From Prorocentrum cordatum (taxonomy: Eukaryota; Sar; Dinophyceae; Prorocentrales; Prorocentraceae), in the NCBI GenBank assembly GCA_963575745.1, contig CAUYUJ010015957.1, positions 239,745 to 303,744 of the forward strand: DNA of 64,000 bases, read 5' to 3'. Shown in pieces: positions 1 to 64,000 of this stretch. The notes below the pieces were generated by a model. It ran no database searches. It saw nothing but the letters and a program-made list of their open reading frames with translations, and was not told where the DNA came from. Each line of letters opens with the position of its first letter. Within the stretch, counting starts at the first letter, position 1. The position numbers and the translations under genes were made by a program.

Positions 1-817
1 ACCTGCCTAGGACCCCGCGACCGCCTCGGCGATCAGGGCTGGGGATGCCTTTGCTTACCTCCCCCGGCGTCTCCGCCAGCCTTTCTTTTCTCGCCAACGC
101 TACACCCTTGCACTATCACTCAAATATATTGCGGCGGGCCCAATAAAAACAACCAATATATCGGCGCAGCAAAATTCTCGGATACCTCGAATTGAGCACG
201 GAGGCGGACGGCGCAGGAGGAAAGGGAAGCGGAACGAGACACGCGGCAGCCATAAAACCGCATGCGAAAAGGCCCACGGCGCCAGAAAAACCGGACGGGG
301 GGAAAATGGTTTACAAAACCATTGTTCTTTGTTACAGAATTTCCGCCATCCCTGTTTTGATCGCGCCGGGGGCACCCAAAACCGAGGGGGGGAAATAGTG
401 TACAAAACAACGGTGTTGTACACTATTTCCCCCCCCCCCCCTGGTTTTGGCGGCCCCGACTCGCCCTGCGCGCACCGCTCACAAGGGACAGAATACACAA
501 AGAAAGCGCTACCCGCACGGCCCTGACCTCGCGCACCCCCTCCTCTGAGGGGATGGCACTACGAGAGCGGCCTACGCAGAGCCCTCTAGCCCTGTGGCGG
601 GCCCTCGCCCCCCAAAAAAATTAGCCGGATTTCCACGTGCACTGGGACTCCTTTTCGGCCCAGGGAAGCCCAAAAAAATAAACAGGAACAGGGAAACCAC
701 GAAAAGCGCCCGAACGCCAGATTACTTGTTGTGTTGCACAAACAAAGAATCTAAACCTCTAGCAGGATTAAAAACTTCTGAACGGGGCATTGGGGACTGG
801 CTGGGTTCCGCCACTGC
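1..817. other. No gene seen; flank downstream of LINE A
   Basis: The open frames here overlap each other on both strands, contain runs of C or G, and show no recognisable domain. The stretch lies 3' of the last ORF of LINE A and may include its 3' untranslated tail, but no poly(A) tract or target-site duplication could be placed. It contains one strong foldback, listed separately. Confidence 0.5.
376..450. repeat. Foldback (inverted repeat)
   Basis: The left arm begins CCAAAACC, then a G run, then AAATAGTGTACAA. The right arm is its mirror: TTGTACACTATTT, a C run, then GGTTTTGG. The loop is about 10 bases. The only clear differences between the arms are in the G/C run lengths. A smaller hairpin built on AATGGTTT/AAACCATT lies just upstream near 305-335. 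Confidence 0.75.
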
Positions 818-1699
818 TCATTGAGGCCCCCACGACTTCCCGTTGCGCATCGGGTCCTTCTTGTTGCCGCCGCCCGCGCCCCCCTTGAAGACTAGTTTTC
901 GAGCCCCTTGGCCGTCTTGGACCTCGGAGCGGCGTCGCCCTCGAGAACCACGCTCACCGCCTTCAGGCCGCCGCTGTCTCTGGGAATGTACATGGCCTGC
1001 ATCAAGGGCGGGTTCGACATAACGCGAATATCCACTTGCCCTCCCCACTGTCACTCCGTCTACCTCAGTCATCACCTGGACGTCGAAGCAGCGGGCGGCC
1101 TTAAGCTTCGCGTCGGCGTCGCCCAACCTCTTGCCGAAGTCCACCAGTAGCTGCAGAGCGCCCGCCGCCTCCGAAGGGCACGGGCCATGGGCGGCCGCTG
1201 CCTTCACCCCCTCGCAATTCGTCTCGACTGCCCCGCTCATCCGAAACATCAGCATGCACAAGTATGCGTCCGGCTTCTTCCCGAGCGGGTGGCGTCGGTG
1301 CTCCTCGGGATCGACAACGCCGCGTGTCTCTCCCCCGACCTTCCAGTAGTGCTTGGCGCTCGCCGCCAACGCCAGCTGCGTCTGGGGGCCCACCCTGACT
1401 TTCGACACCACGTTCCGGTCGCGTGCCGAGCCACGGAAGTTGTCATCGTGCTGGAGCAAGAGTTTCGCGATGAGTTGGTCCTTATTCGCGATGCCCTTCT
1501 GCTCGGCGTCTCCCTTGGCCTCGCCCCAATCGGCGACCCCTGCCTCGCCCGCGCCCCCCTCATTGACGACCTCGGCCGCTGGCGCAAACACCAGCGCGGA
1601 GCCGCGGCGGCGGCTGCGCCGCGGGGGGCTCCAGCGCCGAACACCGCGCCCGATCGGCCCGCGGCGCAGCGAGCCGCGAACAACGACGCACCTGGACAT
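818..1699 (-). CDS. LINE A downstream ORF (ORF3-like), unknown function
   Basis: This is an open frame of about 293 residues beginning MSRCVVVRG, placed after the RT region and Cys tail of LINE A. The start is the first ATG in frame near a plausible N-terminus (1699); the frame is also open upstream. The N-terminal third is Arg/Gly/Ala-rich. The middle (KDQLIAKLLLQHDD, then KHYWKVGGETRG, then HPLGKKPDAYL) looks like real, amphipathic coding sequence. Its layout parallels the downstream ORF of LINE B: a helical stretch after the low-complexity N-terminus, then a basic loop followed by a G/P motif. I do not recognise a catalytic domain. The C-terminus is Arg/Gly-rich and may be frameshifted. 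Confidence 0.5.
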   Translation of the reverse strand: MSRCVVVRGSLRRGPIGRGVRRWSPPRRSRRRGSALVFAPAAEVVNEGGAGEAGVADWGEAKGDAEQKGIANKDQLIAKLLLQHDDNFRGSARDRNVVSKVRVGPQTQLALAASAKHYWKVGGETRGVVDPEEHRRHPLGKKPDAYLCMLMFRMSGAVETNCEGVKAAAAHGPCPSEAAGALQLLVDFGKRLGDADAKLKAARCFDVQVMTEVDGVTVGRASGYSRYVEPALDAGHVHSQRQRRPEGGERGSRGRRRSEVQDGQGARKLVFKGGAGGGNKKDPMRNGKSWGPQ

Positions 1700-1853
1700 G
1701 GCGCAGCAGGGTATCCTTTCGAATAAACGCAGCACGATAGCGGGGACATCATAAGGCACTCAGGTCATCGGGCAAGATATCCCAACGATTTGCAATGATG
1801 GAGTGGGCCGTAAATCGATGGCCCCCCAACCATTTCTGACCGTTTCATTCTTT

Positions 1854-2213
1854 TCAGCACTCAGGACAAATGAGACGTCTCGTTACTGCTATATTTCCAG
1901 CTTCGCGGAGTTGGTCACTCTCAACTTCACGCGAGAGAACTACCCCAAGCTCTGCTTGCGAGAGCACGTCGAACCAGTCAGGCCGGACTAGGGAAACACT
2001 CGGCGAATCGGTCGGTGATCTGTCCTTGCTCTCTGCAGGCAGGCGAGACCATAATTCCCGCAGATCAGCTAGCAATTCCCCGAGGCGACTGTCGCAATTG
2101 CGACGGCGGGGTTTTCGAGTGAAAGTTGAACGAATATCACTGCTCGCGCTGCTTCTGTGGGGCAATAATCGGGGGGCCCAAGTAAAAGCACATGGGCGAT
2201 CGCATGCCGCCAC
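1854..2213 (-). pseudogene. LINE A RT C-terminal fragment with Cys motif
   Basis: An open frame of 119 residues ends in ITRR-like sequence followed by LICPEC and a stop. In LINE B the equivalent position reads LVCPVC and continues into a C2H2-type finger, so the stop here probably truncates a zinc-binding tail. The region upstream (ELWSRLPAESKDRS) matches the end of an RT thumb or connection region in composition only. Confidence 0.4.
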
Positions 2214-2372
2214 TACTGCAATCTACGATACAGTAGGGTCGAACTCAAGCTGGAGACTTGGCTCGACGGCGTATTTCAGCAGTGGGAATACGAAACAAGC
2301 GAGCCGGAAATCGGCAAATATGTCGACGTTCCCTGGTCTGCCATCGCTCCAACTTCTTCACGTCCGTCTTCG

Positions 2373-3573
2373 TTAGAAACAAAACACTTCTAGCGCGTAA
2401 AACGCTATGGAACGTACACAGGAATTCCAGAGGCGAACCTCAAAGCACACGCTGAGGTTGCCTCTCAGCACCTTCTGGGACTGCCGACCGCTGGCCTGGT
2501 CGGCAGAAGCAAGGCGGGCCTCGACCTCGGCGGAGCACGAACCCGTTGCCGAGAGCAGGCAGCCGAGGTACTTCACAGTCTGCGCCGGGTGGATCGCACG
2601 AGCCTTACAATCTGGATGGGGCATGCTAACGCCAGTTTTCATAGCGTGGATGTTATTTCGAATTCCGCGGCGACCCGCGCCCACAACGCTCAACGCCGGC
2701 TCGGTTTTCGGGGCGCTCGCGGTTAAGACGCTGGCATTAACGCGCGCCCTCGGGAACTCTCAGAAGGAGTAGACTGCATCTTGGTTGTCGACAACGGTCA
2801 ACGCGACTTGGTCGTCTACAAACTTGACCTGGGGCGTGTCATGCTCCCGCCACTCGATTACCACGCTCGGCCGAAATCCTGGCAACCTTAACTGGGGGCC
2901 ATACTTCACCTGGGCCCTCGCAAACCCCTCCTCGAAGGTCTTCGTACCGATGTCCTTGGTAACGAGGTCGCGGATAACAATGAATCAACCTGGGCCCTCT
3001 ACGCTACCCCGCCAAACCCATTTTCCGAACAAGAAGCTGCCTACACGGTCGGTTAATGCGAGCGCTTCGCAGGATATAGCAGGCGCCAGTTCATGACTCC
3101 TCCACGACCAAACGGGTGCCGCACGAAAGCGCCAGCTTACCCGAAGCCGCCCAGACTTGACTACGATCTAACAAGTCGAAGGCCTTCTCAAGGTCGATTA
3201 ACGCTGCAATCAACATTCAATATGCAGACTTGGCGCGACGGGGATTGTCGCGACATCGACGGCCTGTCTGATCGACCAGGGCAATCGCACCTCGCGTAGA
3301 TCGACCTTGACGGGCCCTAAACTGCGCGCTTGACAATCGGCCCGCCATCGACCGAAGCTCCGGCACGATGGCCACGTTCGCGAAAGCCTTTCCGATGTGC
3401 CCGAGGAAGTTGGTGGTCCTATAATGGCACTTAGCGCCCATCCCGCCCCCCTTCGGCTTTCGCAACGAAGCCGTCTCACCATGTTTCACCCCCGTGGGAA
3501 CTCGACGAAAAGCGTGGGCGGCCTGGAAAACCCAAGGAAAGGCCCCCCAACGAGGTCGGCAGTCAACTCCCAT
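2373..3573 (-). pseudogene. LINE A reverse transcriptase, broken
   Basis: Several frames together give an RT. From 3573 to 3217 the sequence includes NFLGHIGKAFANV and then ARQGRSTRGAIALVDQ, which is the finger region (RT motifs 1-2). Bases 3207-3171 encode ALIDLEKAFDLLDRS, RT motif A with its catalytic Asp. Bases about 2830-2786 encode VKFVDDQVALTVVDN, motif C with the FVDD core. From 2693 to 2373 comes VKYLGCLLSATGSC, typical of the RT thumb start. Stops separate the motif A and C segments from their neighbours. Reverse transcriptase would copy the element RNA at the target site; this copy cannot be translated as one protein. Confidence 0.75.
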
Positions 3574-4445
3574 AGTTCAATTACCACGGCGTCTTCAGGG
3601 TCCTGACGGGGTCCTGTTGAAGTTGAGGGGTCCGTTCACTTGAGTACGGGGGTGCTCTTGAAATTGGAGAGCTTGTCGAGGGCCTCTGCGATGTCCTCTA
3701 CGCCGTACCTACCAACGAGCTCCTCGTCGGGGTCCACTGTCCACTGGGGTGTCCCGGGGGCATCCGTCCTCGTTCATGGGCAACTCTATGGCTTCGAAAA
3801 TCGCACATAAAGCTTCGGTCCTACCCTGCTGGTCCTCGGAGCCATCAAATCACGGGATGCCCGTGGCTGGGCTGCGGACCGTCAACATGGGCATTCTGGG
3901 CATGGGGCTAGCCGCGTGACGATGAAGCAGCAGCGTCGGATATCACGCGCTGCGTCTCCACGTTCTGCGTCGGCAACAAGGGCAGCGATACGTCGTCGAT
4001 TCTCCTAACGCACTGCATGCCTGGGCAGCTTCGCTGCTTTGCGGAACTCCGATAGGGTAGTCTTGCATAGTCAAGACTGTGGATTCAAAATACGGGCAAG
4101 CACTCTCTGCAAGTATTGCTTTCGTTAAGTCAGTACCAAGGTGCCCTCGTTCATGTCTCTTCGCGGGGTCGCTCCGGCCTTGTCCACGTATACCCGGAAA
4201 GCTGCGTCAACAACTGCGACTTCGACAGAATATTCATAACTGGATGTCGTCGAAGACAGCCTATCAGAGCCACATTACGCTTGCCAATGTCCGTGAAGTC
4301 ATCGGGCCCGTAGTTCGCGGCAAAGTCAATTACGAAAGTCCCTGACACGATCTGGGGCCTCGCCCGTGTCATGCATAGGCTGAAGGCCACGTAGCAGCAA
4401 CTCGCGATTCCACCTGACGGACGGGAGGGTATGCCGAGAATGTTT
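3574..4445 (-). other. LINE A interior, no clear motif
   Basis: This lies between the endonuclease and RT fragments of LINE A. One minus frame (4624-4151) is open for 157 residues without a recognisable motif. It is probably the decayed endonuclease-RT linker. Confidence 0.4.
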
Positions 4446-4775
4446 TCAGCGAAACCGAACTGAAATGGTGGCCTCAATCGGACGGTGGTCACGGAATCCT
4501 CCGAGGCTAACTGAAAGGGGCCGAAGAACTTGGGCGCCATGACCATATCCACCCTGCAGCCACGCGCATACGTAGTCGATATAATTCCACGTTGTTCCAT
4601 CCGTGCGAGGCCAAGCTCCGACATTGCTTTTCCTACTGTCGTGGGTGTTCAAACCCGTCATGCCTGTATTCTGGAGGATCAGGAAAAGGGGGTCGCCGTC
4701 GTGGTCAGTACTGCGGGCGATCGACTCCTGCATGTCCGACGTTGGGCAATTCAGGGGCCACGGTTCCATTGGCAT
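4446..4775 (-). pseudogene. LINE A endonuclease C-terminal fragment
   Basis: A 109-residue open frame contains NTH, then AWPRTDGTTWNYIDYV, then DHRPIEATI. These correspond to the late motifs of AP-like LINE endonucleases: an NT segment, the S/T-x-IDY segment, and the final SDH/DHRP catalytic His motif. The N-terminal endonuclease motifs are not seen upstream, so the relic is 5' truncated or decayed. Confidence 0.65.
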
Positions 4776-4780
4776 CCAAT

Positions 4781-5180
4781 CACCATATCAGTGAAGATCT
4801 CTGGGGTACCCGTCGAAACGTATTCTCGCATGTTTGCAGAAATGTGTCCTGCGCCTGGCAATGTTCTGCTGGCACTCGTTCTCGCCCTGTCACTGCACCG
4901 CGGTGCGATGCATTCTCAAGCGCCTCAAGTGGAGAAGGGAGGAAGCTGCGCCGCACGGCCGTAGAAGCACTCCGCTGAGGCCGCCGGGGCGCCGATCTGG
5001 CCCGCGCTGGGCGGCAAGTCCTGGCGGGAGCTGCCGCCGCGGGGTGCTGGGGACGGGGATTCCTGCTGCTCTGACTCTGGACAGTGCGCGGCGGGACCAG
5101 CTCCCCGCCGCTCGCGGCAAGAGAGAGAGAGAGAGAGCGTGCAGGAAATCACTGCCTCGGCCTCGGCAGCGAGCACTAGG
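4781..5180. other. No gene seen
   Basis: This is a transition from LINE A into GC-rich repeat sequence. Both strands have overlapping open frames of similar length, with no recognisable domain. A (GA)n run sits at about 5121-5138. Confidence 0.4.
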
Positions 5181-5271
5181 GGAGGGGTGGAGGAGGAGGA
5201 GGAGGAGGAGGAGGAGGAAGAGGAGGAGGAGGAGGAGGAGGAGGACGACGAGGAGGAGAAGGAGGAGGAGT
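5181..5271. repeat. (GGA)n microsatellite
   Basis: A near-continuous GGA/GAG tract with GAC and GAA interruptions. Read as protein it is poly-Glu on plus or poly-Ser/Leu on minus. Open frames through it are a consequence of the repeat. Confidence 0.95.
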
Positions 5272-5471
5272 TGGAGTTCAAGGCCTCTGCGGAGGGGGAG
5301 GGTAAAGACGGACTGGAGAGTGCCCAGGGCCACCGTCGTCGTGCTACCTCCCAGGGGAGCGCAGAACAAGGCAGGGGCCTCTCTGGTTGTCACAGCGAGC
5401 ATCGGCCACGAATGAGCCACCCGACCTGGACCTGAGGAACGGTCCGAACTGGAGGGGAAAAAAACGTCGTC

Positions 5472-5531
5472 GTCCTCCTCCTCCTCCTCCTCCTCCTCCT
5501 CCTCCTCCTCCTCCTCCTCCTCCTCCTCCTC
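5472..5531. repeat. (TCC)n microsatellite
   Basis: About 20 uninterrupted CCT units, opposite in strand orientation to the GGA tract 200 bases upstream. The pair could fold back on itself. Confidence 0.95.
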
Positions 5532-6054
5532 GAACGCGGAAACGTGGTGTCGATCTTGGTTACCGTCGATCTTGATCAGCGTCAATGCGTGGATCATTCT
5601 CGCGCATCGGCGACGGCGCACGTGCGTGGGCCATGAACAAGATCGGCATCGGCACGATCCCGTGACATGTTGGTCATGGTCCCCGTGTTAAGGAGCCGAA
5701 GTCTATACACCGATGTTTTTTCCGGCCCCGCACTGAAACTCACGCAAGAAAGCGGATCCTGGTGCATAAGGGATCCTGGTGTATACATGTTTCGCTATTT
5801 CCCGGGAAACGGATACAAAAAAAATATACACCACACCACCCCGACGTCGTCCCCGACCCTCGAAAAGTCCTGGGATTGAAAAACAGCCCGCCACTGGTAA
5901 TGTATATGCCACAATTTCCGGTCATGGTTCTGGTGTCCCTTCCCTCAACGAACACCAGAGCCACGCCTGAGCTCAGCGCGGTCCTTGCTTCAGCGTCCTG
6001 GCTGCGCGGGTGTCATTGGATGCTCATTCTGGGCACCTTCCTGGAGACACTCGC
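5532..6054. other. No gene seen
   Basis: Unassigned sequence. A short duplicated block, GGATCCTGGTG, occurs twice at about 5755-5780. Open frames are short and overlapping. Confidence 0.4.
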
Positions 6055-6185
6055 TCCACTCGTGCGTCGAAGCTGCGTCGAACGTCGGTCGATTTGAGTC
6101 GACCTTGAGTCGAACCCGGGTCGAATCTGCGTCGAACTTGAATCGAGCTTGAGTCGAGCTGCGGTCGAGCTCGTGTCGAACAGAT
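6055..6185. repeat. Phased GTCGA minisatellite
   Basis: About a dozen copies of a 9-12 bp unit of the type TTGAGTCGAAC, with the GTCGA core kept and the rest drifting. A different but similar TCGA-based array lies at 59530-59665. Confidence 0.8.
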
Positions 6186-6462
6186 CCGCTCGGTGGGCCC
6201 CGGGAAGGCCCCCGAGACGAGCAGGGTCCCCCGACCCACGAGGGCACGGCCCCGACTGGCGTGCCTCCGCGCACGAGCGCCCGCGCACTGCTCCGCCCCC
6301 CCCCCCCACCGCCGAAGGACGGGCCCCGCGCCTCTCCGCCGCCGTCGGCCGCCGCCATGGCGGCCCGCCCCGTCGCGCCGCCACCGGCTACGGCAGCGGC
6401 GGCGGCGCGGGAGCGGAGGACGACGACGACGACGAGCAGGAGCAGGAGCGGCTCCCAGCGGT

Positions 6463-6547
6463 CCTCCTCCTCCTCCTCCTCCTCCTCCTCCTCCTCCTCC
6501 TCCTCCTCCTCCTCCTCCTCCGCCTCCTCCTCCTCCGCCTCCTCCTC
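6463..6547. repeat. (TCC)n microsatellite
   Basis: A CCT tract with two CCG interruptions near its 3' end, preceded by GAC and GAGCAG runs. Confidence 0.95.
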
Positions 6548-6687
6548 GGAAGAAGTTGGTGGAAAGATGGAGCAGGAAGGCGTCGGAAGCAGATCGGGCT
6601 CCCGCCCGCCCCCCGAGCACTCGACGGTTGCAATAGGAAGGCGTCTGGGGTAGATGTGTGATAAGGGAATGCTAGGCGACGAGCCCA

Positions 6688-6869
6688 GGGGGGAAATGAG
6701 AAGGAGAAGGCCTTCTCAGAGGGCCGCGGGACTTCTTAGAAGTCCGGGGGGCTTCTGAGACGTCTCCCTGGCCTGTTTCGAACACAGGCAGAACTTCTCA
6801 GAAGCCCTCTCAGAAGTCCAGAAACTTCTCAGAAGCCTCGGAAGTCCCGCCCCTTCTCATTTCCCCCCC
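6688..6869. mobile_element. MITE-like element with 17-bp perfect inverted ends
   Basis: The ends are GGGGGGAAATGAGAAGG and its exact reverse complement. The 182-bp interior is filled with CTTCTCAGAAG-type palindromes separated by GGCC-rich spacers. It has no coding capacity. Related copies are listed at 25386, 39474, 39751, 43344 and 49809. Mobility is inferred from dispersal and inverted ends; no target duplication was established. Confidence 0.65.
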
Positions 6870-7453
6870 GCGCCCGCCGCCGAAATGCACACAGCTGCCT
6901 GCTGCCGACGACCGATGTGAAAGCAGAACCAGAGGCTGGATGGGATGGACGAGAATGAATGAATGAAAGACGACTCTGGGCCCGCATCTCTCCCTGTCCC
7001 TGCTATGCCGAGGCGGACTGAACAGCGTGCGGCAAGCTCGTGTATGTAATGCGTGTAAAACTCGTGGGTTTGCAAGTGAAACACACAGGCGTGTAATATG
7101 TACGAGAGTGCACCCGTCGGACGACTAAAAAAGTCATGAGGTTCAGAAGGGGCCCCGCGGGCCCCGACGGGCCTGTAGGCTGGGCCCCAGGGTCACGCGC
7201 ACCGACGCGTAGGGCACGAACAGACCCCAGGGAGCAAGGACAACTAAGGCGTTAGCCAAAAAGAATGGGCCAACAGGGGGGGGCGGACCTCGCGGTAGCG
7301 TGAAACAGGTGGGAGGCGACAACGATCCGTCATTAGATGATCACTTCACGCGGTCACCGTCCGATACGTAGTGCAGCGCATTGGGGAGGAGGCCGAAATT
7401 GAAGATGAGCCTGCCCCGCGCTGCATATATGAATGGATGCACCCTACGCATGC
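6870..7453. other. No gene seen; flank downstream of LINE B
   Basis: This contains a short GGGGCCCCGCGGGCCCC palindrome near 7150 and no recognisable gene. It may include the 3' untranslated tail of LINE B; no poly(A) end was found. Confidence 0.4.
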
Positions 7454-8278
7454 TCACCTGCTATCTTTTGCGTCTACTGCGTTCTGTAGTATGTCTTCCA
7501 TTGCGCCTGGTGGCGCCGCGCCCAGCGCCCTGCGCCCGCCGATCTCCTCGAGTGCCTTCTGGAGCAGGCCGCGGACTGTCAAGGGCGAAGGCAGCTGCTG
7601 CTCGTCTGATTCGGGCGGTACGCTCGGCTGTGCCACATCCCTCATCATCAGGTGGAGCTTCCTCTTGTTCTGGTCGTAGCACTTCGTGACTCGGAACAGC
7701 CGTACCATGTCGTACAGGTCGTGAGGCCGCAGCTCGCACCACACTCTGCCGTGCCAATCTTTGAGCATCGCGTGTGTCCTCGGCCCCAGCGCGGGCCCAC
7801 GCTCTAGCAACTTGGTCACGAACCCATTGAATAGATGAAGGTGAGGAGGACCGAGCTGGTGGCCTTTGCCTCGGGCTCGGACTTCGTGTGAATACGTCGC
7901 CCCTGCCTCCTGCGCGGCCTCGATATCCGGCAGGTCGGCGGTCAGGAAGTACGCGTCCACTCCTGCGGCCCACAGCTCGCGCACCAACTGGGTCGTCATG
8001 AGCGTCTGCTTCACCATCACGTTGATGAAGTTGGCCTGCTTCTTGGTGAACCCCATGTCCTTGATCAGCCCGAGGTGCCGATTGCGCTGCTGCTTGCTGT
8101 TGGGCCCGCTGGCTGCGGCCGCGTCGGAGGCGGAGCCTGGGGTGGGAGCGGAGCTCTTGCCGCCCTTGTCCTTCTGCGGGGGGCCGCCGCCCTTGGCCCT
8201 GGCCAGCACGGGAGCGCCCTCGGCCTCTGCCCCTGGCGGCCGCTTCTCCAGCATCCACTTGGGCTCGGGGGTCGCCAT
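7454..8278 (-). CDS. LINE B downstream ORF (ORF3-like), unknown function
   Basis: A 274-residue protein starting MATPEPKWMLEKR. The start chosen is the ATG just after the C2H2 tail; the frame is open further upstream but enters RT-tail sequence. Residues about 10-60 are Ala/Gly/Pro/Lys-rich and probably disordered. Residues about 60-210 look folded: GLIKDMGFTKKQANFINVMV, then LVRELWAAGVDAYFL, then GKGHQLGPPHLHLFNGFV. The C-terminal 60 residues are helical. It follows RT in the same orientation, as in LINE A, so the third ORF appears to be a constant part of this LINE clade. I do not recognise a known enzyme; an RNA-binding or chaperone role is only a guess. Confidence 0.6.
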   Translation of the reverse strand: MATPEPKWMLEKRPPGAEAEGAPVLARAKGGGPPQKDKGGKSSAPTPGSASDAAAASGPNSKQQRNRHLGLIKDMGFTKKQANFINVMVKQTLMTTQLVRELWAAGVDAYFLTADLPDIEAAQEAGATYSHEVRARGKGHQLGPPHLHLFNGFVTKLLERGPALGPRTHAMLKDWHGRVWCELRPHDLYDMVRLFRVTKCYDQNKRKLHLMMRDVAQPSVPPESDEQQLPSPLTVRGLLQKALEEIGGRRALGAAPPGAMEDILQNAVDAKDSR

Positions 8279-8299
8279 CGCCAGCCCGTCTCTCAGGTA

Positions 8300-8445
8300 T
8301 GAAAGGCAAGTGCCGCTCGCAAATGTGATCCTGGAGCTGAGCCAAATCGAAATACGAAGACGTGGCGCACACAGGACAAACAAGCCTGGGGACGACCACT
8401 GGATGCAGTGCATGCGCGCTGTGAACGTCACAAACTCCCCGACGA
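8300..8445 (-). pseudogene. LINE B C2H2-type tail, out of frame with RT
   Basis: One minus frame reads LVCPVCATSSYFDLAQLQDHI followed by CERH, which fits C-x2-C-x12-H-x4-H. The RT frame upstream stops at 8428, so a one-base change near 8440 has separated this finger from RT. LINE A shows LICPEC at the same relative place. Confidence 0.6.
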
Positions 8446-9460
8446 AATGCCCGACAGAGGTGAGCCTTCGCGGTTACCGCTCTGCCAGATCTTGCGCAAA
8501 GCAGAAACATCAGCCGCCAGAAACTGATGCGATATGTAGTCGTCATGGAAGAGCGCATGGATGTCCTCGCCCCAGACGGAGCGCCAGCCTTCATAGTCTG
8601 TTAGAAGCTCGAGCCTGTAAACGTCAGTCACGAAACGAACGGCGAACGGGTTGGCGTGAACGGCGAGGCGGCCCTCGGACAGGGTGGGGGCATTCTCGAA
8701 GCCGACGCGACCGAAGAGGAGGCTGATGACCTGGGAATGTTCTTCGGGCCATCTAACCATGGCCTGGTACCATCGAAGTCTCTGAACTAACAACTCGACC
8801 CCAGACGGAACAATATTCATCCATTTCCAGACCTCCCGAGAGTCCTTAATAATGGGATGATCTCCAGAACGGTCACACAAAGCCCCCGCAGCAATACATC
8901 GGATCTTACCCAAGAGCGCGATGTCCAGCTGGGCCTCTTGGGAGCTCGTGAGGAGATACGGCGTAAGTCCAGACAACAGCGCACCTTGCACCACAGATAT
9001 GAATACTAGCCTCTTCACCTTAAAAGGGGCCCCCGAGGTCCACAAATACTTAAAAGACATCCACCCCCTGTTGGCCGCTACTTTACTCAGTGCAAGCTGG
9101 TGGGAGAAGGCGCCAGAGGGCAAAAACTGAGGTCCCAAGTACCTGGTGTGCGGGGCCACTCGGGCCCCCCCGACCTCCGCAGCGTAAAACTGGCGAGTGG
9201 CCTTGTAACCACAAAGGCGGGGGACCAATACTTGTTTCGACGCGTTTTGCTTGTATCCGTACGCAGCCAGGGCATTGCCGAGCTTAGCCTGGGCTTCGCG
9301 CGCTGCGGCGACAGCCTCGGAAAGCGCCCCCTCCTGGAGTAGCAAAAAGTACGCCAGATCGTCCACGTATTTGAACAGGCCCGCATAGACCTCGCGCCCG
9401 AACACGGGGCACGACACGCACAAAGCAGGGTCCTGAAACTGGGCGAGCCACTCCTGGAGG
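8428..9460 (-). pseudogene. LINE B reverse transcriptase, C-terminal part
   Basis: An open frame of about 331 residues includes GLFKYVDDLAYFLLL, RT motif C with the catalytic YVDD (about 9380-9339). It continues with KQNASKQVLV and TRYLGPQFLPSG (thumb start) and a long helical C-terminal region. It is in a different frame from the first half of RT. The switch lies in a C-rich run near 9455-9462: across it one frame gives EFRVDFARP and the other LQEWLAQFQDPALCVSCP, which together make one continuous protein. Confidence 0.75.
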
Positions 9461-11700
9461 GGCGGGCAAAATCAACTCGAAATTCGTCGGGCGCACTGGG
9501 GTCCCCCATCAAAGCCCCGCTTTGGAGGTGAAGGGTGGTGGGGCGATCAACGCCCTCGAGGTGAAGTAGGTGCGTGGTGCGCCTGTCGCTGAGCAGGGCA
9601 ACATCCCCTGCTGGCAAATACTCTAAAAGTCCTTGGTTCATGCGCTTGTGCTCGCAGCAACCGAAAGCATTCTTCATGTCATCGAAAACAGCAATGCGCC
9701 ACACGCGTGCGCTACGCAAGCGATCCGCCAAGATCTGCGTGCCCAAAATGGCATTCTCTCGCCTGCGTCGAGGAATGCATCCGTGGTCGTACTCCGCAGG
9801 CGCAGCGCGTGGGACCGTCCTATAGATGCCCCTGGCAATGGCCCGAAAGAAGGGGCCGAGGCCGTGCAGAAACAGAGTGCCGCCGTCTGGTTTGGGGGTC
9901 TGCCAACCGAGAGAAAACCCCGCACACGTAGGAAACCTCCCCACCACCCGCCAGCACGTGGCCAGACTTCCCAAACCAATCTTGATGGCCTCTACCTCAG
10001 GGGGCTCAGGCTTTCCGCCAACTCCGAAGGGAGAAATACGTGGCTTGCTATAATACCTAGGCAGGAGAAGCATGAGCCAAATCTCGCCAGGGAGGGACCA
10101 GGCAGGGACGGAACGTCTGCGCGAAGCCTTGCGGAGCACCCACGATGCTCTACGAAGGTCTCTGGCTCCCAACTCCCCCGCCGAGTCCCGCTCACCCATC
10201 CCTTGGGGAGCCAATGAGGCCCGCGACAGTAAAAAATTGTCTAACTGGACTGGGACCGCGGAGAGACCCCCCTCGGAACCAGGAAGGCCCAGAGTGCCCG
10301 CGAGCTCATCAGCCGATGCAACGTGCCTGCGCACCGCCGCGTAGCTCCGTCGTTTGGGTCCCAGTCCAGTGCCCGCCAGTCTACGAGAGAAGTATTGCAC
10401 GCTGGCGAGATCACGCTTGCGCCAGGCCTCATGTATGCCTTCAGTCCAAGTCCTACGCAACGATCGCGTCCATCTTCGGACCCCCCACCTGATGCGATTC
10501 GTGAGGTCGCGGATCTGAAAATCGTAGTGGCAGTGGGGGAGGCCCATGGCGCGCAGCACAGCACGTCCACGGAGGAGGCGTCGTACCTGAAGACGGTGCT
10601 GCGCCAGCTCCGCGCCTGGGGTCCGCCTGGCCCTGCCGAAGTGCTTCTTGGCAATCGGCGCCAGCGCGTCCAAGAAAGAAGCGTAGCCTGCGTCGATTAT
10701 GTTGCTCTCGAAGTACCCCAGGTACGAGGGCGCCGCGCGCTGCAGGGCCAGGTTTGCCTCTTCCAAGAACCCCTCCCGCAGGCCTGGCGTCTGCAGCGCG
10801 GTCTCGACGGCGTCGAAGTTCCAGGAAGCCAAAATCTGCGAAGACCGCAGGCTCGGGACGCCCAGGTCCGCCTCCAGGAGCACGGGAGAGTGGTCACGCA
10901 GAATCCCCTTGGAGGGGTAGAGCTGGAGCTGCCTGGCCGCCTTAGTCATGGTGATCAACTTTGACACACGCGGCAGGGCTCCAGCGGGCAGGGCGTAGTG
11001 GTCAATCCAGGTAGACGACTTCTCGCCATTGCACGTGGGAGCAATCTTGTAAAAGGTGGTTGCGCAAGCAAAATGGTGTCGGTGCAGCACTTCACGGAGC
11101 CCTCGAGCGGCGTAGCCCATGCGAGACTGCACGTAGGGCCCGATGCAACTGAAAGAGCAACTGGTCTCATCCACCGCGAACGAGTCATTCAGGTCCGTGA
11201 AGATGATGGGGGTGGAGCGCTCGGGGGTAGTGTCCAGCAGTCCGTTCAGCCACTCGAGTAGCACGTCGACCGTGCGCCTCCATGTGGCCGTCCCCGAGCG
11301 CGGGCCAGGCGGCGGGAAGTACAGCGCGATGGCTGTGACATCGAGCGAACCAGTGACCACGCGCACCATCCCAGCACGGCCCAGCGCGGCGGCAGGTCCA
11401 GGGAGCACGCGGTGCACGCGCAGTCCTAGATCTCGGCGTCGTACTCCGATGGTGACACCTGCCGCTCTGTTGGTGAAGGGCCCCCTGCCGTACCCGAAGT
11501 GGTAGTAGTCGTGGTCTCCGATCTGCGTCTGCCGTCGCACCGCCTCCGTCGGCACCGCCCGCAGGCGGGTGCCCAGCAGGAAGTGGAAAGGGAAGCCCCT
11601 TGCCAGCAGCGCGATCTCGCCCAGCCTCCTCGGCTGGATCAGGCTGCACACATTGAACCCAAAAAAACTTGCAGCGCATGAGAGTACCCTGGGGAGTTCG
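9461..11700 (-). pseudogene. LINE B endonuclease and N-terminal half of RT
   Basis: One continuous frame covers both domains. Endonuclease: FFGFNVCSLIQ opens the domain. PIIFTDLNDSF is the D-x-N catalytic motif, with Leu where Phe is usual. STWIDHYALP is the S/T-x-ID motif, and DHSPVLLEADLG carries the final Asp-His. RT: KPDGGTLFL (about 9890), then the finger region, then AVFDDMKNAFGC (about 9690-9655), motif A with FDD. The endonuclease nicks target DNA and RT primes from the nick. The frame breaks before motif C, so this copy is not expected to give a working RT. Confidence 0.75.
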
Positions 11701-11959
11701 ATAGGGCGGTGCAGGGCCCCTCCTGAACTAGAAAGTGTCGCTGAGATGTTCAAGGCGGGGACCCCCTGCATGGGCCCACTGAATCGCGGCTCGACACAGA
11801 AAGGGGCTGGATGGACGAGAAAGACAAGGGGAGCAGGGAAAACGAGCAAGATGATCACTACAATGACGACGAGCAGGACGACTGGGAAGAGCTGGCGATG
11901 AAAAAAATGATGATGAGGATGACACGTTCCACCTTGCTGCGGGGGACTCAAATCGCATG

Positions 11960-12200
11960 CGAGAGCACTCAGACGCAGGAAGTGAGGAGAAGCGCAAGGG
12001 AGAGGAGGACCACGACGAAGAATAGAATTGCAACCATAATCTTGAACGAAATGCACACCAGCCGATGATACAGGACCTGTGCATGAACATGTTGCAGTGG
12101 TAGCAAAGTGAACTCCTCGTCGGAGCCGCCTGTAACGATCGGCACGTCCACTCGCAAAGCAACTACCACCAACTGCTTGCATAAAACGTCGCAACCAGCG
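11960..12200 (-). pseudogene. LINE B N-terminal Cys/His-rich segment
   Basis: One minus frame reads MLCEWTCRSL, then SSLCYHCNMFMHRSCII, giving C-x3-C followed by C-x2-C-x4-H-x2-C, a RING- or knuckle-like spacing. It is not in frame with the endonuclease below it. A hydrophobic run (VVLLVVIVVIILLVF) appears in the long frame at about 11900-11850, probably as a shadow of an acidic or simple stretch. Confidence 0.35.
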
Positions 12201-12210
12201 TACCTTCTCA

Positions 12211-12559
12211 CTCGAATGCTGTGCTGCTCGTCTTGAACAGAGCTGCGCTAGGACACCTCTCAGGGTCCGACCGTCGCTGTGTAGTTTGATCGCTGGTGCC
12301 GAGTGCATGGTTGAGGCTGCCCGAGAACGTGCACTGACACTATCCTGCGAAGCGTGATGTGCCGACCAACAGGCGGCTCTCACCCCATCCTCCCCTTCCC
12401 GTTCCCAATGCCTCCCCCCTGAATCCCACGTCGACCATCTAATTGATTTCGGCGACTCATCGCGCAACGGTGCATCAGATCCTCCAAGCATATAGAAGGG
12501 AGTGTCGTTGAACTTTTGTTGTTCGAGTCCGCGCCCGCAAGGGCACCGCTGGGGGACAA
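12211..12559. other. No gene seen; 5' flank of LINE B
   Basis: The minus frame that contains the endonuclease stays open through here to 12602 but shows no domain. The element's 5' boundary is probably within or just before this stretch. Confidence 0.35.
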
Positions 12560-12950
12560 GAGCGCTCAAGAGCGCCTCAAGAGCCCCCCCATAACGAGCC
12601 AAGAGCGCGGATCAACGCGCGTCAGGCCTCATGCTGCCCCCAAGATGTCCCCAAGATTGGCCAAGATGGCCCCGAGACGGCCCAAGATGGCACAAGCTGC
12701 CCTAAAGGACTTGAAGTCGGCCCCAGATGGCTAACCAATCTCTCCTCGGAAGCTCCCAGGAAGGCCGAAGTCATCAAGAAAGCACATGTTTTTTGGTGTG
12801 TGTTGGCCCTCTCGCCCTGGCGGGCTCCAGCGGGCATCTCGGGCCCCGAGGTGGCCCCAAGAGGACCCTGAGAGGGCCCCAAGACAACGCAAGAGGGATC
12901 CAAGATGGTATCAGGAGAGACCCAAGGGGCTCCAAAGGCGGCCCAATATG
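12560..12950. repeat. CCAAGATGGCC-type 11-bp array
   Basis: Degenerate tandem copies of CCAAGANGGCC and GAGNGGCCCCAAGA at about 11-bp spacing. The same unit builds long arrays at 31935, 52260, 54090 and 57450. Confidence 0.75.
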
Positions 12951-13243
12951 TAGCACGGCCCTCACCGTCACCCTGCTCGCGCTCGCTCACGCTCTGCTCC
13001 TCCGCCTCCTCTGGCGACGGTTGCGGCGCGCAAGGCTTCGCACTGGTCACGGGGCAGCGCCGAAACCGCGTGCCGCGTCTGCTCGCCTCCAGGGAGTGCC
13101 TCTCGCGTGGCAGGGGCACTCCCCCGAGCGAGGCCCTCCCTGCGGAGCGAGCGTCTGGCGCGAGGCCCATCGCCCCCTGCGGCCGCCGCTGCTGCAGCCA
13201 CTGCAGCCTGGAGGGCCTCCCTGAGATCCTTCCGAATTGGCCA
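12951..13243. other. Unassigned; possible coding remnant on minus
   Basis: The minus frame running through about 13230-12968 reads IRKDLREALQAAVAAAAAA and ends AERERARAG. It has an exon-like helical composition but no recognisable domain. Confidence 0.2.
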
Positions 13244-13271
13244 CCGCATCGCCGATGCATCGGCGATGCGG
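13244..13271. repeat. 28-bp perfect palindrome
   Basis: The left half reads CCGCATCGCCGATG and the right half is its exact reverse complement, with no loop (centre ATGCAT). It lies 48 bp from a long GGA tract. Confidence 0.95.
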
Positions 13272-13318
13272 CACGATCCTCCGACCCCATCAACTCTGAC
13301 TCCAACTGGGAGGCCTAA

Positions 13319-13463
13319 GGAGGAGGAGGAGGAGGAGAAGAAGAAGAAAGAGAAAAGAAGGAGGAGGCGGAGGAGGAGGAGGAGGAGGAGGAGGAGTGGG
13401 AGGGGGAGGGGGAGGGGGAGGAGGAGGAGGAGGAGGAGGAGGAGGAGGAGGAGGAGGAGGAGG
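13319..13463. repeat. (GGA)n microsatellite with GGGGGA block
   Basis: A GGA/GAA tract in which the middle switches to repeated GAGGGG before returning to GGA. Confidence 0.95.
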
Positions 13464-13704
13464 CGCGCGGACCGCACGCCACCAGCAAGAGGCAAGCCTC
13501 GAGCTGGTGGTCCAGTTCAGGCAAGGCCCAGCTCACGCAAGGGCGTGGGCCGAGCGAAAGGGGGCCGCCCCGCCTGCCTGGCCTCGTCGCTCACCAGCCT
13601 CCTCAGCGCCGAGAGCACCAGGAAGATGCACACGTGTGCGGCGGGGGAGGGGGGAGGCGACGGGCGACAGACGACGGGGGCAGCCCAAGAAAACTAAAAC
13701 GAGT

Positions 13705-16700
13705 TTAGTCAGAGCCCGAACTCGCTCCATCAGGAGCAGGTTCGGGCCCACGGGCCGCTTCCAGCAGCCTCAAAGAAATGGAAACTCGGCGGAGCTCCGC
13801 GCGGTCATCGTCGCGCTCGGCGGCGTCAAGAGCAATCTTCACGCCCGTCTTGGGGTAACACCCACGCTCCAGCCGACGGATGGACATTCTCTGATTAGCA
13901 GCCGTGCTCGGGACTTTGGATCTTCCTTGGCATTGCTGCGCGAGGTTTCGCAGCGAGCCGAGAGAGCCATGAGCCCCGCACAGCTTGCAACAGTACACAT
14001 GTAGGTGACGAAAAACGTCGTGCCCAAGGTCCCGAAAGGCAGAAAACTCATCCGACGGCTCGGGCTCAGCCACGGGAGTTGGGGGACCTTGGACCTCATC
14101 AGTGCACACACGCTGAACTTCGTCAGCAGCAGCCAGAGCAACCCTCACCGCTTCCAGCTGCACGGGCCTAAACGCAGCCCCAAACTCACAAAACCACTGG
14201 TCGCACACGTGTCGCTGGATCGGTGACGGCATACAGTCACGAGTGTCTCTACTCGTGAGCAGGCTCTTAAGTGACTCCGACGTGCGAGCAACACGGCCAC
14301 AGCTCCTGCACTTATAGGTGCTGGTGGCCTCACAGCGAAACAACACATGGCTAGTGACCGTGACCTTCGGAGGGGCAGGGGCTCTCAAGAGGCGGAGGGA
14401 ACGATCAGGGTCAACTTGCGTCCATGTGCCAGACTCGAGCAGCCGTTGGGCAGCCCATGCAATGAATCGCACCGTGGATTTATGATATTTTAAATCCCCT
14501 GACACAGCCGCGCAAAAACCCTCAGAAAGCGTGTGAGAGCCGGCCCCTAGTTTGGCGAAAAAGTCAGCCCACAGATTCCCAGCCCAACTTTTGACACACA
14601 GACCACGCTCCAACACGTCATCGAAACTCAGATGGGCTGGGACCCATGAGAACGGGGGGTGATTTGACTTAAGATCAAATATGGACCTCCAGATCGAGGC
14701 ATGCTTGGACATGCCTTGGGAGAGATGCTGGCTCCAAGAAATGCCTTCTCGCACAACAGCCTGGAGGTCCGATACAATACTCTGATGCTGCGGGTGAAAA
14801 GCCAGCCCCTGCCGCACAGCCCAGCGTTCTGCACGACCTATGGTCTGACGCTCACCTGGGAGCGCTCCATATACGGCCCTCAGGGGAAGCAAACAATCAA
14901 ATAACTGCACAACGCTCCAACCAGCTCTGGAGACCTCTGGGACCCCAGAGTGATAGCAACTACCATCAGTGAAAGACTGAGGGCCCCAGGACCCAGAGAC
15001 GTCCCCAAACTCAAAAACAGGTGGGTTGGCTAGCGGAGCGGGGATGTTGGTAGGCAAGGGAGGAATGCCATAAGTTAAATAATTAGAGTGCACATCGGGC
15101 TCCCCAGTTATAGAGGCCCGAGACTGGATCAACACGCGCCTATGCCTAGCCAGGGCCTCAGGAACCTCGTCACCCAAAGCGTCAACCCCGTCGTCGGCGA
15201 TGAACTTAGAGCAGGCATACCACACGTGTCCGTACGTGCCTTGAGGAGCGGAGCAGGCAAGGCACTCAGGTAGCCCATCATATTGCAGAGCAGACAGTGC
15301 AGCAGGTAGCGGAACCACATTCCCCCAGACGGCAGCAAGGGCCCCAAGAGCACGCGGGTCTTTTACGGCACGTATACCATGACGAAGTGCACGAAACCAA
15401 GGCTCCCCTTCTGGAGGGTCAGTGTTATAGAGGTGCTGCTGCAACCGACGTATCTGCCACCGCTGCACCCCTTCGATAATCGCAATTCGCACATCACTGG
15501 GACACACCACCAGCAGCGAAATATCTGTACCAAGATCGCTGCGAAAAGTGTGGGCATTGACCATCGTCCAGCCTATGCGAAGCAGGCTGAGCCACACCGC
15601 CGACAGCGGACCACGAGCCTGCTGCCAAGTAGGGTTGTCGGACATGATATCTCTCAAACAGGTCCACGCACGTTGAAGCCTCGATATCTGAACCCTTCCG
15701 TCCCAGACGAACGTGGCGAACTTGACACACACGCAAATAGTGGAGTCGTAGATCGGGTCGTATAGCGGATCGGCCTGCGTCAGCAGATACGACGTGATGC
15801 CACCGTGCTGCTTGGCATCTGCGATCGTAGCCGCAAGCTGCCTCAAATACTTCAGCGCCGTGTCTGAAATGCCCGAGACGGAACCACCGTGCCCAGCCGC
15901 TGGGAAAGCTCCAGTCCTCCAAAGTCGGGTTGCACGCTTGCCAGTTGCATGTTTCAGTGCAATGAACTTGTCACGGCGACGTTTAAGAGCATGTAGCCTT
16001 TTCTTCTCCTGAGTGCGAACAACCCGACCAGCAGCTAATTCATGCCCGAGATTTCTCATCCATTTACGAACAGGTAGATGCAGCCGAATAGCCATCTTCG
16101 AGAAAACCTTCCGAGCAACCTTGTTCCCTGCTATGGGCCCCGACTTTTTGACCTGGGAGTAAAGCCCGAGAACCTTGGCATCTTCGGTGAACACTTTCAC
16201 GGCACGCTCCAGGAAACGCACATCACGAGGATCCGAGGTGACAAGCTGAATCGAGATGTCGTCGACGAGGGCTCTCGGTGTTATACAGGGCGAAATGTCA
16301 CAGAGTCTACGCACAGCACGCAGCGTGAGAAGGAAAAGCATGCCTGTCGCATGATTGCACCCAGCAAGGATGCCTTGATGCGAACAGAACTGCAGCGACA
16401 AGCTGCCGAAAGCTCGAAGACGCCGTGGCTGCCTGTACAGATCCACCAGCATCCAAGCTAGCCGCATTGGAAAGTGTAACGCTTCAGCCTCTTTCAACAG
16501 CTGCTCCGAGTGAACCATTTCGAAGCATTTGATCATGTCTAAGAGGACAGATATTGAAATATCACCGACTAGCGCTGCCATTTCGGCAGCAATGTTGTGG
16601 GCAAACGCACTGTCTGAGGAACTGTGCCCACGACGAGTACCCCAAACAGCGTAGCAGCCATTACGCTCTTGCCAGTCGAAGGTGATGGGCTTACGAACTT

Positions 16701-18987
16701 TGCCCCAGACACGGCACAGCAGCGAAACGAGAGCGATCAGACGAGTCCCACCATCTGGTTTGGCAAGACGGCACATCTCATTACAGACACGCTCTCTAGG
16801 CCAGGCTAAGTGCAGCTCGCACAGGTTAAAGAGTTCAGCAATCGCCGAAAAGGCCGGCCTAGGCAAATGGATTAAAGCTCTCGGATGAATACCCATCATG
16901 CCTCCAGCAGTGCGAGTGGGGTAAGTGTGAACAGCATCCTCCACCTGAGCGGCCGTGATGGGCGGCAGCATGGGCCAGCTGGTGGACCCTCGGGGAGACT
17001 CAAGAGCGGAGCAGCCGTGGGTCAACCAAACCTCCTTCCAGGGTTCAAGTTCAGCATCGGCCTGCTGGTGGGGTGCCTCTCGCGCCTGGTTGCTTAAAAC
17101 CTCTTGGATGGCCTTCACTTTTGAGAACCTGTGAGCCTTCGAAGCACCAGCAGAAAAGGCGTCCCTAGCCCATTGCCTCCAAGCCTGGGACGCCGCATTC
17201 TCCGCACGAGTGACAGCTGCCTTCGCACGAGTGTAAATAGTAGTGAGCATGCTGGCCACATCAGGACGTGCGAGGACGGCGAAGCCGCCATTGAAGAAAT
17301 CTCGCACATCCGAGTCGAGGCAACCCAAGACTTTTTTGCAGCGGGCGATGTTGGCCATAAAACGATCGAACTCATCAAATGCAGTGAGAAGCTTGCGATA
17401 TTGCAGGGTCGCAAGCGAACACAGAGCATCGTTTTCTTGCATTAGCCTAATTTGCTCATTAAGATGTTCTCTGGCCTTGCCTAAGTGTTTGGCCCAACCA
17501 AGAGCGACAGCCCAGGCACGTGCCTGCGGATCCTTATAAGTCCTCCTTCTGGGGGGAGTCCAGACAAGCTTTTTGAAGTGGACCTCCAGAGGCCCGCTGC
17601 GGCCAACATAGGCCTCGGCGGCTAAGCCAACACGGTCCCACCTGGCAGCCAACTCTCTTTCCACCCCTTCGAGGACGAGGTCCCAAAAATCGGCGACCTT
17701 GGCTACAGAATCAACTTGCGGGGCGGCGGTCGACAAAACCGCGTGCCACGGGTAGATAGGAGGTCTAGCACAGCCTATGGGAGGGGTAGACGGGAACGCT
17801 TTCGGGACCTTGGCCACCCGAGCCCAAACCGGGGCCTCCCGAGCCCTCAAAGTAAGCTGGACGGGGAGGTGAGGGTAGGTGGTAGCAGCCTCCAACACAC
17901 ACGTGCGGGGGTTAAGCTTTGGCGCAAGCCAACTGCTACAAATAAAATAATCGATGTGCGTGCCAGGTGAAACCTGCCTGCAGGTGGGCGCCTCAGAAAC
18001 GAAAGCCAGTCCGCCAGCAGCCGCGATCCAGTCGGACTGGTCCAGGGCAGCGAGCGGCATGTTGAAATCGGCGCCGATGACCCACGGGATCTGCATGCCG
18101 TTGAGCACTGAGAGGTACTCGATAATCTCCCACACCAACTCGGCGTTGCACGGTCCATATCCTTCGCCGTCCTTGAGATAAGCCGACAGGAAGACGACAC
18201 CGCCAGGCAGAAAAGACATGACGTGTGCAGCCACAAGCCTGCCAGGGACAAGGACGTGACTAGCGCAGCCAGGGGGCGCCTTGATAGGAATATGTGACCT
18301 GACCAAAACTGCAACGCCGCCTGTGGTGCCAGGCCCTCCATCCTGATTGGGCACGGCGGGGCCCCAGAGCCCTCTCCAGCCAGTATCTTCAACTTGCGAC
18401 TGTCGCTCGCCAAGCTTGGTATCAGGAACATGGTGCTCTTGCGCAAGCACCACATGAGCAGTGCTGTCCACAAGGTAGTCGCACAGTGGACCCAGCGAGC
18501 TGGAGTTGAGCGTCACGATATACGAGTCGCTTTTGCCCTTCGCCTGGCCAGCAACCTTGACATCAGGTCGACGAACCCCTGGGCAGTCGGTACCCTCTGC
18601 CACGCGTTGCCCATCGGGCGAGCGGGGTGAGCAGTGCGTGCTGCCAGGGCCTAAAAGATTCATGCCATCGGAACAACCAGCAGTAGAGCCAGCCACCCTC
18701 GTCGAGCAAGAGGCCGATATCGTCAAAGCAATAGGCGCACATGTGGCGCTCTCTGCCTGCCACCTGGTGACAGGTGAGTGTAGCGACCGAGACGATGACG
18801 TAGCACCCGCAGTCGCAGCGGCCGCCCTTGCAGAAGACGCAGAAGGGGCAACCTGGTCGCATGTGACTGGCAGATATGGCTGACTGTCAGATGCTTCATC
18901 AAATTCAAAAGGATCAACATCAGGATCGTCCATGAGAGAACGTCTGGGAGCTGAGGTCAGCTCATCTTGGGCAGTAGGCGTCGCCAT
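13705..18987 (-). CDS. LINE C ORF2: endonuclease, reverse transcriptase, RNase H polyprotein
   Basis: A protein of 1760 residues starting MATPTAQDEL, the first ATG after the ORF1 stop; the frame is open upstream, but that part overlaps ORF1 out of frame. AP-like endonuclease (about 18530-17830): SYIVTLNSSSL, VLAQEHH, GADFNMPL (catalytic D-x-N) and THIDYFI. RT: KPDGGTRLIALVSLL, SVLLDMIKCFEMV (motif A, about 16550-16510) and RALVDDISIQLV (motif C, about 16285-16245). RNase H: FTDGSC (about 14975), GRAERWAV, VSDLQAV and WADFFAKLGA (about 14575), giving the D-E-D-D set. Tail: KCRSCGRV (about 14310) and YCCKLCGAHGSL (about 14000), two Cys-pair motifs. It would perform target-primed reverse transcription. 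About 100 residues near the N-terminus may be in the wrong frame (18862-18563). Confidence 0.88.
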   Translation of the reverse strand: MATPTAQDELTSAPRRSLMDDPDVDPFEFDEASDSQPYLPVTCDQVAPSASSARAAAATAGATSSSRSLHSPVTRWQAESATCAPIALTISASCSTRVAGSTAGCSDGMNLLGPGSTHCSPRSPDGQRVAEGTDCPGVRRPDVKVAGQAKGKSDSYIVTLNSSSLGPLCDYLVDSTAHVVLAQEHHVPDTKLGERQSQVEDTGWRGLWGPAVPNQDGGPGTTGGVAVLVRSHIPIKAPPGCASHVLVPGRLVAAHVMSFLPGGVVFLSAYLKDGEGYGPCNAELVWEIIEYLSVLNGMQIPWVIGADFNMPLAALDQSDWIAAAGGLAFVSEAPTCRQVSPGTHIDYFICSSWLAPKLNPRTCVLEAATTYPHLPVQLTLRAREAPVWARVAKVPKAFPSTPPIGCARPPIYPWHAVLSTAAPQVDSVAKVADFWDLVLEGVERELAARWDRVGLAAEAYVGRSGPLEVHFKKLVWTPPRRRTYKDPQARAWAVALGWAKHLGKAREHLNEQIRLMQENDALCSLATLQYRKLLTAFDEFDRFMANIARCKKVLGCLDSDVRDFFNGGFAVLARPDVASMLTTIYTRAKAAVTRAENAASQAWRQWARDAFSAGASKAHRFSKVKAIQEVLSNQAREAPHQQADAELEPWKEVWLTHGCSALESPRGSTSWPMLPPITAAQVEDAVHTYPTRTAGGMMGIHPRALIHLPRPAFSAIAELFNLCELHLAWPRERVCNEMCRLAKPDGGTRLIALVSLLCRVWGKVRKPITFDWQERNGCYAVWGTRRGHSSSDSAFAHNIAAEMAALVGDISISVLLDMIKCFEMVHSEQLLKEAEALHFPMRLAWMLVDLYRQPRRLRAFGSLSLQFCSHQGILAGCNHATGMLFLLTLRAVRRLCDISPCITPRALVDDISIQLVTSDPRDVRFLERAVKVFTEDAKVLGLYSQVKKSGPIAGNKVARKVFSKMAIRLHLPVRKWMRNLGHELAAGRVVRTQEKKRLHALKRRRDKFIALKHATGKRATRLWRTGAFPAAGHGGSVSGISDTALKYLRQLAATIADAKQHGGITSYLLTQADPLYDPIYDSTICVCVKFATFVWDGRVQISRLQRAWTCLRDIMSDNPTWQQARGPLSAVWLSLLRIGWTMVNAHTFRSDLGTDISLLVVCPSDVRIAIIEGVQRWQIRRLQQHLYNTDPPEGEPWFRALRHGIRAVKDPRALGALAAVWGNVVPLPAALSALQYDGLPECLACSAPQGTYGHVWYACSKFIADDGVDALGDEVPEALARHRRVLIQSRASITGEPDVHSNYLTYGIPPLPTNIPAPLANPPVFEFGDVSGSWGPQSFTDGSCYHSGVPEVSRAGWSVVQLFDCLLPLRAVYGALPGERQTIGRAERWAVRQGLAFHPQHQSIVSDLQAVVREGISWSQHLSQGMSKHASIWRSIFDLKSNHPPFSWVPAHLSFDDVLERGLCVKSWAGNLWADFFAKLGAGSHTLSEGFCAAVSGDLKYHKSTVRFIAWAAQRLLESGTWTQVDPDRSLRLLRAPAPPKVTVTSHVLFRCEATSTYKCRSCGRVARTSESLKSLLTSRDTRDCMPSPIQRHVCDQWFCEFGAAFRPVQLEAVRVALAAADEVQRVCTDEVQGPPTPVAEPEPSDEFSAFRDLGHDVFRHLHVYCCKLCGAHGSLGSLRNLAQQCQGRSKVPSTAANQRMSIRRLERGCYPKTGVKIALDAAERDDDRAELRRVSISLRLLEAARGPEPAPDGASSGSD
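18563..18862 (-). other. Cys/His-rich segment in an alternative frame inside LINE C ORF2
   Basis: The frame shifted relative to ORF2 reads CPFCVFCKGGRCDCGCYV, then LTCHQV, then RHMCAYCFDDIG, ending at a stop at 18563. The ORF2 frame over the same bases is low-complexity Ser/Ala/Thr. The Cys/His spacing is what one expects of a zinc-binding N-terminal domain of LINE ORF2 proteins. It may be the ancestral frame, entered and left by two compensating indels, or reached by frameshifting. Confidence 0.45.
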
Positions 18988-19042
18988 TGCACTAGGGTAA
19001 TGGCATAGACAGAACAAAACCACAGCGAACCACCCAATCACT

Positions 19043-20188
19043 TTACGCAGCGGTCTTGCCACTGGTCTTGAACTTCTTCGTAAGCGATTGAACTTGTGCC
19101 AAGTGACGCTTGAGCTTATCACGAAGCTCTCGCACATTGGGCTCATCAAGCTCGTCGTCTTCACCGCCCACGTCGACATCAATGCCACATTCTTTGAGAT
19201 GTTCACGGCATGTGCGACCATCCAGGCCATCAACGTGAGCATTAGCACGAGCCTGATCCTCAGCATCGTCGACGTCCATGGGTGCTCGAGCCTCAGGAGG
19301 AGCGGTGTGAGCCTCAGGCTGTGGAGCAGACGGTTCGGGTGCAACAGTGGCCTCTGGGGCTTCCTTGAGCTTCTGAACCAGCGCGCGCATGGCGATGAGG
19401 TCGGTGCTGAACCGCTCCGACCCGCCCAACGCACGGACAACGGCGTCGAACTGCTCGACCGTGGCCTCCATGCCTGGCAGGAAGGTGGACAGGGAAGGTG
19501 CCTTGTCATCAAACTGCACGGCAGGGACGACCACATGGCGCAACCGCTCCTCAAGTTCCACGATGTGCTTGTTAGCGTCCTGCTCGTCCTGCTCGACCTG
19601 CGCAAGGGCCTGCTTGGCCTTCTCCAGGGTAGAGCGAGCAGCCTCCTTTTTGACAGCCAGATTGGACAGCTTCGTGCGAGCAGTCTTGAGCTGGCTGGTG
19701 AGCCCCTGCAAGTTGGCCTCCAGCGGTTTGTCGGCCTGCAACTCAGCCTGCAGGCGCTGCTTCTCGGCCTCGAACACCGCACGCTGCTCGGCGTCCTCAG
19801 GCCCCGACAGGAGCTTGAGCAGACTTCCAAGCTTGGTGAGGCGCTCACGTTTGACAGCAGCGTCAGTGCCTTTAGCCCAGGGAGGGATCGCAGGCTCCTT
19901 GGGCTCCACAACCGTACCATTTTGACTGACAACCATCTTCTGCATGCGCTGCTGCAATTCTTCCAACTGCTTCGTGAGAAGCTTTTCACGCTTCGTGGCC
20001 ATGTCGTGAGACCGCTGGACGGGGACCTTGGGCGGAGGGACACCTTGGAAAGCTGAGCCTTTCGGGATGCCACACTTGCCACACCACTTCTGATCGCCAC
20101 GATTGATCCAGCTCGTGCCAGTGGGCTCATGCTTGCACCATTTACAATACCATGGGCCTGCCTCCGCACTGCGCGACCTGGGAGCCAT
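19043..20188 (-). CDS. LINE C ORF1: zinc-finger and coiled-coil RNA-binding-type protein
   Basis: A protein of 381 residues starting MAPRSRSAEAG at the first ATG after the leader; the frame extends upstream without an ATG. Residues about 13-40 read WYCKWCKHEPTG and KWCGKCGIPKG, a C-x2-C...C-x2-C finger of RanBP2-like look. Residues about 60-220 are rich in Leu/Glu/Lys/Gln heptads (KQLEELQQRMQKM, FEAEKQRLQAEL, ALAQVEQDEQDANKHI), a long coiled coil as in many LINE ORF1 proteins that bind RNA and oligomerise. Residues about 275-310 are Pro/Glu/Ala-rich and acidic. The C-terminus is helical and basic (LRDKLKRHLAQVQSLTKKFK). ORF2 starts 55 nt downstream, so it may be expressed by reinitiation. Confidence 0.85.
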   Translation of the reverse strand: MAPRSRSAEAGPWYCKWCKHEPTGTSWINRGDQKWCGKCGIPKGSAFQGVPPPKVPVQRSHDMATKREKLLTKQLEELQQRMQKMVVSQNGTVVEPKEPAIPPWAKGTDAAVKRERLTKLGSLLKLLSGPEDAEQRAVFEAEKQRLQAELQADKPLEANLQGLTSQLKTARTKLSNLAVKKEAARSTLEKAKQALAQVEQDEQDANKHIVELEERLRHVVVPAVQFDDKAPSLSTFLPGMEATVEQFDAVVRALGGSERFSTDLIAMRALVQKLKEAPEATVAPEPSAPQPEAHTAPPEARAPMDVDDAEDQARANAHVDGLDGRTCREHLKECGIDVDVGGEDDELDEPNVRELRDKLKRHLAQVQSLTKKFKTSGKTAA

Positions 20189-20390
20189 GCCGACGGGCGG
20201 ATGAGCAGACCGAGCGCGCACACGAGACACCACGCGAGGCCTGACAGGCGGGCCGTGGCGGGGCTGGGCCGTGCGGGGCGGACCGCACAGCGCTCTGCCT
20301 GGGGCGAACCAGGCGAAAACGTTGAAGACTGCCGCGGTAACAGCGGTATCCAGTTTGGCACAAGGGCGCGGAGCCCTTCAGTGCAGAAGT

Positions 20391-20412
20391 CTTGAGCCAA
20401 AATGGCTACGGA
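20391..20412 (-). other. Dinoflagellate spliced-leader relic
   Basis: Read on minus, the 22 bases begin TCCGTAGCCATTTTGG and end CTCAAG. They match the published dinoflagellate leader consensus (D-CCGUAGCC..., ending GGCUCAAG) at every position. The next bases are not the GT donor of a spliced-leader RNA gene, so this is a leader already joined to an mRNA and copied back into DNA. It lies 203 nt upstream of the ORF1 ATG. Confidence 0.93.
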
Positions 20413-20472
20413 GAGGAGGAGGAGGAGGAGGAGGAGGAGGAGGAGGAGGAGGAGAAGGAGGGGGGGGAGGGT
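20413..20472. repeat. (GGA)n tract at the LINE C 5' junction
   Basis: A GGA tract begins at the base after the spliced leader and runs into G-rich sequence. It separates LINE C from the 442-bp array and may be the original target. Confidence 0.9.
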
Positions 20473-20480
20473 GGTGGTGG

Positions 20481-22689
20481 TCACTGCATAAGGGAAACAG
20501 AATCCCGAGCAGAGCAACACGCACCACGACCACGACGACGCCGACGACGACGACGACGACGGAGACGAGGCGCGCTTACGATCCGCACCGAAGCACGGAT
20601 TTGGGAAAGGGCCCACCCTGCAGGTTCGGTTAAACAGCACATCGTTGAGCGGTGCTGCAGCCTCCCCTGAGCACAGGCCCCCCCAGAGCATCAGCCAGAC
20701 AAGTCGGGTTTGCACCCTCATGCCTTGCTGGACTCTGGGCGCGTTTCGGCACCCTCTCCCCCAACCTCGTCAGGGCCACCGACAAGGGAGAGGGCGGCGG
20801 TGGCCGACGCGTCCCCGAGCTAAGAAGCTCAAAGCGCCGCGGCTCAGAGAGCCGGGAAGACAGACAGACAGACGGACGGACGGACAGCCAGGCGGCGTGC
20901 AATGCCTGGCAAGCCAAGTGGGTGGTCACTGCATAAGGGAAACAGAATCCCGAGCAGAGCAACACGCACCACGACCACGACGACGCCGACGACGACGACG
21001 ACGGAGACGAGGCGCGCTTACGATCCGCACCGAAGCACGGATTTGGGAAAGGGCCCACCCTGCAGGTTCGGTTAAACAGCACATCGTTGAGCGGTGCTGC
21101 AGCCTCCCCTGAGCACAGGCCCCCCCAGAGCATCAGCCAGACAAGTCGGGTTTGCACCCTCATGCCTTGCTGGACTCTGGGCGCGTTTCGGCACCCTCTC
21201 CCCCAACCTCGTCAGGGCCACCGACAAGGGAGAGGGCGGCGGTGGCCGACGCGTCCCCGAGCTAAGAAGCTCAAAGCGCCGCGGCTCAGAGAGCCGGGAA
21301 GACAGACAGACAGACGGACGGACGGACAGCCAGGCGGCGTGCAATGCCTGGCAAGCCAAGTGGGTGGTCACTGCATAAGGGAAACAGAATCCCGAGCAGA
21401 GCAACACGCACCACGACCACGACGACGCCGACGACGACGACGACGGAGACGAGGCGCGCTTACGATCCGCACCGAAGCACGGATTTGGGAAAGGGCCCAC
21501 CCTGCAGGTTCGGTTAAACAGCACATCGTTGAGCGGTGCTGCAGCCTCCCCTGAGCACAGGCCCCCCCAGAGCATCAGCCAGACAAGTCGGGTTTGCACC
21601 CTCATGCCTTGCTGGACTCTGGGCGCGTTTCGGCACCCTCTCCCCCAACCTCGTCAGGGCCACCGACAAGGGAGAGGGCGGCGGTGGCCGACGCGTCCCC
21701 GAGCTAAGAAGCTCAAAGCGCCGCGGCTCAGAGAGCCGGGAAGACAGACAGACAGACGGACGGACGGACAGCCAGGCGGCGTGCAATGCCTGGCAAGCCA
21801 AGTGGGTGGTCACTGCATAAGGGAAACAGAATCCCGAGCAGAGCAACACGCACCACGACCACGACGACGCCGACGACGACGACGACGGAGACGAGGCGCG
21901 CTTACGATCCGCACCGAAGCACGGATTTGGGAAAGGGCCCACCCTGCAGGTTCGGTTAAACAGCACATCGTTGAGCGGTGCTGCAGCCTCCCCTGAGCAC
22001 AGGCCCCCCCAGAGCATCAGCCAGACAAGTCGGGTTTGCACCCTCATGCCTTGCTGGACTCTGGGCGCGTTTCGGCACCCTCTCCCCCAACCTCGTCAGG
22101 GCCACCGACAAGGGAGAGGGCGGCGGTGGCCGACGCGTCCCCGAGCTAAGAAGCTCAAAGCGCCGCGGCTCAGAGAGCCGGGAAGACAGACAGACGGACG
22201 GACGGACAGCCAGGCGGCGTGCAATGCCTGGCAAGCCAAGTGGGTGGTCACTGCATAAGGGAAACAGAATCCCGAGCAGAGCAACACGCACCACGACCAC
22301 GACGACGCCGACGACGACGACGACGGAGACGAGGCGCGCTTACGATCCGCACCGAAGCACGGATTTGGGAAAGGGCCCACCCTGCAGGTTCGGTTAAACA
22401 GCACATCGTTGAGCGGTGCTGCAGCCTCCCCTGAGCACAGGCCCCCCCAGAGCATCAGCCAGACAAGTCGGGTTTGCACCCTCATGCCTTGCTGGACTCT
22501 GGGCGCGTTTCGGCACCCTCTCCCCCAACCTCGTCAGGGCCACCGACAAGGGAGAGGGCGGCGGTGGCCGACGCGTCCCCGAGCTAAGAAGCTCAAAGCG
22601 CCGCGGCTCAGAGAGCCGGGAAGACAGACAGACAGACGGACGGACGGACAGCCAGGCGGCGTGCAATGCCTGGCAAGCCAAGTGGGTGG
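20481..22689. repeat. 442-bp tandem array, five near-identical copies
   Basis: Copies begin TCACTGCATAAGGGAAACAG at 20481, 20926, 21368, 21810 and 22248. The spacings are 445, 442, 442 and 438; the differences are one GAC unit in a (GAC)n and one GACA unit in a (GACA/GACG)n tract. Otherwise the copies look identical. Each copy has a minus ORF starting MRVQTRLVWLMLWGGLCSGE, which resembles a signal peptide, but since 442 is not a multiple of 3 the frames run out of register into the next copy. Confidence 0.97.
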
Positions 22690-24399
22690 AGGAAGAAGAG
22701 GAGGAGGAGGAGGAGACTTCCCCGATAGTGCCCCCGCCCAGTGGCCCCCAGCATGCCCACCTCACCGCCCGCCCCAAGGGGAGTCTCCAGGGGCTGCCTG
22801 GAGACGCCCCCCAGGGCAGAGGGCGTGGCACCGGGCCCTCCGCTCGGCAAGCACACTCCGCCGCGCGTTTCTGCGACAGCTGCTCGCCTGTCCTCCTCTC
22901 GGCCCCCACAGTCCGAGGGCGTCGAGCGCCGAAGCGACCCCACCCCATGAGGGTGAGGTGGGCAGGCAGCACACAGCTCGTGAAAGCGTTGAAGCACAGA
23001 CAGCTAAGCGAGAGTCGTGGAGTGGACGGTAGGGCAGACAGACTGCAAATGTGCTGAGACTGCACGGACGGAGCAGCACGGACAGGCACGGTCCCGATTA
23101 CAAAGAGACGGCAACCCACGAAGACAAAGGGTATCCGCCCCGCGCTTGAAGCATGTGGTGCGTGTCGGGCGCTTGCATCTTGGCTTAGTTACGCCTCCTG
23201 CAAAGCAACAGCTAAGGCCCTGGTGCATCGAGATTAACATGCGCTTATCATGTGGGCCGCGTCCCTGCGGCTCTTGCTTCCCAATCAGAAAATTATGCCG
23301 ACGTCGAAAGTCCCAGTGGAGCGTTCCGTGTTACCTAGCCCATCCCAGGTGGCCCCCACCCCTCTGGCCCCCACCCTTCCTCCGCCCCTTGCAGCACCTT
23401 CTCTTGCAGACGCGCCCACCCTGGCGCAGTGGCGGGTTACGCGGCAGCGCAGATGGATACTCGGGCATCGCAACAAAACACCATAAACGAAACAACTGCG
23501 CGAACTCCCCCCATGTGTGGTACGCCTTTTGGCTGTCGTTGGCGATACAATAGAAAATCTTACATGGCTCGGGTTCTCGTGGTAACTGCCTGATTACGGG
23601 GACGATCCATTGATGACAATTGCTGGTTCATGACGCGGGCTAACCGTGATGACTACGATAAGCCGCTCCCCGTCTGGCCATCCGCATTCATAGTATATGA
23701 AAAGCAAGCCATGGGGATAGCCAACAACGGTAGTTGTGCTAGTTATTGTGATGGTGGCGGTGTTGGAAGCGATGCGATGGTGGCGTCTGACGGCGGTGGC
23801 TTGCGGTGATTACTGGTGGCGATATGGTGAAGACTCGTGGAGTGGTAGTGGTGTGATTGGTGGGCGATGACGGGTCATGACGGTGACCGAACACGTGCTT
23901 CTATGGGGCTGGACTGAAAGTGCGGCCACAACTGTTCAGGGCGCCAGAGCATGGCGCCCCCACCCCTATCCATGAGCAAAGCGAGGGTCCTGGCTAAGAG
24001 CATCCCCAGACGGGAACTCGGAGCAAGCCTGGTAGTGTCTCTGCCGGAGCGGCGTGAAGGAGGAGGCGTCGGGCAGCACGGCCCAGGCTGAGACGCAGAA
24101 ACGAATTAGCGGAGCTCCCAGCTGACCCGCTGGGCTCCCCAACGGGAGCCGCCAGGCCCGTGGGGCGCCCTGCTGCCGCTTCCCGCGGACGGAGGCCAAG
24201 AGCCTGCTTCCCCTGCTCGGCTCGGCGACTCCGAAGGGTGTGGTGACCAAAGGGTGCGGTTTGCAACCCGCGCCCCGGGGGCAGGTTAGGACCTCCAAAA
24301 AATGGTTTCTCCACGCCCCGTCCAGGTACCATCGAACCCTCGGCGCAGCGTCATACCGATCGCAAACCACACCCCAGCGCAATCACCCCCGCTTGGCTC
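22690..24399. other. No gene recognised
   Basis: A short (GGA)n lies at 22688-22715. A GT/GGT-rich degenerate tract (GATGGTGGCG type) covers about 23740-23880. Open frames on both strands are overlapping and carry no recognisable domain. Confidence 0.4.
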
Positions 24400-24800
24400 T
24401 CAACGCCGAACGCCCGCGGCACCGGCACTGCGCCCCGTCCGCCGCCGACTGCCTCCGTTCGGCCCCTTCCACGACGGTCCCCCGCTCTCCCCGCGGTGCC
24501 CCCGCCCGCTGCCGACGGCCTCTGTCTGGCTCTGTCCCCGGCGGCCCCGGTCTCGCATGCTGTACCTCGTCCGCGGCCGCATGCCTCTGTCTGACTGCGC
24601 CCACGACTGCCTCCAGCTCCCCTGCTGTGCCTGGCCCGCTGGCAGCTGCTGTCCCCCGGCGCTGCCCCCGACTATCCATCCTAATCGACCCTGGCACTGT
24701 GCCTAACCCACCGCCCGTCGTCCTCGCTCGGCTCAAACTTCCCCCGACCCTCGCGCAATATCTCGCCCGCCGCCGATTGCCTTCGCCCGGCTCCGTCCCC
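24400..24800. repeat. Imperfect C-rich tandem repeat
   Basis: Blocks of the type GCCGACTGCCTCCGTTCGGC recur with drift roughly every 70-120 bp (for example near 24440, 24510, 24590 and 24770). This is an old, degenerate minisatellite. Confidence 0.45.
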
Positions 24801-25385
24801 GAATAGCTCCGGTTCACGTGATGGGCGATCACAAGCTACCTCCCCAGACGTTTTCCGTCGCAGCGCAACCGAGGCGATCCGCACGCGCGCTCTAGTGAGC
24901 CGGGCGGAAAGAAGGGGGGAACGAGGCGGGGCGCGGCCGCGGAGAGGACGAGGAGGGAGGGCACTCACAGCACGAAGAGCTTCGACTGGCTGCCTCTCCA
25001 GACCTCCGATATCTCTACTGTTTCAGCACAGGGCCCCCGGAAGTCCCGACCCTTTACCCCAGGGCCCGCGTTTCGCCCCGAGCAGCTCTGTTCGAACAGA
25101 GGGGCCGTGAATCCACGGTCCCGGGGCCCGGCGAGGGGCCCCAGAGGCCGAAAACAGCCGGAAGAACGCCGTCGTGACTCCTGCACGACGCCAGCGCATG
25201 TCTGGGCCTTGTCTGACTGATCGGAGCAGACTCGCCAGTCTCGCTCATCATTCCAAGGTTGCCCGGTGCCCGCAGTTCTGCTCGTTCGGGCCCCGCTGCC
25301 CTGCTGTGGGGCCCGGCCGGATCCCCCCGCGCCCGGCATCAGCTGCTTCGCCGCGTGCCTCCTCGGTTCCCGTTTCCCCTCCTCG
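24801..25385. other. No gene recognised
   Basis: GC-rich sequence with no domain in any frame and no strong repeat structure. Confidence 0.4.
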
Positions 25386-25543
25386 GCCGCGCGCCGAGGG
25401 GGGGAAGGAAGAGAGGCCAGGCCTGCTCAGAAGGCGGGCGGGGCTGCGGAGGAGGCTTTGAGAGAGCGCATCGGGAGGCCGGAGGCCTTCTGAGCCTTCT
25501 GGGACGGCCCGCCCCCTCGGCCTTCCCCCCTCGGCGCGCCGCC
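25386..25543. mobile_element. MITE-like element (same family as 6688)
   Basis: The left end GCCGCGCGCCGAGGGGGG mirrors the right end CCCCCCTCGGCGCGCCGCC. The interior has AGAAGGC, GGCCTTCTGAG and CTTCTGGGA palindrome pieces. Confidence 0.55.
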
Positions 25544-26690
25544 CGGCCTGTCTCTGCCTTTCCGAGGGTCCCTGGACGGGGGGGATCCGTCCTCGAGGGC
25601 CCTCGTGGACTGCTGGACGGGACGACGGCATGCTCCCACGTGCGAGTGCGACTGCGCGTGCGAAGCAAAGAGAAGAGATCCGTGCACAAATGCGGAGCGA
25701 AACGTGAAATGCAAGATCCACACGTGCTCCGTCTTTCCTCATCCTCAAAGCTCATTATCGCCAAAAGGGTTGGTCGAATGGGTGCGGAATATGAGGAGTG
25801 GCCAGTCCGAGGAGATGAGCGCTGAGCCAAAGCGCTTGTCGCGGAGGAAACCTTGAGGGCACGGCCCTGGATGTCTGTGAGCCGCGGCATCGATTGATCT
25901 CGATTTTTAGCTGCCGCGGTGCTCCCGTAGGGAGCACCAGAACCGCAGGATCTTTTGGGAGCTCCAAGCTTCCGAAATGTCACAAAACAGCATGCACGTC
26001 TCGTTGAGTACTCGACCTACTTCCATCGTGCTGCGCCAGCGCTGGGATGCAAACCGCTGCGGGTCCTACATGAGACGTTGGACCTGCAGCTGGCCGAGCA
26101 GAAGGGTAGGGCGCACCACGTTCAGGCTCAGGCTTGGCATTGGAATGTTACCGCGCAGTGTACTCCCGTGCGCTCAATGACCTGCAATGTCACGACCGTG
26201 AGCAGCACGGCCAGGAATCCCAGTCCAGAGCATTTCCATGGGAGGCCCAGCGGAGAGGCGACAGCCACACGAGTCTGGGCCCACCACGGGAAAGGCACTC
26301 GGCAAGCCTGATTCGCTTGCGTGCGTGAATGGCGACAAAATATCAGAAAGGAATCGCTGAGACCCCCGTGCGAATTGTCAGCTGCGCCCTTCCTAGATAG
26401 GCATACACTCGCATTGAAGTGCAGCCTCACGAGCGCAGTTCTGCGAGCGAGGGCGACTAAACATACCTACTACGTCCTCCACATCGACCGCTGACGACCT
26501 CACGGCAATCGCCGATGACTCAGATGCGGCGCGGCTTGCAGACGAGGAGGCGCGGGCAGGCCTGGCCGCGCCCGCCATGCCTGCGAAGCTTCCTCGTCGC
26601 CCGGGCATGATGCGCTGCGGCCCTGCCCCCGAGCTGATGCCCGGGCGCCGCCGCGAGAGGGGGCTCCTCAGACGTTGCAGTCCGCGCGGA
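25544..26690. other. Unassigned; short possible coding pieces
   Basis: Minus frame 26430-26128 contains CSGLGFLAVLLTVVTLQVIE, one membrane-like segment. Plus frame 25955-26311 is open for 118 residues. Neither has a recognisable domain, and no exon structure could be established. Confidence 0.25.
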
Positions 26691-26694
26691 GGAC

Positions 26695-26960
26695 CTGGGA
26701 CACGGGGATCCTCGGGGGATGCGGAAGGAAAGACCGGAGGCTTCTAGAGCTCACTGGATGCTCGGGAGGAGCCGTCGGGAAGCGGCGGCACGGGGATCCT
26801 GAAGGGAGAGAAAGAACTGGGAGTTCTTGGACATACCCAAATGATCGGGAGGATCCGTCGGGACACGGAAGCGCTGGGGATCCTCGAGAGGACGAGAACT
26901 GTAAGGATCCTCGGGAGGATCATTCCGTTGTGATCCTCGCGGTCGGCTCCCGAGCGATCG
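26695..26960. repeat. Degenerate GGATCCTCGGGAGG repeat
   Basis: The motif GGATCCTCGRGAGG and close variants appear about ten times in 260 bp, in both exact and drifted forms. It carries no coding signal. Confidence 0.55.
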
Positions 26961-27360
26961 GATAAGATTATCAACGCGTACATGCTTCATCGTGATATGC
27001 TTACTTTACGAGTACTCCTTGCTTTGATTTGCGGACTTGCTCTTGACGCGCTCTGTTTACGAAGGCGAAGGCGTTTTACGCACGAAGGCACGCCGACCTT
27101 GGCGTCGTGGCCTGCGCGGGAAAAAGGGGGGGCGCTCCCGTGCCGACCCAGCGCGGGCAGCCTGTGCCCGAACGCCCGCGCGGCCGACCCCCCCCCCCCC
27201 CCGCACCCCCACCCTGCTCCCTTGCAGTCGCTCGGAGGCCCCCCCGCCCCTCCCGACGCCCAACTCCCCAGTCGCGAGGGGGAGGGGGAGGGAGGAGAAG
27301 CGCGAGCGCTGGCCGGAGGAGGGCCAGCCCGAGACAACGGCAGCCCCCCCCCCACGACGA
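26961..27360. other. No gene recognised
   Basis: The plus frame from 26982 starts MLHRDMLTLRVLLALICGLALD, which resembles a signal peptide, but then becomes low-complexity Pro/Arg sequence and runs into the microsatellite. Confidence 0.25.
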
Positions 27361-27594
27361 CCTACCAGACCACCCCGACCCAACCCGAAGACGCGAAGTT
27401 GACCCGGATTTCGGGTTGGGGGAGGTACGGGGACCATGTGTTTTTTCAATGTTCCTCCTCCTCCTCCTCCTCCTCCTCCTCCTCCTCCTCCTCCTCCTCC
27501 TCCTCCTCCTCCTCCTCATCCCGATCCCCCCCCCCACTGGAAATGGAGGGCAAATTGAAGCCTTCGGGTTGGGTTGGGGTGGTTTGGTTGGTGG
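27361..27594. repeat. Inverted repeat flanking a (TCC)n microsatellite
   Basis: The left arm (27361-27406: CCTACCAGACCACCCCGACC, then CAACCCGAAG) pairs with the right arm (27548-27594: CCTTCGGGTTGGG, then TTGGGGTGGTTTGG) with few mismatches. The 65-bp (TCC)n at 27452-27516 sits between them. Confidence 0.7.
27452..27516. repeat. (TCC)n microsatellite
   Basis: An uninterrupted CCT tract of about 21 units. Confidence 0.95.
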
Positions 27595-27599
27595 TGACC

Positions 27600-28140
27600 C
27601 CCCCCCCCCCTGGCGCGCACTTCGGGGGTCTGCGCGGAGGCCTCTCGCCGCCGCGCCTGGGGGGGCCCGCCGTGACGAACGGGGCCACGGGAGGGGCCCC
27701 GGGGACGCGCGGCCGTGGGCCCGGCGGGAGGGCCGCCGCCGTCGCACACGGCAAGACGGGCCCAAAGAGGCGCGCCCAAGACGGCCCAGGCAAGCCCGAA
27801 GACAGCCTCAGGAGGGGGGCCCAGGTGGTGAACCCGAACAGGCATCTCGAGCCCTCGGCTCCGAGGGGCCCCCAGGAGTTCCCAAGAGGCCCCCAAGAGG
27901 CCCCCAGGAGGCCCCCAAGAGGCCCCCAGGAGGCCCCCAAGAGGTAAGAGCCAGGGCAGCGGTCCGCAGCTGGGGGGGGGGGGGGCGTACGGCGTCTCCG
28001 CTTGACGCTGCCGCTGCCGCTGCCGCCGCCCCGCTTCCACCCCCGCTCCGTCTCGCCACCACCTCTGCGGTGGGGGCATCTTCTTGTATATCCGCTGATC
28101 TGCGAAAGCAAGCTTACTTGCACACACGACGACAACGAAC
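27600..28140. other. No gene; C runs and CCCAAGAGG array
   Basis: GC-rich sequence. At 27870-27945 there are about seven copies of CCCCCAAGAGG/CCCCCAGGAGG at 11-bp spacing, a small outpost of the 11-bp family. Confidence 0.5.
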
Positions 28141-29460
28141 GAAAAGAGGAGGAGGAGGAGGAGGAAGAAGAAGAAGAAGAAAGAGAAAGAGAAGAAGCGA
28201 ACTCTGGCGTGGTTGACCTCGACACCACCAGGTTCGAGCCCCTCATAGCGCTACGGTGGGGGCATTGGACAAAGAACCATCGGCTGAGGAACCACCCAGG
28301 GTCTGAAAGCCATTGGAACCACAGTTGAGGCTTGGCCACGGGTATCACCGCCGCCCTCAGCAGCCTCCGGAATCATCCAGGCTCTGCAGCCTCCCGGGCA
28401 CACTCCTTGACGAACGCCCCCGCCCAGAGAGCTCGGCTCCGTTCGGACCAGCCCGGCGCGCCAGCCCTGGCGGAGCGGCCCCCCCTGAGGGGCAGGCGGG
28501 GCACGGGCGTGCAGCGAGCGCGGAGAGGCGCGGGGAGGGCGCAGCAGCGCCTGGAGGAGGAGGCCGCACCGAGCCAGGGCCCCGCCACTCCGCGAGGGCG
28601 GCCGCCCCGAGGCAGGGTCCGCGGCAGAGGCGCCGAGGAGCCGGCGCGCGAGGGGGAGGAGGAGAGGGCGAGGCGGGGGGGGGGGCAGCCTCCACCACGA
28701 CCTCGCCGTAGGCGTCGAAGTCACCCGCGAGCCTGCGCGACGACTCCCGCCCGAAGCCTTCCTCGGAGGACTGCCGCGGGCGCGGCGGCGGCGGCGTGTG
28801 CGCCGGCCAGCTCCACGAGGAGCTCGGCGGGCACCGGCGCTCGGCGTGGCGAGCACACTTTTTGTTCATCATTCGCGGCCACGCCCGTGACCAGCCACGC
28901 CCACCCCTCTCGTCCCTTCGCGCCGGCGCTGGGGATGAGACCTTCTGAAGCATTCCCAGATGGCGCCTGCGCGAATCGTGACTCGACCAGCCCCCTGCCC
29001 CCCCTTCCACCCCCACCGGCCACGCCCAGTATCGCCAGGGGATAATAAAAAAAACGGCCTCCGGGCGCTGGCGCCCCAGGCGCCTGGGGGAACAGAAGCC
29101 CAGATCCCTGAGGGTATGATCTTTTCTGTCCCAGCGTTCCTCCTCGACTTCGGCCTCCAGGGCCCGCGATTGGGCCCTGGCGTCGTAAAAGTGACGCAAA
29201 ACTACCCCCAGGGAGGGGGTCGGGAGCTCTGGGCCGCTCATTGACAAACAAAAAATAAAAACATCGGAGGAGGTCTGATCGGGAGCGGCCAAGAGGGGGG
29301 TGTCCAAGAGGGGGGGGTGCAAATCATGACCGGCGGCATGTGCGCGGCCCAGCGGGGGGGCCAGGGACGTAATGAAATAAGAAGAGGCGCCATGAAATCT
29401 GGGGACATATCATGGCCCACGCCATGATATCCACACACCCCTAGTCATCACCCCCCTCTT
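28141..29460. other. Unassigned
   Basis: A GGA/GAA tract lies at 28146-28196. Several long GC-rich frames overlap on both strands (for example minus 29322-28357), but their composition (Ala/Pro/Arg/Gly) is what any GC-rich DNA gives. Minus 29270-29130 (FIFCLSMSGPELPTPSLGVV) is the most protein-like stretch and is not recognised. Confidence 0.3.
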
Positions 29461-29469
29461 TGTGCTACG

Positions 29470-29870
29470 TGTATTCCTATAGATTGCCCCTCCCCTGTGG
29501 CTCCAATCCTTTGTGATTCGCGTATGGTCCTATAGATTGGGCATCTCCTGGGGCACGAATACCTGGTGTGGTACGTATGTTCCTATAGATTGCCCCTCCC
29601 CTGTGGCTCCAGTCCCACCTGTTAACGTATGTTCCTATAAATTGGGCATCTCCTGGAAACGGACCCTTGGTGTTTTGCATATGTTCCTATAGATTGCTCC
29701 CCACCGGTGGCTCCAATCCTGAGTGTTGCCGTATGTTCCAAAAGGTGGGCCTCTCCTGGGGCACGATGCCCTGGTGATTACGTATGGTCGTACAGATTGC
29801 CTCCCTCCAGTGGCTCCAACATGTTGCATGTTTACGTATGCTCCTATAGATTGGGCCTCTCCTATCCGCG
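29470..29870. repeat. 52-bp tandem repeat with 104-bp higher-order unit
   Basis: The core TTCCTATAGATTG occurs at about 29478, 29530, 29581, 29633, 29687, 29738, 29790 and 29842. Two versions alternate: one continues CCCCTCCCCTGTGGCTCC, the other GGCATCTCCTGGGGCAC. The true unit is therefore about 104 bp, present four times. Confidence 0.85.
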
Positions 29871-30838
29871 GCGTGGCTGGCTGTATCACGGTCCAACCAC
29901 TGCGTGAAACCTGCTGGGGCACAAACAAAGTGCAAGGGTTTCGCACGGCGTTTGTATGAGCACCACTATTCCTTGCTTCATCATGGAGGGAGGTATCGCG
30001 TAGCCATTTCGACCCAGTCACGCTCAGCCATGCTCAGGCCACTGGCGTGCAGATACACTCATCCTAAGCTTAGATCTACTTAGACTCATGCGCATAGACT
30101 CACTCGCACTACTGAGACCCATTCTCACCCCAACTCATTCACAGTTAGATTCACTCTCAGCCTGTCAATACTCAAAACCATTTCTAGTCGAAACCTCTTG
30201 CGCCTAGACACTCACAGCGGAATGGTCCATGCAAACAGATGCACATATGGGGAGCTCTACGCAGTAAATACTTGGAAGAGACGGCGGGGTCCAACACACT
30301 GCCTGCTGTGCGCACGCCCACCAGCCGCTACAAGAAAAAAAAGAAACCAAACTTTGCCAGGGACGGGGGGGGGAGGCGGCATGCTGCCTGCTGAGCGCAG
30401 GCCTACTGGCCTTGTCACAAAGAGGTGCAAAGTGATTGCGGGTGCACCCCCACACAACGCACACAACGCTCGCAAACCAGCCGTCACTTTGCTGTGGTTT
30501 TGGACAGGGATTACTGGGGCCGTCGACCTACTCCCAATGTGGCGCACCTGGTGCGCGTGGCTCACCTGGCACGTGCGGCGCACCTCGCGGGCATCGCGCA
30601 CCTGGCTGGCGTCTGCCTTGGTTCCCGATGGCTGCCGATGGTGGCCCGTGCCCGTGCTGACCCTCGGGTGCTACTTCTGTGGTGGCAGGGCGGGTGGGAG
30701 TGAGTGACACGGCTTGCGGCATGGGGTAGCTTGATCAACGTTCCCTAAGAATAAATACTCCCTCCCCTACCGGACCAGCAGCCAACCCGGACGCATGCGC
30801 ACCCCCCCACTGTCAAAAAACTGAACAAAATACACGTT
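29871..30838. other. No gene; degenerate copies of the 148-bp and GAGTGAGTGACACGGC modules
   Basis: CACTGCCTGCTGTGCGCACGCC (near 30297) and CATGCTGCCTGCTGAGCGCA (near 30380) are drifted versions of the module at 30839. At 30530-30720 a GCGCACCTGG-type repeat ends in GGGTGGGAGTGAGTGACACG, the join sequence also found near 31815 and 51855. Confidence 0.5.
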
Positions 30839-31230
30839 GCACCAGAATCAGGCTCATGCGCGGACGCACCTCAATCACTTTGGATTGGTTTTTGACAAGG
30901 GCGGCGGGGGGGCGGCATATTGCCTGCTGTTTCCAACGCCAACACCCCCACCATCCCTTGCAAAAAAACAATACAACATTCACTTTGCACCAAAGTCTGG
31001 ATCATGCGCCGACGCACCGCGATCACTTTGCGTTGGATTGGACAGGGACGGCGGAGAGGCGGGCATATTGCCTGCTGTTCGCAACGCCAACACCCCGAAC
31101 CACCCCTGGTTAAAAACGATACAACGCTCACGTTGCAGCAAAATCTGGACCATGCGCGGGCATCAAGCGATCACGTTGACGCTGCACCAGTTTTTCGCAG
31201 GGACGCCTGCATATTGCCTGCTGAGGGAAG
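30839..31230. repeat. 148-bp tandem repeat
   Basis: Units start with GCACCANAATCTGG-like sequence at 30839, 30987 and 31135, with a partial fourth. Each contains CATGCGC, then ATCACTTTG, then GGCATATTGCCTGCTG, then CGCCAACACCCC. More copies lie at 31370 and 51300. Confidence 0.85.
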
Positions 31231-31934
31231 GGCGGCGGTATAGGAGAAATAGGAGGTAGAGGCAGAAGAGAGAAGACTTGCAGGGAGGAGAGAGGAAGAG
31301 GAGGAAGAAAGGAAGGATTTTCACATATGTGCACTGCTATGAAGTTGCAGCGTACATCATTCAAGCTAGTATATTGCCTGCTGCGCGCAGGCCCCACTCC
31401 TCCACGACAACAAAACATTATACGCGGACTTTCCGACGGCGGCCATGCGCGGGAGCCCCGCGACCACTCTGCGTAGTGATTTCTGGCAGGGCTGCTGCGG
31501 GGCGCCCCGGGCACGCGCGGCGCACGTCGTGGGAGTCGCGCACCCCTGGCTGGCGTCTGCATCGGTTCCCGGTGTCGTGGTCGCTGCGGGCCCCTGCCAA
31601 CACGGAGACTGGAGTGCTACAGGCCTCGGAACAAATTAGCAAACACATGCCACATTCAAAGGTCAACGCCTCCCCCTCCCCCCAATGTTCAAAGTTGGCG
31701 GTGAGTCTGATGAGATGCACTTCGACCGCAGTCTCCCCCGCGCGTGCCAACATTGAGTTTGGGGGGGAGGGAGAGTGTTCAGTAATTGTTTCCCTCTACC
31801 GTACTTATGTGGTGGGAGGGCGGGCGCGAGTGAGCGAGACGGCTTGCGCTCTGTGGGCAAGAGGTGTCCTTACCCCTCCCCTCCCCATACCCCCTCCCCT
31901 CGGTCTGGAGGGCGGGGGCGCGGGTCGTTGGCGC
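31231..31934. other. No gene; composite repeat interior
   Basis: A purine-rich AGGAGAGAGG tract (31250-31315) is followed by another degenerate 148-bp module (31370-31450), then GGCGCACGTCGTGGGAGTCG sequence and the GAGTGAGCGAGACGGC join at about 31827. Confidence 0.5.
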
Positions 31935-32600
31935 GTCCAAGATGGCCCAAGATGTCCCCAAAATGGCCAAGAGGACCTCCAAAATGGCCCCAGATAGCGC
32001 AAGATTCCTCAAGATGGCTTCCAATATGCTCCAAGCAGTCCCAAAACCGCTCCAAGACGGCTACAAGAGGCCACGGAGCCTGCCAAGGCGGCCTCGAAGA
32101 GGCCCAAATCTTTCAAAAACCAAACAAGAATTCAACGATTTATGCCGTCTCACCCTTTCGCTGCTGGTGGCCCCCCGAGGCCCCAAGATGACTTCCAGGG
32201 GGTCCAAGAGAGCCCCAAGAGAGACCCGTAGGGCTCCAAGACGGCCCCAGGAGCGCCCAAGAGCGCCTAAAGAGCGCCCCAAGCGAGTCTCAAGCGAGCC
32301 CCAAGAGACGAGTTCAGGGGCTCTCGAGGGGCGGCCCTACTTGAGGACCCTCCCTCTCTGATCGATGTCCTCCCATGTGGCCCCAAGATGACCCCCAAAG
32401 CTCCCAAGAGTGCCCCGAGAGGGCCCCAAGAGGCCCCCAAGAAGCCCCCAAGAGGCTCCCAAGAGATCTGCAACAGGCTCCCCCGATTCACCCAAGACGC
32501 TCCAAGAGACCCTTGGGACCGCCAAGAGGCCCCCAAGACGCCCTAAGAGGACTCCAAAGATCTCAAGGGACATCCGAAGAGACTCCTAGAGGCATCCAAG
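31935..32600. repeat. 11-bp CCAAGATGGCC/CCAAGAGGCCC array
   Basis: A long array of 11-mers such as CCCAAGATGGC, CCAAGAGGCCC and GCCCCAAGAGA with drift. A non-repetitive insert (about 32105-32165) interrupts it. Long open frames on both strands arise because 33 bp codes an 11-residue period. Confidence 0.85.
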
Positions 32601-32790
32601 AAGCATCTGGCCTTTCTGCTCGCCTTGCGCCCTCCCTGTTTCTGTCTGTTTGGCCACCCTCACCCCTTTTCCTTGAAACGAACTCCTACCTGTCGCGCCC
32701 CAAGACGCGTCGGTAGGACGTGTTGGGCGTTTCGCCTGAGACTTCCTCGCTGTGTATGGTCCTGAAGTTTGCAAGAGCTTCACGGGCGAT
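32601..32790. other. No gene seen
   Basis: Short unique-looking spacer between the 11-bp array and the 82-bp satellite. Confidence 0.4.
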
Positions 32791-33270
32791 ACGCGGGTGC
32801 TTTTCGAGATGTGGCTCTAGCTTCAGCGCCACGCGCATTCGTCTTAAAAGTTCGCAGCAGCTTCACGGATGGAGGGCGGGTGGCTTTCAATAGTTGGGTC
32901 TAGCCTTATCGCCGCGTGCATTCGCATTACAGTGTGCAACACTTTTACGGATGGAGGGCGGGTGGCTTTCAAAATGTGGTTCTCGCCTTAGCGCCCCGCA
33001 CGTTCGTCTGAAAAGTTTGCAACCGTTTTACGGGTGGAGGGCGATTCATGTTCAATATGTGGTGTTCGTTTTAGCGCCGCGCACATTCGTCTTACACGTT
33101 TTCACCACTTTTACGGATGGAGGACGGCTCCGTTTCAAAATGTATGGATTGCTTCAGCGCCACGAACATTCGTCCTAAACGTTTGCAACATCTCAAGGAT
33201 GGAAGGCGGTTACCTTTCAAACTGTGGTTATCGATTGGCGCAGCGCACATTCTTTTGGTAAATGTGCAGC
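32791..33270. repeat. 82-84 bp satellite, about six copies
   Basis: The GGATGGAGGGCGG landmark recurs at 32867, 32949, 33033, 33115 and 33197. Between landmarks each unit holds TTAGCGCC(G/A)CGCACATTCGTCTT with drift. Confidence 0.85.
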
Positions 33271-33539
33271 ATGCCTCTTGAAAGTGTGAAGGACTCGTAC
33301 GGTCGAATTCCCAAGTGCTCTGGTGCGATTAACGGTTATCAGGACGCAGCAATAGCATTGATTCGCGAAAATATCGAAATCCCAAGAAAAGCGTTCTGGC
33401 ACAACTCGAAACCCATTGGTCACCCGAAATCCCATTGGTCACCGTCAAGGTATCACTTTAGGTTCCAGGCCAGCACGGCAACTTTTCTATGTTTGAAAAC
33501 GTGGAAAACGCATGTTAATTTCCAAATCCAGTCGGTCAC
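33271..33539. other. No gene seen
   Basis: Lower-GC spacer. CACCCGAAATCCCATTGGTCACC contains a small direct repeat. No domain found. Confidence 0.4.
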
Positions 33540-33712
33540 CATGGCCCTGCCACACGTTCCTGACTCGGGAAGGGCTGAGAAAGTAAGAATCCCATAGCCC
33601 TGCCACACGTTCGTGACGTGTGAAAGCTGAAATGGTGAGAATCCCATAGCCCTGCCACACATTCGTGACTTGCGAAAGCTGAAATGGTGAGACTCGCATT
33701 GCCATGCCACAC
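33540..33712. repeat. About 54-bp tandem repeat, three and a half copies
   Basis: The landmark CCTGCCACACGTTCGTGAC recurs near 33545, 33597, 33651 and 33703, each followed by a GAAAGCTGAAATGGTGAGAATCCCATAG-type spacer. Confidence 0.85.
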
Positions 33713-34754
33713 GTGTTTGATTATTTTGCTAATCAACATAAGGCAACTGTCCCCCGCGAGAATAAAGTTCGGCCTTGCCGCCACTCTCACCCAACCAAAT
33801 CTGTATGGGCCAGGGATAATCAACTCTCAGGGGTATGCTTTATTTATCCGAAGGGTTCGGGTAGGATTGCCAGGACGCAACAGCCACGTTGATCTGAAGC
33901 GTTGAAGACCCAAGAATTGGGCCGCTTCCCACAATTCAAGCAAATTCTTCTAGGGACCAACGGGGGAATTTGGAGGAAAGGTGTATTGTATCATCGTTGA
34001 TGCGTCTTGGGCTGGTCCTCCTCCACCTCTTCCTCATCCGCCTACTCCTCCTCCCCCCTCCTCCCCTCTCCCTCCTCCCCCTCCTCCTCCTCCTCCTCCT
34101 CCGATTCCTCCTCCATCCTCCCCCTGTTGGGGTAGAACGGCTGTCCCAGCCCTTTGTTCCGCTGCCTGCTCCTACACATCCCTGATCAGAGCAACTCGCC
34201 GATGTATCGTCTGCAATCGCGAAGCGTCTAGAACTAAGCCGAGTCGGCCGCTCCAAGATGCACAACTGCGCCATGCCAGCGTCAGGACCCATCGGATCGT
34301 CGCAGCCTCGGAATCGAAGCCGGGCCAGCCGAGATCAATGTCGAGCCGGATCGATCGCATCGAAGTGGACCACGGAGTCCTGTACCACATGCAGTAGAGG
34401 TAGTTGTGGATGAAGTCAACCATGATCAGGATCTCGGGGCCGCGCGCTCGCCGGCCCACGCGCGCCGAGGCTCGCGCCGTGCCACGCCCCCGAGCCAGGA
34501 GGGGCCCCGCGCGAAGGGCCTGGTCCGCGCCCGTGGGCCGAGCAGTGCCCTGCGGCCTCGCGGATCTCCGAGGACCTGCTTTGGTCGATCCCGGCGTTCT
34601 CCCTCGACCTCGAAGTCCGCTGGCGGCGGGCACAAGGGGGCCCGCGCCTTCTGAGAAGCAGGTGTGCTTCTCGGAAGCCTCCCCCCCTCCCCCACACCCC
34701 CCTCCTGCGCGTGGCCGACAGGGGGCTGGAGCGGCGGCGCGCGGGTTGGGGTGG
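33713..34754. other. Unassigned; possible coding segment on minus
   Basis: A (CCT)-rich tract lies at 34017-34120. On minus about 34435-34175 a frame reads EILIMVDFIHNYLYCMWYRT and continues for some 85 residues. It is protein-like but not recognised. A fragment with CTTCTGAGAAG and GCTTCTCGGAAGCC (34648-34680) resembles the MITE-like family interior. Confidence 0.3.
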
Positions 34755-34759
34755 ACAAC

Positions 34760-34793
<34 letters not shown>

Positions 34794-34801
34794 ACAACAA
34801 C
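34755..34801. repeat. (CAA)n microsatellite
   Basis: About 15 CAA units with one CGA. Confidence 0.95.
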
Positions 34802-35197
34802 AATCATTTTACCCGAACGCTCAGTGTTCTCACCAGTGCCAGGGTTTTCATGCGACGCGAGACAATACCCCCACTTCGTGGGGGGGCAGTTCAAGCTCTA
34901 CCAAATATCCAAACGACTCTTCGCGACCACCCAAACCCAGCTTCCCGCCCTATGACGTTGGGACACTTCACTTCGTGGCGTGCGGACGACCGTGGCTACT
35001 ACACTGGCGTGGGGTACACACCCACAGAACTTGGTCACTTATTCGGGGCGCGCGTGTGCCCAGCATCCTGCAATTGTGACATACAATACATGACACAGAC
35101 AGACAGAGAGAGAGACAGAGAGCAGACAGAGAGAGAGACAGAGAGAGCGGAGTTGGTCACATTTTTGGGGCAAGTTCCTGAGATCGTCGTGTTTTTT
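34802..35197. other. No gene; (GA/CAGA)n tract
   Basis: ACAGACAGAGAGAGAGACAG repeats cover 35094-35150. The rest is unassigned. Confidence 0.45.
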
Positions 35198-35765
35198 GTT
35201 GGTCTTGCGCGCGCGAATGTCCACTTTACTTTTTTTTGCAAGGGAGTATTGAAATTTGATTATGTTAGAACAAGAAAAAGTAGCTCGCGCGAGCTCATGT
35301 AACATAAATGTTGAAAAACCAGAGTCGGACAGCGCGCGCGGGATGAAATTTGGACATTTTTTTTTGAAAAACCATTGGGTTTTTTGATGTTTTTATGTTG
35401 AAATCGTTACGAAACCTAAGGTTCTGGAAGGATTTCGTCTTGCGCGCGCGAATGTCCACTTTACCTTATTTTTTGCAAGGGATTATTGAAATTTGATTAT
35501 GTTAGAACAAGAAAAAGTAGCTCGCGCGAGCTCATGTAACATAAATGTTGAAAAACCATTGGTTTCGTGGGATTCGGACAGCGCGCGCGGAAGGACATTT
35601 TGACAATTTTTTCTTAAAAAACCATTGGGTTTTTGATGTTTTTATGTTAAAATCGCTACGAAACCTAAGGTTTTGGAAGGATTTCGTCTTGCGCGCACGA
35701 ATGTCCACTTTACCTTATTTTTTGCAAGGGATTCTTGCAATTTGATCAAGTAAGAACAAGAATTT
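35198..35765. repeat. AT-rich 235-249 bp tandem repeat
   Basis: The landmark TCTTGCGCGC(G/A)CGAATGTC recurs at 35203, 35438 and 35687. Units share CACTTTACCTTATTTTTTGC, AGTAGCTCGCGCGAGCTC (itself holding the palindrome GAGCTCGCGCGAGCTC reading across strands) and TGTTGAAAAACC. It is much lower in GC than the surroundings. Confidence 0.85.
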
Positions 35766-35947
35766 TCATTTTCTATTGTTTTTTGCAAGGGAAAACGAGC
35801 GTCAACAAAACAACCGGATCCGGACATAATCCACTTTTCTGAAGCTTTCGCGAAAAAATGATGAAAATGTAGCTGCGGCCTAGGCGCGGCGCAGAGGTCG
35901 CGCACCAGGGGTCCCAACAATAATAATTCTTTAGAAGGAATAATATT

Positions 35948-35948
35948 C

Positions 35949-36001
<53 letters not shown>
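35948..36001. repeat. (CAA)n microsatellite, copy 1
   Basis: 18 CAA units at the head of macrosatellite copy 1. Confidence 0.95.
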
Positions 36002-36002
<1 letters not shown>

Positions 36003-36247
36003 CAGTTTAAGACTGTTCGCCCTTATCTGCTCGAGTGTCGAATAACGCTAATGTCCCAAACCCTCGATACCTGCCCTTTTCGTCTTCGATCGAACCCCTT
36101 TTGGGGGGTATACCTTTTTTCCCTGCAGGCCGGGCCCTGGCAAGCGGCGGGGCGGCCGCGGACCGTCGGCCTGGCCAGGGGCAGCGCTGATCGGCGGGGC
36201 GGCCGCGGACCGTCGACCCGACCCCAAGAGGGACGGACAGGGGACCG

Positions 36248-36332
36248 ACCACGACGACGACGACGACGACGACGACGACGTCGACGACGACGGCAACGAC
36301 GGCGACGGCGACGACGACGACGAGCGAAAGCG
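36248..36332. repeat. (GAC)n microsatellite, copy 1
   Basis: A GAC/ACG tract with GTC and GGC interruptions. The matching tract in copy 2 is at 37960-38022. Confidence 0.9.
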
Positions 36333-36379
36333 AGAGCGAGAGAGAGAGAACGACAGCAGATGCACGAAGTAGGCCACGA

Positions 36380-37112
36380 AGGGCGACAGCGGGGACACGA
36401 AGGGAATGCGTATGGGGCCACGATGAGCGCGAACGAGCGTGGGTCACGAAGGGCAGATAATGCGGGGCCACAGAAGGCAACGATGGGGCCACTGAGGGTA
36501 GCACTTGGGCCACGTAGGACAATGAGGGGGCCACAAACGGCGACAGCGGGGCCACGAAGGGCATGCACATGGGGCCACAACGGGCGCGAACGAGCGGGGG
36601 TCACGAAGGGCATACGTATGTTGGGCCGCGGAGGGTACGGACGGGGCCACTGAGGCAGCAACGGGGACACGAAGGGCAGCGAGGGGGCCACGAAGGGCGA
36701 CAGCGGGGCCACAAAAGGCATGCATATGGGGCCACCACGGGCGCGAACAAGCGGGGGCCACGAAGGGCATACATATATGGGGCCACGAAACAAAGCGAGG
36801 GGGCCACGAAGGGCTGCAACGGGGCGACGAAGGGCAGCGAGGGGGCCAAGAACGGCTGCAACGGGGCCACGAAGGGCTGCAACGGGGCCACGAATGGCAG
36901 CGAGGGGGCCACGAAGGGCTGCAACGGGGCCACGAAACAAAGCGAGGGGGCCACGAAGGGCTGCAACGCGGCCACGAAGGGCAGCGAGGAGGCCACGAGG
37001 GGCTGCAACGGGGCCACGAAACAAAGCGAGGGGGCCACGAAGGGCTGCAACGGGGCCACGAAACAAAGCGAGGGGGCCACGAAGGGCTGCAACGGGGCCA
37101 CGAAGGGCAGAG
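36380..37112. repeat. 21-bp minisatellite in macrosatellite copy 1
   Basis: The unit is GGGGCCACGAAGGGCTGCAA(C), alternating with GGGGCCACGAAACAAAGCGAG. Because 21 is a multiple of 3, both strands are open throughout and give 7-residue repeats (ATKGCNG on plus, FVAPLQP on minus). Copy 2 has only about eight units. Confidence 0.9.
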
Positions 37113-37575
37113 AGATCCCAATTCCTAGGTAATCTGTGAAGGAGTCCTAAGCGTGAGCGCGACTCCTGGGTGCCTGGGTGTCGGGAGCGCGGCGCTGGAG
37201 TAAATTGCAAGAAATTCCAACGCAAGGGCGCTATTCTTCAGCAAATTGCAAGCAAGTCTCCAGCGAGAGCGCGACTCCAGAGCGCAGGAGGAGCGATTCC
37301 TGAATAAATCGCAAGGAAGTCCCAAGCGAGAGCGCGATTCTTAAATAAAATGCAAGGAAGTCTGGGGCGGGAGCGGGGGTCCTGGCTAAATTGTGAGGAA
37401 GTCTCAAGCGGGAGCCGTTGTTGTTGTAATCTGGGGGCCAGGGGGCCAGTTTGAGCAGGAAGACTTTGCTTGACAAAAAACAAGATGCGAGCCCCGGGGG
37501 GGGCACTTCAATTGAAAAAAATAATGTGCACCGGTGGGGGGGACCAACAATAATTATTCTTCAAGAATGAGAGTT

Positions 37576-37576
37576 C

Positions 37577-37650
<74 letters not shown>

Positions 37651-37654
37651 CGTC

Positions 37655-37711
<57 letters not shown>
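37576..37711. repeat. (CAA)n microsatellite, copy 2
   Basis: About 45 CAA units with one CGT interruption. Confidence 0.95.
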
Positions 37712-37958
37712 CATGTGAAGACTGTTCGCCCTTATATGCTCGAGTGTGCAATAACCCGTATTTCCCGAACCCTCGATACCCGCCCTCTTCGTCTTCGATC
37801 GAACCCCTTTTGGGGGTATACCTTTCTTCCCTGCAGGCCGGGCCCCGGCAAGCGGCGGGGCGGCCGCGGACCGTCGGCCTGGCCAGCGGCAGCGCTGATC
37901 GGCGGGGCGGCCGCGGACCGTCGACCCGACCCCAAGAGGGATGGACAGGGGACCGACC

Positions 37959-37991
<33 letters not shown>

Positions 37992-38704
37992 TCGAAGACG
38001 ACGGCGACGACGCGACGACGAGCGAAAGCGAGAGCGAGAGAGAACGACAGCAGGGCCACGAAGGGCACGAAGTAGGCCACGAAGGGCGACAGCGGGGACA
38101 CGAAGGGAATGCGTATGGGGCCACGAAGAGTGCGAACGAGCGGGGGCCACGAAGTGCAGATAATGCGGGGCCACAGAAGGCAACTATGGGGCCACTGAGG
38201 GTAGCAACTGGGCCACGTAGGACAATGAGGGGGACACAAATGGCGACAGCGGGGCCACGAAGGGCATGCACATGGGGCCACAACGGGCGCGACTCCTGGG
38301 TGCCTGGGTGTCGGGAGCGCGGCGCTTGGGCAAATTGCAAAAAAATCCAACGCAAGGCTATTCTTCGGTAAGTTGCAAGCATGTCTTCAGCGAGAGCGCG
38401 ACTCCAGAGCTCCGGGAGAGTGATTCCTGAACAAATTGTAAGGAAGTCCCAAGCGAGAGCGCGATTCCTGAATAAAATGCGAGGAAGTCTCGGGCGGGAG
38501 CGGGGGTCCTGCCTAAATTGCAAGGAAGTCTCAGGCGGGAGCCGTTGTTGTTGTAACCCGGGGGCCAGGGGGCCAGTTTGAGCAGGAAGATTTTCCCTGT
38601 CAAAAAACAGGGTGCGAGCGTCGAGGGGCACACTCTGATTGAGGAAGAACAGCATGCACCGGTGGGGGGGGATCAACAATAATTATTCTTCAATAATGAG
38701 AATT

Positions 38705-38705
38705 C

Positions 38706-38791
<86 letters not shown>

Positions 38792-38796
38792 AAAAA
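38705..38796. repeat. (CAA)n microsatellite, copy 3
   Basis: About 30 CAA units ending in an A run. Confidence 0.95.
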
Positions 38797-38952
38797 TCGG
38801 GGGACGCCCGGGCCTGCGAGGCCGCAGCGGCAGCGTGCCGCGAGGAGGCAGCGGCGCCTCGGGCGGGCCCCCTGGAGAGCGCCCGCGGCGGAGACCGGCG
38901 CGCGCGGCGCGCACGCTGCCGGGCCCCTCTCGGCGCACCACGGGCCTCGCGC
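38797..38952. other. No gene seen
   Basis: GC-rich spacer between (CAA)n and (TCC)n tracts. Confidence 0.4.
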
Positions 38953-39108
38953 CCCTCCTCCTCCTCCTCCTCCTCCTCCTCCTCCTCCTCCTCCTCCTCC
39001 TCCTCCTCCTCCCTCCTCCTCCTCTCCTCCTCCTCCTCCTCCTCCTCCTCCTCCTCCTCCTCCTCCTCCTCCTCCTCCTCCTCCTCCTCCTCCTCCTCCT
39101 CCTCCTCC
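38953..39108. repeat. (TCC)n microsatellite
   Basis: About 50 units with two small slips (CCTCCC and CTCTCC). Confidence 0.95.
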
Positions 39109-39473
39109 CACGCCAGCGAGACACCCCGTTCGGGCTCTTGTTGTCCGTCAGCGGCGAGGCAGAGCTGGCCTGCACCAGCGCCAGAGCTGAACGGGGGCCC
39201 CGACAAAGCGAAGCGGCCAGCGTGCAGGAGCGGGGCGAGGGCCGAGACGGCGGCCGCGGAGGGGGGAGCAGAAGAGGCCGGCCCCCGTTCGGGCACACGC
39301 CAGCACGGACGAAGGAGCCGTGAATGTGGCGCACGGGCACCAGATCCACGGCTCGGGGAAGGCACCCCCCCGTAAAACGAGGCCAATGCCGCGGCACCTG
39401 GCGACGCAGCACGCCGGAGTTCGCACGGAAGCGGGAGCCATCGCCATCATCCGCGCGCCCTGCTCCGTATTCC
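39109..39473. other. No gene recognised
   Basis: GC-rich spacer leading to a cluster of MITE-like elements. Confidence 0.4.
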
Positions 39474-39541
39474 GGCGGCGAGCGATGGGGAGGGAGGTGA
39501 GAGGGAGGAGGCCTTCTCATCTCCCCCCCTCGCTCGCCGCC
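39474..39541. mobile_element. Short MITE-like copy
   Basis: A 68-bp element with ends GGCGGCGAGCGATGGGGAGG and CCCCCCTCGCTCGCCGCC. The centre is GGAGGCCTTCTC. It is nearly all inverted repeat and may be a minimal deletion derivative. Confidence 0.6.
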
Positions 39542-39750
39542 GAGTGTCTGCGCTTCCCAGACCGGTGTGGGGGGGTGGGTCCGCCTGCACCGCTCCCCGT
39601 CCCCGTCAACCCCGTGGGCGGCCCAGGACGGCAGCCCGGCCCGGGCGGAGACAGGCCGGAGCCGCGCGCGAGGCACGAGGAGGTCTGCAGGGGCAGGGGG
39701 CGACGCGCAGGCGGCGAGGAGCGGCGAGGGGCATGCAGTTTCCAAGATTC
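39542..39750. other. No gene seen
   Basis: GC-rich spacer between two MITE-like copies. Confidence 0.4.
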
Positions 39751-39940
39751 GGCGGCGAGCGAGGGGGGGACATGAAAAGGAGAAGGCCTTCTCGGAAGGC
39801 GGCGGGACTTCTCAGAAGCCCTCGCGCCTTCGGAAAGGCTTTTCGCGTCCTCGGGAAAGGCTTCGAGAACTTCTCAGAAGGCCGGGGGACTTCCGAGCTT
39901 CCTGGGAAGGCCCGCCTCTTCTCACTTCCCCCGAGGCTTG
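39751..39940. mobile_element. MITE-like element (same family as 6688)
   Basis: Left GGCGGCGAGCGAGGGGGGGA, right CTTCTCACTTCCCCCGAGG. The interior has GGCCTTCTCGGAAGGC, ACTTCTCAGAAGCCC and CTTCTCAGAAGGCC. Confidence 0.6.
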
Positions 39941-39954
39941 CCCGAGAAAAATGG

Positions 39955-40112
39955 TTAGGGCGCCACATGCGAACCCTACCCCTACCCCCCACGATTCCTG
40001 AGGGGGAGGGTGGGGTTCACTTCGCTCGGGCGCTCCCCAGCGAAGCGAACCCCACCCCCCCCACCCTCAGAAATCGTGGGGGGCAGGGGTAGGGTTCGCA
40101 TACGGCCCCCTA
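39955..40112. mobile_element. Foldback element flanked by ATGG
   Basis: Two arms of about 75 bp (39955-40026 and about 40040-40112) are reverse complements with few mismatches. Each contains TGCGAACCCTACCCCT, CCCCCACGATT and GTGGGGTTC in mirrored order. The loop is only about 12 bp. ATGG occurs on both sides (39951-39954 and 40113-40116) and may be a target duplication. Confidence 0.75.
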
Positions 40113-40116
40113 ATGG

Positions 40117-41160
40117 TACAGTCATCGTGCTACCACAAAGAACGCATCACTACTGAGCAAAGGGTTCCTCTCGCCACGGCGGGCCGAGTACACAAGCATG
40201 CTCCACGACAGAAAGTCTAAGGAACGGCCCGAGAACTCGAGCCCCTCACTTCAGCGTCTTCACTGCAGAGCCGATGCGCATCGCGTTGTCACCGCGGCGT
40301 GACCGTGAGGGCCTCAGGCCGAGGGGCCACACGCGAGATCATCCACGCGGACACCGGGACAGGATGGGCGGAGAGTGCACTGGATTAGAATCAGAACTAC
40401 ACTTCGTGCAGAGAGGCTGACAAAAATACGATTGGTCAAACAACGTTGGCATAAGAACGGGGATCCAGGCAAGCACGAGGAAAGGAAGGAGGGTAAACGG
40501 CCTTCTCACAATGCGGTGCAGGATTGATTGCAGATAAAGCCATGGTGACGAAGATGGCTGCAAGTAATGCTGTTACGTCTACGAGGATAAACGCAGGAGG
40601 GTGTTTTTGTTTCTTGTATATCTGAGGGCTTATAAACGCATGCGGGGCGGCGCAACGGCTTCGATGTCGCCCAGCAGCCTGTACCATCTGCATGCCCACG
40701 ACCCAAAAGGCAACCAGCTCCTCCCGTGTGACGCTCTTTTGCTCCTGCTTACTTCGCACTGCTGCTGCCACTACAGATTCCTATCGTGGAGCGTGCCCTG
40801 ATATTGCCTCTGCGACCCTCGAATGCCACCCTGCGGCCGCCTTGCTGCAGCACGCCCGACCCCCAAAGGACATCGACTTTGGTTTGTCCAGCCAATCGCT
40901 TCTTGTATGCAGTTGGCATGGCGATCCTTTTTTTTCTGGGCGGCTCGAAACCACAGCACGCTGTCGCTCACAAGCAGAAATGTCGCGGACACGCTTCAGA
41001 CTCGATGTGCTCGGCCCGCGTCGCCCGCCCCTGCATGAGCTGTCTTATAGATACTCCACGCCGTACGCAGCAGGCACACGTCAGGCAGTCCAGCGTGCGG
41101 TTACCTTCATACATACACATGAGAGGGCGCGCCCGTCGTACACGCCCAGCACCCACCCAC
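40117..41160. other. Unassigned; possible membrane-protein exon on minus
   Basis: Minus frame 40771-40436 (111 residues) contains REELVAFWVVGMQMVQAAG and FILVDVTALLAAIFVTMALS, one clear hydrophobic helix. It could be an exon of a membrane protein, but no family is recognised and no flanking exons are proven. Confidence 0.3.
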
Positions 41161-41223
41161 CGTGGACTTCCCCTGCTGAAGTCCCCCCCCTTTTTCCCGC
41201 CCCTTGGAAGCTACCCCACACAC

Positions 41224-41283
<60 letters not shown>

Positions 41284-41690
41284 GTTTCGCGCTCTGGAAG
41301 CTCCCCCCCCCCCGCCTTTCCAGGGGGGGGGGGCTTAGCTGCCCCCCCCCAGAGGGCCTCCTTCGCTGGAAGCCTCCCCCCTCCGTTTTTTTCCGCCCCT
41401 CGGAAACTACCCCCCCCCCCCCCCCCTTCACACTCCAGAAGCTAACCCCCCCCCCCTCGAAAGGGGAGGGGCTTGGCTACCCCCCCCCCCTTTGACCTCC
41501 CCTGCGGGAAGCCCCACCCCTCCTTCTGTTCCGCCCCTCGGAAGTTATCCCCCCCCCCCCTTCGCGCTCCGGAAACTACCCCCTGTTCCACAGGGGGGGC
41601 TTAGCTACCACCACCACCACCACCCCATGGGCATCCCCTGCCAGAAGCCCCCCCTCCTTTTTTGTCCGCCCCTCGGAAGCTGCCCCCCCT
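41161..41690. repeat. C-run repeat with CCTCGGAAGCTACCCC unit and (CA)n
   Basis: The block CGCCCCTCGGAA(A/G)CTACC, followed by a C run, recurs about seven times at 50-60 bp spacing (for example near 41200, 41293, 41397, 41434, 41538 and 41570). (CA)n lies at 41226-41282. Confidence 0.7.
41226..41282. repeat. (CA)n microsatellite
   Basis: About 28 uninterrupted CA units. Confidence 0.97.
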
Positions 41691-41694
41691 TTTG

Positions 41695-42235
41695 AAGACG
41701 CGCCGAAAACCAGCGATGCGCCGAAAACCGAAAAAGCGCCAGAAACCAAAGGGGCGCCACCAAGACGAGCGCCGAAAACCAAAAGGGCGCCGGAAACCAG
41801 GGAAGCGCCGAAGACGAAACGGACGCCAGAAAACAATCGGGCGCCGCAAACCAACAGGTCGCCACACTCAAAGGGCGCGCAGAAAACCCAAGGGGAACCG
41901 AAAACGAAAGGAGCGGCGAAAACCAAAGGAGCGCCGAAAACCAAAGGAGCGCCGAGAACCAAAATGGCGCCGAACACAAAAAAGGCGCCGAAAGCCAAAA
42001 GAGCGCCGAAACCTAAAAGAGCGCCGAAGACCAGAGGGGCGCCGAAAACCAAATAAGCGCTGAAAACCAAAGGGCGCCGAAAACCAGAGCGGCACCGAAA
42101 ACCGAAGAGCCGCCGAAAACCGAAGGGGCGCCGAAAATCCCCAGAGCACCAACAAAAAAAGGCGCCGAAGACCAAAAAAGAACCGAAAAAATAACAGGAC
42201 GGCGCCGAAAACCACAAGGACGCCGAAAGCTAAAG
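41695..42235. repeat. 15-bp minisatellite, about 36 copies
   Basis: The unit is GCGCCGAAAACCAAA with drift, in register for most of its length. As 15 is a multiple of 3, plus gives RRKPK repeats and minus FGFRR repeats; neither is likely to be a gene. Confidence 0.9.
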
Positions 42236-43085
42236 GACTCCTGGGAGGCCCAGAGCAGTGGTGTCATACGCACATCCAGATTGTACCTCGAGGCTCCCTC
42301 GGGGTTCTGCCACCTGTGCAGGTGTCACCGTGTGCGTGGGCCCCTGGGAGGGCCAGCTCCCCAACGCAGGTATAGCGAGCGGCATTGCTGCTGTCAGGGT
42401 TTGGTATTCCTCTTCCGTGCCTTCATCTCCCCGTCCTGGTGCTCGTTGATATGCTCAGCATTGCCGTCGTGCTCACGTATGTACACGCATTCCGCCCGTC
42501 CCCCGGATACCCGTCGTTTCCTGTCACCTATTACCTCATCTCACATCCCCGCCACCCATATCGCAGTCTTCCGTAGACTAAACAAGCATTCCGCCTCAGT
42601 CCTTGCCGTGGTCGCAGATGCGTGTCAATGTTTTCTTTCCGTGGCACCATTCTGAAGCACTACGTCGGCCATGCCCCGTGAATGATGGAACGCGCAAGCC
42701 CCCCGTACAGCTGCCACAACAAAGTGCGATCCTTCGCATGCTATCAACCGCATAAAGCAGCCCACTGCAGATGGGATGGGTACGACGCTGGATGTGTGAC
42801 GCACTCAATGGGATGCAATGAATGCAGTGCAAGCGGTGCGGCGCAAGCATGCCACTTGGTGCAATCCATGATGGGCAGCCTATGTGGGACCACATGCGCG
42901 GCGCTATCTACGAGGTTCAAAATCAGTGCTGATATCGACGCGGCGAGATATGTGTGATGCAAGCTATACGATGCAGGCTGCGTCGTGGAATGGTTGTATG
43001 CAGTTGTGGTGCAAGCTAGCTACGTGGTGCCCTCTGTGTGTGTACGCATAGTGTGTGGTGCGGGCTCAACAGTGGCTGCACCCTG
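42236..43085. other. Unassigned
   Basis: Plus frame near 42430-42480 reads VLVLVDMLSIAVVLTYVHAF, a membrane-like stretch without recognised family. The rest is rich in GATGCAATG and GTGCAAGC-type short repeats (42770-43020). Confidence 0.3.
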
Positions 43086-43343
43086 AGGCGCGCGCCAGCG
43101 CACGAGGCGGCGCCACGACGCGGCCCTGGGCGGCCAAAGGGCGTCAGCCCGCGAAACACCCCGCCAGCTCGCGTGGCGGCCACGCGGTGGACACGGGACG
43201 GCCAGGGAGCGCAGGTCCGGGACGGCCAGCCAACGCACGGGGCGGCCACGAGGTGGACACCAGGCGTCAGCCCGAGACACCCAGCCAGCCCACGAGGGGC
43301 GGCCACGGGCGGCCACGGAGCGCAGGTCCAGAACGGCCAGCCA
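43086..43343. repeat. About 117-bp GC-rich tandem repeat
   Basis: GGGCGTCAGCCCG and GGAGCGCAGGTCCGG-type landmarks recur with CGGCCA(C/G) blocks between them, giving roughly two copies. Confidence 0.6.
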
Positions 43344-43722
43344 GAGCTCGGCGGCGAGCCCGGGAGGGAAGTGAGAAGGGGCGGGTCTTCGCAGGAGGCT
43401 CGGAAGCTCCATGGCACTCTGAGTTATGATGTCCCCACCTACTTTAGCCTTGATCATCAGAAAGAATGTCGAGCGCCAGAATAAAAAACGAAACTCGACG
43501 GTTTTCACGTGTCGGGCCCTGGGAGACACTCGTCCGACACTGTTTCGACACTCTCTCGACACTTTGCTGGGTGCTCGAAATTATTTCTGGGACGTGGTCC
43601 TTGAGTACGATGGGAGCAACATAACCTCTGAGAGGTGTTCTCAGCCTCTCCCGAAGACAAAAACCCCGCCGCCTTCTGGGAAGGCCCTCGCCTTCGCGTT
43701 TCCCCCCCTCGACCGCCGCCGG
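43344..43722. mobile_element. MITE-like element with long interior
   Basis: Left end GGCGGCGAGCCCGGGAGGGA followed by AGTGAGAAGG; right end TTTCCCCCCCTCGACCGCCG. The interior (about 43410-43640) is unrelated to other family members and could be captured or inserted sequence. GCCTTCTGGGAAGGC sits near the right end. Confidence 0.45.
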
Positions 43723-45932
43723 AAAGCACGGGGCGACCACGAGGCGGCCACGGCCTCGGGCGACCTCCGCATAAAAAGCCCAGAGCATCCACCCAAGTAC
43801 TTGACAGCTACGTAAGGCCCCCTCAGTCAGTCTAAGTGAAGGGGCCCTGGGACACACACAAATAAATACACACAAATAAAAGGATTCCCCATATTTTCCC
43901 ATAGTTTCTGGGTTTCTGTCTTCTCCCCCACTGCCCATATTTTCCTATATTTTCTGGGGAATCGACGATTAATTGTGTCTGTGTGTTTTTTCCTCTCCTG
44001 ACTAAGACCTGATTGGAGAAACAAAGAAGAAACAAAACAGAAACAACAACAAAAAACTGAAAATTCAGCAAACCGAGCGCACACAGCTCACTAAGTTCAC
44101 GCACGTATGGCTTCAAGGACGGGACGGGTTGACATTCAATTCGGCATCCTCTAAGCTGTTAAAGAGCATGCGTGCCTACAGCGATGCAAATCCCTTGCTT
44201 ACAAGAGCCGTCTTCACAAGCTTGTCCATGATCCACCGAAGCCGTAGCCACCCGGGGCAAGATCATCAGGGCAAAATGAATGTCTCATCACGTTCAAAAT
44301 ATTTTGAAGGCTGCCTAATTACCTGCCCGCTCTCGTGCCTCGAGTGCTCGCAAGTCTGTCACAGTCTCGTTCCTCATCCTGCACGCTTTCTTCCAAGCAT
44401 GCTTGTCTTCTGCGTTACGCAGCGTTGTGGTATATGCAAGTAGTAGCATGCGCATGTGGTGCTTCTCAGCCCCCTACCGAATACCCTCCTTGATGTAATG
44501 GTTTTTGTTGATGAGCTCGGTGAAAGAGGAAGCCCAGAAAATGAAGGACATGAACTTCGACAAAGCCTGAATGGCGACATCTAATGATCAGAGAGAAAAG
44601 AGCATGTCAAGGAAAAGAAGGAGCAAAGTATGGCATGCCTGGGGGAGGGCTTCGAAGGCATTGAATCAAAGAGGGCGGATCCACAGTTTTACCACAGCAT
44701 TGAACTGCTGAACAAGTAGATCGGAGGGAAGGGGCAGAAGAAGAGCACTGGATAAGGTGGTGGCGGGAGAGTGGGAGAATGTGGAGAAGGAAGGTGCGAG
44801 ACGCGCAAATACTCCAGCAGTATACTCAACAGAAGTGCCCTGGCGAGAGCAGCAAGCACAGGGGAGCTTTTTTTGTGACTGGACAATGCATTCACAGCGA
44901 TACACAGTATGTCGCTGAGGCCAGCAGCGCGCAGAAGCAGGAAGACTGCCAGTCTTACATGCAGATTTGAACGCTAGAGCACACTCTGAACACAGTGCGA
45001 GACGAACTCCTGAGGGGGGGAGGGGGGGGGCGATTCTCGAACCTGTCCGAATGAACCAGAGATAGGCAACCATGTGCTCTTTGCTGAGGGCCCGAAGAAC
45101 CTCCAGGCAGTCTCTGGGCCTCTGGCTCCAGCAGAACGGTCGTCTCTGTTCGCATCCAGCGCTTCGGCCGAGCAGGCGCACAGGAAGCCTGCAGCGAATT
45201 GGAGTATCACTGAAGCCAGCGCCCGCGGATCAAGCCACGGGGAGAAGAGTTTTCCTCAGGACTTCAAATCTCGCGGGTAATCCGTGGGACTTCTTCACCG
45301 ATATCGACGGTCACCTCCACCGAACTAAGATGAAGCCCGAATTGGGTACGTTTTGGTGGTAATGCCTTGGCCACCTCACAGGCCTGAAGACTACCACCAA
45401 CACCAAAATCGGGGGGGCATTGCCGAGGAGTTCCGGGGCCAAGCCGGGACGGCGGAAGGCACCTGCTTGACGTGGCCCAAGGGCTGCACGCGACGTCGAT
45501 ATCGATGAGATTGCTGGTCACTCATTCTGGAACGTAGTGTCGTCTTGTTAAGCCATGTGCTGAGGAAGGTTGAGACACCCAAAGCCAGTTGACGCCGCCC
45601 CCACTAGCCTGAGCGCGACGAAGCCCGAGGAAGAAGGGTGGGGAGGAGGAGCAGTAGAGGAATCAGTCACTGAATCACAAACATTGAAATTCGAAACCAA
45701 AAGGCTACGGAGACGGAGACGACAGGAAGAGGAGAAAGAGACGACGAAGAAGAAAAAAGATATATAAAACGAACCAAAGGCTGCGGACCAGGAGGTGACG
45801 GAGATGGCAGGGAAGAAGAAGATGCTTTAAAAATTGCTACGGGCGAAGAAAAAACGGAGAAGGCAGCGGGAAAAGAAAAGAAAATGATGATGACAAGGAT
45901 CAACATGAAGATGTTGATGATGCTGGTGCTGA
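43723..45932. other. Unassigned; no recognised gene
   Basis: 43850-44090 is lower in GC and has paired ATTTTCCCATA/CCCATATTTTCC repeats. Minus 45181-44666 is open for 171 residues (DCLEVLRALSKEHMVAYLWF is protein-like) with no recognised domain. 45600-45900 is purine-rich (GAGGAAGAAG). Confidence 0.3.
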
Positions 45933-46340
45933 TGATGGTAATGGTGATGGTGATGGTGATACTGATGGTGATGGTGATTGTGATGGTGATGGTGATGATG
46001 ACGATGACGGTGATGGTGATGGTGATGGTGATGGTGATGGTGATGGTGATGGTGATGGTGATGGTGATGGTGATGGTGATGGTGATGGTGATGGTGATGG
46101 TGATGGTGATGGTGATGGAAATGGTGATGGTGATGGTGATGATGATGGTGATGGTGATGGTGATGGTGATGGTGATGGTGATGGTGATGGTGATGGTGAT
46201 GGTGATGGTGATGGTGATGGTGATGGTGATGGTGATGGTGATGGTGATGGTGATGGTGATGGTGCTGGTGATGGTGATGGTGATGGTGATGGTGATGGTG
46301 ATGGTGATGGTGATGGTGATGGTGATGGTGATGGTGATGT
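45933..46340. repeat. (GGTGAT)n hexanucleotide array
   Basis: About 65 units of ATGGTG with rare single-base changes. Both strands stay open (Met-Val on plus, Ile-Thr or Ser-Pro on minus). Confidence 0.97.
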
Positions 46341-47330
46341 GATGGTGCTGGCGATGGTGACGATGGTGACGACGACGATGATGATGCCGATGATGATGAT
46401 GTTTATGAGCATGATGACTGTGATGATGATGGCGATGAGAATGGCGATGATGATGCTGACGATGACGACAACGACAAGGATGGCGATGACGAAGCTGATG
46501 GTGGTGATGATGGTAATGGCGATGAGTATGATGATGATGCTGGTGACTGGTCACGATGATGCTGATATGATGATGGGTGATGGCGATGCTAACGATGTTG
46601 CTGATAATGCTGATGATGATGCTGACGATAAATGTAATGATGATGGGTGTAATAATGGTGGTGATGATGACGATTGTACATAATATAAAATGGTGGTAAT
46701 GATGACGATGATGATGATGATGGTGATCATGGTGAAGTTGATGATGATGACTGTGGTGATGATCATCACGACGCGGATAATGGAGATGAAGATGTTGATG
46801 ATGCTGATGGTGATGATTATGGTGGTGATGATGATGATGACGATGACGAGGACGGTGATGATGACGATGATGCTGATGGCGATGGATGGTGATGATGGTA
46901 ATGGTGATGGTAGTGATGATGATGTCGCTGATGATGATCATGGTTGTAAGAATGATTATGATGACCACGAGGATGATGATGATGCTGATGATGCTGCTGA
47001 TGCTGATGCTGATCCTGATACGGATGATGATGATGACGGTGGTGATCATGATGGTGATGATGACGATGATGATGCTGATGATGATGGTGATTATGATTGG
47101 TGATCGTACTGAAGATGAACGATAATGACGATGGTGATGATGATGATGGTGATGTTGATAATGATGCTGCTCATAGTGGTGATGCTGATGATACGGGTGA
47201 TGATGATGGTGATTTGATGACACGTATGATGCTGACGATGATGATAATGATGATGTTGACGATACGGATGATGATAATAATGCTGATGCTGATGATGACG
47301 ATGATGATGGTGATGATGATGATAAGATTT
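46341..47330. repeat. Degenerate GAT/GATGAC trinucleotide tract
   Basis: Almost 1 kb of GATGATG with GGT, GAC, CTG and AAT variants, in trinucleotide register for long stretches. The minus strand is open for over 500 codons (Ile/His/Thr) from 47223 to 45667 as a result. Confidence 0.9.
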
Positions 47331-48030
47331 CCTGCGAGGTCAGCGGTGGACCCCCGCTCCGATGCGAAGGCGCACCGCGCGAGGACTACGGGCCGGTCCT
47401 TGCCCCGCCGCCGCGCGGACCCTGCCTGGGTGACCACTGCGACCGGGTCCGCTGCGCAGGCCACGAGGACACGGGCCCAGAAACACTTCACGTCGCAGCG
47501 CGCAAGGGGCAGTCCACACGCGCGCTAGGGCAAGCCCGATGACGGCATTGCGAACTGCCCGGACGCAAGAGGGGAAGGGGGGGGGAAGAGAGGAGCGGCC
47601 GCGGGAGGAGGGCAAGGAACTCATGCGTGGGGCCCAGACACATGCTGGGCGACGAGATCTATCCACTGTTCCCTGGCCAGGCCCATCCTGGGCCCAGCAG
47701 CGGAGTATGCGCCACGCCCTCGTGGCTCGCCCAGGAGAGCGTGTGCACAGCTCCTGGGCCCGGGAAAGGCCCTGGCCATGGGGCAGCGGGCGTGTATAGA
47801 CCGTATCGGAGGTTGGGGGGTGAGATCGAAGTGGAACGGAGAGCCCCCCTACCGGGAAATCGATTTCGGTTTCGTGTTCGTGCGTGCCGTGCGGGCGAGG
47901 CGAAGCTGCGTGGGCGGGCGAGAGGAAAGTCTCCTGTGGCTGAAGCGCGGCCGGACCAGATGATTCTCCGCCGGGCGGCCGGTCGCGCGCGGTGTCCCGC
48001 CGGTGTCCCGCCGGTGTCCCGTCGGTGTCC
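47331..48030. other. Unassigned
   Basis: Minus about 47491-47331 reads MKCFWARVLVACAADPVAVV and ends GSTADLAG, an exon-like stretch that is not recognised. CCGCCGGTGTCC is repeated three times at about 47995-48030. Confidence 0.3.
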
Positions 48031-48182
48031 CGATGATGATGTTGATGATGATTATGATGATGATTATGATGATGCTAGTAATGATGATGAGGGGATGATG
48101 TTGATGATGGCGATGATGATGATGATGATGTTGATGATGATGATGATGATGATGATGATAATGGTGATGATGATGATGACGT
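48031..48182. repeat. (GAT)n tract
   Basis: GATGAT with GTT, TAT and AAT variants, the same type as 46341-47330. Confidence 0.92.
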
Positions 48183-48699
48183 CGATAGTGATATCGATTG
48201 TGAGATCGGCAGTGAGACCGAATGAGACAGCGAATAAGGTCTCTCTCAGGTTCTCCTCCACCACGCTATTAGGGGGCACGGGCTTTGCTGCAGTGCACGG
48301 GTTTTGCCAGCGCAAGGGCTTTCCCAGCGCACGGGCTTTGCTGTAGTGCTATCAGGGGGACACGGTGTATGCCAGGCTTTGCCAGCGCTTCGGTACTCTC
48401 TGACTGCATGAGGCACGCTTTCGCTGGGTTTCAGCCGTTTGCGCTGTTTGAGCAAGGGAAAAGAGCTATGATGGCGGTACATCGGTCTCGACCGCCGAAG
48501 GGCAGCCGTTGAGCAATATTTTGAAGCGATTTAGTCAGTGGCGACAAGAAGGGCTTCAGCAGGCCTCCGACAAAAAAATCTCCACTGGCATCGTCAGGAG
48601 AACAATCACCACTGTTGCCCATTGCTCGGCCCCTCCACCCCCCCCAACCTCCTTATCACCCGTAGGGTGGTCGTATAGGTAGACCTCGTCGCCCGGACA
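48183..48699. other. No gene seen; short direct repeats
   Basis: GCACGGGCTTTGC(T/C) and CCAGCGCA(A/C)GGGCTTT recur several times at 48275-48385. No domain found. Confidence 0.45.
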
Positions 48700-49475
48700 T
48701 GAGCCCCTGCGCCGAGGGTCCGAATCCCCGTGGGCATGCCCAAACCAAAGATCGTTCCGGGGTGGAGAGTCCCTCCCTCATACGTCCCCCCTCCTCCTCT
48801 TCCTCCTCCTCCTCCTCCCGCTCCTCCTCCTCCTCCTCCTCCTCCTCCTCCTCCTCCTCCTCCTCCTCCTCCTCCTCCTCCTCCTCCTCCTCCTCCTCCT
48901 CCTCCTCCTCCTCCTCCTCCTCCTCCTCCTCCTCCTCCTCCTCCTCCTCCTCCTCCTCCAATCAGGACCACGAGGGTACCCCCATCCACAGGGAGGGCTG
49001 CGATCGGCCCTCGCGCCCGCCGAACGCGACCAGCGCCAGGAGGCGGCGCTGCGCAGGCCACGGGACCGTGGCGCTGGAAGCCAGCGGGCGACGCGCGGCG
49101 AGGGCACGCTGGACAGGAGGAGAGGAGAGGAGAAGAAGAAGGCGGCCGCGGAGGAGGAACGCGGGGGGAGGCCGCAGGCGTAGAGGGTCGACACCACAGG
49201 GAGTGCGCGGGCGGCCTCGGGCACCTAACGTGGTGCAGTGAGATGTGCGCGGCCGGCCCCAGCTGCCGAGGGCGAAGGCTGCGCGATCCCGCGGGCCCAG
49301 GAGCCCAGAAGCGTGAGCCCCTTCGCCGACAGCCCGAGTCCCCGTGGAGATGCCCAAAAGAAAAACACTCCGGGGTGGAGGGTCCACGCCGTAGAGCACG
49401 GGGGGACCCCTCCACAGAGAGGCTGTAATCAAGCATCGTGCCAGCTGTACGCGACCAGCGCCAGGAGGGTACTGA
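48700..49475. repeat. Duplicated segment, one copy carrying a 170-bp (TCC)n
   Basis: Copy 1 (48700-49050) and copy 2 (49315-49475) share CCCCGTGG(G/A)(C/G)ATGCCCAAA, CTCCGGGGTGGAG, CATCCACAG(G/A)GAGGCTG-type sequence and CGCGACCAGCGCCAGGAGG. Copy 1 has a (TCC)n at 48790-48959 where copy 2 has only about 20 bases. Confidence 0.75.
48790..48959. repeat. (TCC)n microsatellite
   Basis: About 55 units; only the first 40 bases have interruptions. Confidence 0.97.
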
Positions 49476-49808
49476 CGGGAGTCATCGCAACCGCAAGCGA
49501 CGGCCGTGCCGTCGCTCCTGGGAGGGACCGCGCGGACGTCTCCAACGAGAGCCTGCGCGGGACAACTAGAGAAGGACCCTCCCGCTTGCCCTCGACGTCG
49601 TCCTCCTGTGCGCTCAAGCGTCCCTGGCTCGGGAGAAGACAGACTGCTCTCGTAGCTGCGATGGTGGACCTGTGGGTAGCGGCCTGTCCTGCCGGGTGGA
49701 CCGTGGTAGAGGCAGCAGCGTCCAGCACGGTACGCGACAGGACGCCAAGACCCTTGGGCGCGCCAAGGACCGCCTGCACGCCGAGGTGAGGTTCCTGGAA
49801 TGCTGTCT
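49476..49808. other. No gene recognised
   Basis: GC-rich spacer with open frames on both strands and no domain. Confidence 0.4.
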
Positions 49809-49975
49809 CGAGCCCAGGGGGGGAAGTGCGATGGGGGGGCAGGCCTTCTCGGAAGCCCTTCGCACCATTTCAGAAGCCCTCTGTGGCTTCGGAGAAAGCT
49901 CACACGGCTTCTCAGAAGGCGCGAGGGCTTCTGAGAAGCCCCGCCGCCTTCTGAGAAGGCTGGCCCCCTCTTGCT
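49809..49975. mobile_element. MITE-like element (same family as 6688)
   Basis: Starts AGGGGGGGAAGTGCGATG and ends GAGAAGGCTGGCCCCCTC. The interior contains GGCCTTCTCGGAAGCCC, GGCTTCTCAGAAGGCG and GGGCTTCTGAGAAGCCC. The ends are more diverged than in the 6688 copy. Confidence 0.5.
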
Positions 49976-50361
49976 CCTCCTGTGGGCTCGCCGCCGACTG
50001 TCGCTGCCGGGCCTACGAGAAGCAGACCACCGCCTTCGACTCGAGAGGCGTCACCCCGGCGGCGCGCTGGGATCACGGCATCCCCGCCAAGGATCCCGAG
50101 CAGGGCGACTCTGCCCCCAGGCTCCAGAGGGTTCCAGCAGGGCCTCCGCCCCAGGGGGAGGAGGCCAAGACGGTGATCACGACGACGACGGCGATGCTGC
50201 TTCCCGCGGCCCTTCGCGCAGACAGAACGGGGACGGCGGGTCTGCGCGCCCTCCGCGCCCCAATCGGCCAGGCAGCCGGAAGGCCTCGGTCAGTCAGTCG
50301 GCCACGTCTGCGCCAGAGACGACTTCGACTGCTCGCGCAGCTCTGGGCCGAGACCTGCAGC
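49976..50361. other. 3' flank of the Dabb gene; no other gene recognised
   Basis: Just past the Dabb stop the minus strand reads GCGAGGTAAGCTGCAGG, where AG-GTAAG also matches a spliceosomal donor, so the last codons could be an exon end. Confidence 0.35.
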
Positions 50362-50709
50362 TTACCTCGCCACATCGCACTGAAGTCGAACAACTGAGCT
50401 CGGGTCCACATATTCTTCCATCATCTTTCGCAGATCGTTGAAAGGCTGGCTGTGAACGGCATTCGTGAAATCCCGGTGATTCTCGAAATCCGCCTGGTAG
50501 ACAATCGAATGCGTACTCCGAAACTCACCAGCTCTACCAATATCGGTGGCAAAACTGCAATGCCAAGTTTTTAGTTCCTTCACGTTCCTCTGAACATCTG
50601 CGAGGGCTCCCTTGATCTTGGAAACGTCGTGAGATCCCAGGTCTTTCTTGAATCGTGCCATGACGATGTGGCGCACATCTTTGACAACTGGGTCCACTGA
50701 CATTGACAT
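50362..50709 (-). CDS. Dabb-domain (stress-responsive alpha/beta-barrel) protein
   Basis: A protein of 115 residues from MSMSVDPVV to CDVAR. Residues about 7-112 match the Dabb fold by eye: VRHIVMARFKKDL opens it (the conserved H-x-V in the first strand). SKIKGALADVQRNVKELKTW is the first helix. SIVYQADFENHRDFTNAVHS holds the strand and the F...Y/F...H/S-P-x-x motif. VVRLQCDVAR is the last strand. Dabb proteins form dimers of alpha/beta-barrels; roles range from stress response to cyclase-like catalysis, so the substrate is unknown. The start is the first of two close ATGs. The frame stays open upstream to 50970 without a domain, so an upstream exon or extension is possible. The stop overlaps a potential splice donor. 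Confidence 0.7.
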   Translation of the reverse strand: MSMSVDPVVKDVRHIVMARFKKDLGSHDVSKIKGALADVQRNVKELKTWHCSFATDIGRAGEFRSTHSIVYQADFENHRDFTNAVHSQPFNDLRKMMEEYVDPSSVVRLQCDVAR

Positions 50710-51299
50710 TGATCGTTTGGGGCGGATGCCATGATCGGCGCTCTCATCACTGGCACTCAACAGGGGTGCCCCCTGCGAACTCGAGCGGGTGAGCTGAATT
50801 CGGGTCTGCACGTGAATGATATCCGCCCAGTGCTCGTTGTACTTCTGCTTCCCGACTGCAACACAGGAGACAATGTCCGCCACCTGGCCTCCCTGGCATT
50901 TTGGGGCGTGGGGAACTGCTAAGTGCTGCCTGGCAGGGCATCTGTAAAGTTCTCGTAAACCCTGACCCATTCACTCGTCGTGCCCCACGCGAGCATTCCA
51001 CCCGCCGCCCCTCCCGAGCCTGTTTGGGCGGCTCGACGTTTCACTGGCGGTCGCCAAGCTCTCCAGATGGCTCAAGGAGGCCTCCAGGTTGCCCAAGAGG
51101 CCTCGAAGACGACCCAAGAGGCTCTGAGAGGGCATAAGAAATGGCCTAGACACTCAAATTCCTCGAGCCCTCTGGACGCAGGTGGTTTAAGGCGCTCCCT
51201 CTTCCAAGCCCCTTCTTCCCCTCCAGGGAGGGGTTTATCACTGCTCCTCATACGTTGACGCTCTCTTCCCCACTCTACCCGGCCCTAACCACGGCAAAT
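50710..51299. other. Upstream of Dabb gene; 11-bp repeat pieces
   Basis: The minus frame is open (KQKYNEHWADIIHVQTRIQL) and may be more of the same gene. From 51060 to 51140 CAAGAGGCCTC-type 11-mers appear. Confidence 0.35.
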
Positions 51300-51545
51300 G
51301 CCAACACCCCCGCAACCAACCGTCAAAAAACAAACAAGCTGCACCGTGCGGCAGAATCTGCGTCATGCTCAGGCACCCCGCGATCACTTTACCATGGTTT
51401 GTCTTGACAGGGGCGACGAGGTGAGGGGGGTAGCACGTAGCCCCACGTGAGCAGACCCACCGGTCCTGTCAAAGCCAGAGCGCTGCTCGCCTTACGGCAG
51501 CAAAGTGTTGCACCATGCGCGGGCGCCCCGATATCACCGCGCCCC
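51300..51545. repeat. Diverged 148-bp module
   Basis: CCAACACCCCCGCAACCAACC, then GGCAGAATCTGCGTCATGCTC, then ATCACTTTACC, then GACAGGGGCGACG follow the same order as the units at 30839-31230. Confidence 0.7.
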
Positions 51546-51660
51546 GTTGCACGAAGGATTGCAAAAAAACGAAGGATTGCAAAAAAAACCTTCGAAGGAT
51601 CGCAAAAAAACCAATCGAAGGATTGCAATCATCCCAATCGAAGGATTGCAATCCTTCGAT
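51546..51660. repeat. CGAAGGATTGCAA tandem repeat ending in a 24-bp perfect palindrome
   Basis: Five copies of GAAGGATTGCAA, the first three followed by A runs. The last copy (51637-51660) is a perfect palindrome with left half ATCGAAGGATTG. Confidence 0.9.
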
Positions 51661-51794
51661 GGGGATGACGCGGGTGCCCTGGCACGCGCGGTGCAACCCT
51701 CGCGAGCGCCGCGCACTGGGCTTGCGCCCGCAGCTGGTCCTGGTGGTTGTCGACGGCGGCCCCGGCCCATGCTGTGACGCGGGTGCCATTCCAG
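51661..51794. other. No gene seen
   Basis: Spacer with GGCACGCGCGGTGCAACCC, part of the composite repeat also seen at 31490-31560. Confidence 0.4.
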
Positions 51795-51837
51795 GAGGAG
51801 GAGGAGGAGGAGGAGGAGGAGGAGGAGGAGGAGGAGG
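51795..51837. repeat. (GGA)n microsatellite
   Basis: About 14 GGA units. Confidence 0.95.
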
Positions 51838-52259
51838 TATTTCGGGGGCAGGTGGGAGTGAGCGAGACGGCCTACAGCTCGTGGGCAGCTCCTCCCCCCT
51901 ACCCTGCCCTGGGTCTGGACAGTCGGGGGGAGGTGCGAGGGGCAAAAGAAGGCGCCAAAGATTCCCCCCGAGATGATCCCAAGAGGCCCCCAGATGGCCC
52001 AAGATGGCCTCCGAGACGCTGCATCACAGCACCGCGGGGAAAATCCGCCGATCCGGCGTGTGAGTTTCAAGGAGTCTCAGCTACAGCCTCGAGGCTGAGC
52101 TTCAGCCTCTGGGGGGGTCGCCGGGGTGGCTCTGCCGGGGAAGGGGGGGTGGGGGGGGGGGGGGGGTGTGCGAGTTTCCGGCGAACCCCGGGGCCGCTCC
52201 GGGGGAGTGGAAGATAGGGGGGGGGGGGGCGCCATGCTCCGCTTTTTCCGGCGCTTTGG
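51838..52259. other. No gene; composite repeat with GAGTGAGCGAGACGGC join and G runs
   Basis: GGTGGGAGTGAGCGAGACGG near 51858 and TCTGGACAGTCGGGGG parallel 31815-31915. G runs lie at 52146-52168 and 52218-52228. Confidence 0.5.
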
Positions 52260-52820
52260 AGGAGGGGGGGGGCCCAAGAGACCCCCAAGGGGTTCCAAGA
52301 GGGCCCCGAGTCGCCGAAAAATCGCTCCAAGACGCCCGAGATGGCCTCCAGACGGCCCAAGGTGTCTCCAAGACGCCCCAAGAAGCTTCCAAGAGGCCTC
52401 CCAAGAGGGCCCCAAGAGGCCAGAATCGTTGATTTTCATTGGTTTTCTCAGGGTTTTTAGCGTTCTTGCCTTTTCGGGCGTCCGACGCTCGAAGACGGCC
52501 CAAGAGGCCCCCAAGTCCGTCCCAAGACGGCCCACGATGCTTCCAACACGGCCCAAGAGAGCCCCAAGACGGCCCAAGAGGGCCCCAAGACGGCCCAAGA
52601 GGGCCTCTGGACAGCCCAAGAAGGCCCCAAGAGAGCCCCAAGAGGGGCCCAAGAGGGGGACCACGAACCGAAAGAACCGAGCTTTCCGCCCCAAGAGGCC
52701 CCCAGGAGGCCCCAAGAGACCCCCAAGGGGCCCCAAGAAGCCCACAAGAGGCCCAAAAGAGGTTCCAAGAGGCCCCAAAACAGCTCCCCAGAGGCCTCCA
52801 GACTGCCTCCGGCAGGCCCC
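52260..52820. repeat. 11-bp CCAAGAGGCCC array with a non-repetitive core
   Basis: 11-mers flank a 70-bp core (about 52425-52500) with AATCGTTGATTTTCATTGG, AGGGTTTTTAGCG and TTTTCGGGCGTCCGACG. Related cores occur at about 57635-57695 and 58040-58100. Confidence 0.85.
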
Positions 52821-52989
52821 CGGTTTCTTCCGCGGCACCGCCCAGGGCGCCACCGGCAGGATGTCCTCCGTCTCATCGTTTTCCTTCAAGTTATCGCCTC
52901 TTCCTCATTCTCCTCCTCCTCCTCTGCGACCTCACTCCTATCCCTCAACGATCGCGTCACCGAGTGCCTCTTCTTTGAAACATCCTCGC
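52821..52989. other. No gene seen
   Basis: Short spacer; CTCCTCCTCCTCC near 52910. Confidence 0.4.
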
Positions 52990-53255
52990 TCTTCAAACGC
53001 ACATCCATACACACATGCATACATACCTACATTTAAACACATTTGCATACATAGAAAAACAATCTTCCAGACATACATACTTACATTCACACACATACAC
53101 ACATATTATCATACACACATACAAACATACATACAAACTAAATACATACATACGCGCACAAGCATACATACATACATACGTACCTACACACAGGCACACA
53201 TGATCAATGCATGCATACATGCATGCACGCGTACATACACACACATATATCGTGA
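52990..53255. repeat. (CATA)n-like degenerate tract
   Basis: CATACATA, CACACA and ACATAC blocks over about 260 bp. Confidence 0.9.
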
Positions 53256-53317
53256 AACTCACCGCGTGCTCGAAACTTGAGAGAGACCGCGGGAAGTCGA
53301 GAGAAGCCGCGGAACGA

Positions 53318-53367
53318 GGCCTCTACTACTACTACCACTACTACCACAACCACTACTACTACTACTA

Positions 53368-53402
<35 letters not shown>

Positions 53403-53452
53403 GCTACTACTACTACTACTACTACTACTAATACTACTACTAGTACTACAGG
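53318..53452. repeat. (CTA)n microsatellite
   Basis: CTACTA with CCA, CAA and GCT variants, about 45 units. Confidence 0.95.
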
Positions 53453-54089
53453 AGCGTTTCCCAACTAGTATGTGTGTGTGGGTGATGCTGTGTGCGCATG
53501 TCTGCGGCGCAGGTTAAGTGGTGTGACTGTGTGTGTGCGTTTGAGTGTGCGCCCATAATTTCTGCGTCTGGAGAATAACCCCGAGCGACCCGGATCGGCG
53601 GCACTGGCCGAAGGCCACTACAATAAGCCCAGCTGGGAGGTTCATCCGAGTGCAGAGGCGGAGGGCGACATCCCACCTGGGCACCAGCTCGAGGGCACGC
53701 CCCAAGAAGGCGACAGGAGAGCGACGGCACACAAGACAGTGCAAGGCATGTCAGGATGGACTCTAACGTGCGTCCTGGGGGCCACCGCACCACTCCAGGA
53801 CAGCTCCTGGCGGCCACAGAGCCTCCAGATGGCACCCTCAAAACCTGAGATCGTCACACCGGTCTCTGTCTTCTCGCCCTTTGTTCGCGCCCGACGTGTT
53901 TCCGCGGCCTCTTTCTTTCTTTGCGCACGGCCGCTGGTGCAATGCACACGCGTGCTGGAAGATGGGGATGCGATCATGACACCCTGAAGCTCACGATGAC
54001 CCCGAGGGCTGGGCGCGCGCCATGCAACTGCCCGAGTAAACTGCCGGCGCACAGCTAACTACGCAGAGCAGACTTTCGGCACCCGAAGG
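53453..54089. other. No gene recognised
   Basis: GTGTGTGTG stretches near 53470-53545. GC-rich frames without domains. Confidence 0.4.
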
Positions 54090-55330
54090 CCTCAGGATGG
54101 CTCGAAGAACGCCCACGAGAGCCCCAAGAAGGGCCCAGAAGAGGTCCAGAACGGCCCCAGGAGCGCCCACGAGCCCCAAGAGGGCCCCAAGAGAGCTCCG
54201 AGAGGCGGCCTTTCGGGCTTCGACGGTGGGAGGGGCTAATTGGGGGCCCCTCTCTTCTTCACAACCCAAACCATTGGAAGGCAGGAGCGGTTTGAATACT
54301 TAGTGTTGGCCTCACGAGGGGTATCTTTGGGAGGCGTGTGGCCAAGATGGCTCCAAGATAGCTCCAGATGCCTTAAGATGGCCTCCGACATGGCCCAAAA
54401 TGGTCAAACTTGGCTCAGGATGGACTACACAATGCCTCCAGGAGGACCCAAGATGACCCACAAGACTGCTCTAAGTGGCCTCGGAGCCCCCCACGGACGC
54501 CTACATATAAGCCAAAATCGCTCAAACACCCAAGGTTGTGCTCAATGTTATGTTGCCTTCTGGTAGTTTCGCTTCCGATGTGTTTCTAAGGCCTCAAGGG
54601 GGGTCCAAGATCGTTCGAGAGAGCCCAGAGGGGGGTCCAAGAAGACTCACACCCCAGGAGCGCCCAAGAGCACCCCAAGAGAGCTCTCAGAGGCCAGTGT
54701 TCGAGCTCCAAGGAAAACCTAATTGCGGAACCCCATCTTTTTAATAAATGTCCCCAAGGATAACCCCAAGGGACACCCAAGGCTCTCAAGAGAGCCCCAA
54801 GAGATCCCCAAGGGCTTCCAAAATGGCCCTAAGAGTACAACAAGATGATCCCAAGAAGCCTCCGAGAGGCTCCCAGATGTAACGGGCCGAGAAGGCTGTC
54901 TTGCTTCACTCTTGTGTCCGATCAGGCTCCTCCCGAGCTTCTGTTTGACAGCTGCTTCCCCTCTCTGTTACACTGCGTGCTCCTGCACAGCCCTGGTCAA
55001 TACAAATCGCCTGATGGGTCGTTTCTGGATGGGCCGGCCAGCGGGGACGTCGGTTCGAGGTGTCATCTGGAGTGTTCAAGAAATCCCAAAGAAGGTCCCA
55101 AACAAACCCAAAAAGTTCCCAAGACTGGCAACGAGGACCCCAAGAGGGGCCTGAAAGGGTCCCAGAAGAAATCCAGAGGGATACAACATGGTCTAAGAGA
55201 CTACCCAGGCGGCGAAACGGGAGCCCCAGAGATCCCAAGACGGCCCGAGAGCGCCCCAAGAGGCCCTCAGAGGACCCCAAGAGACGTCCAGTCGCCCCCA
55301 TAGCGCCCCAAGAGATCCCCAGGGTCACAG
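54090..55330. repeat. Diffuse 11-bp array
   Basis: GAGCCCCAAGA, CCAAGATGGCT and GGGTCCAAGA-type units occur in three clusters (54090-54215, 54340-54480 and 54590-54860) and again at 55080-55320, with unrelated sequence between. Confidence 0.75.
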
Positions 55331-55510
55331 CTACCCAAGAACGTATACCACCCACGTCAGTCACATGGCAAGACCGTGGGGTGGGCCCGCTCATGGGCCC
55401 GCTGAACCTCCCAGAGACGCACGCCAGTGGAGACAGTGGCGCACCAGGCAGCGCCCAAAAGGCGAGATCTCGCGTCGGTGGTTCAAAGATGGAGGCCCGA
55501 GGGATGGGGA
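55331..55510. other. No gene seen
   Basis: Short spacer. Confidence 0.4.
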
Positions 55511-55660
55511 CCTGAGGATAGGAAGGGATCCACGTGTTTGAGGATAGGGTAGGATAGGATAGGAGGGATAGGATAGGATAGGATAGGGATGAGGACCTAA
55601 GGATAGGGATGAGGACCTAAGGATAGGAAGGATAGGATAGGATAGGATAGGGTGGATCTA
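55511..55660. repeat. (GGATA)n pentanucleotide tract
   Basis: GGATAGGATAGGATA runs at 55545-55590 and 55620-55655, with a duplicated GATGAGGACCTAAGGATAGG between them. Confidence 0.95.
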
Positions 55661-55749
55661 CGCTGTTTGAGGCACCTCGGCCTAGAGGGCCCCATCCCTC
55701 GGGACCCCCATCTTTGAACCGCCGACTCGTCGGGCCCGACGAGGGCGCC

Positions 55750-56960
55750 CCCCGCCGGCGGAGCCTCGCGAGCGTGGCGACGGCGGCGCGGCTGGCAGCA
55801 CCCCGGGAGGGCGAGGCCTCGTGGGGGTCCGCGTGTGGACCGCCCCCGCGCCGGGCAGCTCCGTAAGAGCGGTTTTTTGAAGGCAGATCTGCCTTCATTG
55901 TAAGGACGGTTCTTTGAGGGCAGATCTGCCTTCAAAAAACCGTTCTTGCAGAGTAGACCATTTTTTGAAGGCAGATCTGCCTTCAGAAAACCGTTCTTAT
56001 TGAAGGCAAATCTGCCTTCAAAAAACCGTTCTTACAGAGGGACCCACGGACGTGGCGATAGCTGCGAAATTGGCGGCAGCCAAAGGGGGCGATGTCGCAC
56101 TCGGCACGCGCAGCGCGGCGCTCCACCCGAGAGCTCACGAGAGCGGCCACGGTTGCGCAGTTCGCCGCATGGAAAAAAAAGGCGAGATTGGCTCGGATCC
56201 GCGTTGCGCCGCACTCTGCTGTACTCTCCAGGAGCAGGGGTGACAGTTGCGAGGCTGGCAAAACCCAAAGCGGCACGGTCGGCAGCACACAAAGAGGCGA
56301 CATCTCGTTCGGGTGTGCGCAGCACCGCACTCTGCGTGATCCTCCAGGAGTTCACACAAGTGGCGACAATTGCGCGGCGGGCAGCACCAAAGGAGGCCAA
56401 GGACCCATTTCAATCTGCGTAGGACGGCACCACGCTGAACCCCAAAGAAGCTCACATAAGACAACCGCGCAGCTGGCAGCGCCCAAGATGGCCAAAGTCT
56501 CGGTTGGATCTGCGTAGCACCGCACCCCGCTAGAACCCCCAGGAGGGCACAAAAGCGAGCGAAGATTGCTCAATTGACACCACCCAAGGGGGCCGGGGTC
56601 TCGTCTGGATCTGTGTAGCACTGCCCTCCGCTGGACCCCTCAGGAGCTCATATAAGCAGCGACAATTGTGCAACGAGGGCGAGGTCTCGTTCGCCACGTC
56701 TCGTTTGCTCTACGCAGCACCACACCCCGCTTGACCTCCCAGGAGCTCACGGACGTGACGACATCTCATCCTGTGGCAGCACCCGGGGAGGCGAGCTCCC
56801 TCTCTCTCTCTCTCTCTCTCCCCTGGGCCTGCGCAGCGCCCCGCTCCGCAGGAGACCCCAGGAGCTCAAGCATGTAGCGACAGCTGCGCGGTTGGCAACC
56901 CCGGAGAAGAAGCGAGATCTGGCTGTGGCCCGGCGGCGCTGCAAAGCGGCGACGGCTGCG
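55750..56960. repeat. About 105-bp satellite, eight or more diverged copies
   Basis: The landmark CAGGAGCTCACA(T/C)AAG, followed by GCGACAATTGCGCGGCTGGC, recurs near 56130, 56228, 56345, 56446, 56538, 56642, 56740 and 56855. Units also share GTCTCGTT(C/T)GG and TGCG(C/T)AGCACCGCAC. The palindromic hairpins at 55864-56037 lie inside the array. A (CT)n is at 56799-56821. Confidence 0.8.
55864..56037. repeat. Four hairpins with core GAAGGCAGATCTGCCTTC
   Basis: The 18-bp perfect palindrome occurs three times exactly (about 55880, 55915 and 55966) and once with one change (about 56005, GCAAATC). Each is flanked by A or T runs and AACGGTT/AACCGTT, so whole units form longer hairpins. Confidence 0.93.
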
Positions 56961-57449
56961 CGCCGGGCAACCGACACCCATGGAGGAAGAGGGAGAGGAA
57001 GCGAGGAGGAAGCGAAGAGGAGGCAAGCAGGAAGCGAGGATGGAGCGAAGAGAGGGCGAGGAGAAGAGGAGACAGGAAAGAGAGGGGGAACAGCAGGGCT
57101 CTACTCAAAACGAGGACCCAACACAGGAGGGCTGTGCACAAAAACTAATACGGCTGACCAACGAGGGAAGAGGCACGGAGGACAGACACAAGCGAGTTCT
57201 AGACCTGGGGAAGAGGAGCGCACAGAATACACTGCGCTGGCACGGTGGCGAACCTTGCCGCAGGCACCTGAATCCGCCGCCCCCTTTTGCTTTAGCAAAG
57301 GGGTGCCCGGCGTGCTGAATCCTCTCGGTTTTGGTTTCGGTTCTTTTTCCAAAAGAACTCCCCCTGGGGCTCCGGCACGTCCCGCCGGCCACCCGTAGAG
57401 CGCGTCCGTCGATGCCCAAAAACGGCCGTTTCGCTCGGGACATCCTCAA
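56961..57449. other. No gene recognised
   Basis: Purine-rich GAGGAAGCGAGG repeats lie at 56975-57095. The remainder has overlapping frames without domains. Confidence 0.4.
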
Positions 57450-58180
57450 AAAATCGCGAAGATGGCCCAAGATGGCCTCCAAGTCCGCCCAAGATGGTCC
57501 AAGACGGCCTCCAAGACGGCCCAAGAGAGTCCAAGCCGGCCCAAGACGGCCCAAGAGGCCCCCCAGAGGCCTCCAAGACGGCCCAAGAGGCCTCCAAGAG
57601 GTCCCCCAGGAGGGTCCGAAGAGGCCAAAATCAGATTTTCCTTAGGTGTTTGAAGGATTTTGGAATTTGCTTCTTCTCGGCATTCCGACGGCTCAAGACG
57701 GCCCAAGAGGCCCCCAAGATGGCCCAAGAGGCCACCAAGAGGGCCCCATGACGGCCTAAGTGGCCTCCAAGACGGCCCCAAGAGGGCCCAAAGACGGCCC
57801 AAGAGGCCTCCAACACGCCCAAGATGGCCTCCAAGACGCCCAAGATGGCCTCCAAGACGGCCCCGAAGCACCCCAAGAGGGCCCCCAGTCGGCCCAGGAA
57901 GGCCCCCAAGACGGCTCCCGACGGCGTCAGACGTGCCAGGAACCCACCAAGATGGCCGACGTTGGCTCGAAGCTGGCCCAAGACGGCCCAAGAGGCCCCA
58001 AGAGGGCCTCCAGGAAGGCCAGAAGAGGCCAAAAAACCGTGATTTTCTTAAGGTTTTTGACGGATTTGGGCATTTCCTTCTTTTCGGCCTTCCGACGGCC
58101 CGAGACGGCCCAAGAGCCCCCAAAGATCGCCGAAAGATCGCCCAAGAGGCCTCCAAGACGGCCAAGATAACCTTCAAGAT
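57450..58180. repeat. 11-bp CCAAGACGGCC array with two spaced cores
   Basis: Dense CCAAGACGGCC and CCAAGAGGCCT units surround two cores (57635-57695 and 58040-58100) that share TCAGATTTTC/GTGATTTTC, TTAGGTGTTTGA/TAAGGTTTTTGA, GGATTT and TTCTTTTCGGC(A/C)TTCCGACGG. The core spacing is about 405 bp. The array ends 75 bp before the NIPA-like gene's stop. Confidence 0.88.
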
Positions 58181-58253
58181 GCCCACGTGTTCCCCGAAGG
58201 CTTTCCAAACCGATTCGGGGAACACATGGTCCGATGGCTTGGCAGGTCTGGCC

Positions 58254-59123
58254 TCAACGGTCGACCACATATGCGCCTCCAGAAAGACAGGGGGCGGCGG
58301 TGATTCGCCGTAGGCGTCTTGGATAAGCACCTAAACACATCAATGTGTACACCATAACATAGGACAACCAGTAGCGCGGCGTGTCGTGCCAAACAAAGCG
58401 CCCGGTGAAAGCGGTGATGATAAGTTTGAAACACTCGTTCGAAGCCATGAAAAACACAAGGTCGCACTCCCGTGCTGCAAAAGCCCCGAAAAGAAGTGAA
58501 CCGACACCACAAAATAAGTAGACGACGAAGAAGACGCCAAACAGCGAGCCAGTAGTAAAAGTGAGAAACTTCCCAACCGCTGCACCAACGGCCGTAGCAA
58601 TCGCCACGAAGAGCGAATAACCAATCGTGTTATAGAATACATTGTGCTGGCAGGTCCTCATCACTACAAGAGAGATGACGGCAAGAAAGAAGACGAATAT
58701 CATCCATGATATCGCTGGGGTCGTCAGCAGCCGATTCCAAGCTGTCGCGTTACACGCTTCTGCAGGGGTGGTGTCCTCGGGGCCAACATCCCCCAAGCAG
58801 CAGGCTGCGCACGTGAGGACTAAGGTCCCTACCAAGCATGCCTTATCGAAGTGCCCGATCTCAAGAAGCACCTGCAGCGCCAGATTCGAGAGAAGAAGCG
58901 TCGCCGTCTCCAGGGGCATCGCGAGAGCCACGGGACCCCACGCACAAGCCTGAAGAAAGAGCCCGACGGCGGCCAACTGCAAAACCAAGTTGGTGGCCAT
59001 GTGCAGGCATCCCGTGCATGCCGTCTTCTTCTTGTGTCTCGCACACGCCAAGATGTTCATGCCAACGGCCATCACGAGACCGCTCAGCACGGCGAACACA
59101 CCGCAGAGGTACACAGACGCCAT
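58254..59123 (-). CDS. NIPA-like magnesium transporter / DMT-family membrane protein
   Basis: A protein of 289 residues starting MASVYLCGVF; an in-frame TGA lies about ten codons upstream, so the start is secure. It has about nine hydrophobic segments: VYLCGVFAVLSGLVMAVGMN near the N-terminus, NLVLQLAAVGLFLQ, PVALAMPLETATLLLSNLAL, ACLVGTLVLTCAACCLG, MIFVFFLAVISLVVM, SLFVAIATAVGAAVG, FGVFFVVYLFCGVGSLLFG, FKLIITAF and WLSYVMVYTLMCLG. The run WGPVALAMPLETATLLLSNL, then LLEIGHFDKACLVGTLV, then LGDVGPED follows the NIPA pattern (A-P-x-x-x-x-P-L near a helix start, L-x-E, G-x-x-G, then a short Pro/Glu loop). NIPA proteins move Mg2+ across plasma or endosomal membranes. The C-terminus (about 25 residues, basic) is short for the family, so a further exon may exist. 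Confidence 0.68.
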   Translation of the reverse strand: MASVYLCGVFAVLSGLVMAVGMNILACARHKKKTACTGCLHMATNLVLQLAAVGLFLQACAWGPVALAMPLETATLLLSNLALQVLLEIGHFDKACLVGTLVLTCAACCLGDVGPEDTTPAEACNATAWNRLLTTPAISWMIFVFFLAVISLVVMRTCQHNVFYNTIGYSLFVAIATAVGAAVGKFLTFTTGSLFGVFFVVYLFCGVGSLLFGAFAARECDLVFFMASNECFKLIITAFTGRFVWHDTPRYWLSYVMVYTLMCLGAYPRRLRRITAAPCLSGGAYVVDR

Positions 59124-59472
59124 CGAGCGACGGACCGTCCGGCACACTATTCAGACGGCATGCGCGATGCTACGGATTCGGCCGAACGCTCGACCCAGCA
59201 TGATTGCGGAGACCATCTTCTGGATGCGGGCGTGCATAGTTCCCCGGGGCCAGGGCCCAGGGGGGCCACTGAAGGCCGGAAGTCGAGCGGCCAAGGAGAA
59301 AGATCAGCCCTGGGCGCCTGAAATGCGGCCTCCCTCGAAGAAGCAGTATGCACCGCCAACTCCACACGCGGAGCACGAGAAGCCCACGCGCTGGACACGC
59401 CCACATGCGAGAGGCCAGCGTGCGCGGCCGACCGTGGAAGGATGTGCGGCAACACGCGCACACAGCTCTCTC
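59124..59472. other. 5' flank of the NIPA-like gene
   Basis: No spliced-leader relic and no second gene seen. Frames overlap on both strands. Confidence 0.4.
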
Positions 59473-59722
59473 GCCCGGGTCGGTGGCAGCTCATGGGAGC
59501 CTTGCATGCCATCTGGCTGGCTCTTGCGAATCGACGCTATCCCACGCTAGTCGACGCTAATCGACGCTATACAGAGGCTAATCGACGCTAGTCGACGCTA
59601 AATCGACGCTGATCGACGCTAATCGAATCGACGCTAAATCGACGCTAACCCACGCTAGCGCAGTCTAAAGACGGAATTGCGAGAGCATGCAAGGCTCCCA
59701 GGAGTTGCTACCGAAGCCCGGG
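59473..59722. mobile_element. Foldback element with internal TCGACGCTAA repeats
   Basis: Left arm 59473-59509 (GCCCGGGTCGGTGGCAGCTC, then GGGAGCCTTGCATGC) and right arm 59685-59722 (GCATGCAAGGCTCCC, then GAGTTGC, then GCCCGGGC) are inverted copies with few mismatches. Between them, 59530-59665 is a run of about twelve TCGACGCTAA-type units. Confidence 0.75.
59530..59665. repeat. TCGACGCTAA minisatellite
   Basis: Units of 10-13 bp: AATCGACGCTA, GTCGACGCTA, CCCACGCTAG. Confidence 0.9.
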
Positions 59723-60382
59723 CCTGCCATGTCACGCGTGTCCAGCTTCCCGATAGAGACCAACGGTGCGCAACCGCTGGCCTCGCCCCACGCCGCAAGC
59801 GGCAACGCTGGACATCCAGCAGAGGCCCAACTGCTGCCCCGCCCACAGGGCTCTGGCGGCCCCGCAGGTGTGATCGCAAGCACAGGCTGGCGGACGGGAC
59901 CAGAAGGGTGGGCACGGGACTGGAGGCTGAGCATCGTTTCATCAATCCCCATCCACACTGGCATGCCTGTGGCCCCACGTGCCGATTTACACCCCTAGAT
60001 GGAGATATACGCGGTTCCTTTCGGGTTTCGAGGGACCTATCCCCAACTGAGGGGTTCAGATGGTGGGCTGAGATGCGCGGCCCAGTGGGGATGGGGATCT
60101 GTTAGACGACACTGAGAGGCGAGGGAGGGGAGACCGAGGGAGAGGAACAAAGAACGGCACGAACAGAAACTCCCAGGAGGCCCACGCGGACCTCTTGGAC
60201 CAGCGCCGCTCCACACAGACCCCGCTCCCACGAGCACCGCCACATTCGCCCCCCCTCGCTCGTCGAGTGCCCTCCCTCCCTCCAGCGGCGCGCGGGCCCG
60301 GCGCCTGGGCGGCCAGGAAGTGAGTGATGTGCGGGCGCGCCTTCCCCTGGAGCCGCGGGCCGCGGCCGGAGCGGGGCCATCG
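59723..60382. other. No gene recognised
   Basis: GC-rich sequence; frames without recognisable domains. Confidence 0.4.
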
Positions 60383-60500
60383 GCGGCGGCAGCAGCGGCA
60401 GCGGCGGCGGCAGCGGCGGCGGCAGTGGCGGCGGCGGCAGCGGCGGCGGCGGCAGCGGCGGCGGCGTCAGCGGCGGCGGCGGCAGCGGCGGCGGCGGCCC
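60383..60500. repeat. (GCG)n-rich microsatellite
   Basis: GGCGGCGGCAGC blocks repeated about ten times. Reads as poly-Ala on plus. Confidence 0.93.
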
Positions 60501-60617
60501 CCAGAGGCATGTTTGCTCCTCGAGAGCTCCTCGAGATCCCAGGGCAAGATTCTGAAGCGGCGGGTGCGGGTGCATTCTGGTGGTGGGGTGGAGAAGGTGG
60601 CAGAGGGGCCCCCGCGC

Positions 60618-60704
60618 CTGGTTCATGAACATCCAAAACTGGCAGAGCACCGCGACGGACTCCAGGTAGAGGGCGAAAGCCCAGCAGATGTCCTCGTCTT
60701 CGGC
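60618..60704 (-). CDS. Possible exon of a KDEL-receptor (ERD2)-like protein
   Basis: About 29 residues: AEDEDICWAFALYLESVAVL followed by CQFWMFMNQ. The pattern W-x-F-x-x-Y-L-E-S/A-V-A-x-L-x-Q is the conserved helix of ER retention receptors, which return KDEL-tagged proteins from Golgi to ER. Nothing before or after it in frame matches the family, so it would be a single internal exon. The minus strand after MNQ reads CCAGGCGCGG, where a GC donor (used in dinoflagellates) is possible. It could equally be an exon relic or a chance similarity in a short segment. Confidence 0.42.
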
Positions 60705-61475
60705 CGCCAGAGGGAGCGGGGCGGCCCGCGGGAGAGGGAAGGTGCACCAACACACGGCTTTCGGGGCCCCCGCGGGCCAACCAGGGGTGGCCGATGCTTC
60801 AGGTGCGAAGTCCAGTCAGAGGAGCTGAAGGCAGCCGTCGTCCCAGCTCAGGTCGGCCCCGCAGATAACACGTTCGTACACTATTTTTTGCGAGAGCCGA
60901 GACCCTCAGATGGCCGCCTGGGACGGCACTGCCACCCGCATGGAGCTGTCGTCGCCACGAGCCGCGGTCGATAAGCAGGCCGAATCTCCGTTCAGAACCC
61001 GCTCCAGGCTTCCAGAGCCATCCCCACCGCGCGCCCCTCTGGATAGCTTCCTCGTTTGGGAAGGGCTGCCGCTCTCCACTCCGCACAATCACAAGCAGAA
61101 GCCGCACGGCAATGATTACCGCCTCGGCACTTCACACTCACATCCGAACCCTACTCCAAGCGGGTGTGGTGGCCGTGACCCCAGCGAGCCGTATTAGCGT
61201 CAACGGCTGCTGTGTCTGTGTCACCCTCTGGGGCCCTCTTTCTGAAAAACTCTGTGTCGCATGCAACGATACTCGCATGCGCAAGTGCACACGTGTCCAC
61301 GCACGCACACTACTCAAGCCGTAGCAACCACACGACGACGCACACTGCATCCCATCAAGCCGCACGGAAGCGCATCACGTAAGGGCCCATGGCTGCACGA
61401 CCACACCAGAATTGTATGCATGCTTACGTACACTTGTGTATATATTTATCTATATGTAGGTGCATGTATATATAT
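60705..61475. other. No gene recognised
   Basis: The KDEL-like exon's neighbours were sought on minus without success. Plus and minus frames are overlapping. ATGCATGC-type short repeats lie near 61260-61430. Confidence 0.35.
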
Positions 61476-61480
61476 AAATA

Positions 61481-61520
<40 letters not shown>
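61476..61520. repeat. (TA)n microsatellite
   Basis: Uninterrupted TA for about 40 bp, flanked by looser TATA-rich sequence from 61438. Confidence 0.97.
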
Positions 61521-61521
<1 letters not shown>

Positions 61522-61709
61522 GTGTGTGTATGCTCCATATTCATATGTAGCATGAAATGTGTGTGGGTGGTGCTGCGTCCACTCTGAAAACTGAGCAGAG
61601 AGATGGAGGCGATGGTGGGTGTTCTTCGTCGCATAATTATTGTCAATATTAAAATTGCTAGATTCGGCTCCTCCTCGTTCTTGTCAGCATCATCCTTCGT
61701 ATTGGATTC

Positions 61710-61769
61710 CCCTCCTCCTCCTCCTCCTCCTCCTCCTCCTCCTCCTCCTCCTCCTCCTCCTGCTCCTCA
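61710..61769. repeat. (TCC)n microsatellite
   Basis: About 19 units. Confidence 0.95.
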
Positions 61770-63141
61770 TCCTCGCGCTCCCCATCCCCCTCATCGTAAC
61801 TCCCCCTTCCTCCCCCCGCACACTCCTCACCCTCACAGTCCAAGTCATCCTTATCCGATGAGAAAGGTTCAGGCGGAATGTTGAGGATGTGGGCTGAGCA
61901 AGGGTGGACAACGTGAGAAAGAGGAGGAGGTGGGCGGAAGAGCAGTGTTCTGACGCATTCACCTCGTGGCCGTCGGAGCGATCTTGTCTCCAACACGGCC
62001 ACTGCTCGGAAGCCTCTTGGGAATCGGAGGCGAGGAACACATACGCCCCATCGACGGCCTCCCAGTCGCGTCGCTGGTCACCACGCCGGGCCCTGCCGCG
62101 CTAGGCTCATCAGCCGGCCGACTGCCCACGGTACCAAGACCGTTCGCCCTCCTAGATCCCGTCCCGCTCAAAGCCTCGGGTGGGAGTTATCGACAGACTC
62201 CGCCCCACGGGTGCTGGGGGTTGCGGGCGTGCGTCGTCAGCTCGCGGCTGCCCTGTTCAGTGCGCTCACGCGCGCCTCCTGCCAGGATCTGTCCGTGGTC
62301 AGCGGCCACTCCACGCACATCCCCTGAAACATCAGGACCCGTCTGCTGGAACCAGAACCTCTCGAGGGCAGCGAGACTTGTCGAGCTGAGCTTGGGAGGA
62401 CGGTCGGTAGCCATGCGCCAGTGGGTCTGCTGCCCCAGGCGCCCCGACTAGATCCAGCCAGCGCAGAACAAATAGATCGCCGCAGAAATGCCCAACCTGG
62501 TGAGGGGACCGAGAAGCCCCGGACGCTTCTGTGTTACATCGCTGGATGGGGCACCGGCTCCGAGGTGCCCGTGTCGATGCGGGCCTGCTCCTCTGAAGTG
62601 GGAACCGTGGTTCGCCTGCTCCTCTGCAATCGAATCGAGCTCTTGCCGCGCTCGCTGGCCAACGCGCTAGATCCGCGGTGGGGGGCGAGGACGCCGCGCG
62701 ATCTCTCCAGGGACACGCAGAGCGCGCGCGGTGCCCCCCGCCTTTCCGTCAGCCCCCGGCTGCAAGCAAGAGTGACCCTGGCAACGGTGACTTTTGGTGC
62801 GCGGCCCAAGGGGGGTGCCTTTGGGGACACCACCAGGCGCGCAAGCCGCTGCTGTCGCATCGCAGCCCAGCTATCCGGGGGGCAACACTGGAACTGCACC
62901 GAAGGCCACTCCGGCGAAAGGTCACTCCCCGTGTGGCCGGCCACCGTGCTGGCCCAACCCGGACCAGAGCCAGGGCAGAAGCGACTGCCACGCACCACGG
63001 CGCTGGTCTGAGGTCACCATCCCGCCACTCACAGGGCGGCGCACCGCCGACATGGGTCGAGGCGAGGCTGGCGGGTTGCGGGCGCGCGGCCGCGGAGCCG
63101 ACGGGCCGCACGTGGGGCGCCCTGCGGTCGGGCACTGTCGT
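61770..63141. other. Unassigned; possible exons
   Basis: Minus frame 62414-62187 (MATDRPPKLSSTSLAALERF, then FQQTGPDVSGDVRG) looks protein-like and begins with an ATG. Minus 62040-61900 (FLASDSQEASEQWPCWRQDR) is similar in quality. Neither matches a family I can name. Confidence 0.25.
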
Positions 63142-63178
63142 GTGGCGTGTCGCCGCGGCGGCCCCGGCGACACGCCAC
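63142..63178. repeat. 13-bp perfect stem-loop
   Basis: GTGGCGTGTCGCC and its exact reverse complement, separated by an 11-bp GC-rich loop. Confidence 0.85.
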
Positions 63179-64000
63179 CCCCTGCAAGCGGATAGCATGT
63201 CGCCCCGCTCCGCGGGGCGGGATGCCTCGAAAGGATCGAGACGTTGAGGCCCCGGGGCCGCGAAGTGGATGACGTATCGCGCCGAGGCGCGGTGGGCCAG
63301 AACCGGCGGAGCGACGCGCCATCCCAAAGTTTCTGACCGTAACTCTGCGTTGGGTTGCAAATGGCGCACGTGTAGGTACGACTCTACCAGGGCGACCATC
63401 GAAGAGCACACAAGGAGCATACTTATCCATTATCTGTGTATGTGTGTATCTATACATATACACACACGCTTGGGTGCATGCATACGTGGATGGACATGTG
63501 CGTGCTCGCATACACGCAAGCATGCATTCACACCAGGGCGCATGCGTGAACACTTTTCACTCTGCCCTCTTTACTCCACCCTCTGCCTTCTTTCCTTTTT
63601 CCTTGCTCGCCCTCCTCCGTCCTGCATCAAATTTGCATACATGTATGTAGAGAGAGAGAGAGAGAGAGAGAGAAAAAAAAAAAAAACCAAGAAATTAAAA
63701 GAAAGAGAGAGAAGAAAAGTAGACAATGAGAGAGACAAGACAGACAGTAACGAGTTACGGACTCGACACGTACAGAGCAGACAATGACACATACAAGACA
63801 GCAACACAGACAGACAGGACGGAGACGTTACAGACGACTCGATTGTATTTGATTTTTTGGTTACAGTACAGCTTTAATTGGTTTCGGAATTATTTCTGTA
63901 GTGCGCACTGTATGCAATTACATCAATAATTGTGTCGGGAATTAATAATGTAGGCTCGAAATATTGCCAAGAGCATTTTGGTTATGCATTTCTATTGAGT
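63179..64000. other. No gene; (GA)n and AT-rich end of window
   Basis: A (GA)n then A run lies at 63649-63686, and GACAGACAGG repeats to 63830. From 63840 the sequence is AT-rich without a recognised gene. Confidence 0.5.

Follow-up and report, generated by a model that had tools for sequence, protein, structure and literature searches.

LINEs of one family in the dinoflagellate Prorocentrum cordatum begin with the host spliced leader, which stands at the 5' end of the element at many loci, lies within target-site duplications and in some copies is accompanied by relic leader units. Judging from these DNA copies, we consider it very likely that the RNA of the LINE is trans-spliced to the host leader, as host mRNAs are, and that target-primed reverse transcription runs on through the leader, so that new copies are leader-headed. 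Retrogenes with leader relics are known from dinoflagellates, where a trans-spliced RNA is reverse transcribed and re-inserted together with its leader (PMC12014239, PMC6050394, PMC3229502). In dinoflagellate genes, splicing of a new leader to the TAG at position 7 of an older one leaves relics of 15 nt (PMC3229502, PMC12014239). The enzyme responsible for the retrogenes is, in the sections of the literature cited here, left open or held to come from an LTR element (PMC6050394, PMC12014239, PMC3942190).

The leader and the LINE in the window

The window, that is, the whole stretch of 64,000 nt that was analysed, contains the leader TCCGTAGCCATTTTGGCTCAAG on the minus strand at 20412-20391, with 22 of its 22 bases present. 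A scan of the window found no other match at three or fewer mismatches, and 100 shuffled sequences gave none. LINE C lies on the same strand, with the leader in sense at its 5' end, and a 5' UTR of 202 nt (20189-20390, minus strand) separates the leader from the ORF1 ATG at 20188. The first-pass annotation had described a complete 22-base leader in sense with LINE C, 203 nt before the ORF1 ATG, and a LINE with intact ORFs; these points hold, 203 being the count to the A of the ATG and the frames of ORF1 and ORF2 both being open.

ORF1 (19043-20188, minus strand) encodes 381 aa with N-terminal cysteine pairs that appear zinc-finger-like by eye. It has no Pfam match, residues 26-209 of P0003 are weakly matched, and no ORF1 homologue was found among 8000 scored candidates. 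The part of ORF2 that was used (13705-18669, minus strand) covers 1654 aa of an open frame that extends further and is stop-free down to 13705, and carries an endonuclease (residues 62-246) and a reverse transcriptase (residues 636-843) in one ORF, as in APE-type LINEs. The Pfam match to Exo_endo_phos (E 6.1e-6) is above its cut-off; that to RVT_1 (E 1.2e-5) is under the curated cut-off, yet its position is as expected. ORF2 aligns over long stretches with P0001 and P0003, and its homologues among 8000 scored candidates are three P. cordatum proteins with 34-38% identity, while searches of ORF2 in viral contigs and against solved structures gave no result. LINE C occurs once within the 64-kb window. 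An open frame of 1174 aa at 9087-12611 on the minus strand is RT-like by eye, has no Pfam match and is perhaps a decayed LINE.

The element is flanked on both sides by (TCC)n tracts, which the first-pass annotation had left unremarked. The 5' flank (20413-20470) is (GAG)n, or (CTC)n in the sense of the LINE, and is taken as the insertion target from repeat analysis and from the pyrimidines in this flank across copies. The 3' flank (13318-13463), (AGG)n or (CCT)n in LINE sense, has the same repeat in the same orientation. Between ORF2 and this tract lies the 3' UTR (13464-13704, minus strand); it ends in ..GGTCCGCGCG with no poly(A) tail, and because target repeat follows directly, a repeat tail and the target are indistinguishable here. 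A 442-bp unit is repeated five times in tandem at 20476-22689, with 99% similarity between the copies, immediately on the upstream side of the 5' repeat tract.

In a leader RNA gene the leader would be followed by GT, the start of the intron. The bases after the window leader are ACTTCTGC, beginning with A, and a leader RNA gene is thus ruled out as the identity of this leader. GT directly follows none of the first 20 genomic leaders that were sampled, and among the next 10 it follows that of L089. GT alone is not decisive, because one group of copies, C2, starts with GTTTTGG and yet was recovered as the same LINE with the 541-nt probe used for the census.

The motif GGATACCGCT..CCGCGGC, noticed by eye in the 5' UTR (20331-20351, minus strand), could fold into a small stem-loop and recurs after the leader in LINEs with otherwise different 5' UTRs; it is slightly altered in the C2 copies, L010, L016, L018 and L095. 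A hairpin between the leader and the 5' UTR was also considered. In the predicted fold the leader pairs with an inverted stretch that resembles it at 17 of 22 positions (plus strand, 20343-20364), and the candidate was dropped for want of a signal in the window element (p = 0.08, dinucleotide shuffles) and in 21 elements pooled (Fisher p = 0.42).

Copies of the LINE in the assembly

The assembly comprises 4.128 Gb in 21,875 contigs. Copies were located with a 541-nt probe that begins right after the leader, so that the finding of a copy is independent of the leader. The probe gave 41 matches in 40 copies, the window counted, these being the best 40 of 220 candidates, and a pattern of nt 2-27 after the leader (at most 2 mismatches) occurs at 16 places assembly-wide, 12 of them previously found by the probe. 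The 5' ends of 44 copies were read, namely the best 40 of 220 and 4 from the pattern. The copies scored are thus the best-matching, nearly full-length ones, and leader-free or truncated copies, L066 being one, are therefore under-counted.

The leader forms the 5' boundary of 41 of the 44 copies and is exact in 36 of these, with altered leaders in L040, L062, L067, L068 and L069. Among the remaining three, L066 has no leader, is 5'-truncated and does not align at the leader position; the junctions of L045 (gap) and L055 (contig end) are unreadable and were not judged. The copies fall into two groups that differ in the 33 nt directly after the leader, C1 (n=16), which starts with ACTTCTGCACTG.., and C2 (n=25), which starts with GTTTTGGTT.., and each of the 16 places in the genome that have the C1 start is leader-headed. 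Upstream flanks differ between copies and are shared in three pairs (the window and L031, L051 and L060, L071 and L072), which leaves at most 38 independent insertions. The sequence upstream of L031 is the same as the 442-bp tandem units of the window.

The first-pass annotation had claimed that element sequence stops at the leader, and had named as contrary evidence other copies in which homologous sequence extends past the leader position, or a leader in this copy alone together with a lack of LINE transcripts that carry it. Copies are alike up to the leader and, apart from the three pairs, their upstream flanks diverge. Such an extension is present in none of the 44 (at that position L066 fails to align, and L045 and L055 could not be judged), and the leader is far from private to this copy, given its presence in 41 of 44, including 16 of 16 C1 starts.

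Target-site duplications and insertion target

Both ends were compared in 16 copies, the window with 10 others and then 5 more; C7357 (L082), which ends before the 3' end, was excluded. Duplications are clearly readable in 4 of the 16 (C19100, 19-20 bp; C8945, 18-19 bp; C18429, 16 bp; C14887, 16 bp), and their variable length of 16-20 bp is as in APE-type LINEs. In all four the leader is inside the duplication, and it belongs to the LINE insert, not to the target. The first base of the leader is also within the duplication in C18429 and C14887, which indicates that reverse transcription got to the base next to the cap. In the other 12 of the 16, repeats hide the duplication, or it is short or was not seen: C17697 has one of 16 bp that is partly readable, C15539 has 10 bp only, and comparison of both ends of C11625 found none. 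Clear duplications occur where the target is not pure repeat.

The 40 nt before the leader are at least 90% pyrimidine in 37 of 40 scored copies, as against 0.8% of the 40-mers of the window. Most insertions lie in one repeat type, as is the case for microsatellite-targeted elements, but some targets are pyrimidine-rich without being (TCC)n. SLACS, CZAR and NeSL are leader-exon elements, which insert into the leader RNA gene. LINE C does not do so, as pyrimidine-rich or other DNA lies upstream of it and its leader is enclosed by the duplication.

Tandem leader units

A single leader unit is present in 32 of the 41 leader-headed copies, two units in 8 (L040, L042, L054, L062, L069, L070, L071 and L072, the last two with a common flank) and three in one (L032). 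The count of leader-ended family copies proposed in the first-pass annotation accordingly stands at 41 of 44, with 9 of the 41 carrying two or three units. In L032, L042, L054 and L062 the additional units are exact relics of 15 nt, and elsewhere they are slightly changed; L062, whose changed leader start was missed by the script, was assigned its two units by hand and has no pyrimidine score. The tandem units in 9 of 41 copies fit the signature of re-splicing onto an older leader that is described for dinoflagellate genes (PMC3229502). C92, with three units, and the window copy, with one, are identical across 541 nt, so units were gained, or lost, recently.

Copies with one unit could result either from splicing at the last AG of the leader or from a leader-free source, and the 32 of 41 copies that have no relic give no proof of re-splicing. 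No leader-free source is found among the 16 places with the C1 start; such a source may be absent from the assembly. L073 (G000:C10724:4127-4627) likewise matches the window element at every base of the 541-nt probe region, and has about 80 nt extra, a different stretch, before the common ..CCGCGCGCC 3' end.

Leaders elsewhere in the genome

The 21-nt leader occurs exactly 14,218 times (7201 + 7017) in the 4.13-Gb assembly, or about once per 290 kb, and a reversed-pattern control occurs 0 times. At this density some leader in a 64-kb window is not rare, and it is the exact position at the LINE 5' end across many copies that counts. Two Symbiodinium genomes have been reported to hold 496 and 244 leader sequences (PMC8045281), by methods that differ from ours.

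At 30 sampled sites, chosen by exact leader, LINE coding lies downstream in sense after 20 leaders and in antisense after 0 (14/20 among the first listed and 6/10 among those taken at every seventh place, with antisense 0 in both). A LINE match upstream of its leader in L017 was excluded from the count, and L098, which spans just 1.6 kb past its leader, was kept among the 10. The LINE seeds include seven of the 20 loci, six with Pfam RT matches (two under the cut-off) and L028, which matches the window ORF2; the weakest LINE matches are L023 and L094 (38-39 bits), followed by L092, L012 and L022 (67-74 bits). LINEs that are unlike each other right after the leader carry the same leader, and L015, a LINE of another family, has a 15-bp duplication and an A8 end. 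An exact second unit is present at 5 of the 30 sampled leaders (L013, L018, L023, L025 and L096).

Six of the first 20 leaders have no LINE coding after them (L011, L013, L017, L021, L025 and L029). Pfam matches that might identify host genes were weak in the ORFs scanned at these six, with KOW in L017 barely over its cut-off (5e-5) and two matches in L011 below. Flanks like (TCC)n or (GGA)n are present at 5 of the 6, which suggests that the same machinery may have acted there. In G000:C1:887522-902876 a second leader-headed insert lies in a TCC tract after the L016 LINE, with the L017 leader downstream.

An exact 11-nt (CCT)n run lies within 6 nt before 1614 of the 7017 reverse-strand leaders (23%), and a (GGA)n run before 643 of the 7017 (9%), where chance would give 0.6% each, as measured over window positions; reverse-strand counts were used because the forward lists count some sites repeatedly and the reverse list repeats none in the part shown. 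The flanks of the first 20 sampled leaders are (TCC)n-like in 10, (GGA)n-like in 7 and other in 3. DNA resembling (TA)n precedes the leaders of L020 and L092. Related non-microsatellite sequence (..GGAGCACGGCAGA..CACA..) is found before the leader in L021 and L098 and may be another insertion target.

A single contig of the viral collection, IMGVR_UViG_3300045993_001077 (L001), contains the exact leader, in two copies. The contig is AT-rich and has a stretch of visibly different composition (1936-2913), with an ORF of 267 aa right after one leader; a virus may here have acquired a dinoflagellate mRNA.

Discussion

We propose a cycle in which a genomic copy would be transcribed, perhaps by read-through, and the host leader would be spliced to the RNA, and thereby cap it, at the AG that directly precedes ACTTCTGC or at the TAG within an older leader. 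The ORF1 and ORF2 proteins would be translated from this RNA, and the ORF2 endonuclease, if the enzyme has that role, would nick a pyrimidine-rich, mostly (TCC)n target. Target-primed reverse transcription would then proceed from the RNA 3' end through the entire leader, its product being a leader within 16-20 bp duplications. That the leader is joined to the LINE RNA, and that it is copied at the target in this way, we hold to be highly probable. The first-pass annotation had already read the element as the product of a trans-spliced LINE transcript whose reverse transcription reached the leader, and this reading gains support from 41 of 44 leader-headed copies, the leader inside four duplications and tandem units in 9 of 41 copies.

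The new copy would then consist of a pyrimidine tract, CCGTAG, CCATTTTGGCTCAAG and the element, an arrangement that resembles a ready 3' splice site. Splicing in the next round at the last AG of the leader would renew the 5' end, and splicing at the inner TAG would leave a 15-nt relic; copies of both kinds are present, with one unit in 32 of 41 and two or three in 9. Whether the tract and the copied leader serve as the next acceptor seems to us evenly balanced. The idea would suit the pyrimidine-rich (TCC)n flanks, but it is weakened by the (GGA)n targets, which put purines upstream, and this is its main weakness.

A different source for the trans-spliced RNA is conceivable, although we think it somewhat improbable. 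A leader-free master copy with its own promoter and splice acceptor may make that RNA, the leader-bearing offspring being dead ends, in which case only the self-renewal of the last step would be rejected. A single unit in 32 of 41 copies is as expected from a direct leader-free source, and a copied leader brings no upstream promoter. However, 0 of the 16 places with the C1 start are leader-free, and the copies with two or three units (9/41), one of them identical to the window over 541 nt, require a leader-bearing parent. It is very improbable that the leader has instead been DNA-encoded since one ancient capture, with transcription starting there and no trans-splicing in each round: copies with one unit are by themselves compatible with such inheritance, but 9 of 41 copies have 15-nt relics, the form left by TAG splicing, and the same leader heads LINEs that are dissimilar right after it (at sites chosen for an exact leader). 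Chance, an assembly chimera or a leader gene beside the LINE might be entertained in a repeat-rich assembly with 14,218 leaders, but for this family they are already refuted by the same junction in 41 copies with mostly different flanks and by the leader within readable duplications; 0 matches in shuffles and the lack of GT after the window leader also speak against them.

To return to trans-splicing and reverse transcription through the leader, a wider version may be put forward tentatively, and we rate it as doubtful. The LINE cycle would be promoterless, with pyrimidine tract and copied leader acting as acceptor, read-through RNA being cut out and capped by the host, and the 5' end being renewed or gaining one 15-nt unit per round. 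Such LINEs, with several repeat targets, would account for most genomic leaders and would provide the machinery of leader-tagged retrogenes.

We found no report of LINEs headed by the dinoflagellate leader in the open-licence full-text papers that were consulted. The nearest precedent found there is in Schistosoma mansoni, where six transposable elements are merged with a genomic leader exon, and where the authors suggest elements that were trans-spliced and reverse transcribed but could not separate the six cases from assembly chimeras (PMC5832876). A genomic leader is fused to transposable elements in both organisms; for P. cordatum there are in addition the census of a family, relic units and duplicated target sites. 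In dinoflagellate retrogenes, too, a leader-bearing RNA is back in the genome with 15-nt relics from re-splicing at TAG, but their cargo, in the descriptions cited above, is host mRNA, whereas here it is a LINE, which encodes the enzyme itself, inserts into a repeat and is bounded by duplications. With a leader in sense at its 5' end, LINE C resembles a leader-tagged retroposed sequence, but its cargo is a LINE and not a host gene.

Cer1 of Caenorhabditis elegans is similar in that a retrotransposon transcript acquires the host leader SL1; however, it is an LTR element, in which, according to the passage cited, SL1 is present on some but not all of the spliced 2.4-kb mRNA, while the 8-kb RNA does not undergo trans-splicing at this site (PMC3315495). 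L1Tc of Trypanosoma cruzi is, like LINE C, a non-LTR element whose host joins a leader to its mRNAs by trans-splicing, but it has taken the opposite course, with transcription from the internal promoter Pr77 and transcripts that are not spliced (PMC4748587). Microsatellite-specific non-LTR elements (PMC4640811) share the preference for repeats as insertion sites; in contrast to these and to leader-exon elements, the target here is pyrimidine-rich, mostly (TCC)n, and the leader is not the target but comes with the element.

These results carry a warning for the use of genomic leaders as marks of retroposed genes. With LINE coding after 20 of 30 sampled leaders, such tallies also count LINEs. 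Sense LINEs that carry the leader and have duplications are, moreover, a direct candidate for the enzyme behind the leader-tagged retrogenes of dinoflagellates. Each new LINE copy needs a defined 5' end and a means of transcription, and in this family host splicing appears to resupply the 5' end. If the promoterless cycle is true, the 15-nt leader units would act as a generation counter.
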